A stretch of 64,000 nucleotides of DNA, taken from positions 248,001 to 312,000 of the forward strand of contig NZ_QGDO01000005.1 in the NCBI RefSeq assembly GCF_003149185.1. The letters are read 5' to 3'. Below are positions 1-64,000 of the stretch, piece by piece. Below the pieces are notes generated by a model that worked only from the letters and a program-made list of their open reading frames with translations, ran no database searches and was not told where the DNA came from. The position numbers and the translations under genes were made by a program. The DNA is from Sediminitomix flava. GTDB lineage: Bacteria > Bacteroidota > Bacteroidia > Cytophagales > Flammeovirgaceae. Within the stretch, counting starts at the first letter, position 1; each line of letters starts with the position of its first letter.

Positions 1-1079
1 ATATGGATTCAGATGATGCTGCCGATATGCTAAATGAGTTGTCAGTTAAAGAACGTGAGGAGGTACTTTCATCAATGGACAACCGAGAAAGAGCCAATTA
101 TATTTTGGAACTCTTGAACTATGATGATGATTGTGCGGGTGGTTTGATGGCAAAAGAACTTGTTAAGGCAAATGTGAATTGGACGGTACAGAGAAGTATT
201 GAAGAAATTCGACGTCAAGCCAAAAAAGTTGAAAAAATCCACACTCTTTATGTTGTCGATGATTACGATGTGCTATTAGGTAGAGTTTCCCTTAAAGAAA
301 TGATCTTAGCTGAAGATGATACGCTTATAAGAGATATTTATGTACCTGAAATTGCAATGGTTCATACCTATCAAGACGAAGAAGAGGTGGCAGAACTCAT
401 GCAGAAATATGACTTGGAGGTCATTCCTGTTATCAATATTCAAGGTAAGCTACTTGGAAGAATTACAATTGATGATATTGTCGATGTAATTACAGAGCAA
501 GCTGAAATTGATCAGCAAATGATGTCGGGTATCTCTGATAACATTGAAGAAAGTGATGATATAGCAACTATTGTAAAAGGACGATTGCCGTGGCTGCTTG
601 TTGGGGTACTTGGAGGATTGATCAATGCTCAATTCATGGGCTTATTTGAAGATTCTTTAGCTGTTATTCCAATATTGGCTGTTTTTATTCCTTTGATTGC
701 AGCAACAGGAGGAAACGTAGGGATTCAATCTTCAACTTTGGTGGTACAAGCCTTGGCTAATTCAAATATTCAAGATTCGAACTGGGAGCGTTTTATGAAA
801 GTAACAAGTGTTGCTTTTATTAATGGTTTATTGATTGGTGGTTTAGTTTTCTTATTTGTGTTTGTATTTTTTGGAGAACTAAAACTATCATTAGTCGTAT
901 CTATCGCCTTATTTACTGTAGTAATGATTGCATCTTTAATGGGATCAATCACTCCATTAGTATTAGATAAATTTGATATAAACCCTGCATTAGCTTCAGG
1001 GCCATTTATCACTACAACAAATGACTTAATAGGTATTGCTGTCTACTTTTTCGTAGCTCGTATGTTGTTGAATATCTAG
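1..1079 (+). CDS. mgtE: Magnesium transporter MgtE, 5'-truncated by window edge
   Basis: Inner-membrane Mg2+ channel/transporter. The visible part carries the end of the helical N domain (MAKEL region, to about residue 65), two CBS repeats (about 70-165, with VVDDYDVLLGRVSLKEMIL-type strands) and five hydrophobic helices (about 195-358) including the TGGNVGIQSS stretch typical of the MgtE pore. Only 358 residues are visible where the family usually has about 450, so the real start lies left of the window and the ATG at position 3 is probably internal. CBS domains in this family sense cytosolic Mg2+ and gate the pore. The 3' end overlaps the convergent reductase gene by 54 bp. A second, unrelated Mg2+ transporter (CorA) lies near 45 kb. 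Confidence 0.95.
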   Translation, partial: MDSDDAADMLNELSVKEREEVLSSMDNRERANYILELLNYDDDCAGGLMAKELVKANVNWTVQRSIEEIRRQAKKVEKIHTLYVVDDYDVLLGRVSLKEMILAEDDTLIRDIYVPEIAMVHTYQDEEEVAELMQKYDLEVIPVINIQGKLLGRITIDDIVDVITEQAEIDQQMMSGISDNIEESDDIATIVKGRLPWLLVGVLGGLINAQFMGLFEDSLAVIPILAVFIPLIAATGGNVGIQSSTLVVQALANSNIQDSNWERFMKVTSVAFINGLLIGGLVFLFVFVFFGELKLSLVVSIALFTVVMIASLMGSITPLVLDKFDINPALASGPFITTTNDLIGIAVYFFVARMLLNI

Positions 1080-2192
1080 AAATTCAGAACGGAATTCATT
1101 TCCATGTGTTAGACTAATTATATTTTCAAATACTCTTTGGGGCAATATTTTAATAGCTCTTAGGCTCAGATTCGTTACGGTATTTTGTCCTAATAGCTTT
1201 TGGAAATGTTGCCCTATTTTTAGTCTTGTTTTAAAGGACTTTCTCCATTTTTCTTGATATGAGTTCTCAGTGTAAAGATCTTTTTTATGTAGAGCATCAG
1301 CAAGTAATTTAGCCGAATGAATTGCCATGGCCATTCCATTACCACAAAGAGGGGCTATACTCCCCGCTGAATCACCCAAAAAATAGATTCCATTTTCAAC
1401 ACTAGATTTGGCAGAAAAGCTCACATTTTGAACTGTAAGTGGAGTTTTGAAAAGTGAAGTACTATTATCTAAAATTGATTTCAGTTCTGGGTTTTCTTTT
1501 AATACTACTTCCTCTAATTCACGAATAGAATTTGAAGCTTTTAACTTGTTTTGATGTACCAAATAGCAAAAGTTAAACTTACCGTCTTCTATTTGAGAAA
1601 TACCAGCATAGCCACCTCTAAAATTGTGTAGTGAAATGAGGTTGCTAGGAATCTCTAAGTTTGAGGAAAGGTGATATTTGATGCCAACGAAAGGAGACTT
1701 AATTTCAAAGGCTTTTCTATTTAAAAGACGGTCAAAAATAGACTTTCTTCCTGCTGCAATAATAGAGATATTAGTCTTAAAAGTTTGAGTCTTGTGTGTT
1801 AGCTCAAATTGATTATCAACTTTTTTGATGTTATCAATCTTACAATTTGTAAGAATTGGTATATGAAGTTCTAACGCCCTTCGATATAGTAATTCTTCTA
1901 GTAAATATCGGCTAATTCCAATGGCACCTAAGGGTAATTTAGATTTTAGTTTTATACCATTTATACCGCTTACTTGTAGCCTATCGATGATTGGAAGTTC
2001 ATAGTTTGTCAGTTCTAAACCTAGTTGATTAAGATAAGGCAATACTTCCAATGAAAGATATTCACCACATACTTTATGTCTTGGGTAGGATGATTTCTCA
2101 AATACTTGGACATCATGACCCAATAATTTTAAATGGATAGCACAGCATAAGCCTGAAAGACCTCCACCGATGATAGAAATATGAGCATTCAT
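1026..2192 (-). CDS. FAD-dependent oxidoreductase, geranylgeranyl-reductase-like
   Basis: Cytosolic flavoprotein of about 388 residues. The N terminus has the Rossmann motif IIGGGLSGLCCAIHL for FAD, then HKVCGEYLS, a signature of the geranylgeranyl reductase/UbiH-like family, and near residue 270 the second FAD motif FLGDSAGSIAPLCGNGMAMA. In other Bacteroidota similar proteins occur in type III polyketide or flexirubin-like clusters, but no such enzyme is visible here, so the substrate is unknown. It starts 26 bp after the GAF membrane protein gene and is probably cotranscribed with it. Its last 18 codons lie antisense to the end of mgtE, and I see no hairpin terminator in that overlap. Confidence 0.8.
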   Translation of the reverse strand: MNAHISIIGGGLSGLCCAIHLKLLGHDVQVFEKSSYPRHKVCGEYLSLEVLPYLNQLGLELTNYELPIIDRLQVSGINGIKLKSKLPLGAIGISRYLLEELLYRRALELHIPILTNCKIDNIKKVDNQFELTHKTQTFKTNISIIAAGRKSIFDRLLNRKAFEIKSPFVGIKYHLSSNLEIPSNLISLHNFRGGYAGISQIEDGKFNFCYLVHQNKLKASNSIRELEEVVLKENPELKSILDNSTSLFKTPLTVQNVSFSAKSSVENGIYFLGDSAGSIAPLCGNGMAMAIHSAKLLADALHKKDLYTENSYQEKWRKSFKTRLKIGQHFQKLLGQNTVTNLSLRAIKILPQRVFENIISLTHGNEFRSEFLDIQQHTSYEKVDSNTY

Positions 2193-2218
2193 TAAAAAAA
2201 GTCTAATTATGAAAATAG

Positions 2219-3907
2219 CTAGTTTGAAAGCTCTAGTTTATCTACTTTCTCTTTTAAAAACAAAGTAGTTTCCATTTGATTTAATAATGTCTGTTTTTGT
2301 CTTTCAATTTGTAAGTCTTTGTTCTTTATTATTTCTTCAAGCAACTCTATGTTATTTTTAAACTCTTTTGTTTTGCTCTCATTTTGTAGGTAAAGAAAAT
2401 ACTGAGCTCTTGGAGTAATTGAATTTATCTGTTGGAGTCTCGTGCTCAGAAGTAATTCTTGGCCTTTTACATTTATATTAAGTTGATCCAAATCACTCAA
2501 TTCTTCAAAACTAACTTCTAATATAGTGTCTAGTTGTTCGTGTTTTTCATCTTGAATTTTAAGAAGCTCTTGAGCTCTATTATTTATTCTACTAATGGTA
2601 CTGTCCTCCATAAGAGCAATGATTGGAACATCCAGTGTATCAAAGAAATTTAATTCGCTGTTAAGTGTTTCATCAATCTCTTGTTTTAAAAAGTCTACTT
2701 TAGAATTTGCTGTGTCTAAGGCACTCATATGTTTAAGGATGGCATTTTCTTTAGATTCAACTTGATCTTTTAATCTTTTGGTTTCTTCGAACAATTGCTG
2801 ACTCTTTTTAAATGAGAGTAGTGAAGTGAGTGCAGTAGTTAAATTTTTTGATACTTTTTTGAGGTAAAGTTCATTTTCTTTTTGAGGAGCTGAGAGTGAT
2901 GAAACTTCTAATATACCAATAGTCTTATTTTTTAATACGAGTGGTATAACCCAGATATGATTAGGTTTACTTTCTCCAAGACTAGAATAAATACTGTTGT
3001 AGTTCTCTGGTATATTTTGAATAAGAGTTGGTTTTCTTAGCTTCCCGATTTCATTTATTAATCCGTTTACTTCTTCCAAATTATAATTGTCTATACTTTC
3101 TCCGAAAACAGACATTAATTTGAATTGCTTAGATTCAAAATTCTCAACGAGGTAAATCGCTACTCTGTGTGCAGAAATAAACTCACCTATTTCTTTGGTC
3201 ACGTAATCATATATTTCTGCTTTATCGATTGTATTGATTAGGATGTCATATAATCTGTTTACGCCTTCATTTAACTCGAAAAGGTTCTGATTCTTATTCC
3301 CTTTGTCAAGATTAGAATTAGTAGTTGTTTTCAGAGGTGTTGAGTTATCTATTGAAGTATCGATTTGCTTTTTCTCAAATTGTATGTTCGAGTATTTAAA
3401 AGTAAAGCATAAACCTAGGTGAGTGTAAATCAGAAAAATGATAAGATATAATAGGCCTCCATCTAAATCCCAGACTTGAATATTATACAACTCATTTAAA
3501 AGGTTTGGGCTGATGTAGGCAAACTGAATGGTCCAATAAATAAATGAGATGAATAAAAAGAGTACTTGGTTTTTCTTTTCCTTTTGAAGAAGTAAAGATG
3601 TTTGTATAATGAAGTATAAGAATAAAGAGGCAAAAATATTCTGAATTGAAATACTAAAAATGACAAAGTTAAAGTAAGCGATTAAGGTAAGTGAAAGTCG
3701 TAACTTTTCTTCACTTTTAAGAAGAATCCATGCAGGTATCAATAAGACAATTGATAGGAAGTTGAGAAAATAGAATTTCTCAAAATTGGGTTGAAGGATG
3801 ACACTTAGGTTACTAATCAGACAAAGTAAAAAAATAAATGCACCAAGATATTGTTCACCTCTTGAAAAACTCTTTTGCTGATTTTGGATTTCGATACTTT
3901 TTAACAT
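2219..3907 (-). CDS. Membrane GAF-domain protein with coiled coils, no output domain
   Basis: 562 residues. About six hydrophobic helices span residues 19-175, followed by a low-complexity linker, a GAF-type sensor domain (about 216-370, GEFISAHRVAIYLVE to WVIPLVLKNKTIGILEVSS), a coiled coil (370-412), a small PAS-like segment (420-510, DVPIIALMEDSTISRINNRAQELL) and a second coiled coil to the C terminus. No HisKA/HATPase, GGDEF, phosphatase or DNA-binding module follows, so it is not a complete histidine kinase. A membrane sensor acting through a partner is an inference. The gene precedes the FAD reductase with 26 bp between them, suggesting an operon. The ATG start is backed by a hydrophobic region beginning at about residue 19. 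Confidence 0.75.
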   Translation of the reverse strand: MLKSIEIQNQQKSFSRGEQYLGAFIFLLCLISNLSVILQPNFEKFYFLNFLSIVLLIPAWILLKSEEKLRLSLTLIAYFNFVIFSISIQNIFASLFLYFIIQTSLLLQKEKKNQVLFLFISFIYWTIQFAYISPNLLNELYNIQVWDLDGGLLYLIIFLIYTHLGLCFTFKYSNIQFEKKQIDTSIDNSTPLKTTTNSNLDKGNKNQNLFELNEGVNRLYDILINTIDKAEIYDYVTKEIGEFISAHRVAIYLVENFESKQFKLMSVFGESIDNYNLEEVNGLINEIGKLRKPTLIQNIPENYNSIYSSLGESKPNHIWVIPLVLKNKTIGILEVSSLSAPQKENELYLKKVSKNLTTALTSLLSFKKSQQLFEETKRLKDQVESKENAILKHMSALDTANSKVDFLKQEIDETLNSELNFFDTLDVPIIALMEDSTISRINNRAQELLKIQDEKHEQLDTILEVSFEELSDLDQLNINVKGQELLLSTRLQQINSITPRAQYFLYLQNESKTKEFKNNIELLEEIIKNKDLQIERQKQTLLNQMETTLFLKEKVDKLELSN

Positions 3908-4000
3908 AATGCCTTTTTATACATACTATAAAAAGTTATGTTCTTTTCTTTACATTGAAAATCAAATCATTAATTCTAAATATAAATACTTAAAAAATTG

Positions 4001-4034
4001 AATAGATGAGTTGTAAAAGAACAACTCATCTATT
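4001..4034 (-). terminator. Hairpin terminator of sdaAB
   Basis: Perfect 14-bp arms at 4001-4014 and 4021-4034 with a 6-nt loop. On the minus strand the stem is followed by an interrupted T-rich stretch. It lies 6 bp past the stop of sdaAB. Confidence 0.8.
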
Positions 4035-4040
4035 TTGGTT

Positions 4041-4724
4041 TTAATCTTTATCTACAGCTGAAAGGTAGATGACTTCGTTCACCCAATCTAAGCTGTTAAG
4101 GTAATTGATGCTCATTTCTTTAATCGGAGAGTCCATTTCAATAAATTGACAAGCCATTTTATTTTTACCCTCACGAGAAACGGTCATTGCTCCAATATTG
4201 CAATCGTCATTTGCAATTATATTCGCGATAAATGAAATAGCTCCTTTTTTATCTTTTGCCTGAACAATAAGCGTATCGTTTGTTGCTGAGAAGTTACATT
4301 CAAACCCGTTAATTTCTTTAATCGCAATAATTCCACCACCACGACTAATTCCAAGTACTTCAACCGTATTTCCTTGACTATTTGTAAGTACTAACTTAAT
4401 AGTGTTTGGGTGGTGAGCAGAGGCATTGCCTACAGGTTTAAACTCATATTCGAGCCCTTGTTCTTCACAAATTTCTTTTGAAGTTTTAATTCGTTTATCG
4501 TCTGTTTGCATCCCTAGTAGGCCCGCTAGAATAGCTTTGTCACTACCGTGTCCTTCATAGGTTCTAGCAAAAGAGTTATAAAAAGTGATGTGAGCTTTGG
4601 TTGGTTGGCTTCCCAAAACTTTTCTTCCCATTCTCCCAATACGAACAACACCTGCTGTATGAGAACTAGAAGGTCCAATCATTACAGGACCAATCATATC
4701 AAAAATACTACTTTTTTCAGCCAA
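4041..4724 (-). CDS. sdaAB: L-serine ammonia-lyase, iron-sulfur type, beta subunit
   Basis: Subunit of the [4Fe-4S] serine dehydratase, which deaminates L-serine to pyruvate and ammonia. The N-terminal signature IGPVMIGPSSSHTAGVVRIG is clear, and an ACT domain occupies about residues 150-227 (ISFIANIIANDDCNIGAMTVSREGK). The 227-residue length fits the stand-alone beta subunit. The best start is a TTG at 4722-4724, preceded by AAAGAA; no ATG is available upstream in frame before the conserved MAEKSS N terminus. The alpha subunit, which carries the cluster cysteines, is not in the window, so the pair must be split on the chromosome. It is a single-gene unit with its own terminator. Confidence 0.92.
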   Translation of the reverse strand: MAEKSSIFDMIGPVMIGPSSSHTAGVVRIGRMGRKVLGSQPTKAHITFYNSFARTYEGHGSDKAILAGLLGMQTDDKRIKTSKEICEEQGLEYEFKPVGNASAHHPNTIKLVLTNSQGNTVEVLGISRGGGIIAIKEINGFECNFSATNDTLIVQAKDKKGAISFIANIIANDDCNIGAMTVSREGKNKMACQFIEMDSPIKEMSINYLNSLDWVNEVIYLSAVDKD

Positions 4725-5183
4725 TTCTTTAATGTTTGTGGTTCCTAAGAAAGTGATATTATCTGTTTATACAGCCTAAAAATAAATGGAATAAATGTTT
4801 TTAATACAATTTTCAATAAAAAAATGATTGGCTCTAAAAGAAAAAAAATATTACTTTTAAGGTTGATTTCAATTTATATTGCAATTCAATACAAGATTAT
4901 TTGTTTTAGTGTTAGGTAATCATAACTAAAAAATCACAAATAATTATTGTAATAGTCTATGAAGTATTGCATATTAAAATTGTGTTATACCAAGTTAATT
5001 ACTAAAGTATTTGATATCATATTCTAAAAGCATAAAGACCAAGGTGCTTTTAGATTGTAACTGATTTATAATGAAAAGGCTAAGTCTTTTCATCAGTCTT
5101 ATTACGATAGTATTTGTTTCATCTTTACTTAAATACTTTTCCTTTAGGAATAAGTATTTGACCACGTGTAATCCATTTTAAGA
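4725..5183. other. Intergenic region, fabH leader with two hairpins
   Basis: About 460 bp without a gene, very AT-rich. Two stem-loops lie before fabH: ATGAAAAG/CTTTTCAT at 5071-5093, extended by ACTGAT/ATCAGT with a bulge, and a 12-bp stem with one bulged T at 5131-5159. Neither is followed by a T run, so they are not simple terminators. No promoter could be placed confidently. Confidence 0.5.
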
Positions 5184-6176
5184 ATGAACAATTTTAATGC
5201 TGCCATAACTGCTGTAGCAGGGTGGGTACCAGAAGACCGACTGACCAATCAAGATCTAGAAAAAATGGTAGATACCAATGATGAATGGATCTTATCTCGA
5301 ACTGGTATTCAAGAGCGCAGAATCTTAAAAGAAGAAGGGAAGGGAACTTCTTACTTAGCGACCAAAGCTTGTGAGATTTTATTGGAAAAAAGAGGCATTT
5401 CAGCGCAAGAGGTTGATTTAATTATCTGTGCAACTGCAACTCCTGACATGGGGTTTGTTTCTACAGCTAATATTATAGCACATAATTTGGGAACAAAACC
5501 AATCATGAGTTTTGATGTTCAAGCAGCCTGTTCGGGTTTTGTTTATGCACTTGAAATAGCTTCAAACTTTATTAAATCAGGTATTTATAAGAAAATCATT
5601 GTAGTAGGAGCAGATAAAATGTCTTCTGTAATTGACTACACTGATAGAAATTCATGTATCCTTTTTGGCGATGGCGCTGGAGCGGCTCTAGTTGAGCCAA
5701 ATCATGAAGAAGGTTTTGGTATTTTGGATGCTGTAATGAAATCTGACGGTATTGGAAAAGATTTCTTACATACGTATCAAGGAGGATCTGCTCATCCACT
5801 GACTCCTGAAAATATTGGAGACAGACGTCAGTTTTTCTTCCAGGATGGAAAAACGGTATTCAAGCATGCTGTAACAAGTATGGCTGATGTATCGGTAGAG
5901 GTGATGAAGCGTAATGAATTGATTGGAGAACAAGTTGACTACCTTGTACCTCATCAAGCTAATATGAGAATCATCCAAGCAACAGCAAAACGCATGGAAG
6001 TAGGGATGGAAAAAGTAGCTGTAAATATCCATAAATATGGTAATACAACAGGTGCGACAATTCCGTTGTGTTTAGCTGATTATGAAGATAAATTTAAGAA
6101 AGGAGATAATATTATTTTGTCAGCTTTCGGAGGTGGTTTTACTTGGGGTGCGATGTACTTGAAGTGGGCTTACTAA
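5184..6176 (+). CDS. fabH: Beta-ketoacyl-ACP synthase III (FabH)
   Basis: Condenses an acyl-CoA primer with malonyl-ACP to start fatty-acid synthesis in the cytosol. All three catalytic residues are visible: Cys116 (VQAACSGFVYAL), His257 (LVPHQANMRII) and Asn287 (NIHKYGNTTGATIP). The 330-residue length is usual. It stands alone rather than with plsX and rpmF, so it may be one of several FabH paralogues, and its primer preference (branched or straight) cannot be read from sequence by eye. ATG at 5184 follows AAGA. A strong hairpin terminator follows. Confidence 0.95.
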   Translation: MNNFNAAITAVAGWVPEDRLTNQDLEKMVDTNDEWILSRTGIQERRILKEEGKGTSYLATKACEILLEKRGISAQEVDLIICATATPDMGFVSTANIIAHNLGTKPIMSFDVQAACSGFVYALEIASNFIKSGIYKKIIVVGADKMSSVIDYTDRNSCILFGDGAGAALVEPNHEEGFGILDAVMKSDGIGKDFLHTYQGGSAHPLTPENIGDRRQFFFQDGKTVFKHAVTSMADVSVEVMKRNELIGEQVDYLVPHQANMRIIQATAKRMEVGMEKVAVNIHKYGNTTGATIPLCLADYEDKFKKGDNIILSAFGGGFTWGAMYLKWAY

Positions 6177-6203
6177 ATGGAAGATAGATTCTGATAAGAT
6201 TTG

Positions 6204-6239
6204 AAACCCGATAGTTTTGACTATCGGGTTTTATTTTTT
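6204..6239 (+). terminator. Rho-independent terminator of fabH
   Basis: Perfect 12-bp stem 6204-6215/6220-6231 with a TTTG loop and a T-rich tail to 6239. Confidence 0.92.
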
Positions 6240-6374
6240 CGTAATTCTCTTCTTTACTTTTATCTTCTCAATAGAGATTTTTTACATATAAGGTGAATCT
6301 TGTTAGGATTATAATTTGGTCAAAATGAAAAGAGTAAATTGAAGTACAGCCATTCCCTAAAATGGAACGCTTTT

Positions 6375-7040
6375 ATGAACTCTATCCTAAAACCCATATT
6401 AATTACTTTACTTCTTTTAGTACCGTTTGAGGTATTCAGTCAATCTGAATTGGATTCTACATATACTCCATTCCGTAAAGGAATGTGGATTTCGGGTTTG
6501 TCTGGAACAATGACCTCAAATACCTTCATTGAAAAGAATTCCAATCTTAATGCAAATGCAAATACTTTCGATCTAAAATCTAATTCAGCCATTTTTATTA
6601 AAGAAAGGTGGGCATTGGGTTGGAATATAATCATTTCGGGAAGTGGGAATTCGGCTAATGGAGGATTGGGTAGCTCAGAAATTTCGATAGGACCATATTC
6701 TCGCTATTATTTTTCTAAAACTTTACCAGGTGCTCTTTATGTAGAGTTAACGGCACTATATACAAATCTTACCGATCGAGATGATGCTTTTAATTCTGGT
6801 CAGGTAGCTTTAGGTCAAGAAATAACTTTGGATGGTGGAGGCTTTAGAGCTGGTCTTGGGTATACGCATATTCTAAGACGTGGAATTGCGTTTGATTTTG
6901 GAATGGAGTTTAATGCCTTGTGGGCTGGGGGTGATGTTACAGACTTGAATACTGATACGACTACACCTGTCAATGTCTACATCGGAGGGATTGAATTTGA
7001 TTTTGGCTTTATCATTTTTATCAATGAGTTTTTCTATTAA
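6375..7040 (+). CDS. Secreted outer-membrane beta-barrel protein, unknown role
   Basis: About 221 residues from the ATG at 6375. A TTG at 6339 would add 12 residues, but the ATG leaves a clean signal peptide ending LLLVPFEVFSQ. The mature part alternates short polar and aromatic strands (GPYSRYYFSKTLPGALYVELTALY, FRAGLGYTHILRRGIAFDFGMEF) and ends in an aromatic residue (INEFFY), as outer-membrane barrels do. It resembles the small porin-like outer-membrane proteins common in Bacteroidota. The next gene starts 4 bp after its stop, so the two are probably cotranscribed and may be assembled or used together. No ligand can be named. Confidence 0.7.
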   Translation: MNSILKPILITLLLLVPFEVFSQSELDSTYTPFRKGMWISGLSGTMTSNTFIEKNSNLNANANTFDLKSNSAIFIKERWALGWNIIISGSGNSANGGLGSSEISIGPYSRYYFSKTLPGALYVELTALYTNLTDRDDAFNSGQVALGQEITLDGGGFRAGLGYTHILRRGIAFDFGMEFNALWAGGDVTDLNTDTTTPVNVYIGGIEFDFGFIIFINEFFY

Positions 7041-7044
7041 AAGT

Positions 7045-8175
7045 ATGAGAGCGAGTATAATTATTTTAATCTTAGTTTTCGTATCCTTTTATTCTCATGC
7101 ACAAGAACATCAAAAGATCATAAACGAAGACCAAAATTCATCTTACGCAACCACAGATACGGTAACAATTCAGAAAAATGTTCAGTTGATTGGTGTGCCA
7201 ATTGTTTTTTATTCCCCAGAAACAACTTTAGCGCTAGGAGGTGGAGGCCAGTTTTTCTTTATGAAAAAACAAAATGATTTCAATTCAAGGTTTTCTACAA
7301 TGCTTTGTGCGGTGATGTATACCTTGAGAAATCAGTTTATTGTAGAAGCACAGCCCAAAATATTTTTACAGAAAGGATTGTACTTTTTAGATGGTCACTT
7401 TCAGTTTCGAATTTATCCTAACCTTTTTTGGGGAATTGGAGGAAATACACCAGAGAGTAATGAAGAAGATTACGATCAGACTTCTTTGTTGTTAAGAGCT
7501 GCTTTGCTTAAACGTATTCCGCCATATCTGAATTTCGGCTTAGAGTTTATGTATCAAGATATTGACATAACTGAAGTAAAAGAAGGGGGTATTCTAGATA
7601 CAGAAGATATCAATGGCGCAAATGGAACAGATGTTAGAGGTGTTGGGTTTGTATTTAATGTAGATAAAAGGGATAGTGATATTGCTGCTACTCGAGGAAT
7701 ATTTCTACAGTTTAAAGGACATTTTTATTCTGAATCATTTGGTGGGAGCACTAACTTTTATAAGTATTCTATCGATTTACGTAAATACTTCCATTTGAAT
7801 GAAAAAGATGTATTTGCAGCCCAATTATATAATGAACTAACATTCGGAAATCCACCTTTTCAAATGTTAGCTTGGTATGGTGGAGGTGAAAGAGGTCGAG
7901 GGTATTTTAAGGGTAGATATATGGATAAGAATTTATATCTAGCTCAATTTGAGTATCGTAAACAGTTTTTTCCTCGAACTAAAGGAGTTGCTTTTATTAC
8001 ATTTGGTGAAGTAGCAGAGAACGTTGAAGACTATTTTAAAGAATTTAGATTTAGTGGCGGAATTGGGTTGAGATGGCAGATTAAAAAGGATAACCCTTCA
8101 TTAATCAGGTTTGATATAGGTGTAACTAGAGAAGGTGATAGTGGATTTTATGTAGGGGTTAATGAGGTATTTTAA
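7045..8175 (+). CDS. BamA/TamA-type surface antigen barrel protein
   Basis: 376 residues from the ATG at 7045; the longer reading frame from 6973 only overlaps the previous gene. The signal peptide ends FVSFYSHAQ. The C-terminal two thirds look like the bacterial surface antigen (D15) 16-strand barrel: GVGFVFNVDKRDSDIAATRG, the loop AWYGGGERGRGYFKGRYMDK, which matches the conserved RGY-type lid-loop region, and the end SLIRFDIGVTREGDSGFYVG. No POTRA repeats precede it, so it is a short barrel-only member rather than BamA itself. It follows the preceding barrel gene by 4 bp. Confidence 0.8.
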   Translation: MRASIIILILVFVSFYSHAQEHQKIINEDQNSSYATTDTVTIQKNVQLIGVPIVFYSPETTLALGGGGQFFFMKKQNDFNSRFSTMLCAVMYTLRNQFIVEAQPKIFLQKGLYFLDGHFQFRIYPNLFWGIGGNTPESNEEDYDQTSLLLRAALLKRIPPYLNFGLEFMYQDIDITEVKEGGILDTEDINGANGTDVRGVGFVFNVDKRDSDIAATRGIFLQFKGHFYSESFGGSTNFYKYSIDLRKYFHLNEKDVFAAQLYNELTFGNPPFQMLAWYGGGERGRGYFKGRYMDKNLYLAQFEYRKQFFPRTKGVAFITFGEVAENVEDYFKEFRFSGGIGLRWQIKKDNPSLIRFDIGVTREGDSGFYVGVNEVF

Positions 8176-8177
8176 AA

Positions 8178-8206
8178 AAATCTTGAGAGTTATTCTCCCA
8201 AGATTT
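8178..8206. terminator. Bidirectional terminator between barrel gene and waaA
   Basis: Stem AAATCTTG/CAAGATTT plus GAG/CTC inside, with an A run on the left and a T-rich right side. The right arm lies within the last codons of waaA, so it serves both convergent genes. Confidence 0.75.
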
Positions 8207-9446
8207 CTTTTGTAAGCTGAATAGCTAATGCTGTTCCACCAGTATTTTCTTCGACATATTTCTTAGCAGTATTTCCACATTTTACTCTAAGCTCATCATC
8301 ATTTAAGAGTTTATAGAATTTAGATTTAAAGTCTTTCTCATCTTGGCAAGAGAAGGCACCTTCTAACTCGACAAGATCACGAGCTTCTTTAAATTTTGAG
8401 TATTTACTCCCGAAAAGTACTGGGATACCATAAGTTGCAGCTTCTAATGTATTATGAAGCCCACTTCCAAAAGCACCACCAATGTAAGCAAAGTCTCCAT
8501 ATTGGTAGAGTGATGAAAGCATTCCAATATTGTCAATTATAAGTATATCCTTATCAACTACATTTTCAGTTGTAGCATTAGAAAATCTAATGATTTTAGC
8601 ACCTTCAAATGCTTTTTCAGTTTCCAGAATCGATGATTCACCTATTTCATGAGGAGCAATGATAAGCTTTAAATTTTTGCTCTTAATTAGTTCAGTAAGT
8701 GTAGTGTAAATAACATCTAAGTCACTTTTCCAACTGCTTCCTAATACTAAACATTTACTTCCTTCACTAAACTTTTGAGGAATTGGTAAATCTTTTCTTT
8801 GCTCATAAATTTCTTGAACTCTATCAAATCGAGTATCAAATCCAATACTAGAATTATTGATCTGAATCGATTTTAATAAGTCTAAAGACTTTTGATCTTG
8901 AACAAAGATATGCCTAAAGTTTCTTAATATTTCACGGTTAAATTCACCGTATTTTTTGAAGAATGGTTGATCTTCTCTAAAAATTGCTGAAATAGAAATA
9001 ACAGGGATATTATTTCGCTTAAGGGCACTGAGGTAATGATGCCAAAATTCGTATTTGATAAAGTAAGCAATCGTTGGCTTTAGTGTTGTTATAAATCTCT
9101 TAGCATTTTGTTCCGTATCCAACGGGAGATAAATGATGAGATCGGCTTCTTTGTAGTTTTTTCGTACTTCGTAACCGCTTGGAGAAAAGAAGGTTAAGAC
9201 TATTTTATGATTTGGGTATTCTTTTTTATAAGCTTCAATTACGGGTCTTCCTTGTTCAAATTCCCCTAAGGAAGCGCTATGAAACCAAGCGATTGGTGCA
9301 TCATTTTTAGCAACAAAAGTTTCTATTTTATCCCAAATATCCTTTCTCCCTTCTGTAAAAAGTTTGGCTTTTTCATTGAAAGGCGCTACTGCTTTCAATA
9401 AGAGTCCGTAACTCTTGATCCCCAAATTGTACGCGAATTTTTTCAT
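8190..9446 (-). CDS. waaA: 3-deoxy-D-manno-octulosonic acid transferase
   Basis: Transfers Kdo from CMP-Kdo to lipid A precursor at the inner face of the cytoplasmic membrane. The 418 residues match the family: an N-terminal amphipathic anchor, IAWFHSASLGEFEQGRPVIEAYK with the catalytic Glu region, VLTFFSPSGYEVRKN, YLPLDTEQNAKRF, IAYFIKYEFWHHYL, and in the C-terminal half IAPHEI and GGAFGSGLHNTLEAATYGIPVLFG, the GT-B nucleotide-binding loop. It shows that the organism makes Kdo-containing LPS. It is divergent from dapD across 120 bp. Confidence 0.95.
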   Translation of the reverse strand: MKKFAYNLGIKSYGLLLKAVAPFNEKAKLFTEGRKDIWDKIETFVAKNDAPIAWFHSASLGEFEQGRPVIEAYKKEYPNHKIVLTFFSPSGYEVRKNYKEADLIIYLPLDTEQNAKRFITTLKPTIAYFIKYEFWHHYLSALKRNNIPVISISAIFREDQPFFKKYGEFNREILRNFRHIFVQDQKSLDLLKSIQINNSSIGFDTRFDRVQEIYEQRKDLPIPQKFSEGSKCLVLGSSWKSDLDVIYTTLTELIKSKNLKLIIAPHEIGESSILETEKAFEGAKIIRFSNATTENVVDKDILIIDNIGMLSSLYQYGDFAYIGGAFGSGLHNTLEAATYGIPVLFGSKYSKFKEARDLVELEGAFSCQDEKDFKSKFYKLLNDDELRVKCGNTAKKYVEENTGGTALAIQLTKEILGE

Positions 9447-9523
9447 TGTTACAAATATGAAGAGATTTAAAGACTGAAGGCAAGCTCGGATATCAAATTT
9501 TTTAATTTAAATGGTATTTCTCG

Positions 9524-9531
9524 TATATTCG
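9524..9531 (+). promoter_or_regulatory. Possible -7 element for dapD
   Basis: TATATTCG, one base from the Bacteroidota TAnnTTTG -7 box, 36 bp before the ATG. No good -33 TTTG at the expected spacing was seen. Confidence 0.35.
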
Positions 9532-9566
9532 TGCCCTCATACAAAATAAATTACAAGCAACAGAAG

Positions 9567-10379
9567 ATGAATCAACAACTAATTGAAGCAGCATGGGACG
9601 ATCGTTCTCTTTTGAGTGACGAAGCAACAATTGCTGCAATTAACGAGACTGTAGATCAATTGGACAAAGGTACGCTACGTGTAGCAGAGCCTTTAGAGGA
9701 TGGAACTGTACAAGTGAACCAATGGGTAAAGAAAGCTGTAATTCTTTTCTTCCCACTTCAAAAAATGGAAACTATTGAAGTAGGCCCATTCGAATTCCAT
9801 GACAAGATTGCCTTGAAAAAGGATTATGCTGAAAAAGGAGTTCGTGTAGTTCCTCATGCAGTAGCTCGTTATGGTTCTTTCATTGAGAAAGGTGCAATCT
9901 TGATGCCTTCTTACGTAAACATTGGTGCTTATGTAGGTTCAGGTACTATGGTTGACACTTGGGCTACAGTAGGTAGTTGTGCTCAAATTGGTAAAGATGT
10001 TCACTTGAGTGGTGGAGTAGGAGTTGGTGGTGTATTGGAGCCAGTTCAAGCAGCGCCTGTAGTGATTGAAGACGGAGCATTCATCGGTTCAAGATGTATC
10101 TTGGTAGAAGGTGTACATGTAGGTAAAGAGGCTGTTCTTGGTGCTAATGTGACGATCACAGGTAGCTCAAAAATCATCGACGTTACAGGAGATGAGCCAG
10201 TAATTTACAAAGGTTATGTACCTCCTCGTTCAGTAGTAATTCCAGGTTCTTACACTAAGAAATTCCCTGCAGGTGATTACAATGTACCATGTGCATTGAT
10301 CATTGGTCAGCGTAAAGAATCGACAGATAAAAAGACTTCTTTGAACGATGCACTTCGTGATAACGACGTAGCTGTTTAA
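9567..10379 (+). CDS. dapD: Tetrahydrodipicolinate N-succinyltransferase
   Basis: Succinylates 2,3,4,5-tetrahydrodipicolinate in the lysine/diaminopimelate pathway. The left-handed beta-helix hexapeptide repeats are obvious (GAILMPSYVNIGAYVGSGTM, VHLSGGVGVGGVLEPVQA, IGSRCILVEGVHVGKEAVLG). The ATG at 9567 gives 270 residues, the normal family length; a GTG at 9531 would add 12 residues with no conserved content and lies on top of the likely -7 box. It is monocistronic, ending at a long bidirectional hairpin. Confidence 0.95.
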   Translation: MNQQLIEAAWDDRSLLSDEATIAAINETVDQLDKGTLRVAEPLEDGTVQVNQWVKKAVILFFPLQKMETIEVGPFEFHDKIALKKDYAEKGVRVVPHAVARYGSFIEKGAILMPSYVNIGAYVGSGTMVDTWATVGSCAQIGKDVHLSGGVGVGGVLEPVQAAPVVIEDGAFIGSRCILVEGVHVGKEAVLGANVTITGSSKIIDVTGDEPVIYKGYVPPRSVVIPGSYTKKFPAGDYNVPCALIIGQRKESTDKKTSLNDALRDNDVAV

Positions 10380-10393
10380 TCAAGTTTTTTGAT

Positions 10394-10436
10394 AAAAAAA
10401 ATCCCAAACTGAATTCATCGGTTTGGGATTTTTTTA
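10394..10436. terminator. Bidirectional terminator, dapD and SDR-like gene
   Basis: 15-bp arms at 10395-10409 and 10421-10435, A-tract on the left and T-tract on the right, between two convergent genes. Confidence 0.93.
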
Positions 10437-10440
10437 TGGA

Positions 10441-11412
10441 TTAAACCCTTATGTCGGACTTAAAATCAATTGGAGAAAAATTCTCAGAAAGTATTTTCCA
10501 AAACTCATCAATTAGATTTTGATCTGTAAATGCAGAATTCATTGGTTTTTGATCACTTAGTTTGCCCAATGCTTTTCCTTGAGGTGCACCTATGATATCA
10601 CCATTTTTACCAACTTTAGCTGTAAGACTATCTACATATTTTTGGGCAGCACGTTCTGGACTTTGAGCCATACCCAATAAAGCCATCATACCAAATCCGA
10701 CTTTTTCTAAAAACCATCTTTCTAATTTTGGTTTAGAAGCTAATCCATTTGTGCCGTAAGTTAAACCTGGAGAAAACCATAATATTTCAGAAGTTTGAGG
10801 TAGAGTTTTAGATAATTTTGTAACCATTAAAGCACCCATCAATTTGGAAATACCCATAGCAGACATTGGGTTGTATTTTTGATGTATATTTTTCCCTAAA
10901 ATGTAATCACTAAGCTTTTTGGTAGATTGAAATTCTGGTTTTTCCATCATTCCCGGAATTCCACGAGCACCTTCACCGCCCGCATAAACGATTCGAGCAT
11001 CTGGAGCAATTAATCCTCTTCGGTATAAATGAAAAAGAGTGATGTATGGTCCTATTACATTTTGAAATATAGTCTTTTCAAATTTTAATCCGCTGATCTG
11101 GATATATTGAAACTCTTTGGTGAAAATTACTCCTCCAGCTTGAAGGAAAACGATATCAAAGACTTGATTAGATGGTAATGAATTGACAGCTAATTCTATC
11201 GCGGTTGGGTTTGTCATGTCAAAACCTCCATAAGCTTCTAGTTTAGTATCAGAAGTATTGCTAGTAGTAATAACCTCAGATCGAGCATTGACAGCTTTCT
11301 GATCAGTACGGCAAGCCATCACAATACGTTTGACCTTTTGATCTATTAATTTCTTAATAGTTTCAATACCCATTCCTCCATTTGCTCCTGTGATAAATAC
11401 TGACTTATTCAT
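10441..11412 (-). CDS. SDR-fold protein lacking canonical catalytic residues
   Basis: 323 residues with a Rossmann start (SVFITGANGGMGIETIKKL) as in short-chain dehydrogenases. The usual active site is not there: the NNAG motif reads LQAG (about residues 90-93), the catalytic Ser strand reads RIVYAGGEGAR (Gly at 145-146), and the YxxxK motif reads MGISK, with Met186 in place of Tyr and Lys190 retained. It may be a nucleotide-binding regulator, an epimerase-like variant, or an enzyme with another mechanism. Overall it resembles the retinol-dehydrogenase/protochlorophyllide-reductase-like branch of SDRs. Monocistronic. Confidence 0.75.
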   Translation of the reverse strand: MNKSVFITGANGGMGIETIKKLIDQKVKRIVMACRTDQKAVNARSEVITTSNTSDTKLEAYGGFDMTNPTAIELAVNSLPSNQVFDIVFLQAGGVIFTKEFQYIQISGLKFEKTIFQNVIGPYITLFHLYRRGLIAPDARIVYAGGEGARGIPGMMEKPEFQSTKKLSDYILGKNIHQKYNPMSAMGISKLMGALMVTKLSKTLPQTSEILWFSPGLTYGTNGLASKPKLERWFLEKVGFGMMALLGMAQSPERAAQKYVDSLTAKVGKNGDIIGAPQGKALGKLSDQKPMNSAFTDQNLIDEFWKILSENFSPIDFKSDIRV

Positions 11413-11540
11413 TTTTTAGATTTGTTTAGTGTTTGAATTTCTTACACTACAAATGTGAGGCTTGGTGAAAGGAATCTTTGGGAGAGATAGTTCAATAAGT
11501 TGGAAGATTGGGTCAAGCCTAAAAAATAAGTTTGTCTAGC

Positions 11541-11624
11541 GGGCTAAAGCAAGTAAAAATTGGGTTTTGCTTTAGCCCCGAAAAGCTTTTCAGTACACCT
11601 ATGAAAATAGAGTACTGAAAAGCT
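11541..11624. repeat. Two consecutive long inverted repeats
   Basis: Arms GGGCTAAAGCAA at 11541-11552 and 11567-11578 (14-nt loop), then AGCTTTTCAGTAC at 11584-11596 with its complement at 11612-11624 (15-nt loop). Neither is followed by a strong T run on either strand. One may end transcription of the M56 gene, which stops at 11652 on the minus strand. Confidence 0.7.
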
Positions 11625-11651
11625 GAATTGTCTGAGAAAGAAAAGTTATAA

Positions 11652-12938
11652 TTAATCGTCTAGTTTGAAGTTGATAGGTAAAACTAAACGCTGATTTACA
11701 GTGTAACCTCGTTGTTTAGCAGGATACCACTTTGGTGAGTTTTGAATAACTCTTAAAGCTTCTTGGTCACAACCAGCACCAATCCCTTTTTTGATAGTGG
11801 CATTGGTGACATCCCCTTCTCTGTCAACGATAAATTCAACATACACTTTACCTTGAACGCCCATATTTTTTGCTTGTTCAGGATATTGTATTTCTTGAGT
11901 TAACCAAGAAAGAAGACCTTTTAAACCTCCCTTAAAGCTAGCAGGTTGTTCCACTATATCAAATATGACATCTTCAAGTTCTTTGTCCTTAACAGGATCT
12001 AACTGAAATTCTGCTTCAGACTTAACAACGGTATTATCGATGTTTTTCTGTAATTCATTTTCTTCTTCTGTTTGGAAGTTTTCACAAGCAAAAAATAGAG
12101 ATAAACTTGTTAGAAAAAGTATGGACATTGTTTTAATTGCCCATGATGAGTTCTGATTGTTCTTCATCATTTTAATTCGATTTAAAGTTAAAGATTTATG
12201 AAAATATTGACCGATCGGCACATCTAGAGGTAAAAAAATATGAGAGACAAGAAGGTTAGCATAAGGGGTTATTTCCTCTTGTTTCTTTAAAACATCATGA
12301 TCAGCAAGGAACTCATGATTTTGTGAAATAGCTTTTCTGAATACCCAAACCATCGGATTAAACCAAAAAGCAATACAGAATAGCTCGGAAATAAGGTTGT
12401 CGATAAAGTGTTTTTGCTGAATATGCGCTAATTCATGTTCAAAAATACACGTCCCTTCTTCTGAATCGATTTTATACTGGTTATTCCAATAAACGGTATC
12501 CCAAAAGCTAAATGTGGCATATTCGGATTTTACCAATACAACTTTTGTGTTCGAGTGGGAAAAAGTTTTTTTCGGAATAGAACTGATACTTTTCAACTTA
12601 AAAATGCCAAAGAGAAATCGGGAGATTAGGAGTGTAGCAATCGTACCATACAGATAAAGTGCTAGTGTCCAAATTTGAAATCCATTTTCTAAGTTCTCTC
12701 CAATAGTGACACTTGGAAGTAGGAGAGTGGTTTCAACCTGTTTTATCACCTCATTAGAAAAAAGACCACTCCAATAGTTTGAGTCTAGTTCAAGAAATGG
12801 AATTAGTAAACCTAATATTAGATTAGCTAATAAGAAGTATCTATTGAACTTAAAACTAGATTTCTTACTAAAATATGTGAGGTATAAAAGGTAGCTTATC
12901 CCCCAATAAAGAGAGGATTTAATTAGAAATAAAAGCAT
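11652..12938 (-). CDS. BlaR1-like M56 metallopeptidase with TonB C-terminal domain
   Basis: 428 residues. N-terminal helices at about 5-25, 34-52 and 88-112 frame a cytosolic loop, and the zinc motif FEHELAHIQQKH sits near residue 167, as in BlaR1/MecR1 antirepressor peptidases. A further membrane helix is near 268-284 (TMSILFLTSLSLFFAC), and the periplasmic tail (about 345-428, GVQGKVYVEFIVDREGDVTNATIKK) is a TonB C-terminal domain. In BlaR1 the outer part senses beta-lactam and the zinc domain triggers repressor loss; here a TonB-like domain takes the sensor place, an arrangement common in Bacteroidota. The BlaI gene lies 21 bp upstream. Confidence 0.9.
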   Translation of the reverse strand: MLLFLIKSSLYWGISYLLYLTYFSKKSSFKFNRYFLLANLILGLLIPFLELDSNYWSGLFSNEVIKQVETTLLLPSVTIGENLENGFQIWTLALYLYGTIATLLISRFLFGIFKLKSISSIPKKTFSHSNTKVVLVKSEYATFSFWDTVYWNNQYKIDSEEGTCIFEHELAHIQQKHFIDNLISELFCIAFWFNPMVWVFRKAISQNHEFLADHDVLKKQEEITPYANLLVSHIFLPLDVPIGQYFHKSLTLNRIKMMKNNQNSSWAIKTMSILFLTSLSLFFACENFQTEEENELQKNIDNTVVKSEAEFQLDPVKDKELEDVIFDIVEQPASFKGGLKGLLSWLTQEIQYPEQAKNMGVQGKVYVEFIVDREGDVTNATIKKGIGAGCDQEALRVIQNSPKWYPAKQRGYTVNQRLVLPINFKLDD

Positions 12939-12959
12939 ATGTTTATTGGTTAAGGTCTT

Positions 12960-13328
12960 TTATTTTTTCTTATTCTTTAGCTCATCAAGTTCTTTCATGA
13001 TGTCTTCCATTTCATTCAAGTTTAGATCTTCTTCTTTGGCAAAAAATGAGACTAACTTTGAAAATGATCCATTGAAATAATCAGAAACCATAGATTTTAG
13101 CTGTGATTTACTATACTCATCTTTTGTAATGAGTGGAAAGTATTGATGACTTCTACCAAAGCTTTCATGTCCAATAAATTCCTTTTGCTCAAGTATTCTC
13201 ACAATAGTAGAGACCGTATTATAAGCAGGTTTATCTGGTAATTGCTCAATAATCTCTTTCACAAATCCTTTTTTAATATCCCAAAGGACTTGCATGATTT
13301 GTTCTTCTGCTTTCGTTAACTTTTTCAT
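12960..13328 (-). CDS. BlaI/MecI/CopY-family repressor
   Basis: 122 residues with the winged-helix start LTKAEEQIMQVLWDIKKGFVKEIIEQL and the recognition segment AYNTVSTIVRILEQKEFIGHE, typical of penicillinase-repressor proteins. Members bind as dimers to dyads and are cleaved or released when the partner M56 peptidase is triggered. The gene heads an operon with that peptidase. Three AACTAA-type dyads lie just upstream and are its likely operators. The ATG follows AGAAAGG, a good ribosome site. No beta-lactamase is nearby, so resistance is not implied. Confidence 0.93.
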   Translation of the reverse strand: MKKLTKAEEQIMQVLWDIKKGFVKEIIEQLPDKPAYNTVSTIVRILEQKEFIGHESFGRSHQYFPLITKDEYSKSQLKSMVSDYFNGSFSKLVSFFAKEEDLNLNEMEDIMKELDELKNKKK

Positions 13329-13357
13329 CCTTTCTAAATTTGATATTACTAATGTAT

Positions 13358-13411
13358 AACTAAATATTTAGTTTTAAAACTAAGTTCATAGTTTTAACTA
13401 AAAAATTAGTT
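13358..13411. promoter_or_regulatory. Three tandem BlaI-type operator dyads
   Basis: AACTAAATATTTAGTT (13358-13373) is a perfect 16-bp palindrome. 13376-13395 has arms AAAACTA/TAGTTTT. 13396-13411 has arms AACTAA/TTAGTT. Centres are 20 and 18 bp apart, about two helical turns. They lie 30-83 bp upstream of the BlaI start and resemble the ACTA-type half-sites of this family. Confidence 0.8.
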
Positions 13412-13462
13412 ATAAAATAGAAAAATCTAGATAACAAACTATTGGATTAGAGAATAGGACGT

Positions 13463-13514
13463 AAAAAAGCCTTCCTAAACTATCCTTTTAAAGGATAGCT
13501 TGGAAGGCTTTTAT
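13463..13514 (-). terminator. Terminator of the GH13 gene
   Basis: Long stem: AAAAGCCTTCC (13465-13475) pairs with 13502-13512, and CTATCCTTT pairs with AAAGGATAG inside. On the minus strand a T run follows. Confidence 0.9.
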
Positions 13515-13538
13515 TTATGATCTGTTTGTTAGAGATTT

Positions 13539-14933
13539 CTATTTTACGAATACTTTGTATCCATAGGCAGGGATTGTTAATGATTCGCCACCTTTAAAAG
13601 AGACTTTTTCTCCAGAGAAATAATCAGTGTAATCTCCGTACTGGTTATTTCCACTTAGTTGAGCTTTTTGTTCTTTATCAGAGAAGTTGAAGGCTACAAA
13701 AACTTTGTCACCATCTTTTTCACGAGTGAATGCCAATACTGATTTTGGTTTATCATGCACTACAGCAATCATTTCCCCACCGTATTTACCATTCCAAAGC
13801 GATTTATTTTTATGCTTTAATTCGAATAGTTTAGTGTAAAGATCTGCATATTTGCTGTCTTTCCATTCTACGATGTCTTTATCGAAGAATTTCAACTGCT
13901 TATCCATTCCAGCTTCTTGTCCTGTATAAACTAAAGGCATACCGTCAGCAACACAGGTCAAAACAATGGAAGCGTCTAATGCTTTTCCGAATTGTGAGAA
14001 CATTGTTCCTTCCCATGAGTTCTTGTCGTGGTTGTCCACAAAGTTCATTCTGTACGCATTTTCAGGGAATGTATTTTCATGGTGAGCAAAGTACTCGTAT
14101 AAACCTTGATTTACAGTTTTATGACCTAGTGCAGTTTCATGAAGTTTTTCATACAAACTCCAAGAGTATGTCATGTCAAATGCGTGTTGGTGCAAATCTC
14201 TAGATTCCCATTCTGCAAGCATGAATACGGGCTTGATTTCATCTAGTTCTTTTCTTACTTGATCCCAGAAGTCTGTTGGCATAAATCCAGCAACATCACA
14301 ACGATAACCGTCAATGTCCGCTTCTTCTACCCAAAACTTAAGGGCACCAGTCATATATTCACGAATGCCTTCTTGTTCGTAATCAAAATCAATAATATCA
14401 TCCCAGTCGTACCAAGGTGTAGGGCGGAACTCTCCATTATGATCTCTTGTGTACCATTCAGGATGTTCTTCAGTCAATTTGTTGTCCCATGCTGAGTGAT
14501 TTCCTACCCAGTCAATGATTACGTGCATATCCATATCATGGATTTTCTTCACCAAAGACTTCAAATCGTCCATTGTACCGAACTCTGGGTTTACGGCATA
14601 ATAATCTTTTACAGCATAGTAACTACCAAGTTCTCCTTTTCTGTTTTTTTCTCCAATTGGGTGAATAGGCATCAACCAAATGATATCAATACCCATTTTT
14701 TTCAGACGAGGAAGGTGCTCTTCAAAAGCCTTAAATGTTCCTTCTTCTGTAAATTGTCTGATGTTGGCTTCATAAATAGTCGCATTTTTTGACCACTCAG
14801 GATGCTCCAACTTCACGTAAGGTGAAGCTTCATAAGGATTTTGATTGCTTGGTTTATCTTGCCCTTGGAGTTGGCAGCTTGCTAAACTGATTAAGCCAGC
14901 AATTGCAGATAGATAAATTGATTTCATTTTCAT
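13539..14933 (-). CDS. GH13 alpha-amylase-family lipoprotein
   Basis: 464 residues. The signal peptide ends LISLASC, a lipobox with Cys20, so the enzyme is membrane-anchored, probably in the periplasm or on the cell surface. GH13 regions are complete: GIDIIWLMPIHPIGE, DWVGNHSAWD, GYRCDVAGF with nucleophile Asp213, MLAEWE with acid Glu241, and NFVDNHDKNSW with Asp303. A small C-terminal beta domain follows. It should cleave alpha-glucans or maltodextrins; exact specificity is not visible. An AraC regulator is divergent across 147 bp and probably controls it. No susC/susD pair is nearby. Confidence 0.92.
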   Translation of the reverse strand: MKMKSIYLSAIAGLISLASCQLQGQDKPSNQNPYEASPYVKLEHPEWSKNATIYEANIRQFTEEGTFKAFEEHLPRLKKMGIDIIWLMPIHPIGEKNRKGELGSYYAVKDYYAVNPEFGTMDDLKSLVKKIHDMDMHVIIDWVGNHSAWDNKLTEEHPEWYTRDHNGEFRPTPWYDWDDIIDFDYEQEGIREYMTGALKFWVEEADIDGYRCDVAGFMPTDFWDQVRKELDEIKPVFMLAEWESRDLHQHAFDMTYSWSLYEKLHETALGHKTVNQGLYEYFAHHENTFPENAYRMNFVDNHDKNSWEGTMFSQFGKALDASIVLTCVADGMPLVYTGQEAGMDKQLKFFDKDIVEWKDSKYADLYTKLFELKHKNKSLWNGKYGGEMIAVVHDKPKSVLAFTREKDGDKVFVAFNFSDKEQKAQLSGNNQYGDYTDYFSGEKVSFKGGESLTIPAYGYKVFVK

Positions 14934-15080
14934 ATTGTGATTAGTAGATTTTGTGTTATTCTTTGAATTGTAAATATCACAGTTCTTTAAAGCGATAAGT
15001 CAACGAAAGATTTACCAATACTTGTACTTTTTTAACCTAAAGCATTTATTTTTGCTGTATAGGATTAAAAAAGTAGTAGA

Positions 15081-15947
15081 GTGAAGCCCGTAATTGAGAA
15101 AATAGAACGTAATCCCAATCAATCATTTAGTATTCGAAAGTTTACGACACCATGCCCACAAGGTATCTTTCATTATCATGAAGAAATTGAGTTGACTTAT
15201 GTAATCAACGCAAAAGGAAAGCGATTTATAGCAGGAATCATGGAAGAATTTGAATCTGGAGATTTAGTTCTGATTGGAAAAAATATTCCTCATTATTATC
15301 AATTAGATTCAGATTACCCTCATCATGATATTCTTGTACTTCAATTTAAAGATGATTTTTTGGGTAAAAACCTATTTGATATACCAGAATTGAAAAGATT
15401 TGGTGAGTTGTGTGAAAAAGCAAAAAGAGGGATTTCATTTTCCATAGAAGATTCTGAAGAGATTAAGAAAACTCTTTTAGCCATTCATAATATGTCAAAT
15501 GAAAACAGATTGTTTACACTTCTAGATGTTTTTAATAGGTTGATGAACATATCTGATTACAAATTTATTGGCTTGCCTGTAGAAGAGAAAATAACGAATG
15601 AGAGTGATCAGCAAAGAATTCATACTATTTATTCTTTCGTAGCTAATAATTTTTCTGATAAGATTTTACTAGAAGATGTTTCAGCTTTAGTAAATATGAC
15701 TGAACCTGCTTTTTGTAGGTATTTTAAAAAGCTCACACGAAACTCATTTCTGACGTATTTAAATGAATATCGAATAGGGAAGGCTTGTGAAGAGTTACTT
15801 AAAACGGAGAAGAATGTCGCTCTGATTGCAGAAGAGTCGGGATTTCAGAATATTGCCAATTTCAATCGGCAGTTTAAAAAGGTGATGAACGTAGCTCCTT
15901 CAGTATATCGGAAAGCTATTTTTGAGAATAAAAAAGGAGAAAACTAA
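15081..15947 (+). CDS. AraC-family transcriptional regulator
   Basis: 288 residues: an N-terminal cupin sensor (FHYHEEIELTYVINAKGKRFIAG, GDLVLIGKNIPHYYQL) and a C-terminal double helix-turn-helix (about 185-285, LEDVSALVNMTEPAFCRYFKKLTRNSFLTYLNEYRI, IAEESGFQNIANFNRQFKK). The start is GTG at 15081. Divergence from the GH13 gene suggests it senses a sugar and regulates that gene, an inference from position. The last codons overlap the convergent GNAT gene by 4 bp and form part of a hairpin. Confidence 0.92.
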   Translation: MKPVIEKIERNPNQSFSIRKFTTPCPQGIFHYHEEIELTYVINAKGKRFIAGIMEEFESGDLVLIGKNIPHYYQLDSDYPHHDILVLQFKDDFLGKNLFDIPELKRFGELCEKAKRGISFSIEDSEEIKKTLLAIHNMSNENRLFTLLDVFNRLMNISDYKFIGLPVEEKITNESDQQRIHTIYSFVANNFSDKILLEDVSALVNMTEPAFCRYFKKLTRNSFLTYLNEYRIGKACEELLKTEKNVALIAEESGFQNIANFNRQFKKVMNVAPSVYRKAIFENKKGEN

Positions 15948-15957
15948 AGTTTTCTCC
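15931..15957 (-). terminator. Terminator embedded in overlapping gene ends
   Basis: GGAGAAAACT (15936-15945) pairs perfectly with AGTTTTCTCC (15948-15957). On the minus strand the stem is followed by a run of six Ts, so it ends the GNAT gene while its arm codes for the AraC C terminus. Confidence 0.8.
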
Positions 15958-16450
15958 ACATGATATATGCACTTGTATATCCTTCTTTTGCATGATTGAA
16001 GACTTCAGGTACTTCACCTACTATCTCAAATCCTAATTTTTTCCAAAGTGCTACAGCAGCTTCGTTGGTCTTTACAACAATGTTGAATTGCATAGCTTTA
16101 AAGCCAAGTTTTTTTGCTTCTTCCAAAGCAAATGCTCCCATTTGATAACCAATTCCTTGACCAGCTAATTTAGGGTCTACCATAAATGCTGCATTACAAA
16201 CATGAGAGCCAAGGTCAGGCTGATTTTCTTTTAGTATGAAAGTACCAACAATTTTATCATCAACAGTGAGTACATAAGTGAATTTATCACTTGAGCACCA
16301 GTATCTGAGCATTTTTTGTTTATCTGAAGAAGGTGAAAAAACATATGTATCGCCTGTTCGGATTACTTCATCTATTATCTCCCAAATTTCTTGGTAGTCT
16401 TCAATTTCGGCTTTTCTAATCTTGGTGGTAATTTCAATTTCAGTATTCAT
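15944..16450 (-). CDS. GNAT-family N-acetyltransferase
   Basis: 168 residues. The acetyl-CoA loop is GQGIGYQMGAFALEEAKKLGF with the flanking strands NAAFMVDPKLA and AMQFNIVVKTNEAAVALWKKLGFEIVGEVP, the classical GNAT fold. It resembles uncharacterised family members annotated as phosphinothricin or amino-acid acetyltransferases; the substrate cannot be inferred. The ATG at 16450 gives a slightly extended N terminus before the fold begins at about residue 10. It overlaps the convergent AraC gene by 4 bp. Confidence 0.88.
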   Translation of the reverse strand: MNTEIEITTKIRKAEIEDYQEIWEIIDEVIRTGDTYVFSPSSDKQKMLRYWCSSDKFTYVLTVDDKIVGTFILKENQPDLGSHVCNAAFMVDPKLAGQGIGYQMGAFALEEAKKLGFKAMQFNIVVKTNEAAVALWKKLGFEIVGEVPEVFNHAKEGYTSAYIMWRKL

Positions 16451-16656
16451 GAGTCATTTAGTTTAAATAGCAGCAGTACGTTCAGTTTTATAATCTACAT
16501 ATTAAATTAAAACTTATTGACTTATTAGACAAAAAAATTAAAGGAAAATAAGATTCAAGAGGCGATAAACGAATAAGAAGTACCCCCATAAATCGAGCAA
16601 TGAACTTTAAATATACCTTAATGTTTCCTGTTTAGAGGATATAAATTATTTGAAAG

Positions 16657-17526
16657 ATGAAATGGCAAGGTAGGAAGAAAAGTAAAAATACTATTGATAG
16701 ACGTGGGGAATCAGGAGGAGGAAGACGCAAAGGAGGATTTACATTGGTCGGTATTCTTATAGCGTTTGCGCTATCATTTATTCTAGGAGGAAATCCACTA
16801 AACTATCTGGGTTTAGTTACAGGGGTTGAGAACTCGATTGAGTTGAAAAGTAGAGGGAATGAAAATTATAAGCCTTCAGCTCGTGAAGAACAAATGGCTA
16901 ATTTTGTTTCTGTGGTTCAGGCAGATACTGAAGATGTTTGGGCCAAACTATTTAAAGAGCACGGGATGGTTTATAAAGACCCTAAGCTTGTTATGTTTAC
17001 TAGTAACACTACTTCTGGTTGTGGAAAAGCCAACTCTGCCACCGGCCCTTTTTATTGTTCTTTAGATGAAACGATATATATAGATCTCAGTTTTTTTGAT
17101 GAATTAAAGTCTCGATTTGGTGCACCAGGAGATTTTGCAATGGCATATGTTATAGCTCATGAAGTAGGGCATCACGTACAGCATTTATTGGGTACAACTG
17201 ATAAAGTTCATAGTCAGGCTCGAAAAATTTCTAAAAAAGAGTACAATAAGTTATCGGTGAAGCTAGAATTACAAGCTGATTATTATGCAGGAGTTTGGGC
17301 GAAAAATGCTGATGAAATGAAAAATATTCTTGATGAGGGAGATATAGAGGAAGCGATTAATGCAGCAAATGCAATTGGTGACGATCGTTTGCAAAAGCAA
17401 GCTCAAGGATATGTCGTTCCAGATGCGTTTACGCATGGGACATCTAAACAGCGGATGGAATGGTTTAAGAAAGGATATGAAAGTGGCGATCCTCTAAAAG
17501 GGAATACTTTTGAGGTTTTGGATTAG
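16657..17526 (+). CDS. ypfJ: YpfJ-type neutral zinc metallopeptidase
   Basis: 289 residues. The basic N terminus MKWQGRKKSKNTIDRRG is followed by one membrane helix (about 27-48) and a periplasmic domain with the zinc site AHEVGHHVQHLLG (His168, Glu169, His172) and a downstream ELQADYYAGVWA, which supplies the third ligand. This is the putative neutral zinc metallopeptidase family (YpfJ/KPN_00929-like), widespread and poorly characterised. The CGKANSATGPFYC segment, with two cysteines, is also family-typical. It is a single gene. Confidence 0.9.
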   Translation: MKWQGRKKSKNTIDRRGESGGGRRKGGFTLVGILIAFALSFILGGNPLNYLGLVTGVENSIELKSRGNENYKPSAREEQMANFVSVVQADTEDVWAKLFKEHGMVYKDPKLVMFTSNTTSGCGKANSATGPFYCSLDETIYIDLSFFDELKSRFGAPGDFAMAYVIAHEVGHHVQHLLGTTDKVHSQARKISKKEYNKLSVKLELQADYYAGVWAKNADEMKNILDEGDIEEAINAANAIGDDRLQKQAQGYVVPDAFTHGTSKQRMEWFKKGYESGDPLKGNTFEVLD

Positions 17527-17956
17527 TGGTTATATCATATTCTATGTTTAGTGCTATTTTTATAAAAGCTATTTTCAGTGAAGAATTAATATAATGAATG
17601 AGGAATGTATTAAAAATTATACTTTTTGAGTTTGAGGTTAGAAGTGATTTATTGAATAAGCTCAATGTTAGAAGCTTTTGATGGAAAGAGTGATGAATTT
17701 GAAGTATAAGAAGAATACTATTCTATAATCATTTTTGATTTAGGATGGTATTCTTTGTTGTATTACATTATTGATATGTTGCTGAATGCTACTTTCTGTC
17801 TTACTCATTTAACCAAATAAGAACTGAACAGTCCTTACCCTAGAAATAGTAACAATTATTCTAAAAAGAGACAATTAACATTTAGCCTAACTATACAGTT
17901 TTAAAGGAAATATGATCCTTTTTTATACCCAAACAACTTTACTAAGCTTCTATTAA
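17527..17956. other. Intergenic region, no clear content
   Basis: 430 AT-rich bp between two genes on the same strand. I see no terminator after the peptidase gene, no convincing ORF and no strong dyad. Confidence 0.5.
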
Positions 17957-19216
17957 ATGAAATATTTCTTCTCTTTAATTCTACTTTGTTTTCAAATCAA
18001 TATAGCTCTAGCAAGTTACATTCTGATACCAATGGATGAAACTCAGAGTAATCATCTGAAATCTTATGGCGTAACCTACTGGGTTTTGGAGAAAGGTGGT
18101 GAAATAGAGTGGTTACTAAACTTCCGTGGAGGTAGCTTTTTATTTCAGTATACGCAAGATTATGAAAATGAATTAGTAATAAGAGGAGTGAGCTATGAGG
18201 TGATTTCTTCTGCTCAAGTTGTGAGTATCAAAAAGCAAATCAATAGCCCTGAGGCTAATATGGACATCATGAAGCTTGAGGTTCCACCTAAGATAGCAGT
18301 GTATTCCCCTCCTTCTAAACAGCCTTGGGATGATGCGGTAACTTTAGTGCTTACATACGCAGAAATCCCTTATGAAGTAATTTTTGATGATGAAGTAATG
18401 GCTGATATGTTGCCTAAGTATGATTGGCTACACTTACACCATGAAGATTTTACGGGGCAATATGGAAAGTTCTATGCTACTTATGGACGAGAGCCATGGT
18501 ATATAGAAGCACAAAGGCAATTTGAGGCATCTGCTCGAAAGCACGGATTTAGTAAAGTATCGGAATTGAAAGGAGCTGTAGTTAAAAAGATAAGTGATTA
18601 TTGTGTAGGAGGTGGTTTCTTATTTGCTATGTGTTCCGCTACGGATACTTATGATATTGCATTGGCAGCTGAAGGTGTAGACATAACTGATCATATGTAT
18701 GACGGAGACCCGCCAGATGCAGATGCTCAGAAAAAGTTGAATTATGGGAAGACATTTGCTTTTCATAATTTTAAGCTGAAGATGGATCCGTATCAATATG
18801 AGTACTCTAACATTGATAATCAGTCTTATGAAAGAGGGCTTAGAGAAGGGAATGATTACTTCAGACTATTTAATTTTTCGGCAAAATGGGATCCAATTCC
18901 AACAATGCTAACACAAAATCATGTCAATATCATCAAAGGATTTATGGGACAGACTACAGCCTTTAAAAAAGGGTTGATTAAGTCAGATGTGATTATTTTA
19001 GGTGAAACAAAAGAAGCGAACGAAGCTAGATATATTCATGGAACCATTGGTCGAGGTACTTGGACTTTTTATGGAGGGCATGACCCAGAGGATTATCGAC
19101 ATTTTGTAGGGGAAGAGCCAACAGATTTAAATCTGCATCCAAATTCACCGGGTTATAGACTCATACTAAATAATATCTTATTCCCTGCAGCTAAGAAAAA
19201 GAAACAAAAAACCTGA
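17957..19216 (+). CDS. Secreted Bacteroidota protein with GATase-like domain
   Basis: 419 residues with signal peptide MKYFFSLILLCFQINIALAS. After an N-terminal domain (to about 105) a Rossmann-like part begins at KIAVYSPPSKQPWDDAVTLVL, followed by YDWLHLHHEDFTGQYG, then VGGGFLFAMCSATDTYDIAL (a Gly-rich turn with a Cys in the nucleophile-elbow position) and a late GTWTFYGGHDPEDYRHFVGE. The order recalls class I glutamine-amidotransferase/ThuA-like folds. I recall relatives being labelled asparagine synthetase B in databases, but neither the AsnB N-terminal nucleophile Cys nor its ATP-binding domain is visible, so that name looks unsupported. Function unknown; probably periplasmic. Confidence 0.6.
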   Translation: MKYFFSLILLCFQINIALASYILIPMDETQSNHLKSYGVTYWVLEKGGEIEWLLNFRGGSFLFQYTQDYENELVIRGVSYEVISSAQVVSIKKQINSPEANMDIMKLEVPPKIAVYSPPSKQPWDDAVTLVLTYAEIPYEVIFDDEVMADMLPKYDWLHLHHEDFTGQYGKFYATYGREPWYIEAQRQFEASARKHGFSKVSELKGAVVKKISDYCVGGGFLFAMCSATDTYDIALAAEGVDITDHMYDGDPPDADAQKKLNYGKTFAFHNFKLKMDPYQYEYSNIDNQSYERGLREGNDYFRLFNFSAKWDPIPTMLTQNHVNIIKGFMGQTTAFKKGLIKSDVIILGETKEANEARYIHGTIGRGTWTFYGGHDPEDYRHFVGEEPTDLNLHPNSPGYRLILNNILFPAAKKKKQKT

Positions 19217-19220
19217 TATA

Positions 19221-19256
19221 ATAAAGGGGCAATTTCCATGGAAATTGCCCCTTTAT
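19221..19256. terminator. 36-bp perfect palindrome, bidirectional terminator
   Basis: The sequence from 19221 to 19256 is exactly self-complementary (half-site ATAAAGGGGCAATTTCCA). It lies between two convergent stops. T runs on both sides are short. Confidence 0.8.
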
Positions 19257-19276
19257 AGTTGAAGTAGATTTGAAAA

Positions 19277-20803
19277 TTATTCGCTTACTGTAGCGATAAA
19301 CTTCTTGATTCTATTTGATACTTCTTCTTTACCTAAAATTTGAAGCATAATCATCAAATCAGGTCCGCCGCCAAGTCCACTGAGAGCTACTCGTAAAACA
19401 GGCATAACTTTACCCATTCCTACACCTTTCTCCTCTAGAACTTCGCTAAATAGTTTTTTCGCTGAATCTGCATCAAATTTTTCAGCAGAAGGACAACGTT
19501 CAGCATATTCTTCAAGTACAGCTTTCGCATCATCATTCCACTTTTTACGAATAACTTTTTCATCATACTCAGTAGGAGCTTCAAAGAAAAATCTACCAGC
19601 AGAAAGGAATTCATTTTGGAAAGTAATACGCTCTTTTAATTGACTACAGATCAATGGAAGTAAGCTTTCATCGTATGAAATACCAGCTTCATCAAGTTGA
19701 GCTTTCAAAACAGGAGCAAGAACTTCGTCAGATTTCTCTTTCAAATACTGTTGGTTGTACCATTTTGCTTTGTCGAAATCGAACTTAGTACCAGCTTTAC
19801 CTACTTTTTCAATAGAGAATTTTTCAATCAATTGCTCTTTTGTGAAAAGTTCTTCCTCAGTACCTGGAGACCAACCTAAGAATGCAAGGAAGTTTACAAA
19901 AGCATCTGGTAAGAATCCGTCTTCTCTGTAACCAGTAGAGATATCACCTGAATTAGGATCCGTCCACTTCAATGGGAAAACTGAGAATCCAAGCTTATCA
20001 CCGTCACGTTTACTCAATTTTCCGTTACCATTAGGTTTTAAAAGTAATGGAAGGTGTGCAAATCTAGGCATTGTATCTTCCCATCCTAAATATTGATAAA
20101 GTAGAACGTGAAGTGGAGCAGATGGCAACCATTCTTCACCACGAATAACATGTGTGATTTTCATTAAATGATCATCAACTACATTGGCCAAGTGGTAAGT
20201 TGGCATTCCATCAGATTTCATCAAGATTTTATCATCAATGGTATGTGAGTGAACCATTACCCAACCTCTTACCATATCGTTTAGCCTGATTTCTTCTTTT
20301 AAAGGAACTTTCAAACGGATAACATAAGGATCCCCAGATTCGATGCGCTCTTTTACTTCTTCTTCAGAAAGTGTCAGAGAGTTTTTCATCTGAAGACGCG
20401 TGATTGCGTTGTATTGTTGGTTAGCTACTTTCGCTTCCTCCAATCTTTTACGCATGGCATCCAATTCTTCTGGAGTATCAAATGCATAGTAAGCTTTGCC
20501 TTCGTCTACGAGTTGTTGAGCGTATTGCATGTACATGCCTTTACGTTCAGACTGACGATAAGGACCGTACTCACCAGGCTTCCAAGGGCTTTCATCTGGT
20601 TCCATACCAACCCAAGCTAAAGATTCTTTGATGTAGTCTTCTGCACCCTCAACAAAACGAGTTTGGTCTGTGTCTTCAATGCGAAGAATAAAGTCACCAT
20701 TATTTTTTTTCGCAAAAAGATAGTTGAATAGCGCTGTTCTAACACCTCCGATATGCAAAGGTCCTGTAGGACTAGGAGCAAATCTTACCCTTACTTTTTC
20801 CAT
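19277..20803 (-). CDS. gltX: Glutamate--tRNA ligase
   Basis: Charges tRNA-Glu in the cytosol. 508 residues with the class I signature APSPTGPLHIGGVRTALFNYL (HIGH region) and the KMSKS equivalent KLSKRDG near residue 265, followed by the class I anticodon-binding helical domain. The ATG start is directly before KVRVRFAPSPTGP, as in other family members. It is a complete single-copy-type housekeeping gene, ended by the 36-bp palindrome. A gltX of the discriminating or non-discriminating type cannot be told apart here. Confidence 0.97.
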   Translation of the reverse strand: MEKVRVRFAPSPTGPLHIGGVRTALFNYLFAKKNNGDFILRIEDTDQTRFVEGAEDYIKESLAWVGMEPDESPWKPGEYGPYRQSERKGMYMQYAQQLVDEGKAYYAFDTPEELDAMRKRLEEAKVANQQYNAITRLQMKNSLTLSEEEVKERIESGDPYVIRLKVPLKEEIRLNDMVRGWVMVHSHTIDDKILMKSDGMPTYHLANVVDDHLMKITHVIRGEEWLPSAPLHVLLYQYLGWEDTMPRFAHLPLLLKPNGNGKLSKRDGDKLGFSVFPLKWTDPNSGDISTGYREDGFLPDAFVNFLAFLGWSPGTEEELFTKEQLIEKFSIEKVGKAGTKFDFDKAKWYNQQYLKEKSDEVLAPVLKAQLDEAGISYDESLLPLICSQLKERITFQNEFLSAGRFFFEAPTEYDEKVIRKKWNDDAKAVLEEYAERCPSAEKFDADSAKKLFSEVLEEKGVGMGKVMPVLRVALSGLGGGPDLMIMLQILGKEEVSNRIKKFIATVSE

Positions 20804-21336
20804 TATTTATTATCTCTTTATTTTTTAAGAAATTGATCTCATTTACTAAAACATGAATGATAAGAATTTGATCACTCATTCATGCAATTTAAGTGTCCTA
20901 AATCACCTAATTGGCAAAAATATAAATAATTCTTGAATGTTTAACTGAAATTTGATGAGATAAAATTCAGTTTAAATCGTTCAATAGTTTTTAACTGGAT
21001 GAGTGTTCGTAAATCAACAATATGACGTAGGGTGTTATCTAGTGTTAACCAAATAAATGTGATTTAACATGAGGGAGCGAGAAGATTCCTATTGTAAGTT
21101 TAAAACTCTTTTCGAATTTCGCCATATAACATTGAGCATTCAAATAGTTGCTCTAGAATTTTACAAGAAGACAATTTATTTCAGCTATTTATTAATCAAT
21201 AACTAAAATCAATCTTAAAAAGATTACAAATACAATTTCACCATTTGAAATAGGTGGAGAATGGGTTTTATGAGCTAAAATATATTTAAAAACCTATTCT
21301 AAGGACTTCAACTACAAACAAACTAAAACTATCAAC
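20804..21336. other. Long divergent intergenic region
   Basis: 533 bp between gltX and the lectin gene, facing apart. It must hold both promoters, but no clean TTTG/TAnnTTTG pair was found. A 7-bp inverted repeat (AACTGAA/TTCAGTT, about 20943-20972) is the only dyad noticed. No ORF of note. Confidence 0.45.
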
Positions 21337-24300
21337 ATGACTCTATTTTTTAGAAAAGAGACCTCTAATAAAGTATTTTTTATTAGGATACTAGTCGTAT
21401 CCTGTTTTATACTTTTGATGACTAAGACCAAGGTTAGTGCACAATGGGAAACGATGGGAGATGCTGCAATTTATTCTGAAAATCAAGGTGGATACAAAGC
21501 AGGGAAAGAACTGATCGTAACAAAAGATCAAAGAGATCAACGTTCGGCTGTTTGGAAGGCTGATAAAATGAATATGTTCCGAAATTTTGAGATGCGTTTG
21601 AAAGCATACTTCGGAAACAAAGATAGCGGTGCAGACGGTATGGCGTTAGTACTTCATAATGACGTGAGGGGAACAGCTGCTGAAGGAGATAATAATCAAG
21701 GAGGAAGTGCAATGGGTGCTTCTAACATAAGTCACTCGGTTATTATTGAATTTGATACTTATCAAAATGGAGAGATTGGAGACCCCGCAGGTGATCATGT
21801 TGCATTTTACAAGAATGGTCGTTTTGAAGTGGTTAATAGATTAGGTAATAATACTGAAATAACTATTGGTACTAATACTCCCAATGATATTGAAGATGGT
21901 ACTTGGTATGATATCCATTTGATCTGGAATTATAATGACCGTCTATTGTCAGTGAATATGATGAATGAACTAGGGGATTTTCAAACTTTTTCATATACAT
22001 TTCAAGAAGATGAAAATATCATTGAGGAAATTAAGTTAATAGAGGAATATCTAAATGAAGTGGATCCTAGTATTATTGATCAGACTAGTGCCTTGAATGT
22101 TTTAAATAATTTAGATAGAGAATTAGCAACTGAATATGATAGAGAGTATATAGAGAATAGTCAGAATAGGAGAAATTATTGGATTAATAGTAAAGACATT
22201 TTTTTTAGAGAATTAGTAGATACTAAAGATGATGGATTTCTAGACTCATTCCATTCAAATGTTGAAAATATTGATGTTAATTATCAATATTATGTCGATT
22301 TTGGTTTTTTTGGTTGGTGGGCTAATAGCAGTGATTCTTTTTCAAAAACAAGATTGATTAATGATATATCGAAGGTAGAAAAATATGCAATTTTAGATTA
22401 TTATTTAAGAGAAATTGAATCACTAAACAATCAATTGGGAAATAATTCTATTGAAGATATTTTTACTCGGAGTGGAGAAATTTGGAATGGAGAAATTGTA
22501 GCAGGTTTTACAGCCTCAACGGGAGGTAGTACTAATGAACATAAGTTTAAAGAACTTCAAGTTGATTATTCAGATTTGAGTATTAAACTTGATGGTAGTG
22601 GTATCAATGATTTTTATAACTCTTTTACTCAACCACAATTTGAGGTTGCTATCAGTAATTCTTCAAAAATCATTTATGACCCAGAATTTCAAGCTTTAAA
22701 AGGTGCTTATCTTGAAATTTCAAAGCCTATCAGAGATGCCGATGGTAAACTTCTTGAAGAACTTGTTTTTAATGGAGACCAATCAAAGTTCGATTTCGTA
22801 TTTGATAATGTAAATGGAACTCTTGAATTGAATGCTAAAACAGATATTAGTTTACAAGAGTTGGAGAGCGCTATTGATGATATTCGATATAAGTCTATTG
22901 AAAGCACTTTGTCACCTGATATTCGGGAAATATCCGTAACTATAAAAGGAGAAATTATTGAAGAAGTAGATGATTTTGAGATAGGAGATATCATCTACAG
23001 TCCAGCATCTTTTGCTAAAATCAATACCCCTTTTATCAATTTGAATGGTTTAGGAGTAACAGAGAATGATTATAGTGAAGTGGCAAAATCAGCTGTCCCT
23101 CTTGGAAGTAGCGACCTTTACATTAATATTTTTGATGGATTGGATATTGAATCTATTACCATAGAAACCTTGAATTATAAAACGGGTGATAGTTTTAGTG
23201 TAAGCAATTATTCAGGTAGAAATAGAATTACAAGAACTAATTCTTCTTCAAGCTTGACTTTTAGTAATAAAGGAACTGCTTCTAAACAAGATTTCGAAAA
23301 TGCTTTAAAAGCTGTAACTCATAATATAGAGTATTCTATTTCTGAAGATCGTGAGTTGAAAACCTCAATGTTACTTTCCAATGGAGCGGAAATAAAGTAC
23401 ACCTATTCGAGGTATTATTTTCATAGACTTGATTTGGATGATTCGTCGATAGGAAATGACTACCAAACTCAGATTGATTTTATATCAGAGCAGCTAGCTA
23501 TCAGTAATAATACTTCTTTAACACCCGAGTCTACTCCAATACAGAGCATAAATCTTCAACTTTCTCATGTATTTGACATTGGATATGAGAGATTGTTTAT
23601 TGATGGTGAAGATGATCAAAAGTTAAGTGGTGATCTTATAGGAGGACATATTCAGTATCTGTTTAATAGTGATTTTACTAAAATAACTTTGTCATCTATT
23701 ACAAATACATCTTGGGCTAATTTTAAAGGTGCAATTGAAAAAATTAAGTACTCAAATTCTTTTGCAAATCCTACTGGAAATGATCGAGAAATTGGTGTGC
23801 AAATAGATTTTGGAGGAGGGTTATTAACTTCAGCAAAAACTATTGTAAGTATTGGTTTTCCTAAAGTTCGATTGACTTCAACTTCTGATATTTGGCAGTA
23901 TGATACTTTTACATCGATTGATATAAATGATGAAGGGTATCAGTATGATAATCCGATTGGTTTATTTTTACACACACCACTTCAATTGGGCTTTTATCAG
24001 AACTATGGGACTAATATTTCCATGAAGTCAGTTTTGGTTTATACTGGGAAATTAAATGAAAAGGATTCTCTGAATATAGACGGGACAGTCTTAGATATTT
24101 ATGTAGATAAGTCAAATACTGATAGCTACGACAATAGCCTTAAGTACTTAATAGGTAATGAAGTTAAAGTTCATGAAATCACAACAAATTCATCAAATCT
24201 TGTAGCAATAGAATATGAAAAAGGCTTTGAAATAGGATTTAAAGATGGTTCCTCAATCCAAAATGCTTCGGAGCTATTTGATTTACTTTCAAAGATTAAA

Positions 24301-25011
24301 TTGACACTAGCTGAAGAAAGAGATGAAATCTATTTAGAAGCAGCTAGACAATTATGGGTTGAAGTACAAGGGCAAATGCCAGGAGCTAGTTATGATGTAA
24401 GTAGTAATGTATTGATCAGTAGCTATGAATTCTTGAATTATGAAAGCATTCTGCCTGTGACTTTAGGCTTCTTTGGCGCAAAGAGGAAAGGGCATAATGT
24501 AGAAGTAAGTTGGACTACTTTTTCAGAGTTTAACAATGATTATTTCGAATTACAGCGATCTATTGATGGCGTGAATTACAGCATGTTGAACAAGCAAGAT
24601 GGACAAATAGAGAGCAATGTAATATTGGAATATCATTATGATGATATAAAACCACCTAGATCAACAATTTATTATAGATTGAAACAGGTTGATATGTCTA
24701 AAGACTATAAATATTATTATACCTCTGTAGGAGCAAGTTTTGATACTTCTTTTGAGGTGGAATTATTATCTGAAAACCCTGTCAGAAATAATCAAGTCAT
24801 TTTAGGCATTCATTCATCCGTTCCTCAAGAGTCTTCGATTTCTATATATGATATGAATGGAAAACTAGTTTTTCTAAGGGATGTATTTTTAGAGAAAGGG
24901 ACTAATCAAGAAAAAATAGATTTAAATATCGGAAGTAGTGGACTTTATATTTTAAACGTTCAGACTCAAAATGGGAATAAATCTTCGATAAAATTACAGA
25001 TAAATCCTTAG
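21337..25011 (+). CDS. T9SS-secreted L-type lectin-like protein with inserted domain
   Basis: 1224 residues. A signal peptide ends near TKTKVSAQ. An L-type lectin domain starts at about residue 37 (GDAAIYSENQGGYKAGKELIVT; GADGMALVLHND; VIIEFDTYQNGE, with the metal-binding Asp region) and its closing strand VAGFTASTGGSTNEHKF is only at about 388-404: some 160 residues, rich in Glu/Asn/Tyr and helical in look, interrupt the fold at about 224-383. Residues 480-1040 hold four degenerate repeats with a core like AIxxIxYxN...DREIxV (near 509, 655, 800, 980). The last about 80 residues (ISIYDMNGKLVFLRDVFLEKG, IGSSGLYILNVQTQNG) are a type A T9SS sorting domain. Likely a surface or released glycan-binding adhesin. 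Confidence 0.85.
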   Translation: MTLFFRKETSNKVFFIRILVVSCFILLMTKTKVSAQWETMGDAAIYSENQGGYKAGKELIVTKDQRDQRSAVWKADKMNMFRNFEMRLKAYFGNKDSGADGMALVLHNDVRGTAAEGDNNQGGSAMGASNISHSVIIEFDTYQNGEIGDPAGDHVAFYKNGRFEVVNRLGNNTEITIGTNTPNDIEDGTWYDIHLIWNYNDRLLSVNMMNELGDFQTFSYTFQEDENIIEEIKLIEEYLNEVDPSIIDQTSALNVLNNLDRELATEYDREYIENSQNRRNYWINSKDIFFRELVDTKDDGFLDSFHSNVENIDVNYQYYVDFGFFGWWANSSDSFSKTRLINDISKVEKYAILDYYLREIESLNNQLGNNSIEDIFTRSGEIWNGEIVAGFTASTGGSTNEHKFKELQVDYSDLSIKLDGSGINDFYNSFTQPQFEVAISNSSKIIYDPEFQALKGAYLEISKPIRDADGKLLEELVFNGDQSKFDFVFDNVNGTLELNAKTDISLQELESAIDDIRYKSIESTLSPDIREISVTIKGEIIEEVDDFEIGDIIYSPASFAKINTPFINLNGLGVTENDYSEVAKSAVPLGSSDLYINIFDGLDIESITIETLNYKTGDSFSVSNYSGRNRITRTNSSSSLTFSNKGTASKQDFENALKAVTHNIEYSISEDRELKTSMLLSNGAEIKYTYSRYYFHRLDLDDSSIGNDYQTQIDFISEQLAISNNTSLTPESTPIQSINLQLSHVFDIGYERLFIDGEDDQKLSGDLIGGHIQYLFNSDFTKITLSSITNTSWANFKGAIEKIKYSNSFANPTGNDREIGVQIDFGGGLLTSAKTIVSIGFPKVRLTSTSDIWQYDTFTSIDINDEGYQYDNPIGLFLHTPLQLGFYQNYGTNISMKSVLVYTGKLNEKDSLNIDGTVLDIYVDKSNTDSYDNSLKYLIGNEVKVHEITTNSSNLVAIEYEKGFEIGFKDGSSIQNASELFDLLSKIKLTLAEERDEIYLEAARQLWVEVQGQMPGASYDVSSNVLISSYEFLNYESILPVTLGFFGAKRKGHNVEVSWTTFSEFNNDYFELQRSIDGVNYSMLNKQDGQIESNVILEYHYDDIKPPRSTIYYRLKQVDMSKDYKYYYTSVGASFDTSFEVELLSENPVRNNQVILGIHSSVPQESSISIYDMNGKLVFLRDVFLEKGTNQEKIDLNIGSSGLYILNVQTQNGNKSSIKLQINP

Positions 25012-25044
25012 TCATTTGGCTTAGGATTTTGATCAATGGAAAAG

Positions 25045-25079
25045 GGGTTTAGTATTCCTAGTTACTAAACCCGTTTTTT
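25045..25079. terminator. Terminator after lectin gene
   Basis: 10-bp stem 25045-25054/25063-25072 and T run to 25079. It also lies just past the stop of the convergent SDR gene, with four As on that side. Confidence 0.9.
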
Positions 25080-25082
25080 ATT

Positions 25083-25808
25083 TTACGCTTCTTGTCCTGT
25101 ACAAGTAATCACAATTTCTCTAATATTTACCCTTTGTGGTTGCTCATAGGCATAGAGTATTGAGTGGGCAATGTCTTCCGGTATAAGGGCTCCACCAATC
25201 TGCTTTTTCCATTCCTCATAGCCTTCAATAATATCATTATTAGTCGTATGTCCAAGTAGTTCTGTCTCGACAGCACCAGGAGCAATAACTGCAACTCTTA
25301 CATTGTTTGCACCAGCTTCTTCTCTTACTGCATCAGAGATAGCATGTACAGAGAACTTTGTACCACAGTAAACAGAGTGGTTAGGGAAAATCTTAATTCC
25401 TGCAACAGAGCTGACATTATAAATTGAACCATGCTTCCTCTCATACATACTTTCTAGAACCGCATGCATGCCGTTCAACAAACCTTTGACATTTACATCA
25501 ATCATGTTATCCCATTCAGTCGGGTTTTGTGCGACAAATGGACTTAGTTGCATGAGACCAGCATTGTTTACCAAACAATCTACAGGGCCAAATTTATCTT
25601 CGGCTTCTTTTATGACAAGCTTGAATGCATCTCGATCTGTAACATCTAATTTTCTACAAAGAGTATTTGGTAAGTTTAAGGCTTCCATTTTGTCTATTCT
25701 TCTTGCTAATAGAAGTAATGGATATCCTTTTTCAGAAAAGAGTTTTGCTGTAGCTTCCCCAATACCAGAACTCGCCCCCGTAATTACTACTAATGGTTTT
25801 TCAGACAT
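25083..25808 (-). CDS. SDR-family oxidoreductase
   Basis: 241 residues, a classical short-chain dehydrogenase: TGASSGIGEATAKLF for the cofactor, NNAGLM, catalytic Ser in YNVSSVAG, and Tyr-Lys in YCGTKFS. The family acts on alcohols, aldehydes or hydroxy acids such as serine and 3-hydroxypropionate (YdfG-like members have the same layout); the actual substrate is unknown. Unlike the SDR-like protein at 10.4 kb, all catalytic residues are intact. Monocistronic. Confidence 0.93.
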   Translation of the reverse strand: MSEKPLVVITGASSGIGEATAKLFSEKGYPLLLLARRIDKMEALNLPNTLCRKLDVTDRDAFKLVIKEAEDKFGPVDCLVNNAGLMQLSPFVAQNPTEWDNMIDVNVKGLLNGMHAVLESMYERKHGSIYNVSSVAGIKIFPNHSVYCGTKFSVHAISDAVREEAGANNVRVAVIAPGAVETELLGHTTNNDIIEGYEEWKKQIGGALIPEDIAHSILYAYEQPQRVNIREIVITCTGQEA

Positions 25809-26116
25809 GATATGAATCTTTTAATAGTTAGAATAGTGTTAATTTCAACTGACATAGAGTTTTCTTTAAATTGAGATGAAATTCTAAGTACTATTGGAAT
25901 AAGAGATATTTGAGGGCTTAAGTTCTACGTTTAAGATTTCAGTAGTAATGAAAGGTGTAATTGAAGTGGAGTAGAATAGTAGTTTTGGATTCTAAATATG
26001 GTAATTAGAAAATAAGTTGAGTTTTAAAACAAAGCTTAAAATCATCAGCAAATTAAAGTTTACTTTTGAATGGCTTAAATACTTCTTATTTTTGAGCTAA
26101 TAAGTACTAGATTCAG
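25809..26116. other. Divergent intergenic region with one promoter
   Basis: About 308 bp between the SDR gene and the SH3 lipoprotein gene. The right part holds a clear Bacteroidota promoter (26065-26094). Nothing else was seen. Confidence 0.5.
26065..26094 (+). promoter_or_regulatory. Bacteroidota sigma-A promoter of the SH3 lipoprotein gene
   Basis: TTTG at 26065-26068, 18 bp spacer, TATTTTTG at 26087-26094, close to the consensus TTTG-N19-TAnnTTTG. It lies 64 bp before the ATG. Confidence 0.75.
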
Positions 26117-26158
26117 TTGAATCACACTATCATTTTTATCTTTAATATATTTTTTAGC

Positions 26159-26938
26159 ATGAAAAAGTTTCTCTTACCCTTCTTCGCTTTTATCACTCTA
26201 ATTTCATGTGGAGTACAGAAAGAAGAAAAAGCACAGACTGAAAATCAAGTAACTGAAGCTCCAGCGGTTTGTATTTGGGATGGGATTTCACTTCGTGAAG
26301 GCGCATCTGCAGATTCTAAATGGTTAGGTTCAATTAGTTTGGGAGAGTCTGTAACTTATCTTGGACTAGAGGAAGTAGATACTCTATCAAAAAAGAAAAG
26401 ATCATACTATAAAGTCAGACTTTCTGATGGTAAAGAAGGTTGGTCATCAATTTACGGGATTGCTCTTAATGCAAAACCAGGAGTTCTTGTTGAAGAATCA
26501 ATCATTCACAAAAGGCCAGATGCACTTACTGCATCAACTAAATCATTCAATCTAGGTGAATTTATTGCAGTAAAAGATATCAAAACAGGTTGGGTTGAAG
26601 TTGTTGGTGCTGAAGGTAAAAAATCGGGTTGGATTAAAAACCAAGGCATCAAAGAAGAATCTGAAGAAGTTGCTGCAGCCATCTTGATCAACAAGAAATT
26701 TGGTTCAGTTGCTAAACTAGAAAACGCCGATGTAGAAACATTGAAATCTTACTTAGAAGGTTTTCAATTTAAAGAAACATTCTTTGGGCAACACATCAAT
26801 CAACTGATTCAAGAAAAAGTTGAAGCAGTAAATATGAGTGAAGCTCCAGAAGAATTGGCTAGTACTGCGGCTGAAACTGAAATGGAAGCTACTGAAGAAG
26901 TACCTGTAGAAGAAGCTAATGCTGAAATTGTAGAATAA
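26159..26938 (+). CDS. SH3-domain lipoprotein
   Basis: 259 residues from the ATG at 26159; the longer frame from 26117 starts with TTG and only adds a hydrophobic leader. Signal MKKFLLPFFAFITLISC ends in a lipobox. Two bacterial SH3 modules follow: CIWDGISLREGASADSKWLGSISLGESVTY...GWSSIYGI and VLVEESIIHKRPDALTAS...GWIKNQGI. The C terminus is a Glu-rich, disordered tail (EMEATEEVPVEEANAE). SH3b domains usually bind peptidoglycan or peptides, so a periplasmic wall-associated role is inferred. Confidence 0.8.
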   Translation: MKKFLLPFFAFITLISCGVQKEEKAQTENQVTEAPAVCIWDGISLREGASADSKWLGSISLGESVTYLGLEEVDTLSKKKRSYYKVRLSDGKEGWSSIYGIALNAKPGVLVEESIIHKRPDALTASTKSFNLGEFIAVKDIKTGWVEVVGAEGKKSGWIKNQGIKEESEEVAAAILINKKFGSVAKLENADVETLKSYLEGFQFKETFFGQHINQLIQEKVEAVNMSEAPEELASTAAETEMEATEEVPVEEANAEIVE

Positions 26939-26961
26939 TCTTCAAGCTTTTTATAAATAAT

Positions 26962-27002
26962 AAAGACCATTTGGATATATGATAATCCAAATGGTCTTTT
27001 CA
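26962..27002. terminator. Bidirectional terminator
   Basis: Perfect 15-bp arms AAAGACCATTTGGAT (26962-26976) and its complement (26985-26999), between two convergent genes. Confidence 0.9.
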
Positions 27003-27005
27003 TTT

Positions 27006-27668
27006 TTAGAAGTCCATGATTTTGTTTATTTCTTCTTGCTGCATCTCAGCTTTCTCTTTGAGTTCACGAGTGAGTGACTCACGAACAATGTTAGTTGCGG
27101 CATCCTTATTGTATTTCATCGACATCATCACATAGGTTAAGCCTGTAGCTTTGTCTACTTTCTTTAGTAGCATAGTGATGTCTGTTCTACCTAGTTTTGC
27201 AGAAACTGTATTTTGGTACGCAGAAACTACTTCAGTGACAGTGGCTGCATCCTTCAAATCTTCGGCATTTGCAATGTTAGATTTGATACGCCCCACAATG
27301 TTACTCCCAATTTGATTAGCGAAGTCAGCCAAACAAAGCTGTTTAGCCTGCTCTTTCGCAGCAGCAAAAGTTCTTGATTTTGCTTCTTGGGTCGTTACAT
27401 AAAACTTTTTCTCACCCGTATCATCTAGTGTATATCTAGCCGCCCATGTATCTTCTACTTGCTTTTCAATTGGGCCATCTCCCCCCATATTTGCATAGCC
27501 TTGTTTACGGATTCGTCTTGCTTCTTTTTTAGCTTCTCTCATTGTTTTGCTGGTTGCTTCATCAAGAGCTGCTTGTTTTTCCTTTTCGTAAAGTGCTCTT
27601 GGCGTTTTTGGGGAACAACCAAAATAAAGAAGAGTAGCGATAAGAAGTATTTTTTGTAATGTCTTCAT
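27006..27668 (-). CDS. LPP20-like lipoprotein
   Basis: 220 residues. Signal MKTLQKILLIATLLYFGC ends in a lipobox. The body has AKSRTFAAAKEQAKQLCLADFANQIGSNIVGRI and a late VDKATGLTYVMMSMKYNKDAATNIV, the alpha/beta pattern of LPP20/FlgP-like lipoproteins, in which an N-terminal helix of alanines is followed by a strand on which the protein is built. The remaining chain is charged and helical. The divergent neighbour at 27830 has a comparable N-terminal helix (KAKSEAMAKAFG), suggesting that the pair works together at the cell envelope. Confidence 0.6.
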   Translation of the reverse strand: MKTLQKILLIATLLYFGCSPKTPRALYEKEKQAALDEATSKTMREAKKEARRIRKQGYANMGGDGPIEKQVEDTWAARYTLDDTGEKKFYVTTQEAKSRTFAAAKEQAKQLCLADFANQIGSNIVGRIKSNIANAEDLKDAATVTEVVSAYQNTVSAKLGRTDITMLLKKVDKATGLTYVMMSMKYNKDAATNIVRESLTRELKEKAEMQQEEINKIMDF

Positions 27669-27829
27669 AGTAAATGGGTTATTAACACTTTTAGCTTGTG
27701 AATGATAGACAAGTCATACTACTTAATTGTCAGTTTGTTTGGAAGTTCATTGATGAGAAAACGAAATATTCTTTTTCTCTGAATAGAATAACTTAGATAG
27801 AGAATACTTTAAATCCAAAATCTAGAGAT

Positions 27830-28738
27830 ATGCCTTTGAAATTAATCCTAATCACTGTTTTTCTGCACTTTTTTTTCGTGGAAAGTAGTTTCTCGCAGAA
27901 AACTAAAATTGTATCTTCTAAAATTATTAGAGCTATTGAGGATGAACACCATATTGGTCAACTAAAAGAAAATATGTTGCAAAAAGCTAAGTCTGAAGCC
28001 ATGGCAAAGGCTTTTGGAACAAATGTTCAACAACATACACATTACCAAATTCAAGCAAAAGGAGATTCAGAATTTCGAGAAGATCATAAACTTACACAAT
28101 CCACAAATTCAGAAGTGAAAGGAGAGTGGGTTAAAACGATTAAAAAAAGTTTTGAATGGTTAGTCGAAGTTGAAGGCCAGAGAAAGGTATTATACTTAGT
28201 TTGTGAGGTAAAAGGGAAGGCAAGAGAAATTAATACTCAGAAAGTAGATTTTACGCTAGAAACTTTGAAATGTCCTAAAAAGGAGCAGTGTATATCTAAC
28301 CAGTTCTTCGATGGAGATCACCTTTACCTTAATTACAAATCACCCAAGAAAGGACATCTGACGATTTTCTACAAAGAAGGAGAGACAGTTTATCAGCTAT
28401 TTCCTTATCAAAAAATGAAGGGAGAGAATGGTGAAGTTCCCGTTTTAAATGCCAACAAGGACTATTTACTTTTCGACCTGAATTCTGCCAAAGATTTTCA
28501 AGTTTCTTCCCATCAAGTAGATGAAATTGGATTAGAGCTTTCTTCTTCAACTCAAGAACTGCATAAAGTCTATGCTATTTTTTCTGAAAGACCTTATGCA
28601 CTGCCATTATCAACGCAAAAGAATGGAATTCCTGTTTTAGAGTATGATAGTTTTCAGAAATGGATTGAAAAAAATAAAATGTTGTCAAGTGACTTTCAAG
28701 AGTTAGTTAAGTTCTTGACTTTATCTCCTAAGCGCTAA
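27830..28738 (+). CDS. Exported protein with LPP20-like N-terminus and DUF4384-like C-terminus
   Basis: 302 residues with signal peptide ending FVESSFSQ. Residues 20-130 (KENMLQKAKSEAMAKAFGTNVQQHTHY, then SFEWLVEVEGQRKVLYLVCEVKGKAREI) resemble an LPP20/FlgT_N-type module. Residues 150-250 (LYLNYKSPKKGHLTIFYKEGETVYQLFPYQK, then NKDYLLFDLN) fit the DUF4384 pattern of a beta sandwich involved in surface or secretion machinery. Three cysteines occur in CPKKEQCISNQ and VCEV. It is divergent from the LPP20-like lipoprotein gene across 161 bp. Function unknown. Confidence 0.6.
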   Translation: MPLKLILITVFLHFFFVESSFSQKTKIVSSKIIRAIEDEHHIGQLKENMLQKAKSEAMAKAFGTNVQQHTHYQIQAKGDSEFREDHKLTQSTNSEVKGEWVKTIKKSFEWLVEVEGQRKVLYLVCEVKGKAREINTQKVDFTLETLKCPKKEQCISNQFFDGDHLYLNYKSPKKGHLTIFYKEGETVYQLFPYQKMKGENGEVPVLNANKDYLLFDLNSAKDFQVSSHQVDEIGLELSSSTQELHKVYAIFSERPYALPLSTQKNGIPVLEYDSFQKWIEKNKMLSSDFQELVKFLTLSPKR

Positions 28739-28743
28739 AAAGA

Positions 28744-28782
28744 AACCCCATCTTAATTTTGAAAGATGGGGTTAAATTTTTT
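28744..28782. terminator. Bidirectional terminator
   Basis: AACCCCATCTT (28744-28754) pairs with 28763-28773, followed by an AT tract with six Ts. Confidence 0.88.
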
Positions 28783-29467
28783 ATGCTTCTAAAACTTCTT
28801 CACCTTTCTGTATCTGTTCGATAAGAGGAGGAAGGTCTTTCATTTTATCAATAATATATTTTACACCTAAGGCTCTCAGTTTTTCGTCATGACCTTTTTG
28901 AATGTGTCTTGCTCCAACAAAGCCAATCACTGTAAGACCTGCAGCTAAAGCAGCTTTTGCACCACTAATGCTATCTTCTACTACAATTGAATTTTCGGTT
29001 GTAGCACCAATTTTATCCATAGCATACAAGTAAAGGTCAGGAGCTGGTTTTGGGTTTTCAACCATATCCGATGAGAAAATTCGATCTTCAAAAAGAGAAT
29101 CAACATCGGCTAGTTTGATAGAATGCTCTACTTGAAATTTATAACTATTAGAAACAACAGCTTTCGTAAGAGGAACTGAAGTATATGCTTCTTTTATATC
29201 TTGTATAGGTCGTAGTTCTCCGTCTACTGCTTTTTCAAAACGATTTGATATTTCCTCTATGTAGCCTTCTGGAAGCTTGAATCCTCTTTCATTTGAATAA
29301 TGATTTAAAATTCCTGAGAATGTAGTGCCTGACCAAGTATTGAAATAGTAATCTACTGAAATATCTACACCGAATTCTTTTAGGTAATCAACCATTACAA
29401 AGGCTGCAAGATATTCTGTGTCTACTATAACACCGTCGCAATCGCTGATTAAATATTCTAATTTCAT
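28781..29467 (-). CDS. HAD-family phosphatase, beta-phosphoglucomutase-like
   Basis: 228 residues. HAD motif I is SDCDGVIVDTEYLA (nucleophile Asp and acid Asp), motif II VVSNSYKF, and motifs III/IV KPAPDLYLYAMDKIG and VVEDSISGAKAALAAG. The helical cap after motif I (YNFNTW-like, residues 20-85) gives subfamily IA, which holds beta-phosphoglucomutase, sugar-phosphate phosphatases such as YfbT/YniC, and phosphoglycolate phosphatase. The exact substrate cannot be fixed; no sugar operon is adjacent. Confidence 0.88.
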   Translation of the reverse strand: MKLEYLISDCDGVIVDTEYLAAFVMVDYLKEFGVDISVDYYFNTWSGTTFSGILNHYSNERGFKLPEGYIEEISNRFEKAVDGELRPIQDIKEAYTSVPLTKAVVSNSYKFQVEHSIKLADVDSLFEDRIFSSDMVENPKPAPDLYLYAMDKIGATTENSIVVEDSISGAKAALAAGLTVIGFVGARHIQKGHDEKLRALGVKYIIDKMKDLPPLIEQIQKGEEVLEA

Positions 29468-29606
29468 AAAGCTATTTTTTATTGAAGTCCAAAAATAGAA
29501 GAATTACTTGATTGAATTGATAACAGAACTTCAACAGATAGCGATTTTTTAGTTTAATAACTTTAAGGAATGAGAATTTTAGTTGTTTTTGAGTTTGCTA
29601 TAAAAA

Positions 29607-29912
29607 TTAGGCATTCGCATTTTGCCAATTTCCAGCATTATAAACTTTTTGATACCCTTCTCTTTCTAGTTGCCCTTTTGCTTGGGAAGCCCTCATTCCA
29701 GATGCACAGACCAAGATGATTGGATGATCTTTCCCTTTCAACTTATTCATAAAATTTGGAAGTGCTACAAGAGGAATATTAATCGAACCTTTTGCATGAC
29801 CAGACTCAAATTCTTGTTTTGAACGAACGTCTACAATCTGAGCACCTTCATCAAGAAGAGCTTTGATATCTACGTCAGTACTGTTTCCGAATAGTGCTTT
29901 AAAGAAATTCAT
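29607..29912 (-). CDS. Single-domain rhodanese-like protein
   Basis: 101 residues, one rhodanese domain with active Cys69 in VCASGMRASQAK and the entry motif IVDVRSKQEFESGHAKGSINIP. Members carry sulfane sulfur from thiosulfate, polysulfide or glutathione persulfide. There is no signal peptide, so it is cytosolic. A 16-bp palindrome lies 60 bp upstream (29973-29988), about where an activator would sit. Monocistronic; no sulfur-oxidation genes are adjacent. Confidence 0.9.
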   Translation of the reverse strand: MNFFKALFGNSTDVDIKALLDEGAQIVDVRSKQEFESGHAKGSINIPLVALPNFMNKLKGKDHPIILVCASGMRASQAKGQLEREGYQKVYNAGNWQNANA

Positions 29913-29942
29913 GTGTTTTATCTTTTTATGATTAATGATAAA

Positions 29943-29988
29943 ACAAAGGTCGAGTTTTTAGAAATGACATGCTGTAACTTAAGTTACA
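29943..29988 (-). promoter_or_regulatory. Palindromic operator and possible -7 box of the rhodanese gene
   Basis: TGTAACTTAAGTTACA (29973-29988) is a perfect 16-bp palindrome. On the minus strand a CCTTTG resembling the end of TAnnTTTG lies at 29943-29948, which would put the palindrome centre near -42, the place used by Crp/Fnr-type class II activators. The identity of the binding protein is an inference. Confidence 0.6.
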
Positions 29989-30001
29989 TGGAATAAGTAT
30001 G

Positions 30002-30047
30002 AAAAAAGAAAACCCTGTGAGCTGAAAAAACAGTCGACAAGGTTTTC
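30002..30047 (-). terminator. Terminator of the sulfotransferase operon
   Basis: GAAAACCcTGT (30008-30018) pairs with ACAaGGTTTTC (30037-30047); on the minus strand the stem is followed by a T run. Confidence 0.8.
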
Positions 30048-30066
30048 AAAGAGCTGATGAATTAAT

Positions 30067-31638
30067 TTAGTACTTCAGCTTTACGTTATTGATTTCTATA
30101 TTACTCCCAATTACACCATTCATATTGTCGCCATCATAGCTAGAACTGAATACTACAATTGCATGAGTTGGAGTAGCAGTCGGGTCTGCCCAATAGCCTT
30201 CTTCAGGGCTAAACTCATCACCTACTTTTGGCTGCATGTGAGCGTAGTCTGGAAGGTTTGGAAGTTCTCCATAATGAATTGGAATGTCCAAATGTTGCCA
30301 GTCAGAGAATGATTCGAAGGAACGATACCAAGCTGTTCCTAAGCGGTAGCGTTTTTCATTTTCACCTGTACCTTCCCTCACCTGAAGAATTATGTAGATG
30401 TCGAATCCATCTTGATAATTATCTTTCGATTTCATTTCTGATTTGAAATCTACTTCAAAGGAACTAGGTCTTGTAGTGAAAGGCATTCCAAAGTTTGTTT
30501 TTGGAATAATCCCGTTCGCTTCCATTGTACCTGTAAATAAAGATCCTGCAGCCAATACCCCCATTACACTCTTAGATTCAAGATGTGCATAAGTATCAGA
30601 ACCTTCTGTTTTAGGCGTTATAGTGTTTGCTGCTATTTTATTCATTGCTGCTCCAATATCACCGCTACCCCATACAGAATTTTCATCGTGACCTGGTAAA
30701 TGGTAATAACCTGCATGACCGCCAATAAAGTTTTTCACTTCAGTATCGTACCAATCATTCATCATAGAAAACTCTACTTGAATAGCTTCTTGTACTCGGA
30801 TAGTCCATTCTTGCGTATTTCCAGATGCAGTAGTGATAATTACTTTTTGAGGCTCACTAAAGTCTGTGATAGTGCTAATTTCAGGATTTGATGATGCTCC
30901 CTCTTGAAGAATAACCTCTGTAACATTCAAGCTTGATAAATCTGTACCTTCTGGCATTGTAATTTCTACCAACTGATGATCAACATAGATAGAATCACTT
31001 ATGGCACCTTCAACCTCTACACTTTTTATAGCAGGTTCATAACTCACATTGATCGTCCATTCACTCTCATCACCAAACTTAGACGTTAGCGTAGTTTTGA
31101 CCGGCTCTGAGAAATCAGAAATCTCCATTGGGTCAGGGTCAGCTGTTGCTCCGTCTGAAATTTCAAATTGAGTTAATCTGATATTAGTTAGATCAGCTTC
31201 ATCACCAACCAATAGATTTACAGTCTGATTTCTTTCATCAAAAATCGCATCTCCATATTGGTGTTCAATGGCAATAGCTGTGATTGACGCTTGTCCGTAT
31301 ACCACTTGAACGGTCCAGTCATAGTCTTGGTAAGTGGTAATTGTATACAGTCTTTCAGTTGTAAAGTCTTCGATTTCTTCTATTTCAGGAGTCATTTCTG
31401 CTCCTTCAGTGATTTGGTATTCTAGCACTTTAATTTGTGAAAGATCAATCTCATCTGCTACCTCAACAGTTACAATTCGGTTTTCAGTATCAATAATTGT
31501 TGGCTCTGTTTGCCCTTCAACATTAAACACTAGAAATTCTCCGAGTACAACTGGATAAGGAACTCTATCTTCAATACAAGATGATATAACACCTAAAAAA
31601 AGTGTAAGGATTAAAAATTTTGAATATGTTCTGTTCAT
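30067..31638 (-). CDS. PCMD-domain surface lipoprotein
   Basis: 523 residues. Signal peptide MNRTYSKFLILTLFLGVISSC ends in a lipobox followed by the acidic IEDR, which favours surface export in Bacteroidota. Three similar beta-sandwich repeats follow (about 30-115, 116-205, 206-285), each with a pattern such as VVLGEFLVF/DLSQIKVLEYQITEGAEMTPE and ending TITTYQDYDWTVQV or WTINVSYE. The C-terminal domain (about 290-523) resembles the putative carbohydrate metabolism (PCMD) domain of Bacteroidota lipoproteins. It is the last gene of an operon with the barrel protein, whose stop is 18 bp upstream. Glycan binding is inferred from the domain. Confidence 0.75.
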   Translation of the reverse strand: MNRTYSKFLILTLFLGVISSCIEDRVPYPVVLGEFLVFNVEGQTEPTIIDTENRIVTVEVADEIDLSQIKVLEYQITEGAEMTPEIEEIEDFTTERLYTITTYQDYDWTVQVVYGQASITAIAIEHQYGDAIFDERNQTVNLLVGDEADLTNIRLTQFEISDGATADPDPMEISDFSEPVKTTLTSKFGDESEWTINVSYEPAIKSVEVEGAISDSIYVDHQLVEITMPEGTDLSSLNVTEVILQEGASSNPEISTITDFSEPQKVIITTASGNTQEWTIRVQEAIQVEFSMMNDWYDTEVKNFIGGHAGYYHLPGHDENSVWGSGDIGAAMNKIAANTITPKTEGSDTYAHLESKSVMGVLAAGSLFTGTMEANGIIPKTNFGMPFTTRPSSFEVDFKSEMKSKDNYQDGFDIYIILQVREGTGENEKRYRLGTAWYRSFESFSDWQHLDIPIHYGELPNLPDYAHMQPKVGDEFSPEEGYWADPTATPTHAIVVFSSSYDGDNMNGVIGSNIEINNVKLKY

Positions 31639-31656
31639 TTATTTAGTCGTTGAAGA

Positions 31657-32376
31657 TTAGAAGTAGAAAGAAACACCAATGTTCAAGCTTAATAGGTCGA
31701 TCATAAAGTCGGCACTACTTGAAGTTCGTGTTGAAGTATCCACTTGATTTTCTGTTTTAGTTTCCCATTCGGTTGAGAACCCAAGAACATTTAGTGAGAC
31801 TTCTACCGCAGTAAAGTCATTGATAAATGCTACTAAACCAGGACTAACACCGATTTCTAGTGCATTAATTCTTGAGAATGAACCATTTGTTTCCCCATCA
31901 ATTGTCGCAATTGATTGTTTCTCTTCGTATGAATGTCCAATACTTGTTTCATTGAATAAGGCAAAACGATTTGAGGTACCAAGTCTCAAATAATTTCTCA
32001 TGAATATTTTGGTACTGAATCGTTGAGAAATATCATCGTATGATGTAGGTGTATCAGATAATATTTCGCTAGAGCCTAAACTTTTCTTTCTTTGGTACAC
32101 AAAACGCCCACCAATCGCCATATCATCTTTGATAAAGTAAGCGGCAAATGGACTTACTTTAAAATTGTAATTCTCAGATGTGGTATTCCCCATCAGGCCT
32201 AAGAGGGCATCGAAATTATGGTAAGATTTTGTATTGTATGCAAAGTCACCCCCGATAAGCCAAGTTCCTTTCTCGATAAATGGCTCAGGAACTTCAATGA
32301 CTCTTTTTTGTGCATAAGAAGTACTCACGTTTAAGGCTATAAACGTGAGTAAGAAAATTGAAAATAGATTTTTCAT
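31657..32376 (-). CDS. Outer-membrane beta-barrel protein
   Basis: 239 residues. Signal peptide ends NVSTSYAQ. The mature chain is a series of amphipathic strands with aromatic girdles (GTWLIGGDFAYNTKSYHNF, FKVSPFAAYFIKDDMAIGGRFVYQRK, KIFMRNYLRLGTSNRFALFNETSIGHSY) ending LLSLNIGVSFYF with a terminal Phe, the barrel-assembly signal. It resembles the small OmpA-like/porin-like 8-strand barrels of Bacteroidota. It lies 51 bp after the YtfJ-like gene and 18 bp before the PCMD lipoprotein gene, so it probably forms a surface complex with the latter. Confidence 0.75.
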   Translation of the reverse strand: MKNLFSIFLLTFIALNVSTSYAQKRVIEVPEPFIEKGTWLIGGDFAYNTKSYHNFDALLGLMGNTTSENYNFKVSPFAAYFIKDDMAIGGRFVYQRKKSLGSSEILSDTPTSYDDISQRFSTKIFMRNYLRLGTSNRFALFNETSIGHSYEEKQSIATIDGETNGSFSRINALEIGVSPGLVAFINDFTAVEVSLNVLGFSTEWETKTENQVDTSTRTSSSADFMIDLLSLNIGVSFYF

Positions 32377-32427
32377 TTGTTTGTCGTTAAGTCATCTTAA
32401 ACAGATCGTGTTCGTGATTTTGACTGT

Positions 32428-33042
32428 TTAAGCACCTTTCTTGGTTTTGTTCGTATTCTTTTGTTGGGTAGATATTGTTGCAGAATTGCTTTTATCTTGC
32501 TCTAAATATCCTTTAAGCCATGTGATGAAACGTTCCGTTTGAGGTTCGCTCAGTTCTTCTTCTTGGTAAAAAAGAACTTCACCTTCTTTGCTGACTACGA
32601 TAATCGCAAACTGGTCATTTACATCTCCAAGGTTCCAAGCTTTCTTTAGAATATGATCAGGGTCTGTGTAGATTTTAACATTATGCTTTGCGTTCTTTTT
32701 TTCTTCCTGTCTGATCATAAATCTGACTACACCATTTGGGAAAAAGGGTGCGTCTTTTAGGTTCACAATACCAAAGCCATAGAAGTCTTCTCCATTTAGT
32801 TCTTCCTCTTTCATTCTTTCGGTCAAAAAAGAATTTCGGCTTGGTTTGTCTGGGTCAGAGTAATAAACCATCAAGACTTTTTCTCCAAAAAATGGAATGT
32901 CAACAGGTTTATCTTTTGAGTCTCTGATTTTTACATTTTCTATTTTATCTCCTACTTCAACGGTTTTTTTCTCTTGAGAAAAACCTAGATTTACGGCAAA
33001 TAAAAGGAGTAAAGTGGGTAAGTAAAATTTATTTGTTAGCAT
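32428..33042 (-). CDS. YtfJ-like thioredoxin-fold exported protein
   Basis: 204 residues with a signal peptide ending VNLGFSQ. The order of motifs follows E. coli YtfJ: EKVLMVYYSDPDKPSRNSFLTERMK, GFGIVNLKDAPFFPNGVVRFMIR, VKIYTDPDHILKKAWNL, FAIIVVSKEGEVLFYQEEELS. As in YtfJ, no CXXC redox pair is present, so it is a thioredoxin fold without disulfide chemistry. The C terminus is basic and disordered. Second gene of the sulfotransferase operon (19 bp after the first). Its role is unknown. Confidence 0.75.
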   Translation of the reverse strand: MLTNKFYLPTLLLLFAVNLGFSQEKKTVEVGDKIENVKIRDSKDKPVDIPFFGEKVLMVYYSDPDKPSRNSFLTERMKEEELNGEDFYGFGIVNLKDAPFFPNGVVRFMIRQEEKKNAKHNVKIYTDPDHILKKAWNLGDVNDQFAIIVVSKEGEVLFYQEEELSEPQTERFITWLKGYLEQDKSNSATISTQQKNTNKTKKGA

Positions 33043-33061
33043 GATGAATTCGAGTTTGATG

Positions 33062-34174
33062 TTATTTTTGAAGTCTGTAGTTCCAACGGTCTAGGGCAAA
33101 TCCCCAGTGTTTTTCTACTTTTTCGATAGTCTCAGGAGCGTAGTTATAAGCGTTTTTCTTATAGCCTTTCTTCTCCCCGATATAAGCCTTGAAGTTCGGT
33201 AGTGCTTCATTATAGCCTTCAAGTCCTAGCTCTTTGTATATCTTTTCGAGATTACCAAAATTGTCTTCTTCAAAGTCTTCAAACCTTAATTCTATCAAGT
33301 TTCCTGATGGAATAAGATGCTTTTCGGCTTCATATTTTTCGTGTACTCCTTTGTAGACTTCAAGAATATTGTTTTCTAGTTTTTCATCAGAAATTTCTTG
33401 TAGGCTAATACCCTCTAAAGTTCCTCTAAAAAACTTTCTAGTTGATTCAAAAACAGTATATGGATTCCTTGTTAGGAAAATGAATTTTGCATCAGGATAA
33501 ATTTCCAATAGTTCTTTTACACGGCTTGTATGAGGCGGATTTTTTGAAATAAAACGTTGCCCTCCAGTGTTCAGAACTGCTTTCTTAACTAACTTCTGAT
33601 AAGTCGTTTTCCATTCCTCAAATTCAGTTTCGGAAATTCCTTCAAACATTAAATATTTTTTGTAATACTCAATCGCATCATTTGGAAAGTACCAAAAGTT
33701 GTAAAAACTATGCGGACACATGTTTCCTATGGCAAATTCTTCTTCTTGAGGATAGTTTACCCCAAGCTCAACATTATCTGTTGCACGTTTTTTAGGCATA
33801 GCAACTTTCATGAAGTTTTTAAAAATCGCTGATCCTGAAAAAAGAATATTTGGGAACACACCATGATAAGTATCTACATAAGCAAATTGCTTGTCTTGGC
33901 TCATGATATTGTGAAGGTGCGTGGTGCCACTTCTCCAATGTCCAAGAATGAAGACTGGTGCTTTATCTATTTTTAATTCATCTATTTTTTGATTGTACGT
34001 TTTGTTTTCTAGCCAAGTAAATGGTTGTGCGATAAGGCTGACTAGTTTTGTTCTTGGGAGTCTGTTTTTCAAAGAAGGGCTAACTTCTCTGTTTTCAATC
34101 ACTTTTTTCAAATTAGGGTAATGGCTTCCGACTAAAGAAGTCATAGCAGGTAAGTTGAAGTCTTTTTTACTCAT
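33062..34174 (-). CDS. PAPS-dependent sulfotransferase-family protein
   Basis: 370 residues. The 5'-phosphosulfate loop is FILGHWRSGTTHLHNIMS, and the 3'-phosphate motif FIFLTRNPYTVFESTRKFFRGT is also intact. The pattern matches the sulfotransferase family, whose prokaryotic members sulfate sugars, lipids or surface polymers with PAPS. It leads the operon with the YtfJ-like protein, the barrel protein and the PCMD lipoprotein. No signal peptide is apparent, so sulfation would take place in the cytosol before export. The acceptor is unknown. Confidence 0.85.
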   Translation of the reverse strand: MSKKDFNLPAMTSLVGSHYPNLKKVIENREVSPSLKNRLPRTKLVSLIAQPFTWLENKTYNQKIDELKIDKAPVFILGHWRSGTTHLHNIMSQDKQFAYVDTYHGVFPNILFSGSAIFKNFMKVAMPKKRATDNVELGVNYPQEEEFAIGNMCPHSFYNFWYFPNDAIEYYKKYLMFEGISETEFEEWKTTYQKLVKKAVLNTGGQRFISKNPPHTSRVKELLEIYPDAKFIFLTRNPYTVFESTRKFFRGTLEGISLQEISDEKLENNILEVYKGVHEKYEAEKHLIPSGNLIELRFEDFEEDNFGNLEKIYKELGLEGYNEALPNFKAYIGEKKGYKKNAYNYAPETIEKVEKHWGFALDRWNYRLQK

Positions 34175-34514
34175 ACCTTTTGCGTGTTAAAAATATTTAT
34201 GCGGTTTTATGATGTACAATTAGTACAGGAAAGACGCACAAAACAGTAAAATGGTATCACTCGCTTAAGATTTATTTTCCTAATTTGATGTTAAATCGAA
34301 TGGTAATGAATGTTACGTTTACATCTAATTGAAATAGAGTGAATTATTTACAAATAGATGTTTGCTAAATGCTATTGATTTGTAAATATTTAAAGGTTTG
34401 TTTTTCGTGATTTAGCTCTGAAATGATTACCCTGATAGGATGATCTTTTCGATATAAAAAAGCCTTACCCATTTAAATGAGTAAGGCTCGAAGAATTGAA
34501 TAAGGTGTGTTCAA
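34175..34514. other. Intergenic region between macroglobulin gene and sulfotransferase operon
   Basis: 340 bp. It contains the promoter of the sulfotransferase operon and, at 34456-34488, the terminator of the macroglobulin gene. No other strong signal. Confidence 0.5.
34456..34488 (-). terminator. Terminator of the macroglobulin gene
   Basis: AGCCTTAC at 34461-34468 pairs with GTAAGGCT at 34481-34488, with an inner ATTTAAAT. On the minus strand the stem is followed by a T run. Confidence 0.88.
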
Positions 34515-37500
34515 TTATAAATTAGGACGATTTTCATCGTTTATGATTACCTTTTTCATTTTATCATTTGCATAGAAAGTTGGGAAGTACATCAGTTCTA
34601 CTTTTGCGGGATTTAGATTAAAGCTTCCTGTAAATCTTGCTGTCAAATCAATTTCAAATCTATATTCTCCAGCCTTCAATTTAGAGCAATAAATAGCAGT
34701 CTCATTCTTGAAGAATTCTCTATGTGTTTCAATACTTCTATTTATATTTTTAGAGGAATATGAACATCCGGCAGGGATAGGCACATTAATCATTACGTAT
34801 TCTGCATCTTTATGGACAGTGACATATGCAATCAATTTTATGTCTTTCCCTGCAATAAGTTGGTTATTACGTGCCTCTTTAACATAAGTCACGATCTCAA
34901 AATCATTGTTTCTAGCTTCTGGAGCGTTGTTCCAATAACGTTGATAGAATGTGAAGTATACAGGCTCATCACCTTCTTTCTGAATTTGAATAGACTCATT
35001 CGGGGAAATAGTAGTAGCGTAAGGGAAGCTTTCAATTTCCTCTTTGATACCGCCCGAAATCCTAAGTTTAGCTGAATGATATTCCTCCTTATCTTCTAAA
35101 AGACCGTCTAATATTGTTTCAACTATTTTTGAAGACTCGTAAGTATTAGTCCAGAAACCATTCTTTCTATTTTCTAATAAATAATTGATGATTTTAGGCA
35201 ATCGTTGATCGTCTTTGTCATGATGTTTAATCATCTGATAGGCTAAAAGAGTAGTCTGAATATTATTATTTAAGAGATTAAATTGATGACCTCCTTCGTA
35301 GAATATATTTCCAAAGATTGTTTCTTTCTGATACTGATTGAGTGTATCTAAGTTGACTTCTAAATCAACTTCTTGTTTAAGTCGTTGAACTCGAAGGTAA
35401 CTATGCAATGAATGTTTTTGCTGATTTAGAGAGTCATTAAATTGTTTCTCTAGTTTTTCCAATTCGGATATATAGTCAATTGAAGCATCTAGTTTATGAA
35501 GTATTTCTAATTGATTTAATCTTTTATCAATGTTTGCGGCATAGTCAAGCTCCCAAATGTATAAGTCTTTTAGCGACTCTTTATCTATAAAAGTTTTGAA
35601 GCCTGATTCCTCAGCTTCTAAAAGAGCTTCAATCGCATAATTTGAGATCCAATTGATTGAAGTAGAGTTTTCCCACCATCCCCAAGTCAGTTGATCGTTT
35701 CTTCGTTTATTAAGTAATCTGATAATTTTTTTGATGGCTTTATCTTGACTAAACTTTTTACCTATAGCTTCATCAATTCTCTTTTGGCTGACCAACATTT
35801 TAAGTTTAGAGGATAGCTGTTCATTACAGAGGTATCGATAAGAAACTACATGTTTTATCTCTTCTTGAACAAGATCAATCAAGTCGGATTGCGCATAAAT
35901 ATTTACTTCTCCTAAGCGCTCATCAAAACTTAAATCAAGGGTTGTGTCTTTGTTAAGAACAAAAAACTCGCCTTCCGTCTCTTCTAGTCCGAGTGGGAGT
36001 ACAGGGATTTTCTTTTTCTCTCCATCATAATATTCTAAATCATCTTGATAGATTTCGTATTTGATACTTAAGCTATCTCCCTTAGCTATTACAGGAAGTT
36101 TTTCGATCGAAGATTTTGCACATAATTCAACCTCATCATTAACGAGATGTTCATTGACATAGAATTTCTTAGAAACTCTCATGGTATCGGGAAGGTAGTT
36201 TTTGACCTTTCCAATAGCTTCTAATGTATCTCCTTCTACTAAGAATTTTGGAATAGAAGTTTGAGCCAATAATGGTTTATATGACTTTATGCTACTTTGC
36301 GTTTGACCTGTCTGTTTTTTAGTATTTGCCGCTAAGAAGAATGTATTCCATTTCGTGACATCATCTGGAAACTTAACTTTGAATTTGGCTTTTCCTTCTT
36401 TATTTGTGATCAGTTTTGGCTCCCAAAATGCTTCATCAGAAAAGTTTTGTCTGAGAGAATTGGATTGAGAAGATAAATCTGGAAAATCACTTTCAAGTTC
36501 GGTATTATTTTCATTTGTAGCTTGTAACTGAATGGGGCCTTTAGTTGAAATTATAATGACACCATTTGAAGCTCTTGAACCATAAATAGCTATTGCTTCA
36601 GTATCTTTCAATACCATCATTTCTTTGATAGAGCTTTGAGGGAAGTTATTAATATTTCCAGCATACACTTTCCCGTCAATCACCACTAATGGCTGATTGT
36701 TGGTGTTGATACTACTAAGTCCTCTGATTCGAATATTAGAACCTTTTCGCCTATTTATAGATACACCAGCTACAGCACCTGTAAGTGATTTTCTTGTTGA
36801 AGAACCATATCCAATTACAACAACTTCTTCTAGTTGTTCAAAGTTTTCTGATAAGGATATATCAAAGAAATCAGAATCAATGAAAATTTCTCTTGTTTCA
36901 AAACCTATATAGCTTATTTGTAAAGTGTTGTAGTCTTTAGGAACATTAATCGTAAATTCTCCCTCAATATTTGTAACTGTACCAAAGTTAGTTCCTTTTA
37001 CGATGACTGAAACTCCCGGTAGAACTCCTTGTGAATCTCTGACTACACCACTGACCAAATAACCTGAACCTGTATATTCAAAGTTTTCAAAATAAGATTG
37101 TCTCAGTTCCTTGAAAACTTTTTCTTCTTTTACATAAAAATCTTCATTCGTAAATAAGTGTCTTTCAATGATGTCACTCACTTCTTTACTAAACTCATCT
37201 TTTTCGAGTTGTTGAGGTTGATAAACCTTAAGAATTGTCTGTCCTTTTTCTTTCACAAAAATAGAGTCCTCGATATGATACTCTTGGTTTGGGTAAAAGA
37301 ATATCATTTTGTAGAGTCCTTCATTTAAGTTGTGAAGAACTCTGTCTTTACCTCTATATATTTTAGTGAAGTAAGGTGTGTCATTTCGCAGAAGAACTAT
37401 ATTTGTAGGCTCTTTTTTGAAGGTGTCTTTTGTCGGACTATAGATCTCAAAAGCTATTTTGGCTTTGCCTTTTTGTGTATAATTCGGGTTTGAATACTTA

Positions 37501-40436
37501 GATTTAGATTTTTTAAGGGCATCTAAATAAGCTTGCCATTGAGCTTCAATTTTCTCTTTGTATAAAATTTCATCATACAGAGATTCTGGTGTATGATCAA
37601 ATTCATATAGCTTGTTTGGGAAATGAGGTTTATCGATTGATCTCATCTTTATTTTTTTCCCTGAGAATTCATATTCAAAACCTGATTCGTGGAAGAAACT
37701 GTGAGAAATACCATCTATTTGTTCTAGTTGAACTAAAGCCTTTACAGGTCCTGCAATGTTAGGTCCATTTTTTCTAGAGTTTAATAAGTAGGTCTGTCCA
37801 TTTGAAGTGATATGTGTGTATTTACCTCCAAAATTATCACGGAATCTGAAGTTATATAAGCTGGCAAGTCTTTTCTCTTTGTAGTCTAATTGATCACCTT
37901 TTGGCTTGTTTTTGATGTTTTCACCTCTAATAGATTCATCCAAACTAAGGATTAGTTTTTTACCCTTCTTAAAATCGACACTATCTAGTGTGATTTCCCT
38001 TTCTGATGTTCGGAGTTTTATTTGATGTTTTCCCGGTTTTATGGAAAAGGAATATGGTGATTTTACCGTAGCCCAACTAAAGTAGATAGGAGTTTCATCC
38101 ACATAAATAATGTATATGTTTTTGAATTTTCCATCTTTTACGACAAATGGAGCAAATTGAGTTTTTGAATCTGAAGTTTCATACTCAAACCTATAAATAC
38201 TGTCTTGAGGAAATGTGAATTGATAGTATGCAATACTATCTAATGAATGATTGGATTGCCATTTTGTATAATTGATAGGAGCTTTGAAATGCGTATTTAA
38301 ATCCTCTTTTCTGAATGAATTTATGACCTTTTTCTGTTTTCGCTGTTTTGCAAATGTAGGGACTTGCGGTGCGGTATATTTAAACTTTTGAGTCAGTCCG
38401 TAGGCTGTAAGGTCTACATTTTCAACTGGCTCACCTTTGTAATCTGTAACACTTACTTCAATTTCTGTTTCTTGGCCTGGGAAAATAATATTGGGTTGTT
38501 CAACATTTAAATTCAGTATCCTGTCATTTACGTCTACTGAATACATTTTATTTTCAACTTTACCAGCCCATATGAATGACGCAGAAATAAAATAATTCGC
38601 TTTCGAAGATTCTTTTTGTTTAAACTCAAGAGTTGTACCATAGCCTTTATCAATCAATTGATTGACTTTATAGATATGGTAACTAAAAGGAATTTCTCTT
38701 GGGTTTTGAATCTGTATGCTAATCGAATCAGCAGTTCGCTCGGTAAAACAATTGAAATTTGAGTTTAAATCAGATATTTTCTTCTCAGTATTTAAATGTT
38801 CTGTTTTTGCGATGTACTTAAAAGCATAAGGATCTAGTTTTAATCGATAAGGTGTTTCCGAGGTCTCAATTAAAATTTCATTTTGGAAATGGTCAACTTT
38901 ATAAATATCAATTTCTTTCGGTATTTCACTTCCATTTTCAGCGTAAGTAAAAGATAAAGAATCTTGCTGCTCTTCAATCAGAATTTCTTTTAAGGAATAG
39001 AAATAAGAGAATTGCTTTTTCTTCTCTAATTTTTCATTGTCAGAGGTTCTTAATGTGACATTGACTGTATAATCGAAGTTTGCTTTTGGAAATTCTTTGT
39101 CGGATATGTTGATTTTCGTTTCTCCTGTTTTTTTCAATTCTTTTGAAAAAGACATCAATGTATCCGGTACAAAGACATGATCGTCGAAAGTAGCTTTAGG
39201 CGACTTTGATAAGACCACAATATCTAGTTTCCCATCATAAATATTCAAATCATTCTCGTCTTTCCCACTTACATAAAAAAGAATAGAATCCTTTTTATAA
39301 TGGTTTTTCTGAGCTGTCCTAAGGATGAGGTTTATCGATTTTAGTTCGTATTCTTCATATCTAAAAGCAGTAGACTTATAGATATCTTCTTGCTTATCAT
39401 CTGAAAGAAGAACAAGTTGATAGTTTCTATCTAATTGAAGTTTTAGTGAGTCAGCAATTTCAAATTCATATTCGTATGCACCTTTTTGATATGGACGAAT
39501 TGTAGAGATATATTTATAATTATTGTATCCTTTCTTAATTGCTACTTTAACTTTTTTATTGATAGGATTTCCTTTCTCATTGGTCAGAAAAGCTTTCAGT
39601 TTTATCGTATTATTAGGCTTAAATTTGGGCTTGTTTAAAACTAGATAACCTTTTGCATGATCTTGCCACCCACCATTACAATAGTCAGGATCGAATAGGC
39701 ACACGGTTTTTTCATAAAGATCAACAAAGAATTGTTTAGTGTTGTAGATTGATCCAATGAGATAACCATTCGAAATAGATTTTACACCATCAATCGGTAA
39801 GTGTATCACATAGTCTATTGGCAGCCAGATGTATTTTATTGGAGTTCGGTAGATGATAGGCTGATAAAAACGTTTGAAAGCTGAGTTTTTATAAGTTCTA
39901 TTTAATTGGGTAAATGAAGTGATATTATTGTAACTGACTTCAAGTAATCCTTTTTTGTTAGATTTTTTATCGGTAAAAGTCTTAGTTTTTGCATCATATT
40001 TTAGCTTTTTCCCATCTACAGTTACTGTAACTTGTTTGATTGAATTGCCTTCTAGATCAAGTACTTTGATCATTAAATCTGTCTCATTACCGAATACTTC
40101 TATGTGAAAATCTAATACAGAGGCGATATCAAAAAACTGAATATCCTGTCGTGCATAAGTTTTAATATAGTGTCCTTTCTCTAATTCTAGGCTCTTAGGA
40201 TTTTCTGTAGGAAATGAATCAACTAAGGTGTGGAGAAATGATTGATCAATTTCAGTAGAGGTGTTAGTATATACTTCTCTAGCCTCAGCCTCTTTAAGTT
40301 TATAAACATAGGTGAATGGACTACTTTTTCTACTGTTCAATAAATCTTGTCCGTTTATTGAGAATGTACTTAGGAAGAGTATAAAAAATACATTTAGCCC
40401 GAGTAGAACTTTTATTGGAAAGAGTTTTGGTAGCAT
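34515..40436 (-). CDS. Alpha-2-macroglobulin-like protein with embedded TonB plug
   Basis: 1973 residues; signal peptide ends TFSINGQ, no lipobox. N-terminal macroglobulin beta domains include an MG2-like unit (about 265-370, GYLVLNKPKFKPNNTIKLKA) and more to about 1100. Then comes a carboxypeptidase-regulatory module (about 1125-1205, SGVVRDSQGVLPGVSVIVKG) and a SusC-type TonB plug (about 1215-1300, NIRIRGLSSINTNNQPLVVI, ending NGVIIISTKG), but no barrel follows. Next is the A2M core (FWEPKLITNKEGKAKFKVKF) and a helical thioester-type domain with CNEQ: Cys1537, Gln1540, the residues that form the thioester in CGEQ proteins. The C-terminal domain (1860-1973) ends the A2M part. Probably a periplasmic or surface protease trap or protein anchor. 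A2M-plug hybrids are, as I recall, found in other Bacteroidota; the plug's role is unclear. Confidence 0.85.
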   Translation of the reverse strand: MLPKLFPIKVLLGLNVFFILFLSTFSINGQDLLNSRKSSPFTYVYKLKEAEAREVYTNTSTEIDQSFLHTLVDSFPTENPKSLELEKGHYIKTYARQDIQFFDIASVLDFHIEVFGNETDLMIKVLDLEGNSIKQVTVTVDGKKLKYDAKTKTFTDKKSNKKGLLEVSYNNITSFTQLNRTYKNSAFKRFYQPIIYRTPIKYIWLPIDYVIHLPIDGVKSISNGYLIGSIYNTKQFFVDLYEKTVCLFDPDYCNGGWQDHAKGYLVLNKPKFKPNNTIKLKAFLTNEKGNPINKKVKVAIKKGYNNYKYISTIRPYQKGAYEYEFEIADSLKLQLDRNYQLVLLSDDKQEDIYKSTAFRYEEYELKSINLILRTAQKNHYKKDSILFYVSGKDENDLNIYDGKLDIVVLSKSPKATFDDHVFVPDTLMSFSKELKKTGETKINISDKEFPKANFDYTVNVTLRTSDNEKLEKKKQFSYFYSLKEILIEEQQDSLSFTYAENGSEIPKEIDIYKVDHFQNEILIETSETPYRLKLDPYAFKYIAKTEHLNTEKKISDLNSNFNCFTERTADSISIQIQNPREIPFSYHIYKVNQLIDKGYGTTLEFKQKESSKANYFISASFIWAGKVENKMYSVDVNDRILNLNVEQPNIIFPGQETEIEVSVTDYKGEPVENVDLTAYGLTQKFKYTAPQVPTFAKQRKQKKVINSFRKEDLNTHFKAPINYTKWQSNHSLDSIAYYQFTFPQDSIYRFEYETSDSKTQFAPFVVKDGKFKNIYIIYVDETPIYFSWATVKSPYSFSIKPGKHQIKLRTSEREITLDSVDFKKGKKLILSLDESIRGENIKNKPKGDQLDYKEKRLASLYNFRFRDNFGGKYTHITSNGQTYLLNSRKNGPNIAGPVKALVQLEQIDGISHSFFHESGFEYEFSGKKIKMRSIDKPHFPNKLYEFDHTPESLYDEILYKEKIEAQWQAYLDALKKSKSKYSNPNYTQKGKAKIAFEIYSPTKDTFKKEPTNIVLLRNDTPYFTKIYRGKDRVLHNLNEGLYKMIFFYPNQEYHIEDSIFVKEKGQTILKVYQPQQLEKDEFSKEVSDIIERHLFTNEDFYVKEEKVFKELRQSYFENFEYTGSGYLVSGVVRDSQGVLPGVSVIVKGTNFGTVTNIEGEFTINVPKDYNTLQISYIGFETREIFIDSDFFDISLSENFEQLEEVVVIGYGSSTRKSLTGAVAGVSINRRKGSNIRIRGLSSINTNNQPLVVIDGKVYAGNINNFPQSSIKEMMVLKDTEAIAIYGSRASNGVIIISTKGPIQLQATNENNTELESDFPDLSSQSNSLRQNFSDEAFWEPKLITNKEGKAKFKVKFPDDVTKWNTFFLAANTKKQTGQTQSSIKSYKPLLAQTSIPKFLVEGDTLEAIGKVKNYLPDTMRVSKKFYVNEHLVNDEVELCAKSSIEKLPVIAKGDSLSIKYEIYQDDLEYYDGEKKKIPVLPLGLEETEGEFFVLNKDTTLDLSFDERLGEVNIYAQSDLIDLVQEEIKHVVSYRYLCNEQLSSKLKMLVSQKRIDEAIGKKFSQDKAIKKIIRLLNKRRNDQLTWGWWENSTSINWISNYAIEALLEAEESGFKTFIDKESLKDLYIWELDYAANIDKRLNQLEILHKLDASIDYISELEKLEKQFNDSLNQQKHSLHSYLRVQRLKQEVDLEVNLDTLNQYQKETIFGNIFYEGGHQFNLLNNNIQTTLLAYQMIKHHDKDDQRLPKIINYLLENRKNGFWTNTYESSKIVETILDGLLEDKEEYHSAKLRISGGIKEEIESFPYATTISPNESIQIQKEGDEPVYFTFYQRYWNNAPEARNNDFEIVTYVKEARNNQLIAGKDIKLIAYVTVHKDAEYVMINVPIPAGCSYSSKNINRSIETHREFFKNETAIYCSKLKAGEYRFEIDLTARFTGSFNLNPAKVELMYFPTFYANDKMKKVIINDENRPNL

Positions 40437-40560
40437 ATCAAAAAAATGAGGTTTACAGAATCTTTTATGAAAATAGGATGATGTCTAAAAATAGAACATT
40501 TTAGAGGAAAGGTTGAATTTTAATTATTAAAAAAAGTTATCTAATCAAGGGTTTAAATAG

Positions 40561-40603
40561 AAAAGACTCTAAATAGCCTTTCAGCGTATTTAGAGTCTTT
40601 TTT
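40561..40603 (-). terminator. Terminator of the phnA-type gene
   Basis: AAAAGACTCTAAATA (40561-40575) pairs perfectly with 40587-40601, with T-rich tracts on both strands. Confidence 0.9.
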
Positions 40604-40631
40604 CTTATCAATAAAGCTTGAAAATGATTGG

Positions 40632-41210
40632 TTAGGTTTTCTTGACGTATTGTGTAAGAATCACAATCATCTGACCATTCACTCTACCTTCAATATAAGT
40701 GGCATTTTCTCGGTCTAATGAGATATTTCTAACAGCAGTTCCTCTTTTTGCAACCATTGATGATCCTTTCACATTCAGATCTTTTATCAAAACTACAGAA
40801 TCACCATTTTGAAGCGTAACGCCATTACTGTCTTTATGAATTACTTTCTCAGAGTCATCTAAATGATCTCCCGTCTCTTTAGCAAATGCTAAGGTCTCTT
40901 CGTCCAAATAAAGCATATCTAGCAAATCTTGGGGCCAACCTTCTGAGCGTAGCCTGTTTAACATTCTCCATGCAATCACTTGTACCCCAGTGTGCTCACT
41001 CCACATGCTATCATTTAAACATCTCCAGTGGTTCGAGTCCATTTTGCTCGCGTCTTCAATTTGCTCATGACAAGTACCACAAACGAGAGCAGATTTCTCT
41101 ACAGATTCGCCAAGTACAGGAGGAACATTGTATACTTGTAGGTGTTCTTCACTACCACAGAGTTCACATTTTGAACCGCTTCGAGCTCTTAGCTCTTTTT
41201 CAATACTCAT
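40632..41210 (-). CDS. PhnA-domain protein (YjdM-like)
   Basis: 192 residues. The N-terminal zinc-ribbon part has CELCGSEEHLQVY and LVCGTCHEQI, and the C-terminal PhnA domain reads VTLQNGDSVVLIKDLNVKG with KRGTAVRNISL and YIEGRVNGQMIVILTQYVKKT. Despite its name this family is not needed for phosphonate breakdown and has no known reaction. It is longer than E. coli YjdM (about 110 residues) by the Trp-rich segment (residues 55-125, LNDSMWSEHTGVQVIAW), which is shared with many Bacteroidota versions. Monocistronic. Confidence 0.88.
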   Translation of the reverse strand: MSIEKELRARSGSKCELCGSEEHLQVYNVPPVLGESVEKSALVCGTCHEQIEDASKMDSNHWRCLNDSMWSEHTGVQVIAWRMLNRLRSEGWPQDLLDMLYLDEETLAFAKETGDHLDDSEKVIHKDSNGVTLQNGDSVVLIKDLNVKGSSMVAKRGTAVRNISLDRENATYIEGRVNGQMIVILTQYVKKT

Positions 41211-41559
41211 CTCTAATTGTAATTAATTGATAGAATATAAAAATTTCAAAAGACTTGAAATTGAATCGTTCTACCCTAAAACAAATTTTTAAACAAAGAT
41301 ATCATTTAAACTAAGATTTTATTTGAACTACTATCTGATCGTAGATATAAAGGTTCTTTTGTTAATCGGAACGCGCACATTTACAGTTTTTTATATAAGT
41401 TGTTTGTTGATGTTTAATCGGGCTGATTATGAAGTAAATGTATTTATTAACAGTTGTTTGTTACTTTATTTTTGAAAAAAATATCTAAGAATGTCACAAA
41501 CGAATTCTTTTCTAGTCTTGGAGTTGACGACCAAGTATTTTTTATAAAAATTGACCAAG
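41211..41559. other. Divergent intergenic region
   Basis: 349 bp between the PhnA gene and the nitronate-monooxygenase-like gene. It holds a TATTTTTG -7 element at 41467-41474. No ORF or dyad of note. Confidence 0.5.
41467..41474 (+). promoter_or_regulatory. -7 promoter element of the nitronate-monooxygenase-like gene
   Basis: TATTTTTG fits TAnnTTTG. No TTTG is found at the ideal -33 spacing; the leader to the ATG would be about 80 nt. Confidence 0.5.
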
Positions 41560-42945
41560 ATGAAAAGTATTCAGAAAATGATGATCTCTGGAAAAGAGGT
41601 TTATCCTATTATTGAAGGTGGAAAAGGTGTAGGGATCACAAATGGAGAAACTGCAGGTGCTTTTGCTGCAGCCGGTGCTGTTGGTACTTTTTCTGGAGTA
41701 CACGCCTTGTTGTATGATGAAGAAGGGAACTATGTCCCTATGGATTTGAAGGGTAAGAATCGCCTTGAAAGAACTAGAGAAAGAATAGAGTATGCTATCA
41801 AAGGTGCTTTATCTCAGATTAGAATAGCACATAATAAATCAAACGGAAATGGACGTATTCATATGAACCTACTTTGGGGGATGATGGGTACAGAAGAAAT
41901 TATCCGTAGAGTCTTAGAGCAAGCTGAAGGAAAACTTCATGGAGTAACATGTGGGGCAGGGATGCCATATCAGCTTGGAGAAATTTGTGCTGAACACAAA
42001 ACATATTATTATCCAATCGTATCATCTGCTCGTGCCTTTATGGTACTTTGGAAAAGAGCTTATAATAAACACCCAGAATGGTTAGGTGGTGTAGTTTATG
42101 AAGACCCTTGGAAAGCAGGCGGACATAATGGATTGAGTAATAAAGAGAATCCAGAAAAGCCAGAGCCTCCATACGAAAGAGTAGTAGAGCTACGTAAAAT
42201 GATGGATAGATTTGGACTTCAAGAAGTTCCTATCGTTATGGCAGGTGGTGTATGGACAATAGATGAGTTTAAAGATTGGATTGATAATCCAGAAATTGGA
42301 AAGATTGCTTTCCAATTGGGTACAAGACCTCTTCTTACACAGGAAAGCCCAATTCCTGATGCATTTAAACAGAAACTTCTAAATCTTCAACCAGAAGATA
42401 TTACACTTAATAAATTTAGTCCAACAGGATTTTATTCTTCAGCAATCATCAATGACTTTTTGAAAGAACAATTTGCTATGTCAGATAGACAAGTTGAGTT
42501 CAAAAAAGAGCAAGATGATGAATTTGAAATCCCTAACGGAAGATATTTCATCAAGAAAGAAGATAAAGAAAGAGTTACTTCTTGGATTGAAAGTGGGTTT
42601 ACAGAAGGCTTGCGTACACCAGATGATACATTGATGTATGTGAGTGAAGATAAAGCAAAACAAATAAAAGCAGATCAGCAAGGGTGTTCGGGATGTTTGG
42701 CAGCCTGTAAGTTTAGTTCGTGGGCAGCAAGCGAAGAGCATCGATTTACTACAGGAAACCGTATGGATCCACGTAGTTTCTGTATAATGAATACTTTACA
42801 ATATTTGGTCGACGATAAAGATGCAGAAAAACAATTGATGTTTGCAGGACACTCTGCTTTTCGATTCCAAAAAGATCCTTTATACAAGGATGGATATATA
42901 CCAAGCGTTAAGGAACTAGTAAGCCAGCTAGTACAATTCAAATAA
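41560..42945 (+). CDS. Nitronate-monooxygenase-like flavoprotein with C-terminal Cys cluster
   Basis: 461 residues from the ATG at 41560 (a TTG at 41551 adds three). The TIM-barrel pattern is that of 2-nitropropane dioxygenase/nitronate monooxygenases: VYPIIEGGKGVGITNGETAGAFA at the N terminus, LHGVTCGAGMPYQL, VPIVMAGGVWTIDEFKDWI with the FMN phosphate-binding Gly, and IAFQLGTRPLLT. It is about 100 residues longer than typical members; the extra C terminus holds GCSGCLAACKF and FCIMN, that is Cys376, Cys379, Cys383 and Cys408, which could bind a metal or Fe-S cluster. FMN binding is inferred from the family. Monocistronic with its own terminator. Confidence 0.8.
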   Translation: MKSIQKMMISGKEVYPIIEGGKGVGITNGETAGAFAAAGAVGTFSGVHALLYDEEGNYVPMDLKGKNRLERTRERIEYAIKGALSQIRIAHNKSNGNGRIHMNLLWGMMGTEEIIRRVLEQAEGKLHGVTCGAGMPYQLGEICAEHKTYYYPIVSSARAFMVLWKRAYNKHPEWLGGVVYEDPWKAGGHNGLSNKENPEKPEPPYERVVELRKMMDRFGLQEVPIVMAGGVWTIDEFKDWIDNPEIGKIAFQLGTRPLLTQESPIPDAFKQKLLNLQPEDITLNKFSPTGFYSSAIINDFLKEQFAMSDRQVEFKKEQDDEFEIPNGRYFIKKEDKERVTSWIESGFTEGLRTPDDTLMYVSEDKAKQIKADQQGCSGCLAACKFSSWAASEEHRFTTGNRMDPRSFCIMNTLQYLVDDKDAEKQLMFAGHSAFRFQKDPLYKDGYIPSVKELVSQLVQFK

Positions 42946-42960
42946 GTTTCACTATTTGAG

Positions 42961-42996
42961 AAAGGCTGTCAGAAATGACAGCCTTTTGTTTTTATA
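42961..42996 (+). terminator. Terminator of the nitronate-monooxygenase-like gene
   Basis: AAAGGCTGTCA (42961-42971) pairs perfectly with 42976-42986 around a GAAA loop, followed by a T-rich tail. Confidence 0.92.
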
Positions 42997-43250
42997 GACT
43001 TTCGTGATATAAATTCAGTTGAAATCAATTCTACAACTCGGCTTCCATTGGTATTTTTTCAAGGAAAGTATAAAAAATACCCATTTTGGGGTATAGACTT
43101 TTATATGCGGATATTCTAATTTTGAATATCATCTTTAAATAATTAGTTGAAAAAGAAATTTGAGCAATAAGCAAAAGAAGTTCTTCTGACTTATGCAGAA
43201 AAGTATAAAATTAAGTACAGACTAAAAGCTTTTTAATTTTACCTATTATC

Positions 43251-43288
43251 AAGAACCTGGGGGATTATCTCTTGGGTTCTTTTTTTAT
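43251..43288 (+). terminator. Orphan terminator-like hairpin
   Basis: AAGAACC (43251-43257) pairs with GGTTCTT (43275-43281), with a 17-nt loop and a run of Ts. It lies about 300 bp past the previous gene and is not needed by it. Confidence 0.6.
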
Positions 43289-43441
43289 TTGTGAGATTAT
43301 ATAAATATCCCTTGTTTTTCAACTTTTAGCTTGAGTCACATTTGCTTCAAATAAAAGCTGTGTAATGAATCGCGCTGATTTTTTATAAACAATACAAAAG
43401 CAAAGAAGATATTCATGTTAACTAAAATCATATAGTTTAAT

Positions 43442-44548
43442 ATGAAATATAAATATCTACTTCTTTTTGCCTTTTTATTGTTAGGAATGGGGCAGCCAAA
43501 ATGGGAAGCAATTCTTTTAATCAGAAACTCAGCTAGTAATTTTCATGTCTTTGTTGATCGTTACCAAAACTTAAATGATTTGGAAGTGGTAGCGGAAATT
43601 GATGGAGAAAAATATCATTTCTCTTTAAAGGAATATGGCCGGAATGTAAAAATACCATTTGGTAAGGAGGGGTGGATAGGAGTCAGAACTGACAATAAGT
43701 GGTTAGCTTCAATTAGATTGGGGGGAATCAGGGATTGTTCAATTAAATATTTTGAAGAAAGAATCGTTCAGATGAGTTTAATTGATGAGCAAAATGGATT
43801 TAAAGAAGCATTAGTAGATGCAGCAGAGGAGGAGATTGAAAAGAATGAAAGTAAGGCAGAGTTTAAGATTTTTGGTATAGAAAAAGTAAACTCAGATTTA
43901 GACATTATTGATGCTTCTGATGCTAAAGCAGTAGCTAACCGAAGAATACATCTTCCGAATAGGGTTTTAGGACTAAATATTTTTGAACAATTTTTGGTAG
44001 AGTATGACCCTTATAACTTTGAAATAGATCCTTATTCAATTATGTCAGTAAATGATATTCCCTCAGAAATCATTGAAACGGCTGAGTTTATGAAAGAAAA
44101 CTACGTTGCTGAACATGATTTAGGTAATTTCCTCATTGTTTCTGATCTGAAAACAGATAAAAAATATTTTTTTGATGGTGATAAGCTTTTCAATTTTAGT
44201 CCAAATGATTTCAAATTGCAATGGGATAAGCACACTGAAATGTTCCGCTTTTTCAATGCGCATAATATAAAAATGAAACCTGAGTCTAGAAGGTGGCTTG
44301 GGCTTTACATTGGAGATGAATTTATTGGTGCTTTTAAAAGGAAGTTAGAATACAAATTTGAATTAGAGGGAGAGGATAAGCTCTTAATTACCTCAAAAAA
44401 AGGAATGCATAGCATAGAGGTGAAAAATTATACTTGTAAAGTCACAGCTAATAATGGAAAGTATGTAAGAGTACTTGAGTTAGATGAAAATAATATGAAA
44501 GCTAAAAGACAGCAGGTTGATTTACAGTTAGCCCAATTTCAAGATTAA
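43442..44548 (+). CDS. Exported protein of unknown function
   Basis: 368 residues; I do not recognise the family. The N terminus MKYKYLLLFAFLLLGMGQPKW looks like a signal peptide or short membrane helix, without a lipobox. The rest is mixed alpha/beta, with several acidic stretches, and two similar-looking strand pairs (DNKWLASIRLGGIRDCSIKYFE near 80 and RRWLGLYIGDEFIGAFKRKLEY near 280), possibly a duplicated beta domain. Codon and base use match the neighbourhood. It stands alone, 20 bp before the convergent corA stop, with no terminator visible in that gap. Confidence 0.65.
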   Translation: MKYKYLLLFAFLLLGMGQPKWEAILLIRNSASNFHVFVDRYQNLNDLEVVAEIDGEKYHFSLKEYGRNVKIPFGKEGWIGVRTDNKWLASIRLGGIRDCSIKYFEERIVQMSLIDEQNGFKEALVDAAEEEIEKNESKAEFKIFGIEKVNSDLDIIDASDAKAVANRRIHLPNRVLGLNIFEQFLVEYDPYNFEIDPYSIMSVNDIPSEIIETAEFMKENYVAEHDLGNFLIVSDLKTDKKYFFDGDKLFNFSPNDFKLQWDKHTEMFRFFNAHNIKMKPESRRWLGLYIGDEFIGAFKRKLEYKFELEGEDKLLITSKKGMHSIEVKNYTCKVTANNGKYVRVLELDENNMKAKRQQVDLQLAQFQD

Positions 44549-44569
44549 TCATCTTCAAATCTAAAAATA

Positions 44570-45529
44570 CTAATCAAACCATCCATTTGATTTAAACCAC
44601 CAAATTTGTCCTAGAGTAATTAATAACATGAAACCAAGTGCAACAAAATATCCAGAGTTCATTTTTAATTCTGGCATATTTAGAAAATTCATACCATAAA
44701 TTCCCGTAATAAAAGTGAGTGGTGTAAATATAGATTGAATTATCGTTAAGGTATTTAACCTTCTGTTTCCTTTTTCTTGTAATATTAATTGGTGTTGAGA
44801 TTGTATTACATTGAGTTTTCTATCTAGTCTTTCAGCAGCACTAAGTAAATGGTCAAAACCTTTAATGGTGTCTAGAAACTCCTTGTAAAAAGTTTTATTA
44901 AAATCAGACCATTCTATTAGTGGAATCACATTGATCATGTTGAATTGGTCTTCTATAATATTATGAAGTCTAGAGATATTCTGCTTTGTAGAGATGATGG
45001 TATTCATATTTATTTCAGGAGAATTGAAGTCAATCTCCTTTGAAATTGATCTTACTATTTCTCTAGCTTGTGCAAGGTTCGTGATATCATCTTGAATGAT
45101 TTCATTGATCATTAGATTTAAAACATGCCCAAGGCTAGCTTTAAGACTTTTCTCAGTAGTCCAAGATTCAATTTCTATTTCTTCAAAAACCTCATTATCA
45201 GGTGTACATATCGTAATTAAAAAATTTTCTTTCAGTAAGAATGTCATAAAGTCATATCTGTAAGGATCAATCTTTTGTGAAACTTTCAAATTGAAAATCA
45301 AACACGATGAGATACTCCGAGCATGGGTAGATTGTTGTGGCTCTACGATATTGTCAATAGCTTTTTGGGAAAGTTGAAGTTCATTAAATAAGGCATTTAG
45401 TTCATTTTTTTTAGTGGTTTTTATCTGAAGCCAGTATTTATCATCCGTTTTCTCTTTAAAAATGTCTTTGGGGAATTCGACAGTATGTATTTCGTTTTGT
45501 GATATTTTCCTTAAAACTAGTTTCGTCAT
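44570..45529 (-). CDS. corA: CorA-family divalent-cation transporter
   Basis: 319 residues from the ATG at 45529 (a TTG nine bases upstream is an alternative). Long soluble N-terminal part with funnel helices (about 130-255), then two transmembrane helices at the C terminus carrying the GMN motif in ITGIYGMNFLNMPEL, the family signature for Mg2+/Co2+ transport. The sequence lies within the broad CorA/MIT group; whether it carries Mg2+ or another divalent cation in vivo is not visible. With mgtE at the left edge it gives two unrelated Mg2+ transport families in this window. Confidence 0.92.
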   Translation of the reverse strand: MTKLVLRKISQNEIHTVEFPKDIFKEKTDDKYWLQIKTTKKNELNALFNELQLSQKAIDNIVEPQQSTHARSISSCLIFNLKVSQKIDPYRYDFMTFLLKENFLITICTPDNEVFEEIEIESWTTEKSLKASLGHVLNLMINEIIQDDITNLAQAREIVRSISKEIDFNSPEINMNTIISTKQNISRLHNIIEDQFNMINVIPLIEWSDFNKTFYKEFLDTIKGFDHLLSAAERLDRKLNVIQSQHQLILQEKGNRRLNTLTIIQSIFTPLTFITGIYGMNFLNMPELKMNSGYFVALGFMLLITLGQIWWFKSNGWFD

Positions 45530-45692
45530 GGGTATCAAGATTATAAAGTAGGGGTAAGCTAAGTCATTAGATCTAAAAATAAGATTTGAGTAATTAACAT
45601 TTAATTAGAAACAGCAAAAAATACAATTCTATAAGGGTTAATATTTGTTTTTTAAAGTTTGCTCTAAAAATGTTTATAGAGTAAAACTTTAG

Positions 45693-45700
45693 TATTTTTG
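45693..45700 (+). promoter_or_regulatory. -7 promoter element of the TonB receptor gene
   Basis: TATTTTTG followed by CGC, a strong match to TAnnTTTG, 35 bp before the ATG. At the -33 position only TGTTT (45671-45675) is present. No riboswitch fold was seen in the short leader. Confidence 0.65.
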
Positions 45701-45735
45701 CGCAAATTTTTAGGTTATATATTCAATATACGATC

Positions 45736-47784
45736 ATGACTTTTTTTAAACATTGGACAAGAAAAGGCTATGCTCTTTTCAACACATTAGGGAAATCAAT
45801 TAAAATCTGTGTACTTCTAACGACAGTTTTAGGTAGTTTTTCACAACAGGTAATGGCACAAAATGAAGCTGAAAGCGAAACGGAAAGAGAAACCTCAAAA
45901 GAGTATGCCGAAGAGGAGGTATTACTAAATGAGGTGGTTGTGCAAACACAGCGTGTTCCTGCCGTCTATTCCCAGCAAGCTAGGGTAGTGAATGTCATCA
46001 CAAAAGATCAAATCAAACAAGCTCCAGTTCAAAGTATCCAAGAACTATTAGAATATGTATCTGGAGTGGATATTCAACAAAGAGGCCCGATGGGTATACA
46101 GGCCGATATCAGTATCAGAGGAGGATCGTTCGACCAAGCATTGGTACTCTTAAACGGAGTAAATATCAATAACCCACAAACTGGACACCTTAATTTAAAC
46201 CTCCCTGTAGATATCGAAAGCGTAGAAGCTGTAGAAATTCTTCAAGGGCCAGGTTCTAGAGTATTTGGCCCAAGTGCTTTTAGTGGTGCAATTAATATTA
46301 TTACCAATAAAAGTAAAGAAAATAATATTTCATTGAATGCAATGGGTGGTGACTTTGGAACATATAAAGTTGCACTTTCAGGTACTTATAATTCAGGAAA
46401 TATGACTCATTTTGTTTCTGTAAGTAATGGAGCAAGTGATGGATTTGCTCGTAATACAGATTATAATACAGAAACATACTATTACAATGGTAACCTACAG
46501 ACTTATATAGGAGATTTAGATTTGCAAGTAGGGTATGGAAATAAAGCTTTTGGAGCTAGTACTTTTTACTCTGCAAATTTCCCAGATCAGTTTGAAGAAA
46601 ACTCCTCTCTTTATACAAGTCTTAAGTTTACTTCTAATACAAAAGTAAAATTCTCTCCTTTAGTTTACTGGAATCGTAGTCAAGATAGATTCGAGTTGTT
46701 TAGAGACTTTAATAATGCTGCTGATTGGTATGTTGATCATAATTACCATATGACAGATGTTTATGGTACTAACTTATCAGCAGAATATGAATCTAAGTTT
46801 GGTATCACTGCTATTGGAGTTGATTTTAGGTCTGAAAATATTTTAAGTACTGTTTTAGGTACTGATATGGACGAGCCTAAAGAAATACCTGGAGAAGAAT
46901 CATTATTTACTAAATCTGAGTCTAGACATAATATATCTACTTATTTCGAGCATAATTTATATCTAAATAAGTTTACCGCTTCTTTGGGAGTTATGGCTAA
47001 CTGGAGTCAGAAATATGAAGGAGATTCATATACTTTCAATACTTTCCCAGGTGTAGATTTGGCTTATGATTTAGGAAAGGGCTATAGTGTTTTTGGTTCT
47101 GTGAATACAGCAATGAGACTTCCTACATTTACTGATATGTATTATTCGGGACCAACAGATCTAGGAAACCCTGATCTAGAAGCAGAAAAGTCGATTACTT
47201 TTGAAGGTGGATTCAAATTTGGTAAGTCCTCATTGAATGCAAGTATTTCAGCTTTTAATAGATTGGGAAAAAATATAATTGACTGGGTACAAACTGAAGA
47301 AGGTGGACAGTTTGTTGCAACAAACGTTCAAGAACTAGACACTAAAGGTTTTGATCTGTTTGTTCAGTATTCTCCTCAAATGGATTTTGGGAAGTCTATG
47401 CCAATTAGAAAGGTCACAATGACTTATACTTATCTAAATGTTGAGGCAAATGAGAGTGAAGAGGAAGTTTCTAAATACGTACTTTCAAATCTTCGTAATA
47501 AATTAGTACTTGGTCTAGATCATCAGATTTTCAGAAATCTATATGCAAATTGGCAAATCAACTATCAAGATAGAGCTTATAATACTTGGAGTTTGGAAGA
47601 TCAAACAGAGAATCCTTTTGAACCTGTTTGGTTGATTGATGCTAGAGTTTATTATCAAAAAGATTTCTATACATTCTATGTTGAAGCATCGAATTTATTA
47701 GATGTCGATTATGTAGATTTTATTTCTGTCGAACAACCAGGAAGATGGATTAAAGCTGGTTTGAAATTAGATTTGAACTTATAA
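45736..47784 (+). CDS. TonB-dependent outer-membrane receptor
   Basis: 682 residues. Signal peptide ends QQVMAQ at about residue 42. A short acidic linker leads to EEVLLNEVVVQTQRVPAVY, where a TonB box would be expected, and then the plug (about 60-185: SIQELLEYVSGVDIQQRGPMGIQADISIRGGSFDQALVLLNGVNI, ending AFSGAINIITNK). The remaining residues form a 22-strand barrel. No carboxypeptidase-regulatory domain, so this is a BtuB/FepA-type receptor rather than a SusC type; the ligand (cobalamin, siderophore or metal chelate) is undetermined. It is not accompanied by a susD or transport operon. Confidence 0.92.
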   Translation: MTFFKHWTRKGYALFNTLGKSIKICVLLTTVLGSFSQQVMAQNEAESETERETSKEYAEEEVLLNEVVVQTQRVPAVYSQQARVVNVITKDQIKQAPVQSIQELLEYVSGVDIQQRGPMGIQADISIRGGSFDQALVLLNGVNINNPQTGHLNLNLPVDIESVEAVEILQGPGSRVFGPSAFSGAINIITNKSKENNISLNAMGGDFGTYKVALSGTYNSGNMTHFVSVSNGASDGFARNTDYNTETYYYNGNLQTYIGDLDLQVGYGNKAFGASTFYSANFPDQFEENSSLYTSLKFTSNTKVKFSPLVYWNRSQDRFELFRDFNNAADWYVDHNYHMTDVYGTNLSAEYESKFGITAIGVDFRSENILSTVLGTDMDEPKEIPGEESLFTKSESRHNISTYFEHNLYLNKFTASLGVMANWSQKYEGDSYTFNTFPGVDLAYDLGKGYSVFGSVNTAMRLPTFTDMYYSGPTDLGNPDLEAEKSITFEGGFKFGKSSLNASISAFNRLGKNIIDWVQTEEGGQFVATNVQELDTKGFDLFVQYSPQMDFGKSMPIRKVTMTYTYLNVEANESEEEVSKYVLSNLRNKLVLGLDHQIFRNLYANWQINYQDRAYNTWSLEDQTENPFEPVWLIDARVYYQKDFYTFYVEASNLLDVDYVDFISVEQPGRWIKAGLKLDLNL

Positions 47785-47803
47785 TTCAAAAGCGATTTAA
47801 AAT

Positions 47804-47840
47804 AAAAAACCGAATATGATCACTCATATTCGGTTTTTTT
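47804..47840. terminator. Bidirectional terminator
   Basis: ACCGAATATGA (47809-47819) pairs with 47824-47834, loop TCAC, A-tract and T-tract on either side; convergent genes on both sides. Confidence 0.93.
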
Positions 47841-47857
47841 GATGCCTAAAGTTTCAA

Positions 47858-48574
47858 CTACTCAGGGTTATTCTGATTTAGTTTTAACTTCGCTTTTAAG
47901 GCTTCAAGTTGAGGTGTAGAATTGCCAGTTCCAGGACCAATTGCTTTATTTATTTCATCATCAACACTTGTTTCAAGTGACGCGATATCTCCATAAGATT
48001 CTGCTAAAGCTTCTTTTTCTTCAACTTTTTGCTTCATTCTTTCTAGTAGATTAATTGTACTAGAAGAGTCAACATTGGCTAAAGTCTTATTCAATTTGGC
48101 AGAAGCTTCACTTACTTTAGCTCTAGCCTTAAGTGTTTTAGCTTCATTCTCCCATTTTGAAATTTGAGATTTGAGACTCTGAATATTCTGCTCCATTTTA
48201 GCAACTTGTCCCTCATTTTGAGAAAGCATTTTATGATGCGTTTGAGCAGCTGTCATAGCTTGTTCTTTTTTAGACAAACATTCAGATGCTAACCTATCCG
48301 CTTCTTCAGGAACTAATTGACCTGACTCTGCTTTTTGAAGAAGTAAGATTGCTTTACGTTCGTATTCTTCAGCTTTATCTTTGTTTGACTCATATTCTTT
48401 ACGAGTTCTGATTGTCAAAGCTTTTACTTCAGCAAGCCCTTGCATACTCTTCGTAAGGTCTTGTTTTAAGTCTCTGATACCCTGTTCTGTCATTTTTACA
48501 GGGTCTTCCAATTTATCTAATGCGCTGTTCACTTCAGCTGATCCGATTCCAAATAAGCGTTTAAAAATTGACAT
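47858..48574 (-). CDS. pspA: PspA/IM30-family membrane-protecting protein
   Basis: 238 residues, almost all coiled coil, starting MSIFKRLFGIGSAEVNSALDKLEDPVKMTEQGIRDLK, the amphipathic helix and first helices of PspA/IM30. Members assemble on stressed cytoplasmic membranes and prevent proton leakage. Transcribed with the upstream YbjN-like gene, 11 bp away. There is no PspB, PspC or PspF in view, so regulation differs from that in enterobacteria. Confidence 0.92.
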   Translation of the reverse strand: MSIFKRLFGIGSAEVNSALDKLEDPVKMTEQGIRDLKQDLTKSMQGLAEVKALTIRTRKEYESNKDKAEEYERKAILLLQKAESGQLVPEEADRLASECLSKKEQAMTAAQTHHKMLSQNEGQVAKMEQNIQSLKSQISKWENEAKTLKARAKVSEASAKLNKTLANVDSSSTINLLERMKQKVEEKEALAESYGDIASLETSVDDEINKAIGPGTGNSTPQLEALKAKLKLNQNNPE

Positions 48575-48585
48575 ATAGGAGTAAA

Positions 48586-48981
48586 TTAATTTTTAGCAAA
48601 TTCAAGTAATTTCTGATAGTACTCACCCATGAGTAAAGAAAGTGCATTAATACTTCCTTCTAGCTCATTTAGATCAAGATTTTCTAATTGTAGGGTATCT
48701 CTAAACAATAGTTTATTTCCTTCTTCATTAAGAGCAAATGCTCCGTGAACAATTTCTCTGTTCTTGATCAGAAGCTCTTTGAACATATCTTGAGAAGGTG
48801 TATTGATGTCGAAAAGCATCATCTCAATTACAAGAATTGGATCTTCGCAATCGACTACCAAATTTACAATACCATCGTCTTCTGAATCGATGATAAATAA
48901 TTCTTCTTTTTGGTCTTCATGTTTAATATCAAAACCTAATTCAAGAAGGTAACCTTTTACTTTATCAAAATGAACACTCAT
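48586..48981 (-). CDS. YbjN/Tir-chaperone-like small protein
   Basis: 131 residues. The fold pattern (VKGYLLELGFDIKHEDQKEELFIIDSEDDGIVNLVVDCEDPILVIEMML, then FKELLIKNREIVHGAFALNEEGNKLLFRDTLQLENLDLNELEGSINAL) resembles the YbjN/type III secretion chaperone-like group. It is acidic and cytosolic. Being the first gene of an operon with pspA suggests a regulatory or chaperone role for PspA, which is an inference from order only. Confidence 0.7.
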   Translation of the reverse strand: MSVHFDKVKGYLLELGFDIKHEDQKEELFIIDSEDDGIVNLVVDCEDPILVIEMMLFDINTPSQDMFKELLIKNREIVHGAFALNEEGNKLLFRDTLQLENLDLNELEGSINALSLLMGEYYQKLLEFAKN

Positions 48982-49335
48982 TTTATAGGTATTATTTTAT
49001 GAATAAAAAATATTGAAACTTATTGATCAATGAAATTAAGTTAGCTTCAAAATAATAAGATTAATATAAATCGTTATGACATTATAAAAGCAGTTTTAGA
49101 TTTCCTTTTATAAGTCCTATTTTTATATCGTTTTCGTTGTATGTATACGAACGAATTTAGGATAGGTTATTCTTTAAATTTCATGTTCATAATTGACCAA
49201 GATGAACTTTAGCTTTTCATTATCGGACACTTTTTGTTGTTGTGATTATTTGTGCAAAACATTGAAAAATAAGGTGGTATAATCTTATGGTCTGTTTGTT
49301 GATATTGAATAGGGTGACTTTTTTAATGAATTGAT
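48982..49335. other. Divergent intergenic region
   Basis: 354 bp between the pspA operon and the ABC transporter. It has a TTCGTT/AACGAA dyad (49133-49138 and 49150-49155) and a possible 26-codon Cys-rich ORF at 49202-49282. No clear promoter. Confidence 0.45.
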
Positions 49336-50022
49336 ATGCTAATACAAACTATAAATTTATCTAAGTCTTATTCAAATTATAATGTTGAAACATCTGGTAT
49401 TCAAGATATTAATTTGACGATTAATCAAGGAGACTTTATTTCTATAATGGGACCTTCGGGTTGTGGAAAGTCGACACTTTTAAATTTATTAGGACTTTTA
49501 GATGCCCCAACAGAAGGTCAAATTCTTTATAAAGGAGAAGATGTAAGTACTTTTTCGCCTAAAAAAAGTGCATCATTCAGAAGAGACTATATCGGTTTTG
49601 TATTTCAAAACTTCAATCTAATTGATAGTTTGAATGTATATGAAAATATAGAATTACCTCTAGTTTATCAGAAAATTGCTCCTTCAGAAAGAAAAAGAAG
49701 GGTTCATCAAGTTATGGAGCGATTGAATATTCTGCATAAAGAGCCATTTTTTCCTAAACAAATTTCTGGAGGACAACAACAGCGTGTTGCTTTGGCTAGG
49801 GCAGTGGTTACAAAACCTGAACTTGTATTGGCAGATGAGCCAACTGGAAATTTAGATTCGGCAAGAGGGCAAGAGGTTATGGAATTACTAGCTGAATTGA
49901 ATGAAAATGGAACAACTGTAGTAATGGTTACCCACTCTCAGTTTTGTTCAGATTATGCTCAGAAAGTATTACATCTTTTTGATGGTCAGTTAGTGACAGA
50001 AAATATTCATTTGGGGCGTTAA
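49336..50022 (+). CDS. ABC transporter ATP-binding protein, MacB/LolD type
   Basis: 228 residues. Walker A GPSGCGKST (39-47), ABC signature ISGGQQQRVALARAV (143-157), Walker B LVLADEPTGNLD (163-174) and the switch His in VTHSQ. It belongs to the MacB/LolD/FtsE type that energises mechanotransmission rather than import. The permease gene follows 12 bp downstream. No membrane-fusion protein gene is adjacent. Confidence 0.95.
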   Translation: MLIQTINLSKSYSNYNVETSGIQDINLTINQGDFISIMGPSGCGKSTLLNLLGLLDAPTEGQILYKGEDVSTFSPKKSASFRRDYIGFVFQNFNLIDSLNVYENIELPLVYQKIAPSERKRRVHQVMERLNILHKEPFFPKQISGGQQQRVALARAVVTKPELVLADEPTGNLDSARGQEVMELLAELNENGTTVVMVTHSQFCSDYAQKVLHLFDGQLVTENIHLGR

Positions 50023-50034
50023 AATTAAAGGGTT

Positions 50035-52482
50035 TTGATTAAGAATTATCTGATTATAGCATACAGAAACTTATTGAAAAACAGGTTATACTATCTGATA
50101 AGTATACTTGGACTTTCTGTTGGTATAAGTTTTTTTGCATTACTATTACTTTTGGTGAAAAGAGAGTTGAGTTTTGACCAATTTCACTCAAAATCTGATC
50201 GTATTTATCGAGTAATAGAGGAAATAAATTCAGATAATTTTGGCGAACGTTCTTCAAGTTTACCGATTGGTTTTGCGCCATATTTAAAAGAAAATTATTC
50301 AAGTTATGTTGAGGATGTCGTAAGGCTGTATAACATGCAAGTTCCTCATCATACGGTTTCACTCGAAAAAGAAGATGCCCTTAAAAGTTATAATGAAGAA
50401 CACCTCTACTTCGCAGATGAAAAGTTCTTTGATATTTTTGACTTTCCTATTGCTTATAAGCTCATACAGGAGCCTTTAAGAGGAAAAAATAATGTAGTTT
50501 TATCATATCAGAAGGCTAAAGAACTTTTTGGTGACCCACAATTAGCGTTAGGAGAGAAGATCTATTTTCAACAAATATATCCACTTAAAGTCGTCGCGGT
50601 ACTAGAAAAGGAAACTTGGAAATCCCATCTCAAATTTGATTATCTCATTTCTTTTTCTTCGCTAAGAGACTTACAACCTGAGGTGTATAAGATGAAAGAA
50701 TGGGTTTGGAATCCATGTTGGACATATATTCTTTTAAAAAAAGAGGTAGAACCTTATGATTTAGAGTTTTTCTTCCCCAATATCATCGAAAAAAAATTCC
50801 CTTCATTTTTACATTCTAATTTAGAATTAAGCTTACAGCCACTTACGGAGGTACATCTTGGTGAAAAATACGATTATGATTTAGCTCAGAAAGGAGATAT
50901 TCAAAGTATTCTAATCTTTTTAGGAATCGCCTGTACGCTACTTTTTATATCGGCAATCAACTTCATAAATATGCAAGTGGCGATTGCCTCGCAACGTGTA
51001 CAAGAGTTTGGAATTCGAAAGTCAGTAGGAGCTTACAGATCAGAGGTAATAGAACAATTCTTAGTTGAAGTACTTTTAGTGACTTTAATATCGGTACTTT
51101 TTGGTATGATGATTCTAGAAGTATTCACAGAAATGTGCATCTTCTTTGAGTTTGAATTTATCTCCATTTCCCAATATGATTTTGAATCACTAATGACATA
51201 TATGGTCATTGCTGCCTTTACAGTTGGTGTTATATCTTCAATATATCCTACTTATGTGTTGAGTAATAATAAGCCTGCTGTTTTAATAGGTTCTCATATT
51301 TCGTGGGGGAGTAATCTTTTTTCTGAAATTTTAGTAATCACACAGTTCTGTATTTCCTTTTTCTTATTAGTAAGTGCTATTGTTGTCAAGTCTCAATTGG
51401 ATTTTCTCGAAGATAAAGAGGTCGGTTTTGACCGTGAGAAGATATTGGTTATACCTATGTCAGATCTTAGGTATACCTATATGAACAACAAGTGGAAAAA
51501 GAAATCATTATATAAAAATCTGAAAGAAGGTTGGGAAGAGTCTAAAAGAGTTGAGTTTGTTACAGCTGTTGACGAGGTCGTCGGTCTAGGAGTACAAACT
51601 AGTAACTTTATGTTAGAAGGTTCTAAAGATATGGCTTTCCTTCCATTTGTGAGGGTGAATGACGACTTTATAGAGGCTTATGGATTTAATATAATAGCTG
51701 GTAGGAGTTTTAGAAAAAGAGCTGAGGAAAGGTTTTATGCGCTAATAGTAAATCGTAAGATGACTGAACTCTTAGGTTATGCTACTCCAGATGAAGCTAT
51801 TGGTCATACATTGAAAATAAATCAACATGGCATAGAAGAAAAGATTGTGGGAGTAGTTGAAGATTTCCATTTTGAAAGCCTTCATAATGCTATAAAACCA
51901 ATAGTTTTTGATCTGAACTTTGAGTTGAATCAACTTTCATATTGGACAAAGTACTTTGTTTTAAGAGTAAATAACCGAGATCAAGAAAAAGTTTATTCAG
52001 AAGTGAAGAAGGTTTGGAATGAGAATATTGGTGAAAAACAGTTCTCTGCTTTTTGGTTAACTGAAAAGATGAAACAACATTATAATATTGAAGAATTCTT
52101 AATGTTGGTGTCTTCAATTTTCACAATTGTAGGACTAATTATAGCCTGTACGGGTTTATTTGGATTGTCCTTCCTTTTGACTCAACAAAGAAGTAAAGAA
52201 TTAGCGGTCAGAAAAGCAATTGGAGCAACAAGTTGGCAGATGTTTTTAATTCAACTGAAGGTATTCTTCGTTCTGACCTGTAAAGGCTTGTTGGTAAGTG
52301 TTCCTTTAGCATATTTAGTCCTAAATGGTTGGTTGAGTTCTTATCAGCAATCAATAGAATTAACTATATGGCCATTTTTACTCGGAAGTTTTACTTTGTT
52401 TATTTTAACGTTCCTAACCATTAGTTATCATACGATTCAAGCTTCTTTGAAGTCTCCAGTGGAAGACCTTCAGTCGGCGTAG
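50035..52482 (+). CDS. MacB/FtsX-type ABC permease
   Basis: 815 residues with eight or so transmembrane helices: one near the N terminus (MIKNYLIIAYRNLLKNRLYYLISILGLSVG), three near 285-420, one at about 425-450, and three at the C terminus, framing two large periplasmic MacB_PCD-like domains. It is the duplicated-permease form widespread in Bacteroidota. The start is a TTG at 50035, because the first residues are conserved in the family and no ATG occurs nearby. Forms an exporter or lipoprotein-release machine with the preceding ATPase. Its last 62 bp overlap the convergent lipoprotein gene. Confidence 0.92.
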   Translation: MIKNYLIIAYRNLLKNRLYYLISILGLSVGISFFALLLLLVKRELSFDQFHSKSDRIYRVIEEINSDNFGERSSSLPIGFAPYLKENYSSYVEDVVRLYNMQVPHHTVSLEKEDALKSYNEEHLYFADEKFFDIFDFPIAYKLIQEPLRGKNNVVLSYQKAKELFGDPQLALGEKIYFQQIYPLKVVAVLEKETWKSHLKFDYLISFSSLRDLQPEVYKMKEWVWNPCWTYILLKKEVEPYDLEFFFPNIIEKKFPSFLHSNLELSLQPLTEVHLGEKYDYDLAQKGDIQSILIFLGIACTLLFISAINFINMQVAIASQRVQEFGIRKSVGAYRSEVIEQFLVEVLLVTLISVLFGMMILEVFTEMCIFFEFEFISISQYDFESLMTYMVIAAFTVGVISSIYPTYVLSNNKPAVLIGSHISWGSNLFSEILVITQFCISFFLLVSAIVVKSQLDFLEDKEVGFDREKILVIPMSDLRYTYMNNKWKKKSLYKNLKEGWEESKRVEFVTAVDEVVGLGVQTSNFMLEGSKDMAFLPFVRVNDDFIEAYGFNIIAGRSFRKRAEERFYALIVNRKMTELLGYATPDEAIGHTLKINQHGIEEKIVGVVEDFHFESLHNAIKPIVFDLNFELNQLSYWTKYFVLRVNNRDQEKVYSEVKKVWNENIGEKQFSAFWLTEKMKQHYNIEEFLMLVSSIFTIVGLIIACTGLFGLSFLLTQQRSKELAVRKAIGATSWQMFLIQLKVFFVLTCKGLLVSVPLAYLVLNGWLSSYQQSIELTIWPFLLGSFTLFILTFLTISYHTIQASLKSPVEDLQSA

Positions 52483-53419
52483 CATTATTTTTCTGATCTT
52501 GTAATTCCTTGTAGAATGAAATTCCGACAGGCATACCTTTGCCTTGTTCATGAATGGTAAAATAACCTGTTGCATCTTCATTCCAGCAGATGCCTTCTCC
52601 TTGAGGCTCGTACTTATTGACTAACCTTATTGGATCAGATTGGAAGACTTGATCGAAAGGAATACTATCTTTTTTCCATAGAAATATATCATTATAATTT
52701 CTTAGAATGAGCCAGTTCCTCTTCGAATTATAATCAGCTGAAGTAATGTAGTTAAGCGGTATTAGCGTTTCAAATTTAGCTGCTGAAACTTGATGATTAG
52801 CTAAGGTGAGATCTATACTATATAGGCTTGAAACAGTTTCGTTCTTATTGATAATATATAATCTTTGTTCTTCAGGGTTTATAAATATGGATTCGGCATC
52901 TTGATGAGGATCTTTAGGATAGAAGAACTTTCTGATTTCTTTTACTTTCGTTTTTATGATAAAGTCATTGTAACTAGGAATTTTTGGTTCTTCTATTTCA
53001 TAGATATACTTCGTGCTAAAAATATTTTGATTGTCACCAATATCTGCAATGTAAATGATGCTTTCTTTTGATGTAGAATCATAACTAGAACAAATATCTT
53101 CCCAGTCTCTATTGGAAATTCCTTCTATGATCAATTTACCTTTATAAGAGCCGTCAGAAGGATTTATTAAGAACAAGGCATTTTCACCATCACTATCATT
53201 GTGAATCCAAATAAGTCCTTTTTTTTGGTTTGATAAACAAAGGCCAGAAGCTTCTTCATATAAATGGTTTTGATCTAAGACTTGTCTAAATCTAAATCCA
53301 AAAGATTTACTATGAGGAAACATATTCCGATCTAAAATTTCATTATTTTTAGCGGATTTTGAACAGTTAGTAATACTGACTAATAATATGAGTAGAAAAG
53401 TCAGATGGGCCTTTTTCAT
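52421..53419 (-). CDS. Propeller-like lipoprotein of unknown function
   Basis: 332 residues. Signal peptide MKKAHLTFLLILLVSITNC ends in a Cys, with Asn at -1, acceptable for a lipoprotein. Repeats such as GLIWIHNDSDGENALFLINPSDG, SIIYIADIGDNQNIF, and RLYIINKNETVSSLYSIDL suggest a beta-propeller of about six blades, like those of SdiA-regulated or NHL-like extracytoplasmic proteins. The 3' end is antisense to the end of the ABC permease gene by 62 bp. Function unknown. Confidence 0.7.
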   Translation of the reverse strand: MKKAHLTFLLILLVSITNCSKSAKNNEILDRNMFPHSKSFGFRFRQVLDQNHLYEEASGLCLSNQKKGLIWIHNDSDGENALFLINPSDGSYKGKLIIEGISNRDWEDICSSYDSTSKESIIYIADIGDNQNIFSTKYIYEIEEPKIPSYNDFIIKTKVKEIRKFFYPKDPHQDAESIFINPEEQRLYIINKNETVSSLYSIDLTLANHQVSAAKFETLIPLNYITSADYNSKRNWLILRNYNDIFLWKKDSIPFDQVFQSDPIRLVNKYEPQGEGICWNEDATGYFTIHEQGKGMPVGISFYKELQDQKNNATPTEGLPLETSKKLESYDN

Positions 53420-53612
53420 ATTTATTTTTTCGCTTAAAAACTGAGCGTAATTTCAGTATTTAAAAGTCGAATAAGAAAGCTTTCTTGGCTTTTTACGAAA
53501 AAAAGTTAAAAAAGGATAGTATTCTTAAATAATCTGAAATTATCTGCACATTCATCAATTAAATTGTCTTTTTGGAAGTTAATAAGATTTGAATAAACAA
53601 ACTTTTATCTTT

Positions 53613-54278
53613 ATGAAACATATTTTCACTGCTTTTTTAGGGCTTTTCATGGTTTTATCAAATGTGACTTTTGCACAAAAAGATGCAAAGGCTAAAAAAG
53701 TATTAGATCAAATGAGTGAAATGTATAAGTCACTTGATGGTTTTGAAGCTAATATTTTACAAGAAGACTATAAAACAGGTGATGATAAACCTCTAGGGTC
53801 TAATCTCATTGAGATTGCTGTAAAAGGTAATAAATACAGATTGACATTAGGAGATCAGGTGGTTTACAATAATGGTGAGGCTGTATATACTTTTATGAAA
53901 TCAGATCAAGAAGTTACCGTAACAGACCCAGAAGAAGAGGGCGATGATGTGATGTCTGATCCTTCAGCTATTTATACACTTTATGAGGAAGGATTTAAAT
54001 ATTTGTATAAGGGTAGTGAGTCTATGAATGGTGCTCAATACGATGTAATTGATCTTTCTCCTGAAGACCATAAAAACGATGAATTTAACTTCTATAGATT
54101 AGTTATGTATATCAATAAAGCTAATCATCAATTAGATAGATGGGAAGTTTATATGAAAGGAAATTCTAAGTGGAATCTGTTTAAAGTATCTAACTTTAAA
54201 GCAAATAGCTTAGAGGATAATCTATTCACTTTTGATGAAGCAAAATACCCAGATGTAGAGGTTATTGATCTACGATAA
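53613..54278 (+). CDS. LolA-like periplasmic lipoprotein carrier
   Basis: 221 residues from the ATG at 53613, whose signal peptide MKHIFTAFLGLFMVLSNVTFAQ is typical; a TTG at 53589 adds eight residues. The half-barrel pattern FEANILQEDYKTG, IEIAVKGNKYRLTLGDQVVYNNGEAVYTF, and LVMYINKANHQLDRWEVYMKGNSK is that of LolA/LppM-type lipoprotein carriers of Bacteroidota. It is thought to take lipoproteins from the inner to the outer membrane. Monocistronic. Confidence 0.85.
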   Translation: MKHIFTAFLGLFMVLSNVTFAQKDAKAKKVLDQMSEMYKSLDGFEANILQEDYKTGDDKPLGSNLIEIAVKGNKYRLTLGDQVVYNNGEAVYTFMKSDQEVTVTDPEEEGDDVMSDPSAIYTLYEEGFKYLYKGSESMNGAQYDVIDLSPEDHKNDEFNFYRLVMYINKANHQLDRWEVYMKGNSKWNLFKVSNFKANSLEDNLFTFDEAKYPDVEVIDLR

Positions 54279-54301
54279 TAAAATATTATTGCATAAATAA
54301 T

Positions 54302-54338
54302 AAATCCCCGATTCATAATTGAATCGGGGATTTTTTTA
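54302..54338. terminator. Bidirectional terminator
   Basis: 14-bp arms at 54302-54315 and 54320-54333, T run beyond, overlapping the stop codon of the convergent WD40 gene. Confidence 0.92.
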
Positions 54339-55262
54339 TTCGGGTAAGCCATTTACTTTCCAAATTGAGATACTTCTATCATCTGAGCAAGATGCTAAAG
54401 TAGTTGAATCGAGCCAAAGTAATTTGTTTACAGAAGTGCCATGGCCTGCGTATCTGGCTTTATCAATGACTTTAAGTAATTTGAATGATTCTGCATCCCA
54501 AATCTTAATTGATTTATCTTTACTGCATGTAGCGAAGTATCTTCCATCTTCTCGGTATGAAATATGGTTGATGGTATACATATGTGCTACAATATCCTGA
54601 CTTAAAGCATAGTCTAGATTACTATTCCAAATTTTAAGATGAGCATCTCTACTTCCACTCAAGAGATAATTGTAATCTTTTGAGAAATTTAAACTGAAAA
54701 TAGAGAATTCGTGGCCAGTTAATTCATGGACAATATTATAATCTGCAAGAGAAATTCCTCTAATGATATTATCACTAGAACCTACAAATATTAAATCTTG
54801 ATCTGGCTGAATAGCAAGCGATCGTGAATGTTTATCTGAAAGCTTTACTTTTTTATCAACGCTAAATTTTTCATAATCAATTATGCTTAGGAAGCCATCT
54901 CCTTGGGCTAAATAGATTTTCCCATTAAATAATTTTATGTCGAATATTTGATGTTGCCCAGTAGGGCAGGCTTTTATCTTCTTATTCTCGTTTAGATCAA
55001 TCAAATGCAATCCTTCATTATTTTGACCTACGATAAGTTCATTCTTTACTGGGTTAAAAAACATGGCATAAACTGTTCCTTGGACTTTTGCCACCAATTC
55101 TCCTTGGTCAGGTTTACTTATATCCCATTTAGTGATCATACCATCTAAACCAGCACAATAAAAGACACCTTTTTGATTGGAAGGAGCCAATGCATAAAGT
55201 GAATCTTTGTGTCCTGTGAAAGTTCCTAATTTTTCTATATTTATATCTCTAGATGTAATCAT
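54336..55262 (-). CDS. WD40-repeat protein
   Basis: 308 residues without a signal peptide, consisting of about seven WD40 blades. The best preserved are GHEFSIFSLNFSKDYNYLLSG (then SRDAHLKIWN), HMYTINHISYREDGRYFATC (then SKDKSIKIWD) and SVNKLLWLDSTTLASCSDDRSISIWK. A cytosolic scaffold; in Bacteroidota such proteins often stand alone with no known partner. Monocistronic; it ends at a shared terminator. Confidence 0.88.
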   Translation of the reverse strand: MITSRDINIEKLGTFTGHKDSLYALAPSNQKGVFYCAGLDGMITKWDISKPDQGELVAKVQGTVYAMFFNPVKNELIVGQNNEGLHLIDLNENKKIKACPTGQHQIFDIKLFNGKIYLAQGDGFLSIIDYEKFSVDKKVKLSDKHSRSLAIQPDQDLIFVGSSDNIIRGISLADYNIVHELTGHEFSIFSLNFSKDYNYLLSGSRDAHLKIWNSNLDYALSQDIVAHMYTINHISYREDGRYFATCSKDKSIKIWDAESFKLLKVIDKARYAGHGTSVNKLLWLDSTTLASCSDDRSISIWKVNGLPE

Positions 55263-55331
55263 AGTTTTAATCTTAATTGAACTGCAAAGATAGAACTCTT
55301 TCTATTCAACTTGGTTTTAAAGATTCTTATA

Positions 55332-55366
55332 AAAAGAAAGCCACTCCTAATTAATTAGAAGTGGCT
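55332..55366 (-). terminator. Terminator of lgt
   Basis: AGCCACT...AGTGGCT with an inner CTAATTAATTAG stem (55339-55366); on the minus strand a T-rich tail follows. Confidence 0.85.
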
Positions 55367-55394
55367 AATATCTCTTTGAAAATAGAACTAGCTT

Positions 55395-56216
55395 TTATTT
55401 TACTAACTCTTCTTCTTGTACTAATCCTTTTTTTGATGCTCTGTAAACAAGGAAAATTCCTCCAAGAACGGCAGGGATACTAAGTATTTGTCCCATATTT
55501 AAAAGCATACCAGCTTCAAAAGCAACTTGATCATTCTTAAGGAATTCAATCGCAAATCTGAAACCAAAAACAAGAATTAAGAACCATCCTAATAGTTTCC
55601 CATGAGGAGTTTGCCCTTGTGTCTTGTTGTACATTGTTTTAAGAATGAAGAAAATAGAAAGATATGCCAATGACTCATAAATTTGAGTTGGATGCATTGG
55701 TAATGTTTCCCCGTTACGCTCAAAAATAAATCCCCAAGGTAGGTTCGTTTCGTGCCCATAAATCTCTGAGTTCATCAGATTACCTAAACGGATAAAAGAA
55801 CCAGCTAAAGCTACAGGAATGACGAGACGGTCAACTACCCAAAGGTAAGATTGGCCAGCTCTATTTTTTGTATAGTAATAAAGGGCTAGCAAAATGCCGA
55901 TAGCACCACCATGGCTAGCTAGACCACCTTCCCATACTTTTAGGATTCTTATAGGATCAGCTAAATAGTACTCTGGCTGATAAAACAGGCAGTGTCCAAG
56001 TCTTGCACCTACTACAGTACCTATTACTACGTAAATGGTAAGTGTGTCTACATCTTCTGGTTTTCTACCTTCATTTTTATATATCTTGGTCATGATATAT
56101 TGACCGATAAAGAAGCCAAGTGCAAAAAGTAGTCCGTACCATCTGATTGATAAAGGTCCTAATGAGAATATTTCAGGATCAATGTTCCAATGAATGAAAT
56201 TCAAAAAAGCCATCAT
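55395..56216 (-). CDS. lgt: Prolipoprotein diacylglyceryl transferase
   Basis: Inner-membrane enzyme that moves a diacylglyceryl group from phosphatidylglycerol to the lipobox Cys, the first step of lipoprotein maturation. 273 residues with seven helices. Motifs seen: IRWYGLLFALGFFIG, the HGG motif in GGLASHGGAIG, the signature GSFIRLGNLMNSEIYG, and HPTQIYES. It is essential in most didermal bacteria and serves the many lipoproteins of this window. The start is the ATG at 56216; a second Met follows at once. Confidence 0.96.
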   Translation of the reverse strand: MMAFLNFIHWNIDPEIFSLGPLSIRWYGLLFALGFFIGQYIMTKIYKNEGRKPEDVDTLTIYVVIGTVVGARLGHCLFYQPEYYLADPIRILKVWEGGLASHGGAIGILLALYYYTKNRAGQSYLWVVDRLVIPVALAGSFIRLGNLMNSEIYGHETNLPWGFIFERNGETLPMHPTQIYESLAYLSIFFILKTMYNKTQGQTPHGKLLGWFLILVFGFRFAIEFLKNDQVAFEAGMLLNMGQILSIPAVLGGIFLVYRASKKGLVQEEELVK

Positions 56217-56684
56217 GTAATTTTATCTCTCTGTTTCACTTTTGTTAATCTTTAGAAGAAAAGCTTAAGTATTCGTTTTTCCTTCTAAAATACAATTCTA
56301 ATATAAACAAAGTAACAAGGATTTATTTGTAACTACTATGATTTTACAGAAAAAGTAACTCTTTTTTGGGACTATTTAAGTTTAACTTCAATTTGAGTCT
56401 TATTTTTCTGATTAAATAATTGATAGTACTAACAAGGAGCATCAAAATTGTTCCAACCGTAATATTGATTGGATACAAAATGAGAATGACAAGATGCGTG
56501 CACAAGAGTTTAAACTTGTGCAAGTTTAATAAAATGATTTTCACAGTAAATGTAGTTTTAGATAGTTACTTGGTATACACATTTTCATCAACCCTGATAC
56601 TTTTGAGTAGATGAAATTTTAAATGAGTTAAATATACCTTGAATTCTTGAAAAAAATAATTGCTCTTATTGAAAAATAACACCT
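56217..56684. other. Divergent intergenic region with overlapping dyads
   Basis: 468 bp between lgt and the LysR gene. At 56499-56529 two dyads overlap: TGCACAAG-N8-CTTGTGCA (56499-56522) and TTAAACTTG-TG-CAAGTTTAA (56510-56529). They share bases and cannot both form hairpins. Short hydrophobic frames on both strands here have non-ATG or weak starts and look like chance. Confidence 0.55.
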
Positions 56685-57572
56685 ATGGATTATCGTGATG
56701 AGGTTTTTATGACTGTTGCCGAACATTTAAATTTTTCAAAAGCAGCAGAAGCTTTGTTTATAAGTCAACCAGCTGTAACAAAGCATATTAAAGAGCTAGA
56801 GAGAAAAAATAATGTAGCTCTTTTTGAACGTAAAGGAAATAAGGTTTACCTCACAAAAGCAGGAAAGCTTACTTACAGATATCTTAAAAGTATAAAACAA
56901 CAATATAGAGAACTTGAATATGAGTTGGGGCAATTAAATAAAGCCTTTGAGGGAACTCTATTTATTGGTGCTAGTTCTACAATCTCCCAATATGTTTTAC
57001 CTTCTGTAATTGCGGCATTTTATCGGAAATTTCCTTCAATTAAATTGGAGTTGTATAATGGTAACTCACTAGAAATGGAGCGTAAGCTTTTAGCTAATGA
57101 GATAGATATAGCTTTAGTTGAGAATATCGAAAGTAATCCAGATATAAGATATGTCAGTTTTTTAGAAGATGAGCTAGTAGCTGTTACTCAAGGAGAAAGT
57201 GTTTATGCCAAAAAGAAATTATTGAGTATTGATGATTTGAGTGCAATTCCATTAGTACTTCGTGAAAAAGGCTCAGGTACTTTACAGGTGATCCAAAAGT
57301 TATTACATGATAAAGGGGTTGATATAAATCAACTAAATACAGTTTTCCATCTTGGTAGTACGGAAGCCATAAAGAATTTTTTAAACGATTTTGACGGTCT
57401 CTCCCTGATTTCTGAGCGTGCAATAGAGAAGGAGTTACTTCTGAAAAGGATTGTAAAACTGAATATCAAAGACTTTTATATTTCTCGCGATTTCCGTATT
57501 GCATTTCGTCGAGGGCCAGAATTACGTATACCAACTCTATTTGCTGATTTTATTTCAAGGTATAACTTTTAG
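56685..57572 (+). CDS. LysR-family transcriptional regulator
   Basis: 295 residues. N-terminal winged helix-turn-helix (VAEHLNFSKAAEALFISQPAVTKHIKELERKNNVALFERKGNKVYLTKAG) and a C-terminal ligand-binding fold (GTLFIGASSTISQYVLPSVIAAFYRKFPSIKLELY). The yeiH-type gene follows 79 bp downstream in the same direction; in E. coli the LysR regulator YeiE lies beside YeiH, so the same link is likely here. The ligand is unknown. Confidence 0.93.
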   Translation: MDYRDEVFMTVAEHLNFSKAAEALFISQPAVTKHIKELERKNNVALFERKGNKVYLTKAGKLTYRYLKSIKQQYRELEYELGQLNKAFEGTLFIGASSTISQYVLPSVIAAFYRKFPSIKLELYNGNSLEMERKLLANEIDIALVENIESNPDIRYVSFLEDELVAVTQGESVYAKKKLLSIDDLSAIPLVLREKGSGTLQVIQKLLHDKGVDINQLNTVFHLGSTEAIKNFLNDFDGLSLISERAIEKELLLKRIVKLNIKDFYISRDFRIAFRRGPELRIPTLFADFISRYNF

Positions 57573-57651
57573 TTATTGTATATAATAATTTAGTATTTCT
57601 ATTAATTATTTAAATCATGCATCTTTGTATTGTAATTAAACGGAGAGCGTG

Positions 57652-58572
57652 ATGAGAGTAAGTAATCAACAAGCGAATGCTATTTATTATTTAGGCATAT
57701 TCTTATGTTTCATGCCTTTTATGTCACCAGCAATGGCATTGGTATCAGGGTTGTTTTTGTCACTTATAGGAATAAAAAATCCTACAATTTCTGGAAAAAT
57801 GTCTTTGTTGTTACAAATCTCAATTGTGACAATGGGCTTTGGGATGGATTTGACTCAAGTGATTGAAACTTCTAAAACAGGAATGGGCTTAACGGCTATG
57901 TCTGTAGTTTTTACAATCCTTGTAGGTATTCTTTTGGGTAAACTCTTGAAAATCGAAAAAAGTGTTTATCTCCTCATTGCAGCAGGAACAGCTATTTGTG
58001 GTGGTAGTGCAATTGCTGCTGTTGCTCCAGTGATAAAAGCAAAAAACCATCAGATTTTATTCTCAATGGGCGTAATCTTCGTATTGAATGCTGTAGCTTT
58101 ATTCATTTTTCCTGTTTTGGGGCATTACTTCAATTTATCACAAGAAACATTTGGTACATGGGCCGCTATTGCTATTCATGATACTAGTTCGGTAGTAGGA
58201 GCTGGTGCTGCTTATGGTGAGAAAGCACTGGAAGTGGCTACTACGGTGAAATTGACTAGAGCTCTATGGATTATTCCTTTGTGTGCAGCCTTTTCATACT
58301 TTTACGGTACAAGTGAATGTGGAAAGAAAAAAATGCCTTGGTTCATTGCTTTCTACGTAATCGCTATTCTGATTGCATACTTCTTACCTGAATGGAAATC
58401 TTCATTTGACCACCTAGCTTGGTTTGGTAAAAAAGGAATGATTGCTGCGCTTTTTTTAATTGGATCGAGTATTTCAATTGAAGATGCTAAAAAAGCTGGA
58501 CTTAAATCATTCTTACTAGGAATCCTTCTCTGGATATTTATTGGTGCAAGCAGCTTAATTTATATAATTTAA
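57652..58572 (+). CDS. yeiH: YeiH-family putative sulfate exporter
   Basis: 306 residues with about ten membrane helices. The conserved AAGTAICGGSAIAAVAPVIKA, IHDTSSVVGAGAAYGEKAL and FLIGSSISIEDAKKAGLK segments are diagnostic of the YeiH family (UPF0324), proposed to export sulfate or a related anion. An ATG at 57652 directly follows a GTG alternative; CGGAGAG just upstream is a good ribosome site. The LysR gene before it is its presumed regulator. Confidence 0.9.
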   Translation: MRVSNQQANAIYYLGIFLCFMPFMSPAMALVSGLFLSLIGIKNPTISGKMSLLLQISIVTMGFGMDLTQVIETSKTGMGLTAMSVVFTILVGILLGKLLKIEKSVYLLIAAGTAICGGSAIAAVAPVIKAKNHQILFSMGVIFVLNAVALFIFPVLGHYFNLSQETFGTWAAIAIHDTSSVVGAGAAYGEKALEVATTVKLTRALWIIPLCAAFSYFYGTSECGKKKMPWFIAFYVIAILIAYFLPEWKSSFDHLAWFGKKGMIAALFLIGSSISIEDAKKAGLKSFLLGILLWIFIGASSLIYII

Positions 58573-58623
58573 TACCAACCTTAATTAATCCTCTTTGTTA
58601 TATATTATTTTACAATCTCAATT

Positions 58624-58662
58624 AAATCCTTCATATGTAATTTAATATGAAGGATTTTTTTA
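58624..58662 (+). terminator. Terminator of the yeiH-type gene
   Basis: 13-bp arms at 58624-58636 and 58645-58657, followed by Ts. Confidence 0.93.
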
Positions 58663-58765
58663 TTCTTTAACAGCTTATCTCGAAACTTATGTGAGGGTTT
58701 AATTGTAGACAATCTAAGGAACTTATTAAAAATATAGCACTTAGCCATGACTTGAATTTTATTTT

Positions 58766-60331
58766 ATGCTAGAACCATTAGAATTACTGTTTGCATTTTT
58801 TGCCGGATTTATTTTTAAAAGGCTGAATTATCCACCATTACTAGGATACCTCATCGTTGGGTTTATTTCGAGTGCTTTTGGTATTGGAGATTTAGAAGTC
58901 TTAGAGCAAGTTGGGGAGTTTGGAGTAAACTTGATGTTGTTTGTTATCGGACTAAAACTAAGAGTCAAAGAATTAAAACCTCCTCAGGTTTGGGGGGCAG
59001 CTATAATACAGATGCTCTTATGGGTTGGAGTCATATTTTTAGTCTTAATTGCTTTAAATCCGTTCTTAGATGTTTTAGCATTCGAGAATAATCATTCTGC
59101 GTTCAATTTAGCATTTGCTTTTTCCTTTTCGAGTACAGTTTTAGCAATTAAAATTTTTGATGATAGAGGTGCTAGTAATACTTCTTTGTATGTAAGTGTC
59201 ACTATTGGTATACTTATTATTCAAGATATCATAGCTGTGGTCTATTTGGTTTTATCTAAAGGACAAATGCCATCTGTATGGGCTTTTTGTCTTTTGTTAT
59301 TACCACTTTTAAGACCGTTATTAATTAGAATATTAAATAAGGTTGGCTATGATGAATTGTTGATTTTTTATGGTATTTCTGTAGCAGTTATAGGTGCCGA
59401 AATCTTTGATTTCTTTTACCTCAAAGGTGAGTTGGGTGCTTTGGTGTTTGGAATGTTAATGGGGAATACAGAGAAAAGTGATGAGCTATACAAGAGGATG
59501 TCTAAGTTGAAAGACTTATTTTTAATTGGCTTTTTCTTGAGTATTGGGCACTATGGTTTACCTAATATTGAAATCATTTCTGTTGCTCTGATACTTTGTG
59601 GAGTTTTATTAATTCGACCTATTCTCTATTTCTTTATGTTCGTTGCCTTTAAGCTTCGTGCTAGGTCGTCTGTTTTGTCTTCCTTAGGTCTTTTTAATTA
59701 TAGTGAGTTTGGACTGATCGTAGCAGCTCTTGCTGTTTCTGTAGAATTAATTCCTCAAGAATGGATGACGGTAATTGCATTGGCGCTCACATTTTCATTC
59801 TTCATATCTATACCAATCAATGTGAGAGCAATTTCTTATTTAGATCTTTATAATGATAAAATAATCCGTTTTCAACGAAAAAGCCTTATTCTTCAAGAGT
59901 CTGATGTTGAGCTAGGTAATGCACGTTTTGTAATCTTCGGTATGGGTAGAATTGGTCCAAGTATTTATGAGTATATGGAAGAGTTTTATGAGGGTGTTTC
60001 CATAGGTATTGAGAATAATGTAAAACGTGTTGAAGAGCTTAATAATGAAGGAGTAAAATGTGTTTTTGGCGATGTGACTGATGGAGAGTTTTTAAGAAGA
60101 GCTAATTTGATAGACCGCGAATTGATTTTTGTAAGCCTTACTACTCATAAAGAAAATATTGCTGTAGTTAAGTTATTACAAAAGAATAATTTTAAAGGTA
60201 CAATATCTGTGATCTGTAGGTTTGAAGAAGAGCAAAAAGAACTTGAATCGATGGGCTGTATAACCTTTAATTTATATACAGAGGTTGGGCATGGTTTTGC
60301 TGAAGATACGTTAGAAAAATTAGGTATTTAA
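58766..60331 (+). CDS. Kef-type monovalent cation/proton antiporter
   Basis: 521 residues: about 12 hydrophobic helices (1-365, LLGYLIVGFISSAFG; FAFSFSSTVLAIKIFDDRG; ILIIQDIIAVVYLVLS; KGELGALVFGMLMGN), the CPA2 pattern, followed by an RCK/TrkA-N domain (about 390-510, VIFGMGRIGPSIYEYMEEF with the NAD-binding glycines, VKCVFGDVTDGEFLRRA). It would exchange K+ or Na+ for protons across the cytoplasmic membrane and be gated by a nucleotide, as in KefB/KefC/YbaL. No ancillary KefF-type protein is present. Confidence 0.9.
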   Translation: MLEPLELLFAFFAGFIFKRLNYPPLLGYLIVGFISSAFGIGDLEVLEQVGEFGVNLMLFVIGLKLRVKELKPPQVWGAAIIQMLLWVGVIFLVLIALNPFLDVLAFENNHSAFNLAFAFSFSSTVLAIKIFDDRGASNTSLYVSVTIGILIIQDIIAVVYLVLSKGQMPSVWAFCLLLLPLLRPLLIRILNKVGYDELLIFYGISVAVIGAEIFDFFYLKGELGALVFGMLMGNTEKSDELYKRMSKLKDLFLIGFFLSIGHYGLPNIEIISVALILCGVLLIRPILYFFMFVAFKLRARSSVLSSLGLFNYSEFGLIVAALAVSVELIPQEWMTVIALALTFSFFISIPINVRAISYLDLYNDKIIRFQRKSLILQESDVELGNARFVIFGMGRIGPSIYEYMEEFYEGVSIGIENNVKRVEELNNEGVKCVFGDVTDGEFLRRANLIDRELIFVSLTTHKENIAVVKLLQKNNFKGTISVICRFEEEQKELESMGCITFNLYTEVGHGFAEDTLEKLGI

Positions 60332-60337
60332 AAATAT

Positions 60338-60373
60338 AAAAGCCTCAGATGTTAAAATCTGAGGCTTTTTATT
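60338..60373. terminator. Bidirectional terminator
   Basis: 13-bp arms at 60338-60350 and 60357-60369, between two convergent genes. Confidence 0.92.
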
Positions 60374-60380
60374 TACTCTT

Positions 60381-61466
60381 TTAAGTACCTAGTACATATT
60401 CACTTTTCGGGAGAAAGGCCATCAGCCTAACTACAATATAGGCAATAATGTAATTCAGAATAGCTGCACTAAAAATAGCTATTGGAGTAGCTAGCGTATC
60501 TCCTATAATCATAAATGCCAACTTCTGAGTAAACATATGGCATAAGTAGATACCAAAGCTGTATTTAGAGAAAGAGACAATCATATTTCTGACTTTCTCA
60601 TTGGTGAAATTCACATCTTTAAGCATTAAAAATATACCAGCAGTCATCAATGCTACATTGATCGTACAGAACCTCCAACTGAGCTCTAGGTCTTTAATAT
60701 TATCCGTATGGTGCATTTGATAGTCAAAGACTAGAGCCGTTATGGCAAATCCAATTATAAATAATGAACTTCCTACAAGCATCAGTTTTTGTCTGTTCCA
60801 ATGTATATACTTTTTAATGTAATGCCCAAGTACGATATAGCCGATATATCCTGAGAAATACCAAATAGCTCCAAACTCATTCCAGAATGCTTCACCGAGC
60901 ATCATATGATCAGGAATAAATTGAGTTATGTAATGGTATAGTGTGGTAAAAGCCCATACTGCAAGAAAACCTTCCTCAAATCTTCTTGAACACTCTTTGA
61001 GCCAAGGTGAAATGATAGGCATGAATAAATAAATGCCTAATAGCATATACATAAACCAAAGGTGACCGCTCGCCCAGTTGAAATTGTATGTCAAGCGAGT
61101 TAATTCTCCGAGTATTCGCTCTTGATTCGTACCTCCCCAAAGTAAAGGCACAAAAACGTAGAGCAATGACCAAATGATAAATGGTATAAATATTTTAGAT
61201 AGACGCTTCCTATAAAAATCAGATGCTGATTGTTTAATTGGCAATAAAAGATACCCAGAAACAACCACGAAAAGAGGAACACAAGCTCTTACGGCCGAAT
61301 TAATTAAATTAACCCAAATGCCATCTCCATCTTTAATTTCCATTTGACCAGCCCCTGTGATATAGAATACTTCTGTAGCATGGGTGATGAGCACCATAAA
61401 AATGGCTAATGCCCTGATTAGGTCTAGATAAATTACTCTTTCTTTAGTTTTCATATTTACTTTCAT
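60381..61466 (-). CDS. Membrane acyltransferase (acyltransferase 3 family)
   Basis: 361 residues with ten or so hydrophobic helices. The N-terminal signature ERVIYLDLIRALAIFMVLITHA (Arg and His of the active site) and LFVVSGYLLLP are diagnostic of the acyltransferase 3 family, which adds acetyl or other acyl groups to surface glycans, O-antigen or lipids. The MKVNMKTKE start leaves two possible Met residues, four residues apart. It is monocistronic, so its substrate polymer cannot be inferred from neighbours. Confidence 0.92.
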   Translation of the reverse strand: MKVNMKTKERVIYLDLIRALAIFMVLITHATEVFYITGAGQMEIKDGDGIWVNLINSAVRACVPLFVVVSGYLLLPIKQSASDFYRKRLSKIFIPFIIWSLLYVFVPLLWGGTNQERILGELTRLTYNFNWASGHLWFMYMLLGIYLFMPIISPWLKECSRRFEEGFLAVWAFTTLYHYITQFIPDHMMLGEAFWNEFGAIWYFSGYIGYIVLGHYIKKYIHWNRQKLMLVGSSLFIIGFAITALVFDYQMHHTDNIKDLELSWRFCTINVALMTAGIFLMLKDVNFTNEKVRNMIVSFSKYSFGIYLCHMFTQKLAFMIIGDTLATPIAIFSAAILNYIIAYIVVRLMAFLPKSEYVLGT

Positions 61467-61685
61467 TATCGGTAATAAATTAGGTAAAGAAAATCTATAA
61501 CTGACTAATCTACACTATTCGTTTTGGGAATAATTCTTAATCAAACTATAATGATTTAGTATTGGAATATGAATGTTAACAGCTACCCCTTAGTTCAGAG
61601 TTAAATTGTATTTTTCGGGAGTGTCTGTTGAATTTTATTAACTTGCGCTTGAATTGATCTAATGTTAATTAATCTTTTGAGGAGA

Positions 61686-62639
61686 ATGAATCTTTTTTAT
61701 CAGACTTTTAAGTGTGTAAGTTTGTCTTTTTTAGTGATTTGTACTTTTGGAGCTTGTACAGATAATACAATAACAACCGATTTAGTTACAGGGGATGACT
61801 GTTATCTGACAAGTATGGATGTAGATCATTATTACATTAAAGACAGTATAGATTATCATACAACTGATTTATTCCAATATACATTTAATGGTGATGGAAA
61901 GTTTGTTGAAGCGATAGAATATGATAATGGACAACTTGAATCTAATCACTCTTTAAGATATGATAGTGGTTTTTTAGTATTATATAATGAATCATGGGTT
62001 TCAGGAGATGCTCATCAATTGAATTTTTACTATAAAGACAGCACTTTAGAAGCTGTTCAAGATATTTTTGCTTTTAATTTGAGTAGCTCATCTTCTCGTA
62101 TTTCAGAAGAAAAATCAAATGTTAAATATTATCAGAAACTAAGAGAATTAGGGAATAAGAGAGCCTCAGAGATTGCAAATCAGTATGAAGTAATTTATGC
62201 TTTCATTTATGAAGATGGTAATAATTTACCTGTAGGAGCAATTGATAATTTAGGAGGAGAATTTCAATTTGTATTTAATGAGAATAGTGATTTAACTGAA
62301 TGGAGTTATCAAATTCAAAGAGAAGGCTATCAGTTTAACGAGACATATTCTTTCAGTTATGACGATAAAGTTTCAATATTCAGAAATAGAATTAAAAATC
62401 CATTTGTGGCATCATCTTTCTTCTCAATTCTAGATTATCCAAATCCAAGTTACTTTAATAACATCACAGAAGAAACACATTCGTGGTTGGAAGTTGAAAA
62501 TGAAGTTATATTAGATTCAGGAAATCTAGTGACAAATTATGAATATAGCTATGACCCAATTTCTAGTGTACCATTATTGGTTACTAAGGTTGAGAGTAAT
62601 GGAAATAGAAATTACCAACTATCATTTGATTGTAAATAA
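61686..62639 (+). CDS. Lipoprotein of unknown function
   Basis: 317 residues from the ATG at 61686; an ATG at 61662 would add eight residues. Signal peptide ends VICTFGAC, a lipobox, followed by TDN. The body contains repeated pairs of strands such as FQYTFNGDGKFVEAIEYDNGQLESNHSLRYDSGFLVLYNE and GGEFQFVFNENSDLTEWSYQIQREGYQFNETYSFSYDD, similar to the YD- or RHS-like beta-meander lipoproteins (DUF4595-type) of Bacteroidota. Function unknown. Confidence 0.75.
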   Translation: MNLFYQTFKCVSLSFLVICTFGACTDNTITTDLVTGDDCYLTSMDVDHYYIKDSIDYHTTDLFQYTFNGDGKFVEAIEYDNGQLESNHSLRYDSGFLVLYNESWVSGDAHQLNFYYKDSTLEAVQDIFAFNLSSSSSRISEEKSNVKYYQKLRELGNKRASEIANQYEVIYAFIYEDGNNLPVGAIDNLGGEFQFVFNENSDLTEWSYQIQREGYQFNETYSFSYDDKVSIFRNRIKNPFVASSFFSILDYPNPSYFNNITEETHSWLEVENEVILDSGNLVTNYEYSYDPISSVPLLVTKVESNGNRNYQLSFDCK

Positions 62640-62654
62640 GGTTACTCTTGAAAC

Positions 62655-62702
62655 TAAAAATAAATCCCATCATAAGAATTCTTATGATGGGATTTATTTT
62701 TA
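62655..62702. terminator. 48-bp perfect palindrome, bidirectional terminator
   Basis: Bases 62655-62702 are exactly self-complementary, centred on an EcoRI-type GAATTC. A- and T-tracts at the edges fit a terminator for both convergent genes. Confidence 0.9.
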
Positions 62703-62728
62703 AGTATCAGATCGATAATGTCGAAGTC

Positions 62729-63226
62729 TTATTCATCCTCTAATTCCTCATAGAATTCAGCGATAAGTCCTTCTTCATGACTCAATGTAATCAGTACAAT
62801 ATAAGGTTCTGTTTCACCTTCTTCGTTTTTAACCTCAAAGTGGAGATATAATTCATCATCAAAAGCTTCTCCATTTCTATTTGTATTGAACTTTACATCC
62901 AAGATTTCTTTAGAAATAATTGGCTCCCAAAGCTTAGAATCATTCATATCATAAGAAAGAATATCGATTTGTCCATTAAACTTATCAATAACTTCTTTTC
63001 TTTCTTTAACTAGATCTAAGCTTACAACTTTGATTCCATCACTTTCCTCACCTGCTGTTAGGGTGATGCGGCTTTTGTCTGTAAACCTGATTTCCATCCA
63101 ATCCAAACACTCAAACATTTCTTTTTTATTTGCAGTGTTTGTCCATACATGGTAGACAACCTGTTCTAATGATGCACCTTTAAGGTTTTTCAGTGCTTTA
63201 TATATCTCAACTGATAATAACTTCAT
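62729..63226 (-). CDS. Acidic protein of unknown function
   Basis: 165 residues, rich in Glu and Asp, without a signal peptide; not recognised. N-terminal helices LSVEIYKALKNLKGASLEQVVYHVW precede alternating strands (WMEIRFTDKSRITLTAGEESDGIKVVSLDL, ELYLHFEVKNEEGETEPYIVLITLSHE). The mix suggests a small alpha+beta cytosolic protein, perhaps an immunity-like or regulatory protein, but nothing supports a specific role. It follows the LRR gene by 61 bp with a hairpin between them. Confidence 0.6.
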   Translation of the reverse strand: MKLLSVEIYKALKNLKGASLEQVVYHVWTNTANKKEMFECLDWMEIRFTDKSRITLTAGEESDGIKVVSLDLVKERKEVIDKFNGQIDILSYDMNDSKLWEPIISKEILDVKFNTNRNGEAFDDELYLHFEVKNEEGETEPYIVLITLSHEEGLIAEFYEELEDE

Positions 63227-63253
63227 AATTCCTTCTACACTTTATAGAAAATG

Positions 63254-63279
63254 AAACCTCCTGTTTTTTCAGGAGGTTT
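63254..63279 (-). terminator. Terminator of the LRR gene
   Basis: AAACCTCCTG (63254-63263) pairs with CAGGAGGTTT (63270-63279), with a 6-nt loop. Only a short T-rich tail follows on the minus strand. Confidence 0.75.
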
Positions 63280-63287
63280 GCAATATT

Positions 63288-64000
63288 TTAATAAAAGTCA
63301 ACTTCACAATCAGGTTTTGCTTCCCTGAATTTATCGACTGTTTTGCTCTTCAATTTTGTATTGTAACAGCGAATATACTTTAAATTTTTGAGTGCTTGTA
63401 CATCTTTAAAGCTCTTTATATTTGTGTTGTTACAATAGAGTTCGGTAAGTTCAGATAATTGACTTAGTGCCTTAAACTTCTTTATTCTGATATTATCAGA
63501 AATATTGACTTTTTCTAATGTTTTAATACTTGCTATAGGATCAAGTTTATCAACTTGAGTACCAGCAAGGTTAAGATCTTTCAGTTTTTTCAGGCCTCCT
63601 AATTTTGTCAAATCATTTAGTGGAGTCTCTGAACAATTCAGCTTTTCAAGTTCACTTAAAACTGAAACTGGAGCGATATTATTAACCCTTGTCTGAGAAA
63701 TATCTAGATTTTTCAACATAAACAATTGGCGAATAGGAGAGAGGTCTTTTATGGTTCTTTCTCCGTTTATATTGAGCTTCTCAAGACTTCCAATCTTGTG
63801 AAGTTCCACAGAATTTGGGCTATCTTGGATTTTGATTGCATTCTTGAAAATACCCTTCCAAGTTTGGTCTAATTCCGCCCACCAAGAATTCAATAATTCT
63901 GTTCTGAATATTAATAAAGTACTTGGGTGAGATACGGCAAAATCTTTAGCATCTTCTGTAGATACTTGAGTGTCGTCACAATTCACAGATTTCAAAGAAC
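63288..64000 (-). CDS. Leucine-rich-repeat protein, 5'-truncated by window edge
   Basis: At least 235 residues; the frame runs out of the window, so the TTG near 63995 is probably not the start. Five to six repeats of about 22 residues with the pattern LKNLDISQTRVNNIAPVSVL, LEKLNCSETPLNDLTKLGGL and LKDLNLAGTQVDKLDPIASI, like internalin-type LRRs, and the typical C-terminal cap VDKFREAKPDCEVDFY. A protein-protein interaction module; localisation depends on the missing N terminus. The repeat TQVSTEDA at the very edge looks like the end of an earlier LRR. Confidence 0.85.
   Translation of the reverse strand, partial: SLKSVNCDDTQVSTEDAKDFAVSHPSTLLIFRTELLNSWWAELDQTWKGIFKNAIKIQDSPNSVELHKIGSLEKLNINGERTIKDLSPIRQLFMLKNLDISQTRVNNIAPVSVLSELEKLNCSETPLNDLTKLGGLKKLKDLNLAGTQVDKLDPIASIKTLEKVNISDNIRIKKFKALSQLSELTELYCNNTNIKSFKDVQALKNLKYIRCYNTKLKSKTVDKFREAKPDCEVDFY

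Follow-up and report, generated by a model that had tools for sequence, protein, structure and literature searches.

Alpha-2-macroglobulins (A2Ms) are protease traps in which cleavage of a bait region leads to a conformational change that exposes a thioester, whereupon the protease is trapped (PMC4498604 and PMC8267569, both in the portions available). In human A2M, the bait region corresponds to residues 690-728, between MG6a and LNK, and a bait made entirely of Gly-Gly-Ser leaves the protein functional, i.e., wholesale replacement of the bait is tolerated (PMC8267569, same portion). E. coli A2M carries a largely disordered bait domain inside MG8, of which residues 923-942 (20 residues) are without density in the cleaved form (PMC4498604, same portion). 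As for the transporters of the SusC type, NMR shows the Ton box of BT1763 to be flexible, and mutants of its VDEVVV motif display growth defects on levan resembling those of a SusD deletion (PMC7782687, in the portion available).

The present analysis focuses on a bacterial A2M that carries the N-terminal part of a SusC protein. A full-text search, outside the scope of which lay most subscription papers and bioRxiv, found, among the papers listed, none linking A2Ms with TonB modules or a plug. The combination of SusC and A2M domains may well be visible in domain databases.

A thioester A2M with a SusC N-terminal module at the bait position

The window, i.e., the whole stretch of 64,000 nucleotides of Sediminitomix flava DNA that was analyzed, contains an A2M gene that forms a single open frame in a 6.6-Mb genome (Table 1). 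The encoded domains are, in order, a signal peptide, macroglobulin domains, a SusC N-terminus (residues 1128-1301), an A2M domain, a thioester domain and bMG10. Elsewhere in the window, at positions 45736-47784 (+), an ordinary TonB-dependent receptor with both plug and barrel adjoins a CorA gene.

Table 1. Features of the A2M gene, with positions in the window and the evidence behind each assignment.
Feature	Position	Strand	Basis
A2M gene, 1973 aa	34515..40436	-	open reading frame
Signal peptide, ~residues 1-29, ending ..FSING/Q	40350..40436	-	read by eye from sequence
MG2-like domain, residues 262-333	39438..39653	-	E 1.6e-4, below Pfam cut-off
NTE (CarboxypepD_reg-like), residues 1128-1200	36837..37055	-	Pfam, model, structural match
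TonB box LEEVVVIGYG, residues 1202-1211	36804..36833	-	motif, conservation; cf. VDEVVV of BT1763 (PMC7782687, in part)
Shortened SusC-type plug, residues 1212-1301	36534..36803	-	SusC sequence matches, spacing, model
SusC/RagA signature TIGR04057, residues 1270-1299	36540..36629	-	profile match
Disordered, fast-evolving linker, residues 1302-1325, candidate protease-cleaved bait	36462..36533	-	entropy, pLDDT, length
A2M domain PF00207, residues 1336-1422	36171..36431	-	Pfam
Helical thioester domain, ~residues 1519-1780	35097..35882	-	model helices; A2M/complement structural matches there
Thioester motif CNEQ, residues 1537-1540	35817..35828	-	conserved 68/68
bMG10 domain, residues 1856-1952	34581..34871	-	Pfam

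The protein is a thioester A2M by its CxEQ residues, its PF00207 domain (E 2e-16) and its bMG10 domain (E 1e-12), both domains scoring over the Pfam cut-off, the bond itself being predicted from the residues. An earlier note on this DNA had pointed to the thioester spacing of Cys1537 and Gln1540 and had named their non-conservation in homologues as grounds for abandoning the idea; both residues are invariant in the 68 full-length proteins compared, the window A2M included (32 of the 100 sequences described below were dropped as shorter than 1850 aa, mostly where a sequence or contig ended early). The best Foldseek matches of the A2M half were the E. coli and Salmonella A2Ms (5a42, 4ziq, 4u4j, 4u48), and human A2ML1 and complement were also found. 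In a structural comparison of this half, the 50 rows shown had Z scores of 19.2-22.8, most of them over ~470-620 residues and several domains with an rmsd of 8-19 Å, and the thioester domain alone superposed on 9y6c with an rmsd of 3.4 over 256 residues. A helical thioester domain and an A2M-like C-terminal fold are thereby predicted in the window A2M; because the model of residues 774-1973 has a pTM of 0.51, domain placement and the filling of the ring by the insert are left uninterpreted. There is no cysteine in the first 100 residues and hence no lipobox, and a loose lipobox scan of the 68 N-termini flagged 11 proteins, the window A2M not among them, so that anchoring is possible in some relatives. 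Judging from the signal peptide, the window A2M is most likely secreted and periplasmic.

The insert had been described earlier as a SusC-type NTE and plug within an A2M, with no barrel behind it, and profile searches and solved structures bear this description out. CarbopepD_reg_2 matches residues 1128-1207 (E 5e-17), TIGR04056 (SusC/RagA) scores 172.8 bits in two stretches against a cut-off of 368 set for a whole SusC, and solved SusC chains align to residues 1128-1302. The SusC signature TIGR04057 scores 45.6 bits on the whole chain (cut-off 46.2), 48.7 bits on the excised insert region and 52.3 bits in the genome scan; the Pfam Plug model is absent among the 11 Pfam families listed for the protein. 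The best structural match of the NTE in a model of the insert is the crystal structure of a SusC NTE (9hfj, Z 14.5, rmsd 1.4 over 78 residues). The plug part is modeled as strands and one helix, with block means of 75-94, and its fold is weakly matched by SusC chains (Foldseek: 8aa4, 8a9y, 5fq6 and others; E 2e-3 to 2e-2; 33-43% identity); a second structural aligner listed essentially NTE matches and has no bearing on the plug. Identification of the plug thus rests mainly on sequence, and its fold seems to be retained. The possibility, raised in advance as a reason to drop the idea, that the segment is simply another macroglobulin fold did not materialize, as its sequence and, to a weak degree, its fold match those of SusC plugs. 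A plug had been placed at about residues 1215-1300; its SusC type stands, and the description is to be amended in that the plug is shortened and preceded by a TonB box at residues 1202-1211.

The same earlier reading located the insert mid-chain, which is correct as to its internal position and understates the case, as the SusC insert occupies the position where A2Ms carry the protease bait. Human A2M residues 729-828 align by sequence with window residues 1326-1425 (6tav), and human residue 730 pairs with window residue 1327 in the structural comparison (7o7p_A, Z 22.1, rmsd 9.3, 499 residues), in which E. coli A2M residue 965 (4rtd) also pairs with window residue 1332. From these alignments it follows that the SusC module, together with a linker of ~24 residues, replaces the bait. 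The position was assigned from the residue numbers of the human bait rather than from PF07703 (“bait region domain”), a model without a match in the Pfam scan of the window A2M and which in relatives sits upstream of the insert site. The linker has the highest mean entropy (3.11 bits) of the 14 segments compared, is 17-35 aa long in 100 bait regions (median 23), and is of low confidence in both predicted models, with a pLDDT below 50 at residues 1306-1324. By position, variability and low pLDDT, it is a predicted disordered candidate bait ahead of the A2M domain.

Distribution, conservation and origin of the insert

Relatives such as the earlier note had thought might exist are found by a core profile search in 57 of the 291 genomes of the order and in 6 of 395 genomes drawn phylum-wide, the own genome being counted in both cases. 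A search of genome contigs yielded 324 relatives; the 80 best of them, which were retained for study, span Flammeovirga, Pontibacter, Rufibacter, Mucilaginibacter, Pedobacter, Chitinophaga, Marinilabilia, Aequorivita, Saprospiraceae, Bacteroidales and others, and the family is present across Bacteroidia. Together with the window A2M and 19 more, these provide 100 bait regions, some of the 19 repeating genomes, so that not all are independent. At E values up to 0.01, the SusC/RagA model matches 99 of these regions, CarbopepD_reg_2 98, the SusC signature 92 and Pfam Plug 82; a bait-region profile run over the 395 genomes was set aside because SusC matches swamped it. Some members depart from this organization. 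L040 keeps the NTE and the TonB box and has lost most of the plug, and in L139 and L159 the NTE and box are present and the plug is absent by eye. In L075 (1489-4875, -), a barrel domain of the PorG/DUF6089 type (residues ~187-364 of the fragment) precedes the A2M domain at 510 and replaces the SusC module (Pfam DUF6089 over cut-off; NCBIfam PorG E 8e-20, below its cut-off). At L106, L108, L161 and other loci, a further frame of the same family adjoins the A2M as a tandem or split copy, the second frame of L161 having 1950 aa and a start like that of an A2M.

The A2M plug no longer keeps a length that is constant among SusC proteins. All 24 SusC proteins have 59-60 residues between the TonB box and the IRG motif, as opposed to 24-67 (median 44) in the 100 A2M rows and 30 in the window A2M, whose plug is 29-30 residues shorter than that of SusC between these two points. 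Sequence conservation in the plug is looser on average than in SusC (mean entropy 1.69 vs. 1.16), as is that of the NTE (1.95 vs. 1.60), whereas the TonB box is close to its SusC counterpart (0.89, range 0.67-1.22 with the A2Ms drawn to 24 rows, vs. 0.72), all three comparisons being made with a SusC control of 24 sequences from one bacterial family that contains one duplicate pair (25 of the 49 SusC loci were dropped for having no frame with both motifs).

The TonB box was considered as the best conserved segment of the protein, a candidacy that was rejected: among 14 segments that differ in length its mean is the lowest, but its mean entropy of 0.97 bits in the 68 full-length proteins ranks 77th lowest among 1689 ten-residue windows (eleventh when non-overlapping). 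Ten-residue windows with lower values include those at 1942 (0.31), 1537, the thioester (0.37), 1884 (0.41) and 1331 (0.62). Within the insert, the box has the lowest entropy, level with the end of the plug at 1285-1294 (0.98), and selection is therefore not confined to the box. A box-like string occurs in 89 of the 100 bait regions, by a pattern written after the motif had been seen, and 11 regions, one of them a truncated row, have no clear box. Predicted confidence at the box is low in both models (below 50 in one, block mean 54 in the other) and is taken as disorder. Conserved at about the level of SusC and devoid of predicted structure, the box looks like a binding motif. The motif suggests that it is a candidate for TonB binding, which lends support, as a possibility, to the contact with TonB-type proteins that had been proposed earlier as one job for the plug.

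Several lines of analysis bear on the origin of the insert. When the genome was searched with its own A2M, 103 matches were obtained, i.e., one full-length match, one match confined to the A2M domain of another A2M, and the rest in or overlapping the insert region. The SusC signature gave 45 matches in this genome, which correspond to 43 frames of SusC size (866-1122 aa), the present A2M and one 134-aa fragment. The latter frame, at G000:C1:1686598-1686840, has a weak SusC signature and probably represents a SusC fragment in decay. When 18 genomes of the bacterial family were searched with the insert, the seven best non-self matches were A2M orthologues (116-147 bits), the best SusC reaching 91 bits; three further A2M orthologues (G017, G001 and G014; 82-87 bits) rank among the SusC matches, and the shortened spacing common to the A2Ms favors them in such a search. 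With the variable middle excluded, the window insert is about equally near to SusC and to the other A2M inserts (mean identity 45% vs. 42%). Monophyly of the inserts in the family of the window A2M was not rejected (p-AU 0.533; constrained tree better by 2.6 log units) in a tree of 95 A2M rows and 24 SusC rows from which L075, L161, L139, L079 and L159 were left out. Distances in the insert and in the core are correlated among the 68 full-length proteins (r 0.57 for the NTE and 0.56 for the plug; 0 of 200 permutations as high), the correlation being weak among distant pairs (0.18 and 0.32, respectively). Recent gene conversion from resident SusC genes was also considered and is not supported by the insert search, the tree or the distance tests. 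As for an ancestral state, A2Ms of the GCVEQ type from the same bacterial family have a carboxypeptidase-regulatory-like match near the insert site, over the Pfam cut-off only in L046; this arrangement is a possible ancestral state, into which a SusC NTE could have recombined.

TonB-related modules in a second A2M family

The genome encodes a second, distant A2M of 1617 aa with a GCFEQ thioester (L051:5146-9996, -; G000:C2 ~283145-287995). Its residues 801-878, ahead of the A2M domain at 935 and hence at the bait position, form a TonB C-terminal domain (PF03544, E 4e-19), to which TonB boxes bind. Over 134 residues, this region is 59% identical to a frame of 339 aa, presumably TonB, from its own genome and 35-37% identical to the TonB C-terminal domains of L218 and L219, a difference that speaks for separate uptake of the domain.

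The second family was represented by 46 distinct bait regions (30, plus four further genes, plus 12), with L257 cut short. An HMM trained on SusC finds a plug in 14 of the 46, 12 strongly, and gave no match in 940 shuffled sequences. TonB C-terminal domains were counted in three regions, with Pfam for 10 regions and, elsewhere, an HMM built from the three domains plus a pattern, so that weaker copies could be missed in this count. In L218:958-1980 (+) and L219:1-951 (+), the NTE, the TonB box and the TonB C-terminal domain lie within one bait region, and this pairing in one chain is possibly an internal latch. On a tree of 34 cores, 23 members have neither plug nor TonB C-terminal domain; the latter requires three changes, gains or losses, two of which are forced by well supported branches. 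The plug-bearing members form one clade of moderate support (84), in which L239 was labeled by eye, being read as a decayed plug that the plug HMM does not match, and L216 sits on a long branch. On 75 columns, a topology test of whether the plugs of the two A2M families share one origin gave a p-AU of 0.467, and no separate capture of the plug is proposed. Among the members without a plug, the bait is mostly disorder-like, and in L220, L224 and L227 such a bait holds a box-like ELNEVVVM or ELNEVIIM, which is either left over from a plug or a motif standing by itself. The two A2M families co-occur weakly (13 genomes vs. 8.4 expected, P 0.049; genome lists compiled by hand). At the bait position, other Bacteroidota A2Ms carry a TonB box with a TonB domain, a TonB box with a plug or, once, a PorG-type barrel.

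Possible roles of the insert and comparison with known systems

Our preferred reading, to which a probability of roughly 0.4 is assigned, is that the window protein is a secreted, most likely periplasmic, thioester A2M trap whose bait was invaded by a SusC N-terminal module and which docks on the TonB/outer-membrane import machinery. The module (NTE, TonB box and plug) would have entered the bait position and been retained; the C-terminal domain of TonB would hold the box, and the trap would be docked at the gates formed by TonB and TonB-dependent transporters, where foreign proteases may enter the periplasm. A protease cutting the exposed linker (residues 1302-1325) would free the thioester domain, which would bind and trap it. 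For sister A2Ms that contain a TonB C-terminal domain, docking would be reversed and take place on the TonB boxes of transporters. In favor of docking, the insert lies at the bait position, its TonB box, of low predicted confidence, is conserved near the SusC level whereas NTE and plug are looser on average and the plug spacing varies, modules of the TonB system recur at the bait of the second family, and a PorG-type barrel precedes the A2M domain in one relative. Against it, the TonB box is not the most conserved segment, is equaled by the end of the plug and is not clear in 11 of 100 regions, the periplasmic location derives from a signal peptide read by eye, the TonB C-terminal domain is rare (3 of 46), the two families co-occur only weakly, 23 of the 34 members of the second-family tree have neither module, and the SusC control is small and from one bacterial family.

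The same observations can be accounted for otherwise. The module could be a bait that mimics a substrate, such that proteases attacking the periplasmic side of SusC would cut the displayed module and be trapped, TonB remaining unbound; its location at the bait, the 43 SusC-size frames with the signature, which make the module resemble an abundant surface, and the good conservation of both box and plug end agree with such a role, which is nevertheless unlikely given that the NTE and plug, though not the box, are looser on average than in SusC, and that the TonB C-terminal domain and PorG-type barrel found at the same place in relatives mimic no SusC. We judge just as improbable that the module arrived by accident long ago and has been retained as a spacer in a bait that accepts any insert. 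Baits do tolerate wholesale replacement (PMC8267569, in the portion available), plug length drifts freely and a few members have lost most or all of the plug; however, neutrality would not readily explain why a ten-residue motif devoid of predicted structure is conserved near the SusC level, why L040 keeps the NTE and box despite losing most of its plug, and why TonB-related modules occupy the same position in the second family.

Two further proposals involve a partner other than TonB. If the TonB box of the window A2M bound the TonB C-terminal domain that the second A2M carries, a heteromeric trap would result, with an internal latch in the one-chain relatives; both partners are present in this genome and two relatives unite box and domain in one bait region, but the domain occurs in only 3 of 46 regions and the box in many genomes where no A2M with such a domain was found, which makes this pairing quite improbable. 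The earlier proposal of a plug that closes off, or docks in, a different barrel fares worst and is very improbable. The plug fold seems to be retained, with good conservation of its last helix and strand; yet a plug fitted to a barrel should tolerate neither the free variation of a length fixed in 24 of 24 SusC proteins nor relaxed conservation, and the conserved partner barrel expected next door was not found when 795 frames of at least 150 aa were clustered from 80 loci, many flanks of which ended at contig ends (the most widespread neighbor family occurs at 17 of the 80 loci, 14 of them Mucilaginibacter).

A broader and rather doubtful extension of the docking hypothesis is that Bacteroidota wired their protease traps to TonB in two ways, with A2Ms bearing a box and cut-down plug and A2Ms bearing a TonB C-terminal domain, both of which would be positioned or sprung by the pull of TonB at the import gates and might also latch together. 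A bait that serves as a TonB connector would be a direct and testable link, in a major bacterial phylum, between envelope defense and TonB-dependent transport, and, if the trap–TonB reading is true, a protease trap may be wired to the import gates of the cell. This locus also offers a TonB box outside any barrel, where the role of the motif can be isolated, and a natural domain insertion at the bait, a site that has already been engineered in human A2M (PMC8267569, in the portion available).

Among described systems, type I bacterial A2Ms (ECAM/YfhM of E. coli and the Salmonella A2M), which provide the best Foldseek matches, share with the window A2M the CxEQ motif, the A2M domain, the C-terminal MG10, the helical thioester domain and a bait housed in a single MG domain immediately ahead of the A2M domain. 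The window A2M differs from the ECAM/YfhM subtype, with its inner-membrane anchor and pbpC neighbor, in having no lipobox, a SusC module at the bait and no penicillin-binding protein among the nine neighbors scanned. SusC/RagA transporters show the same succession of NTE, TonB box and plug; unlike them, the window protein has no outer-membrane β-barrel, its plug is shorter (spacing 30 vs. 59-60), and its module is internal to an A2M, the chain running on into A2M domains, so that it is not classed as a SusC. Complement C3/C5 belong to the same superfamily according to structural matches and have a folded anaphylatoxin domain adjoining the same junction, whereas the domain inserted in the window A2M is unrelated and is not known to be released. 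Finally, proteins with a TonB C-terminal domain are represented by the second A2M of this genome, in which PF03544 is embedded in the bait region.
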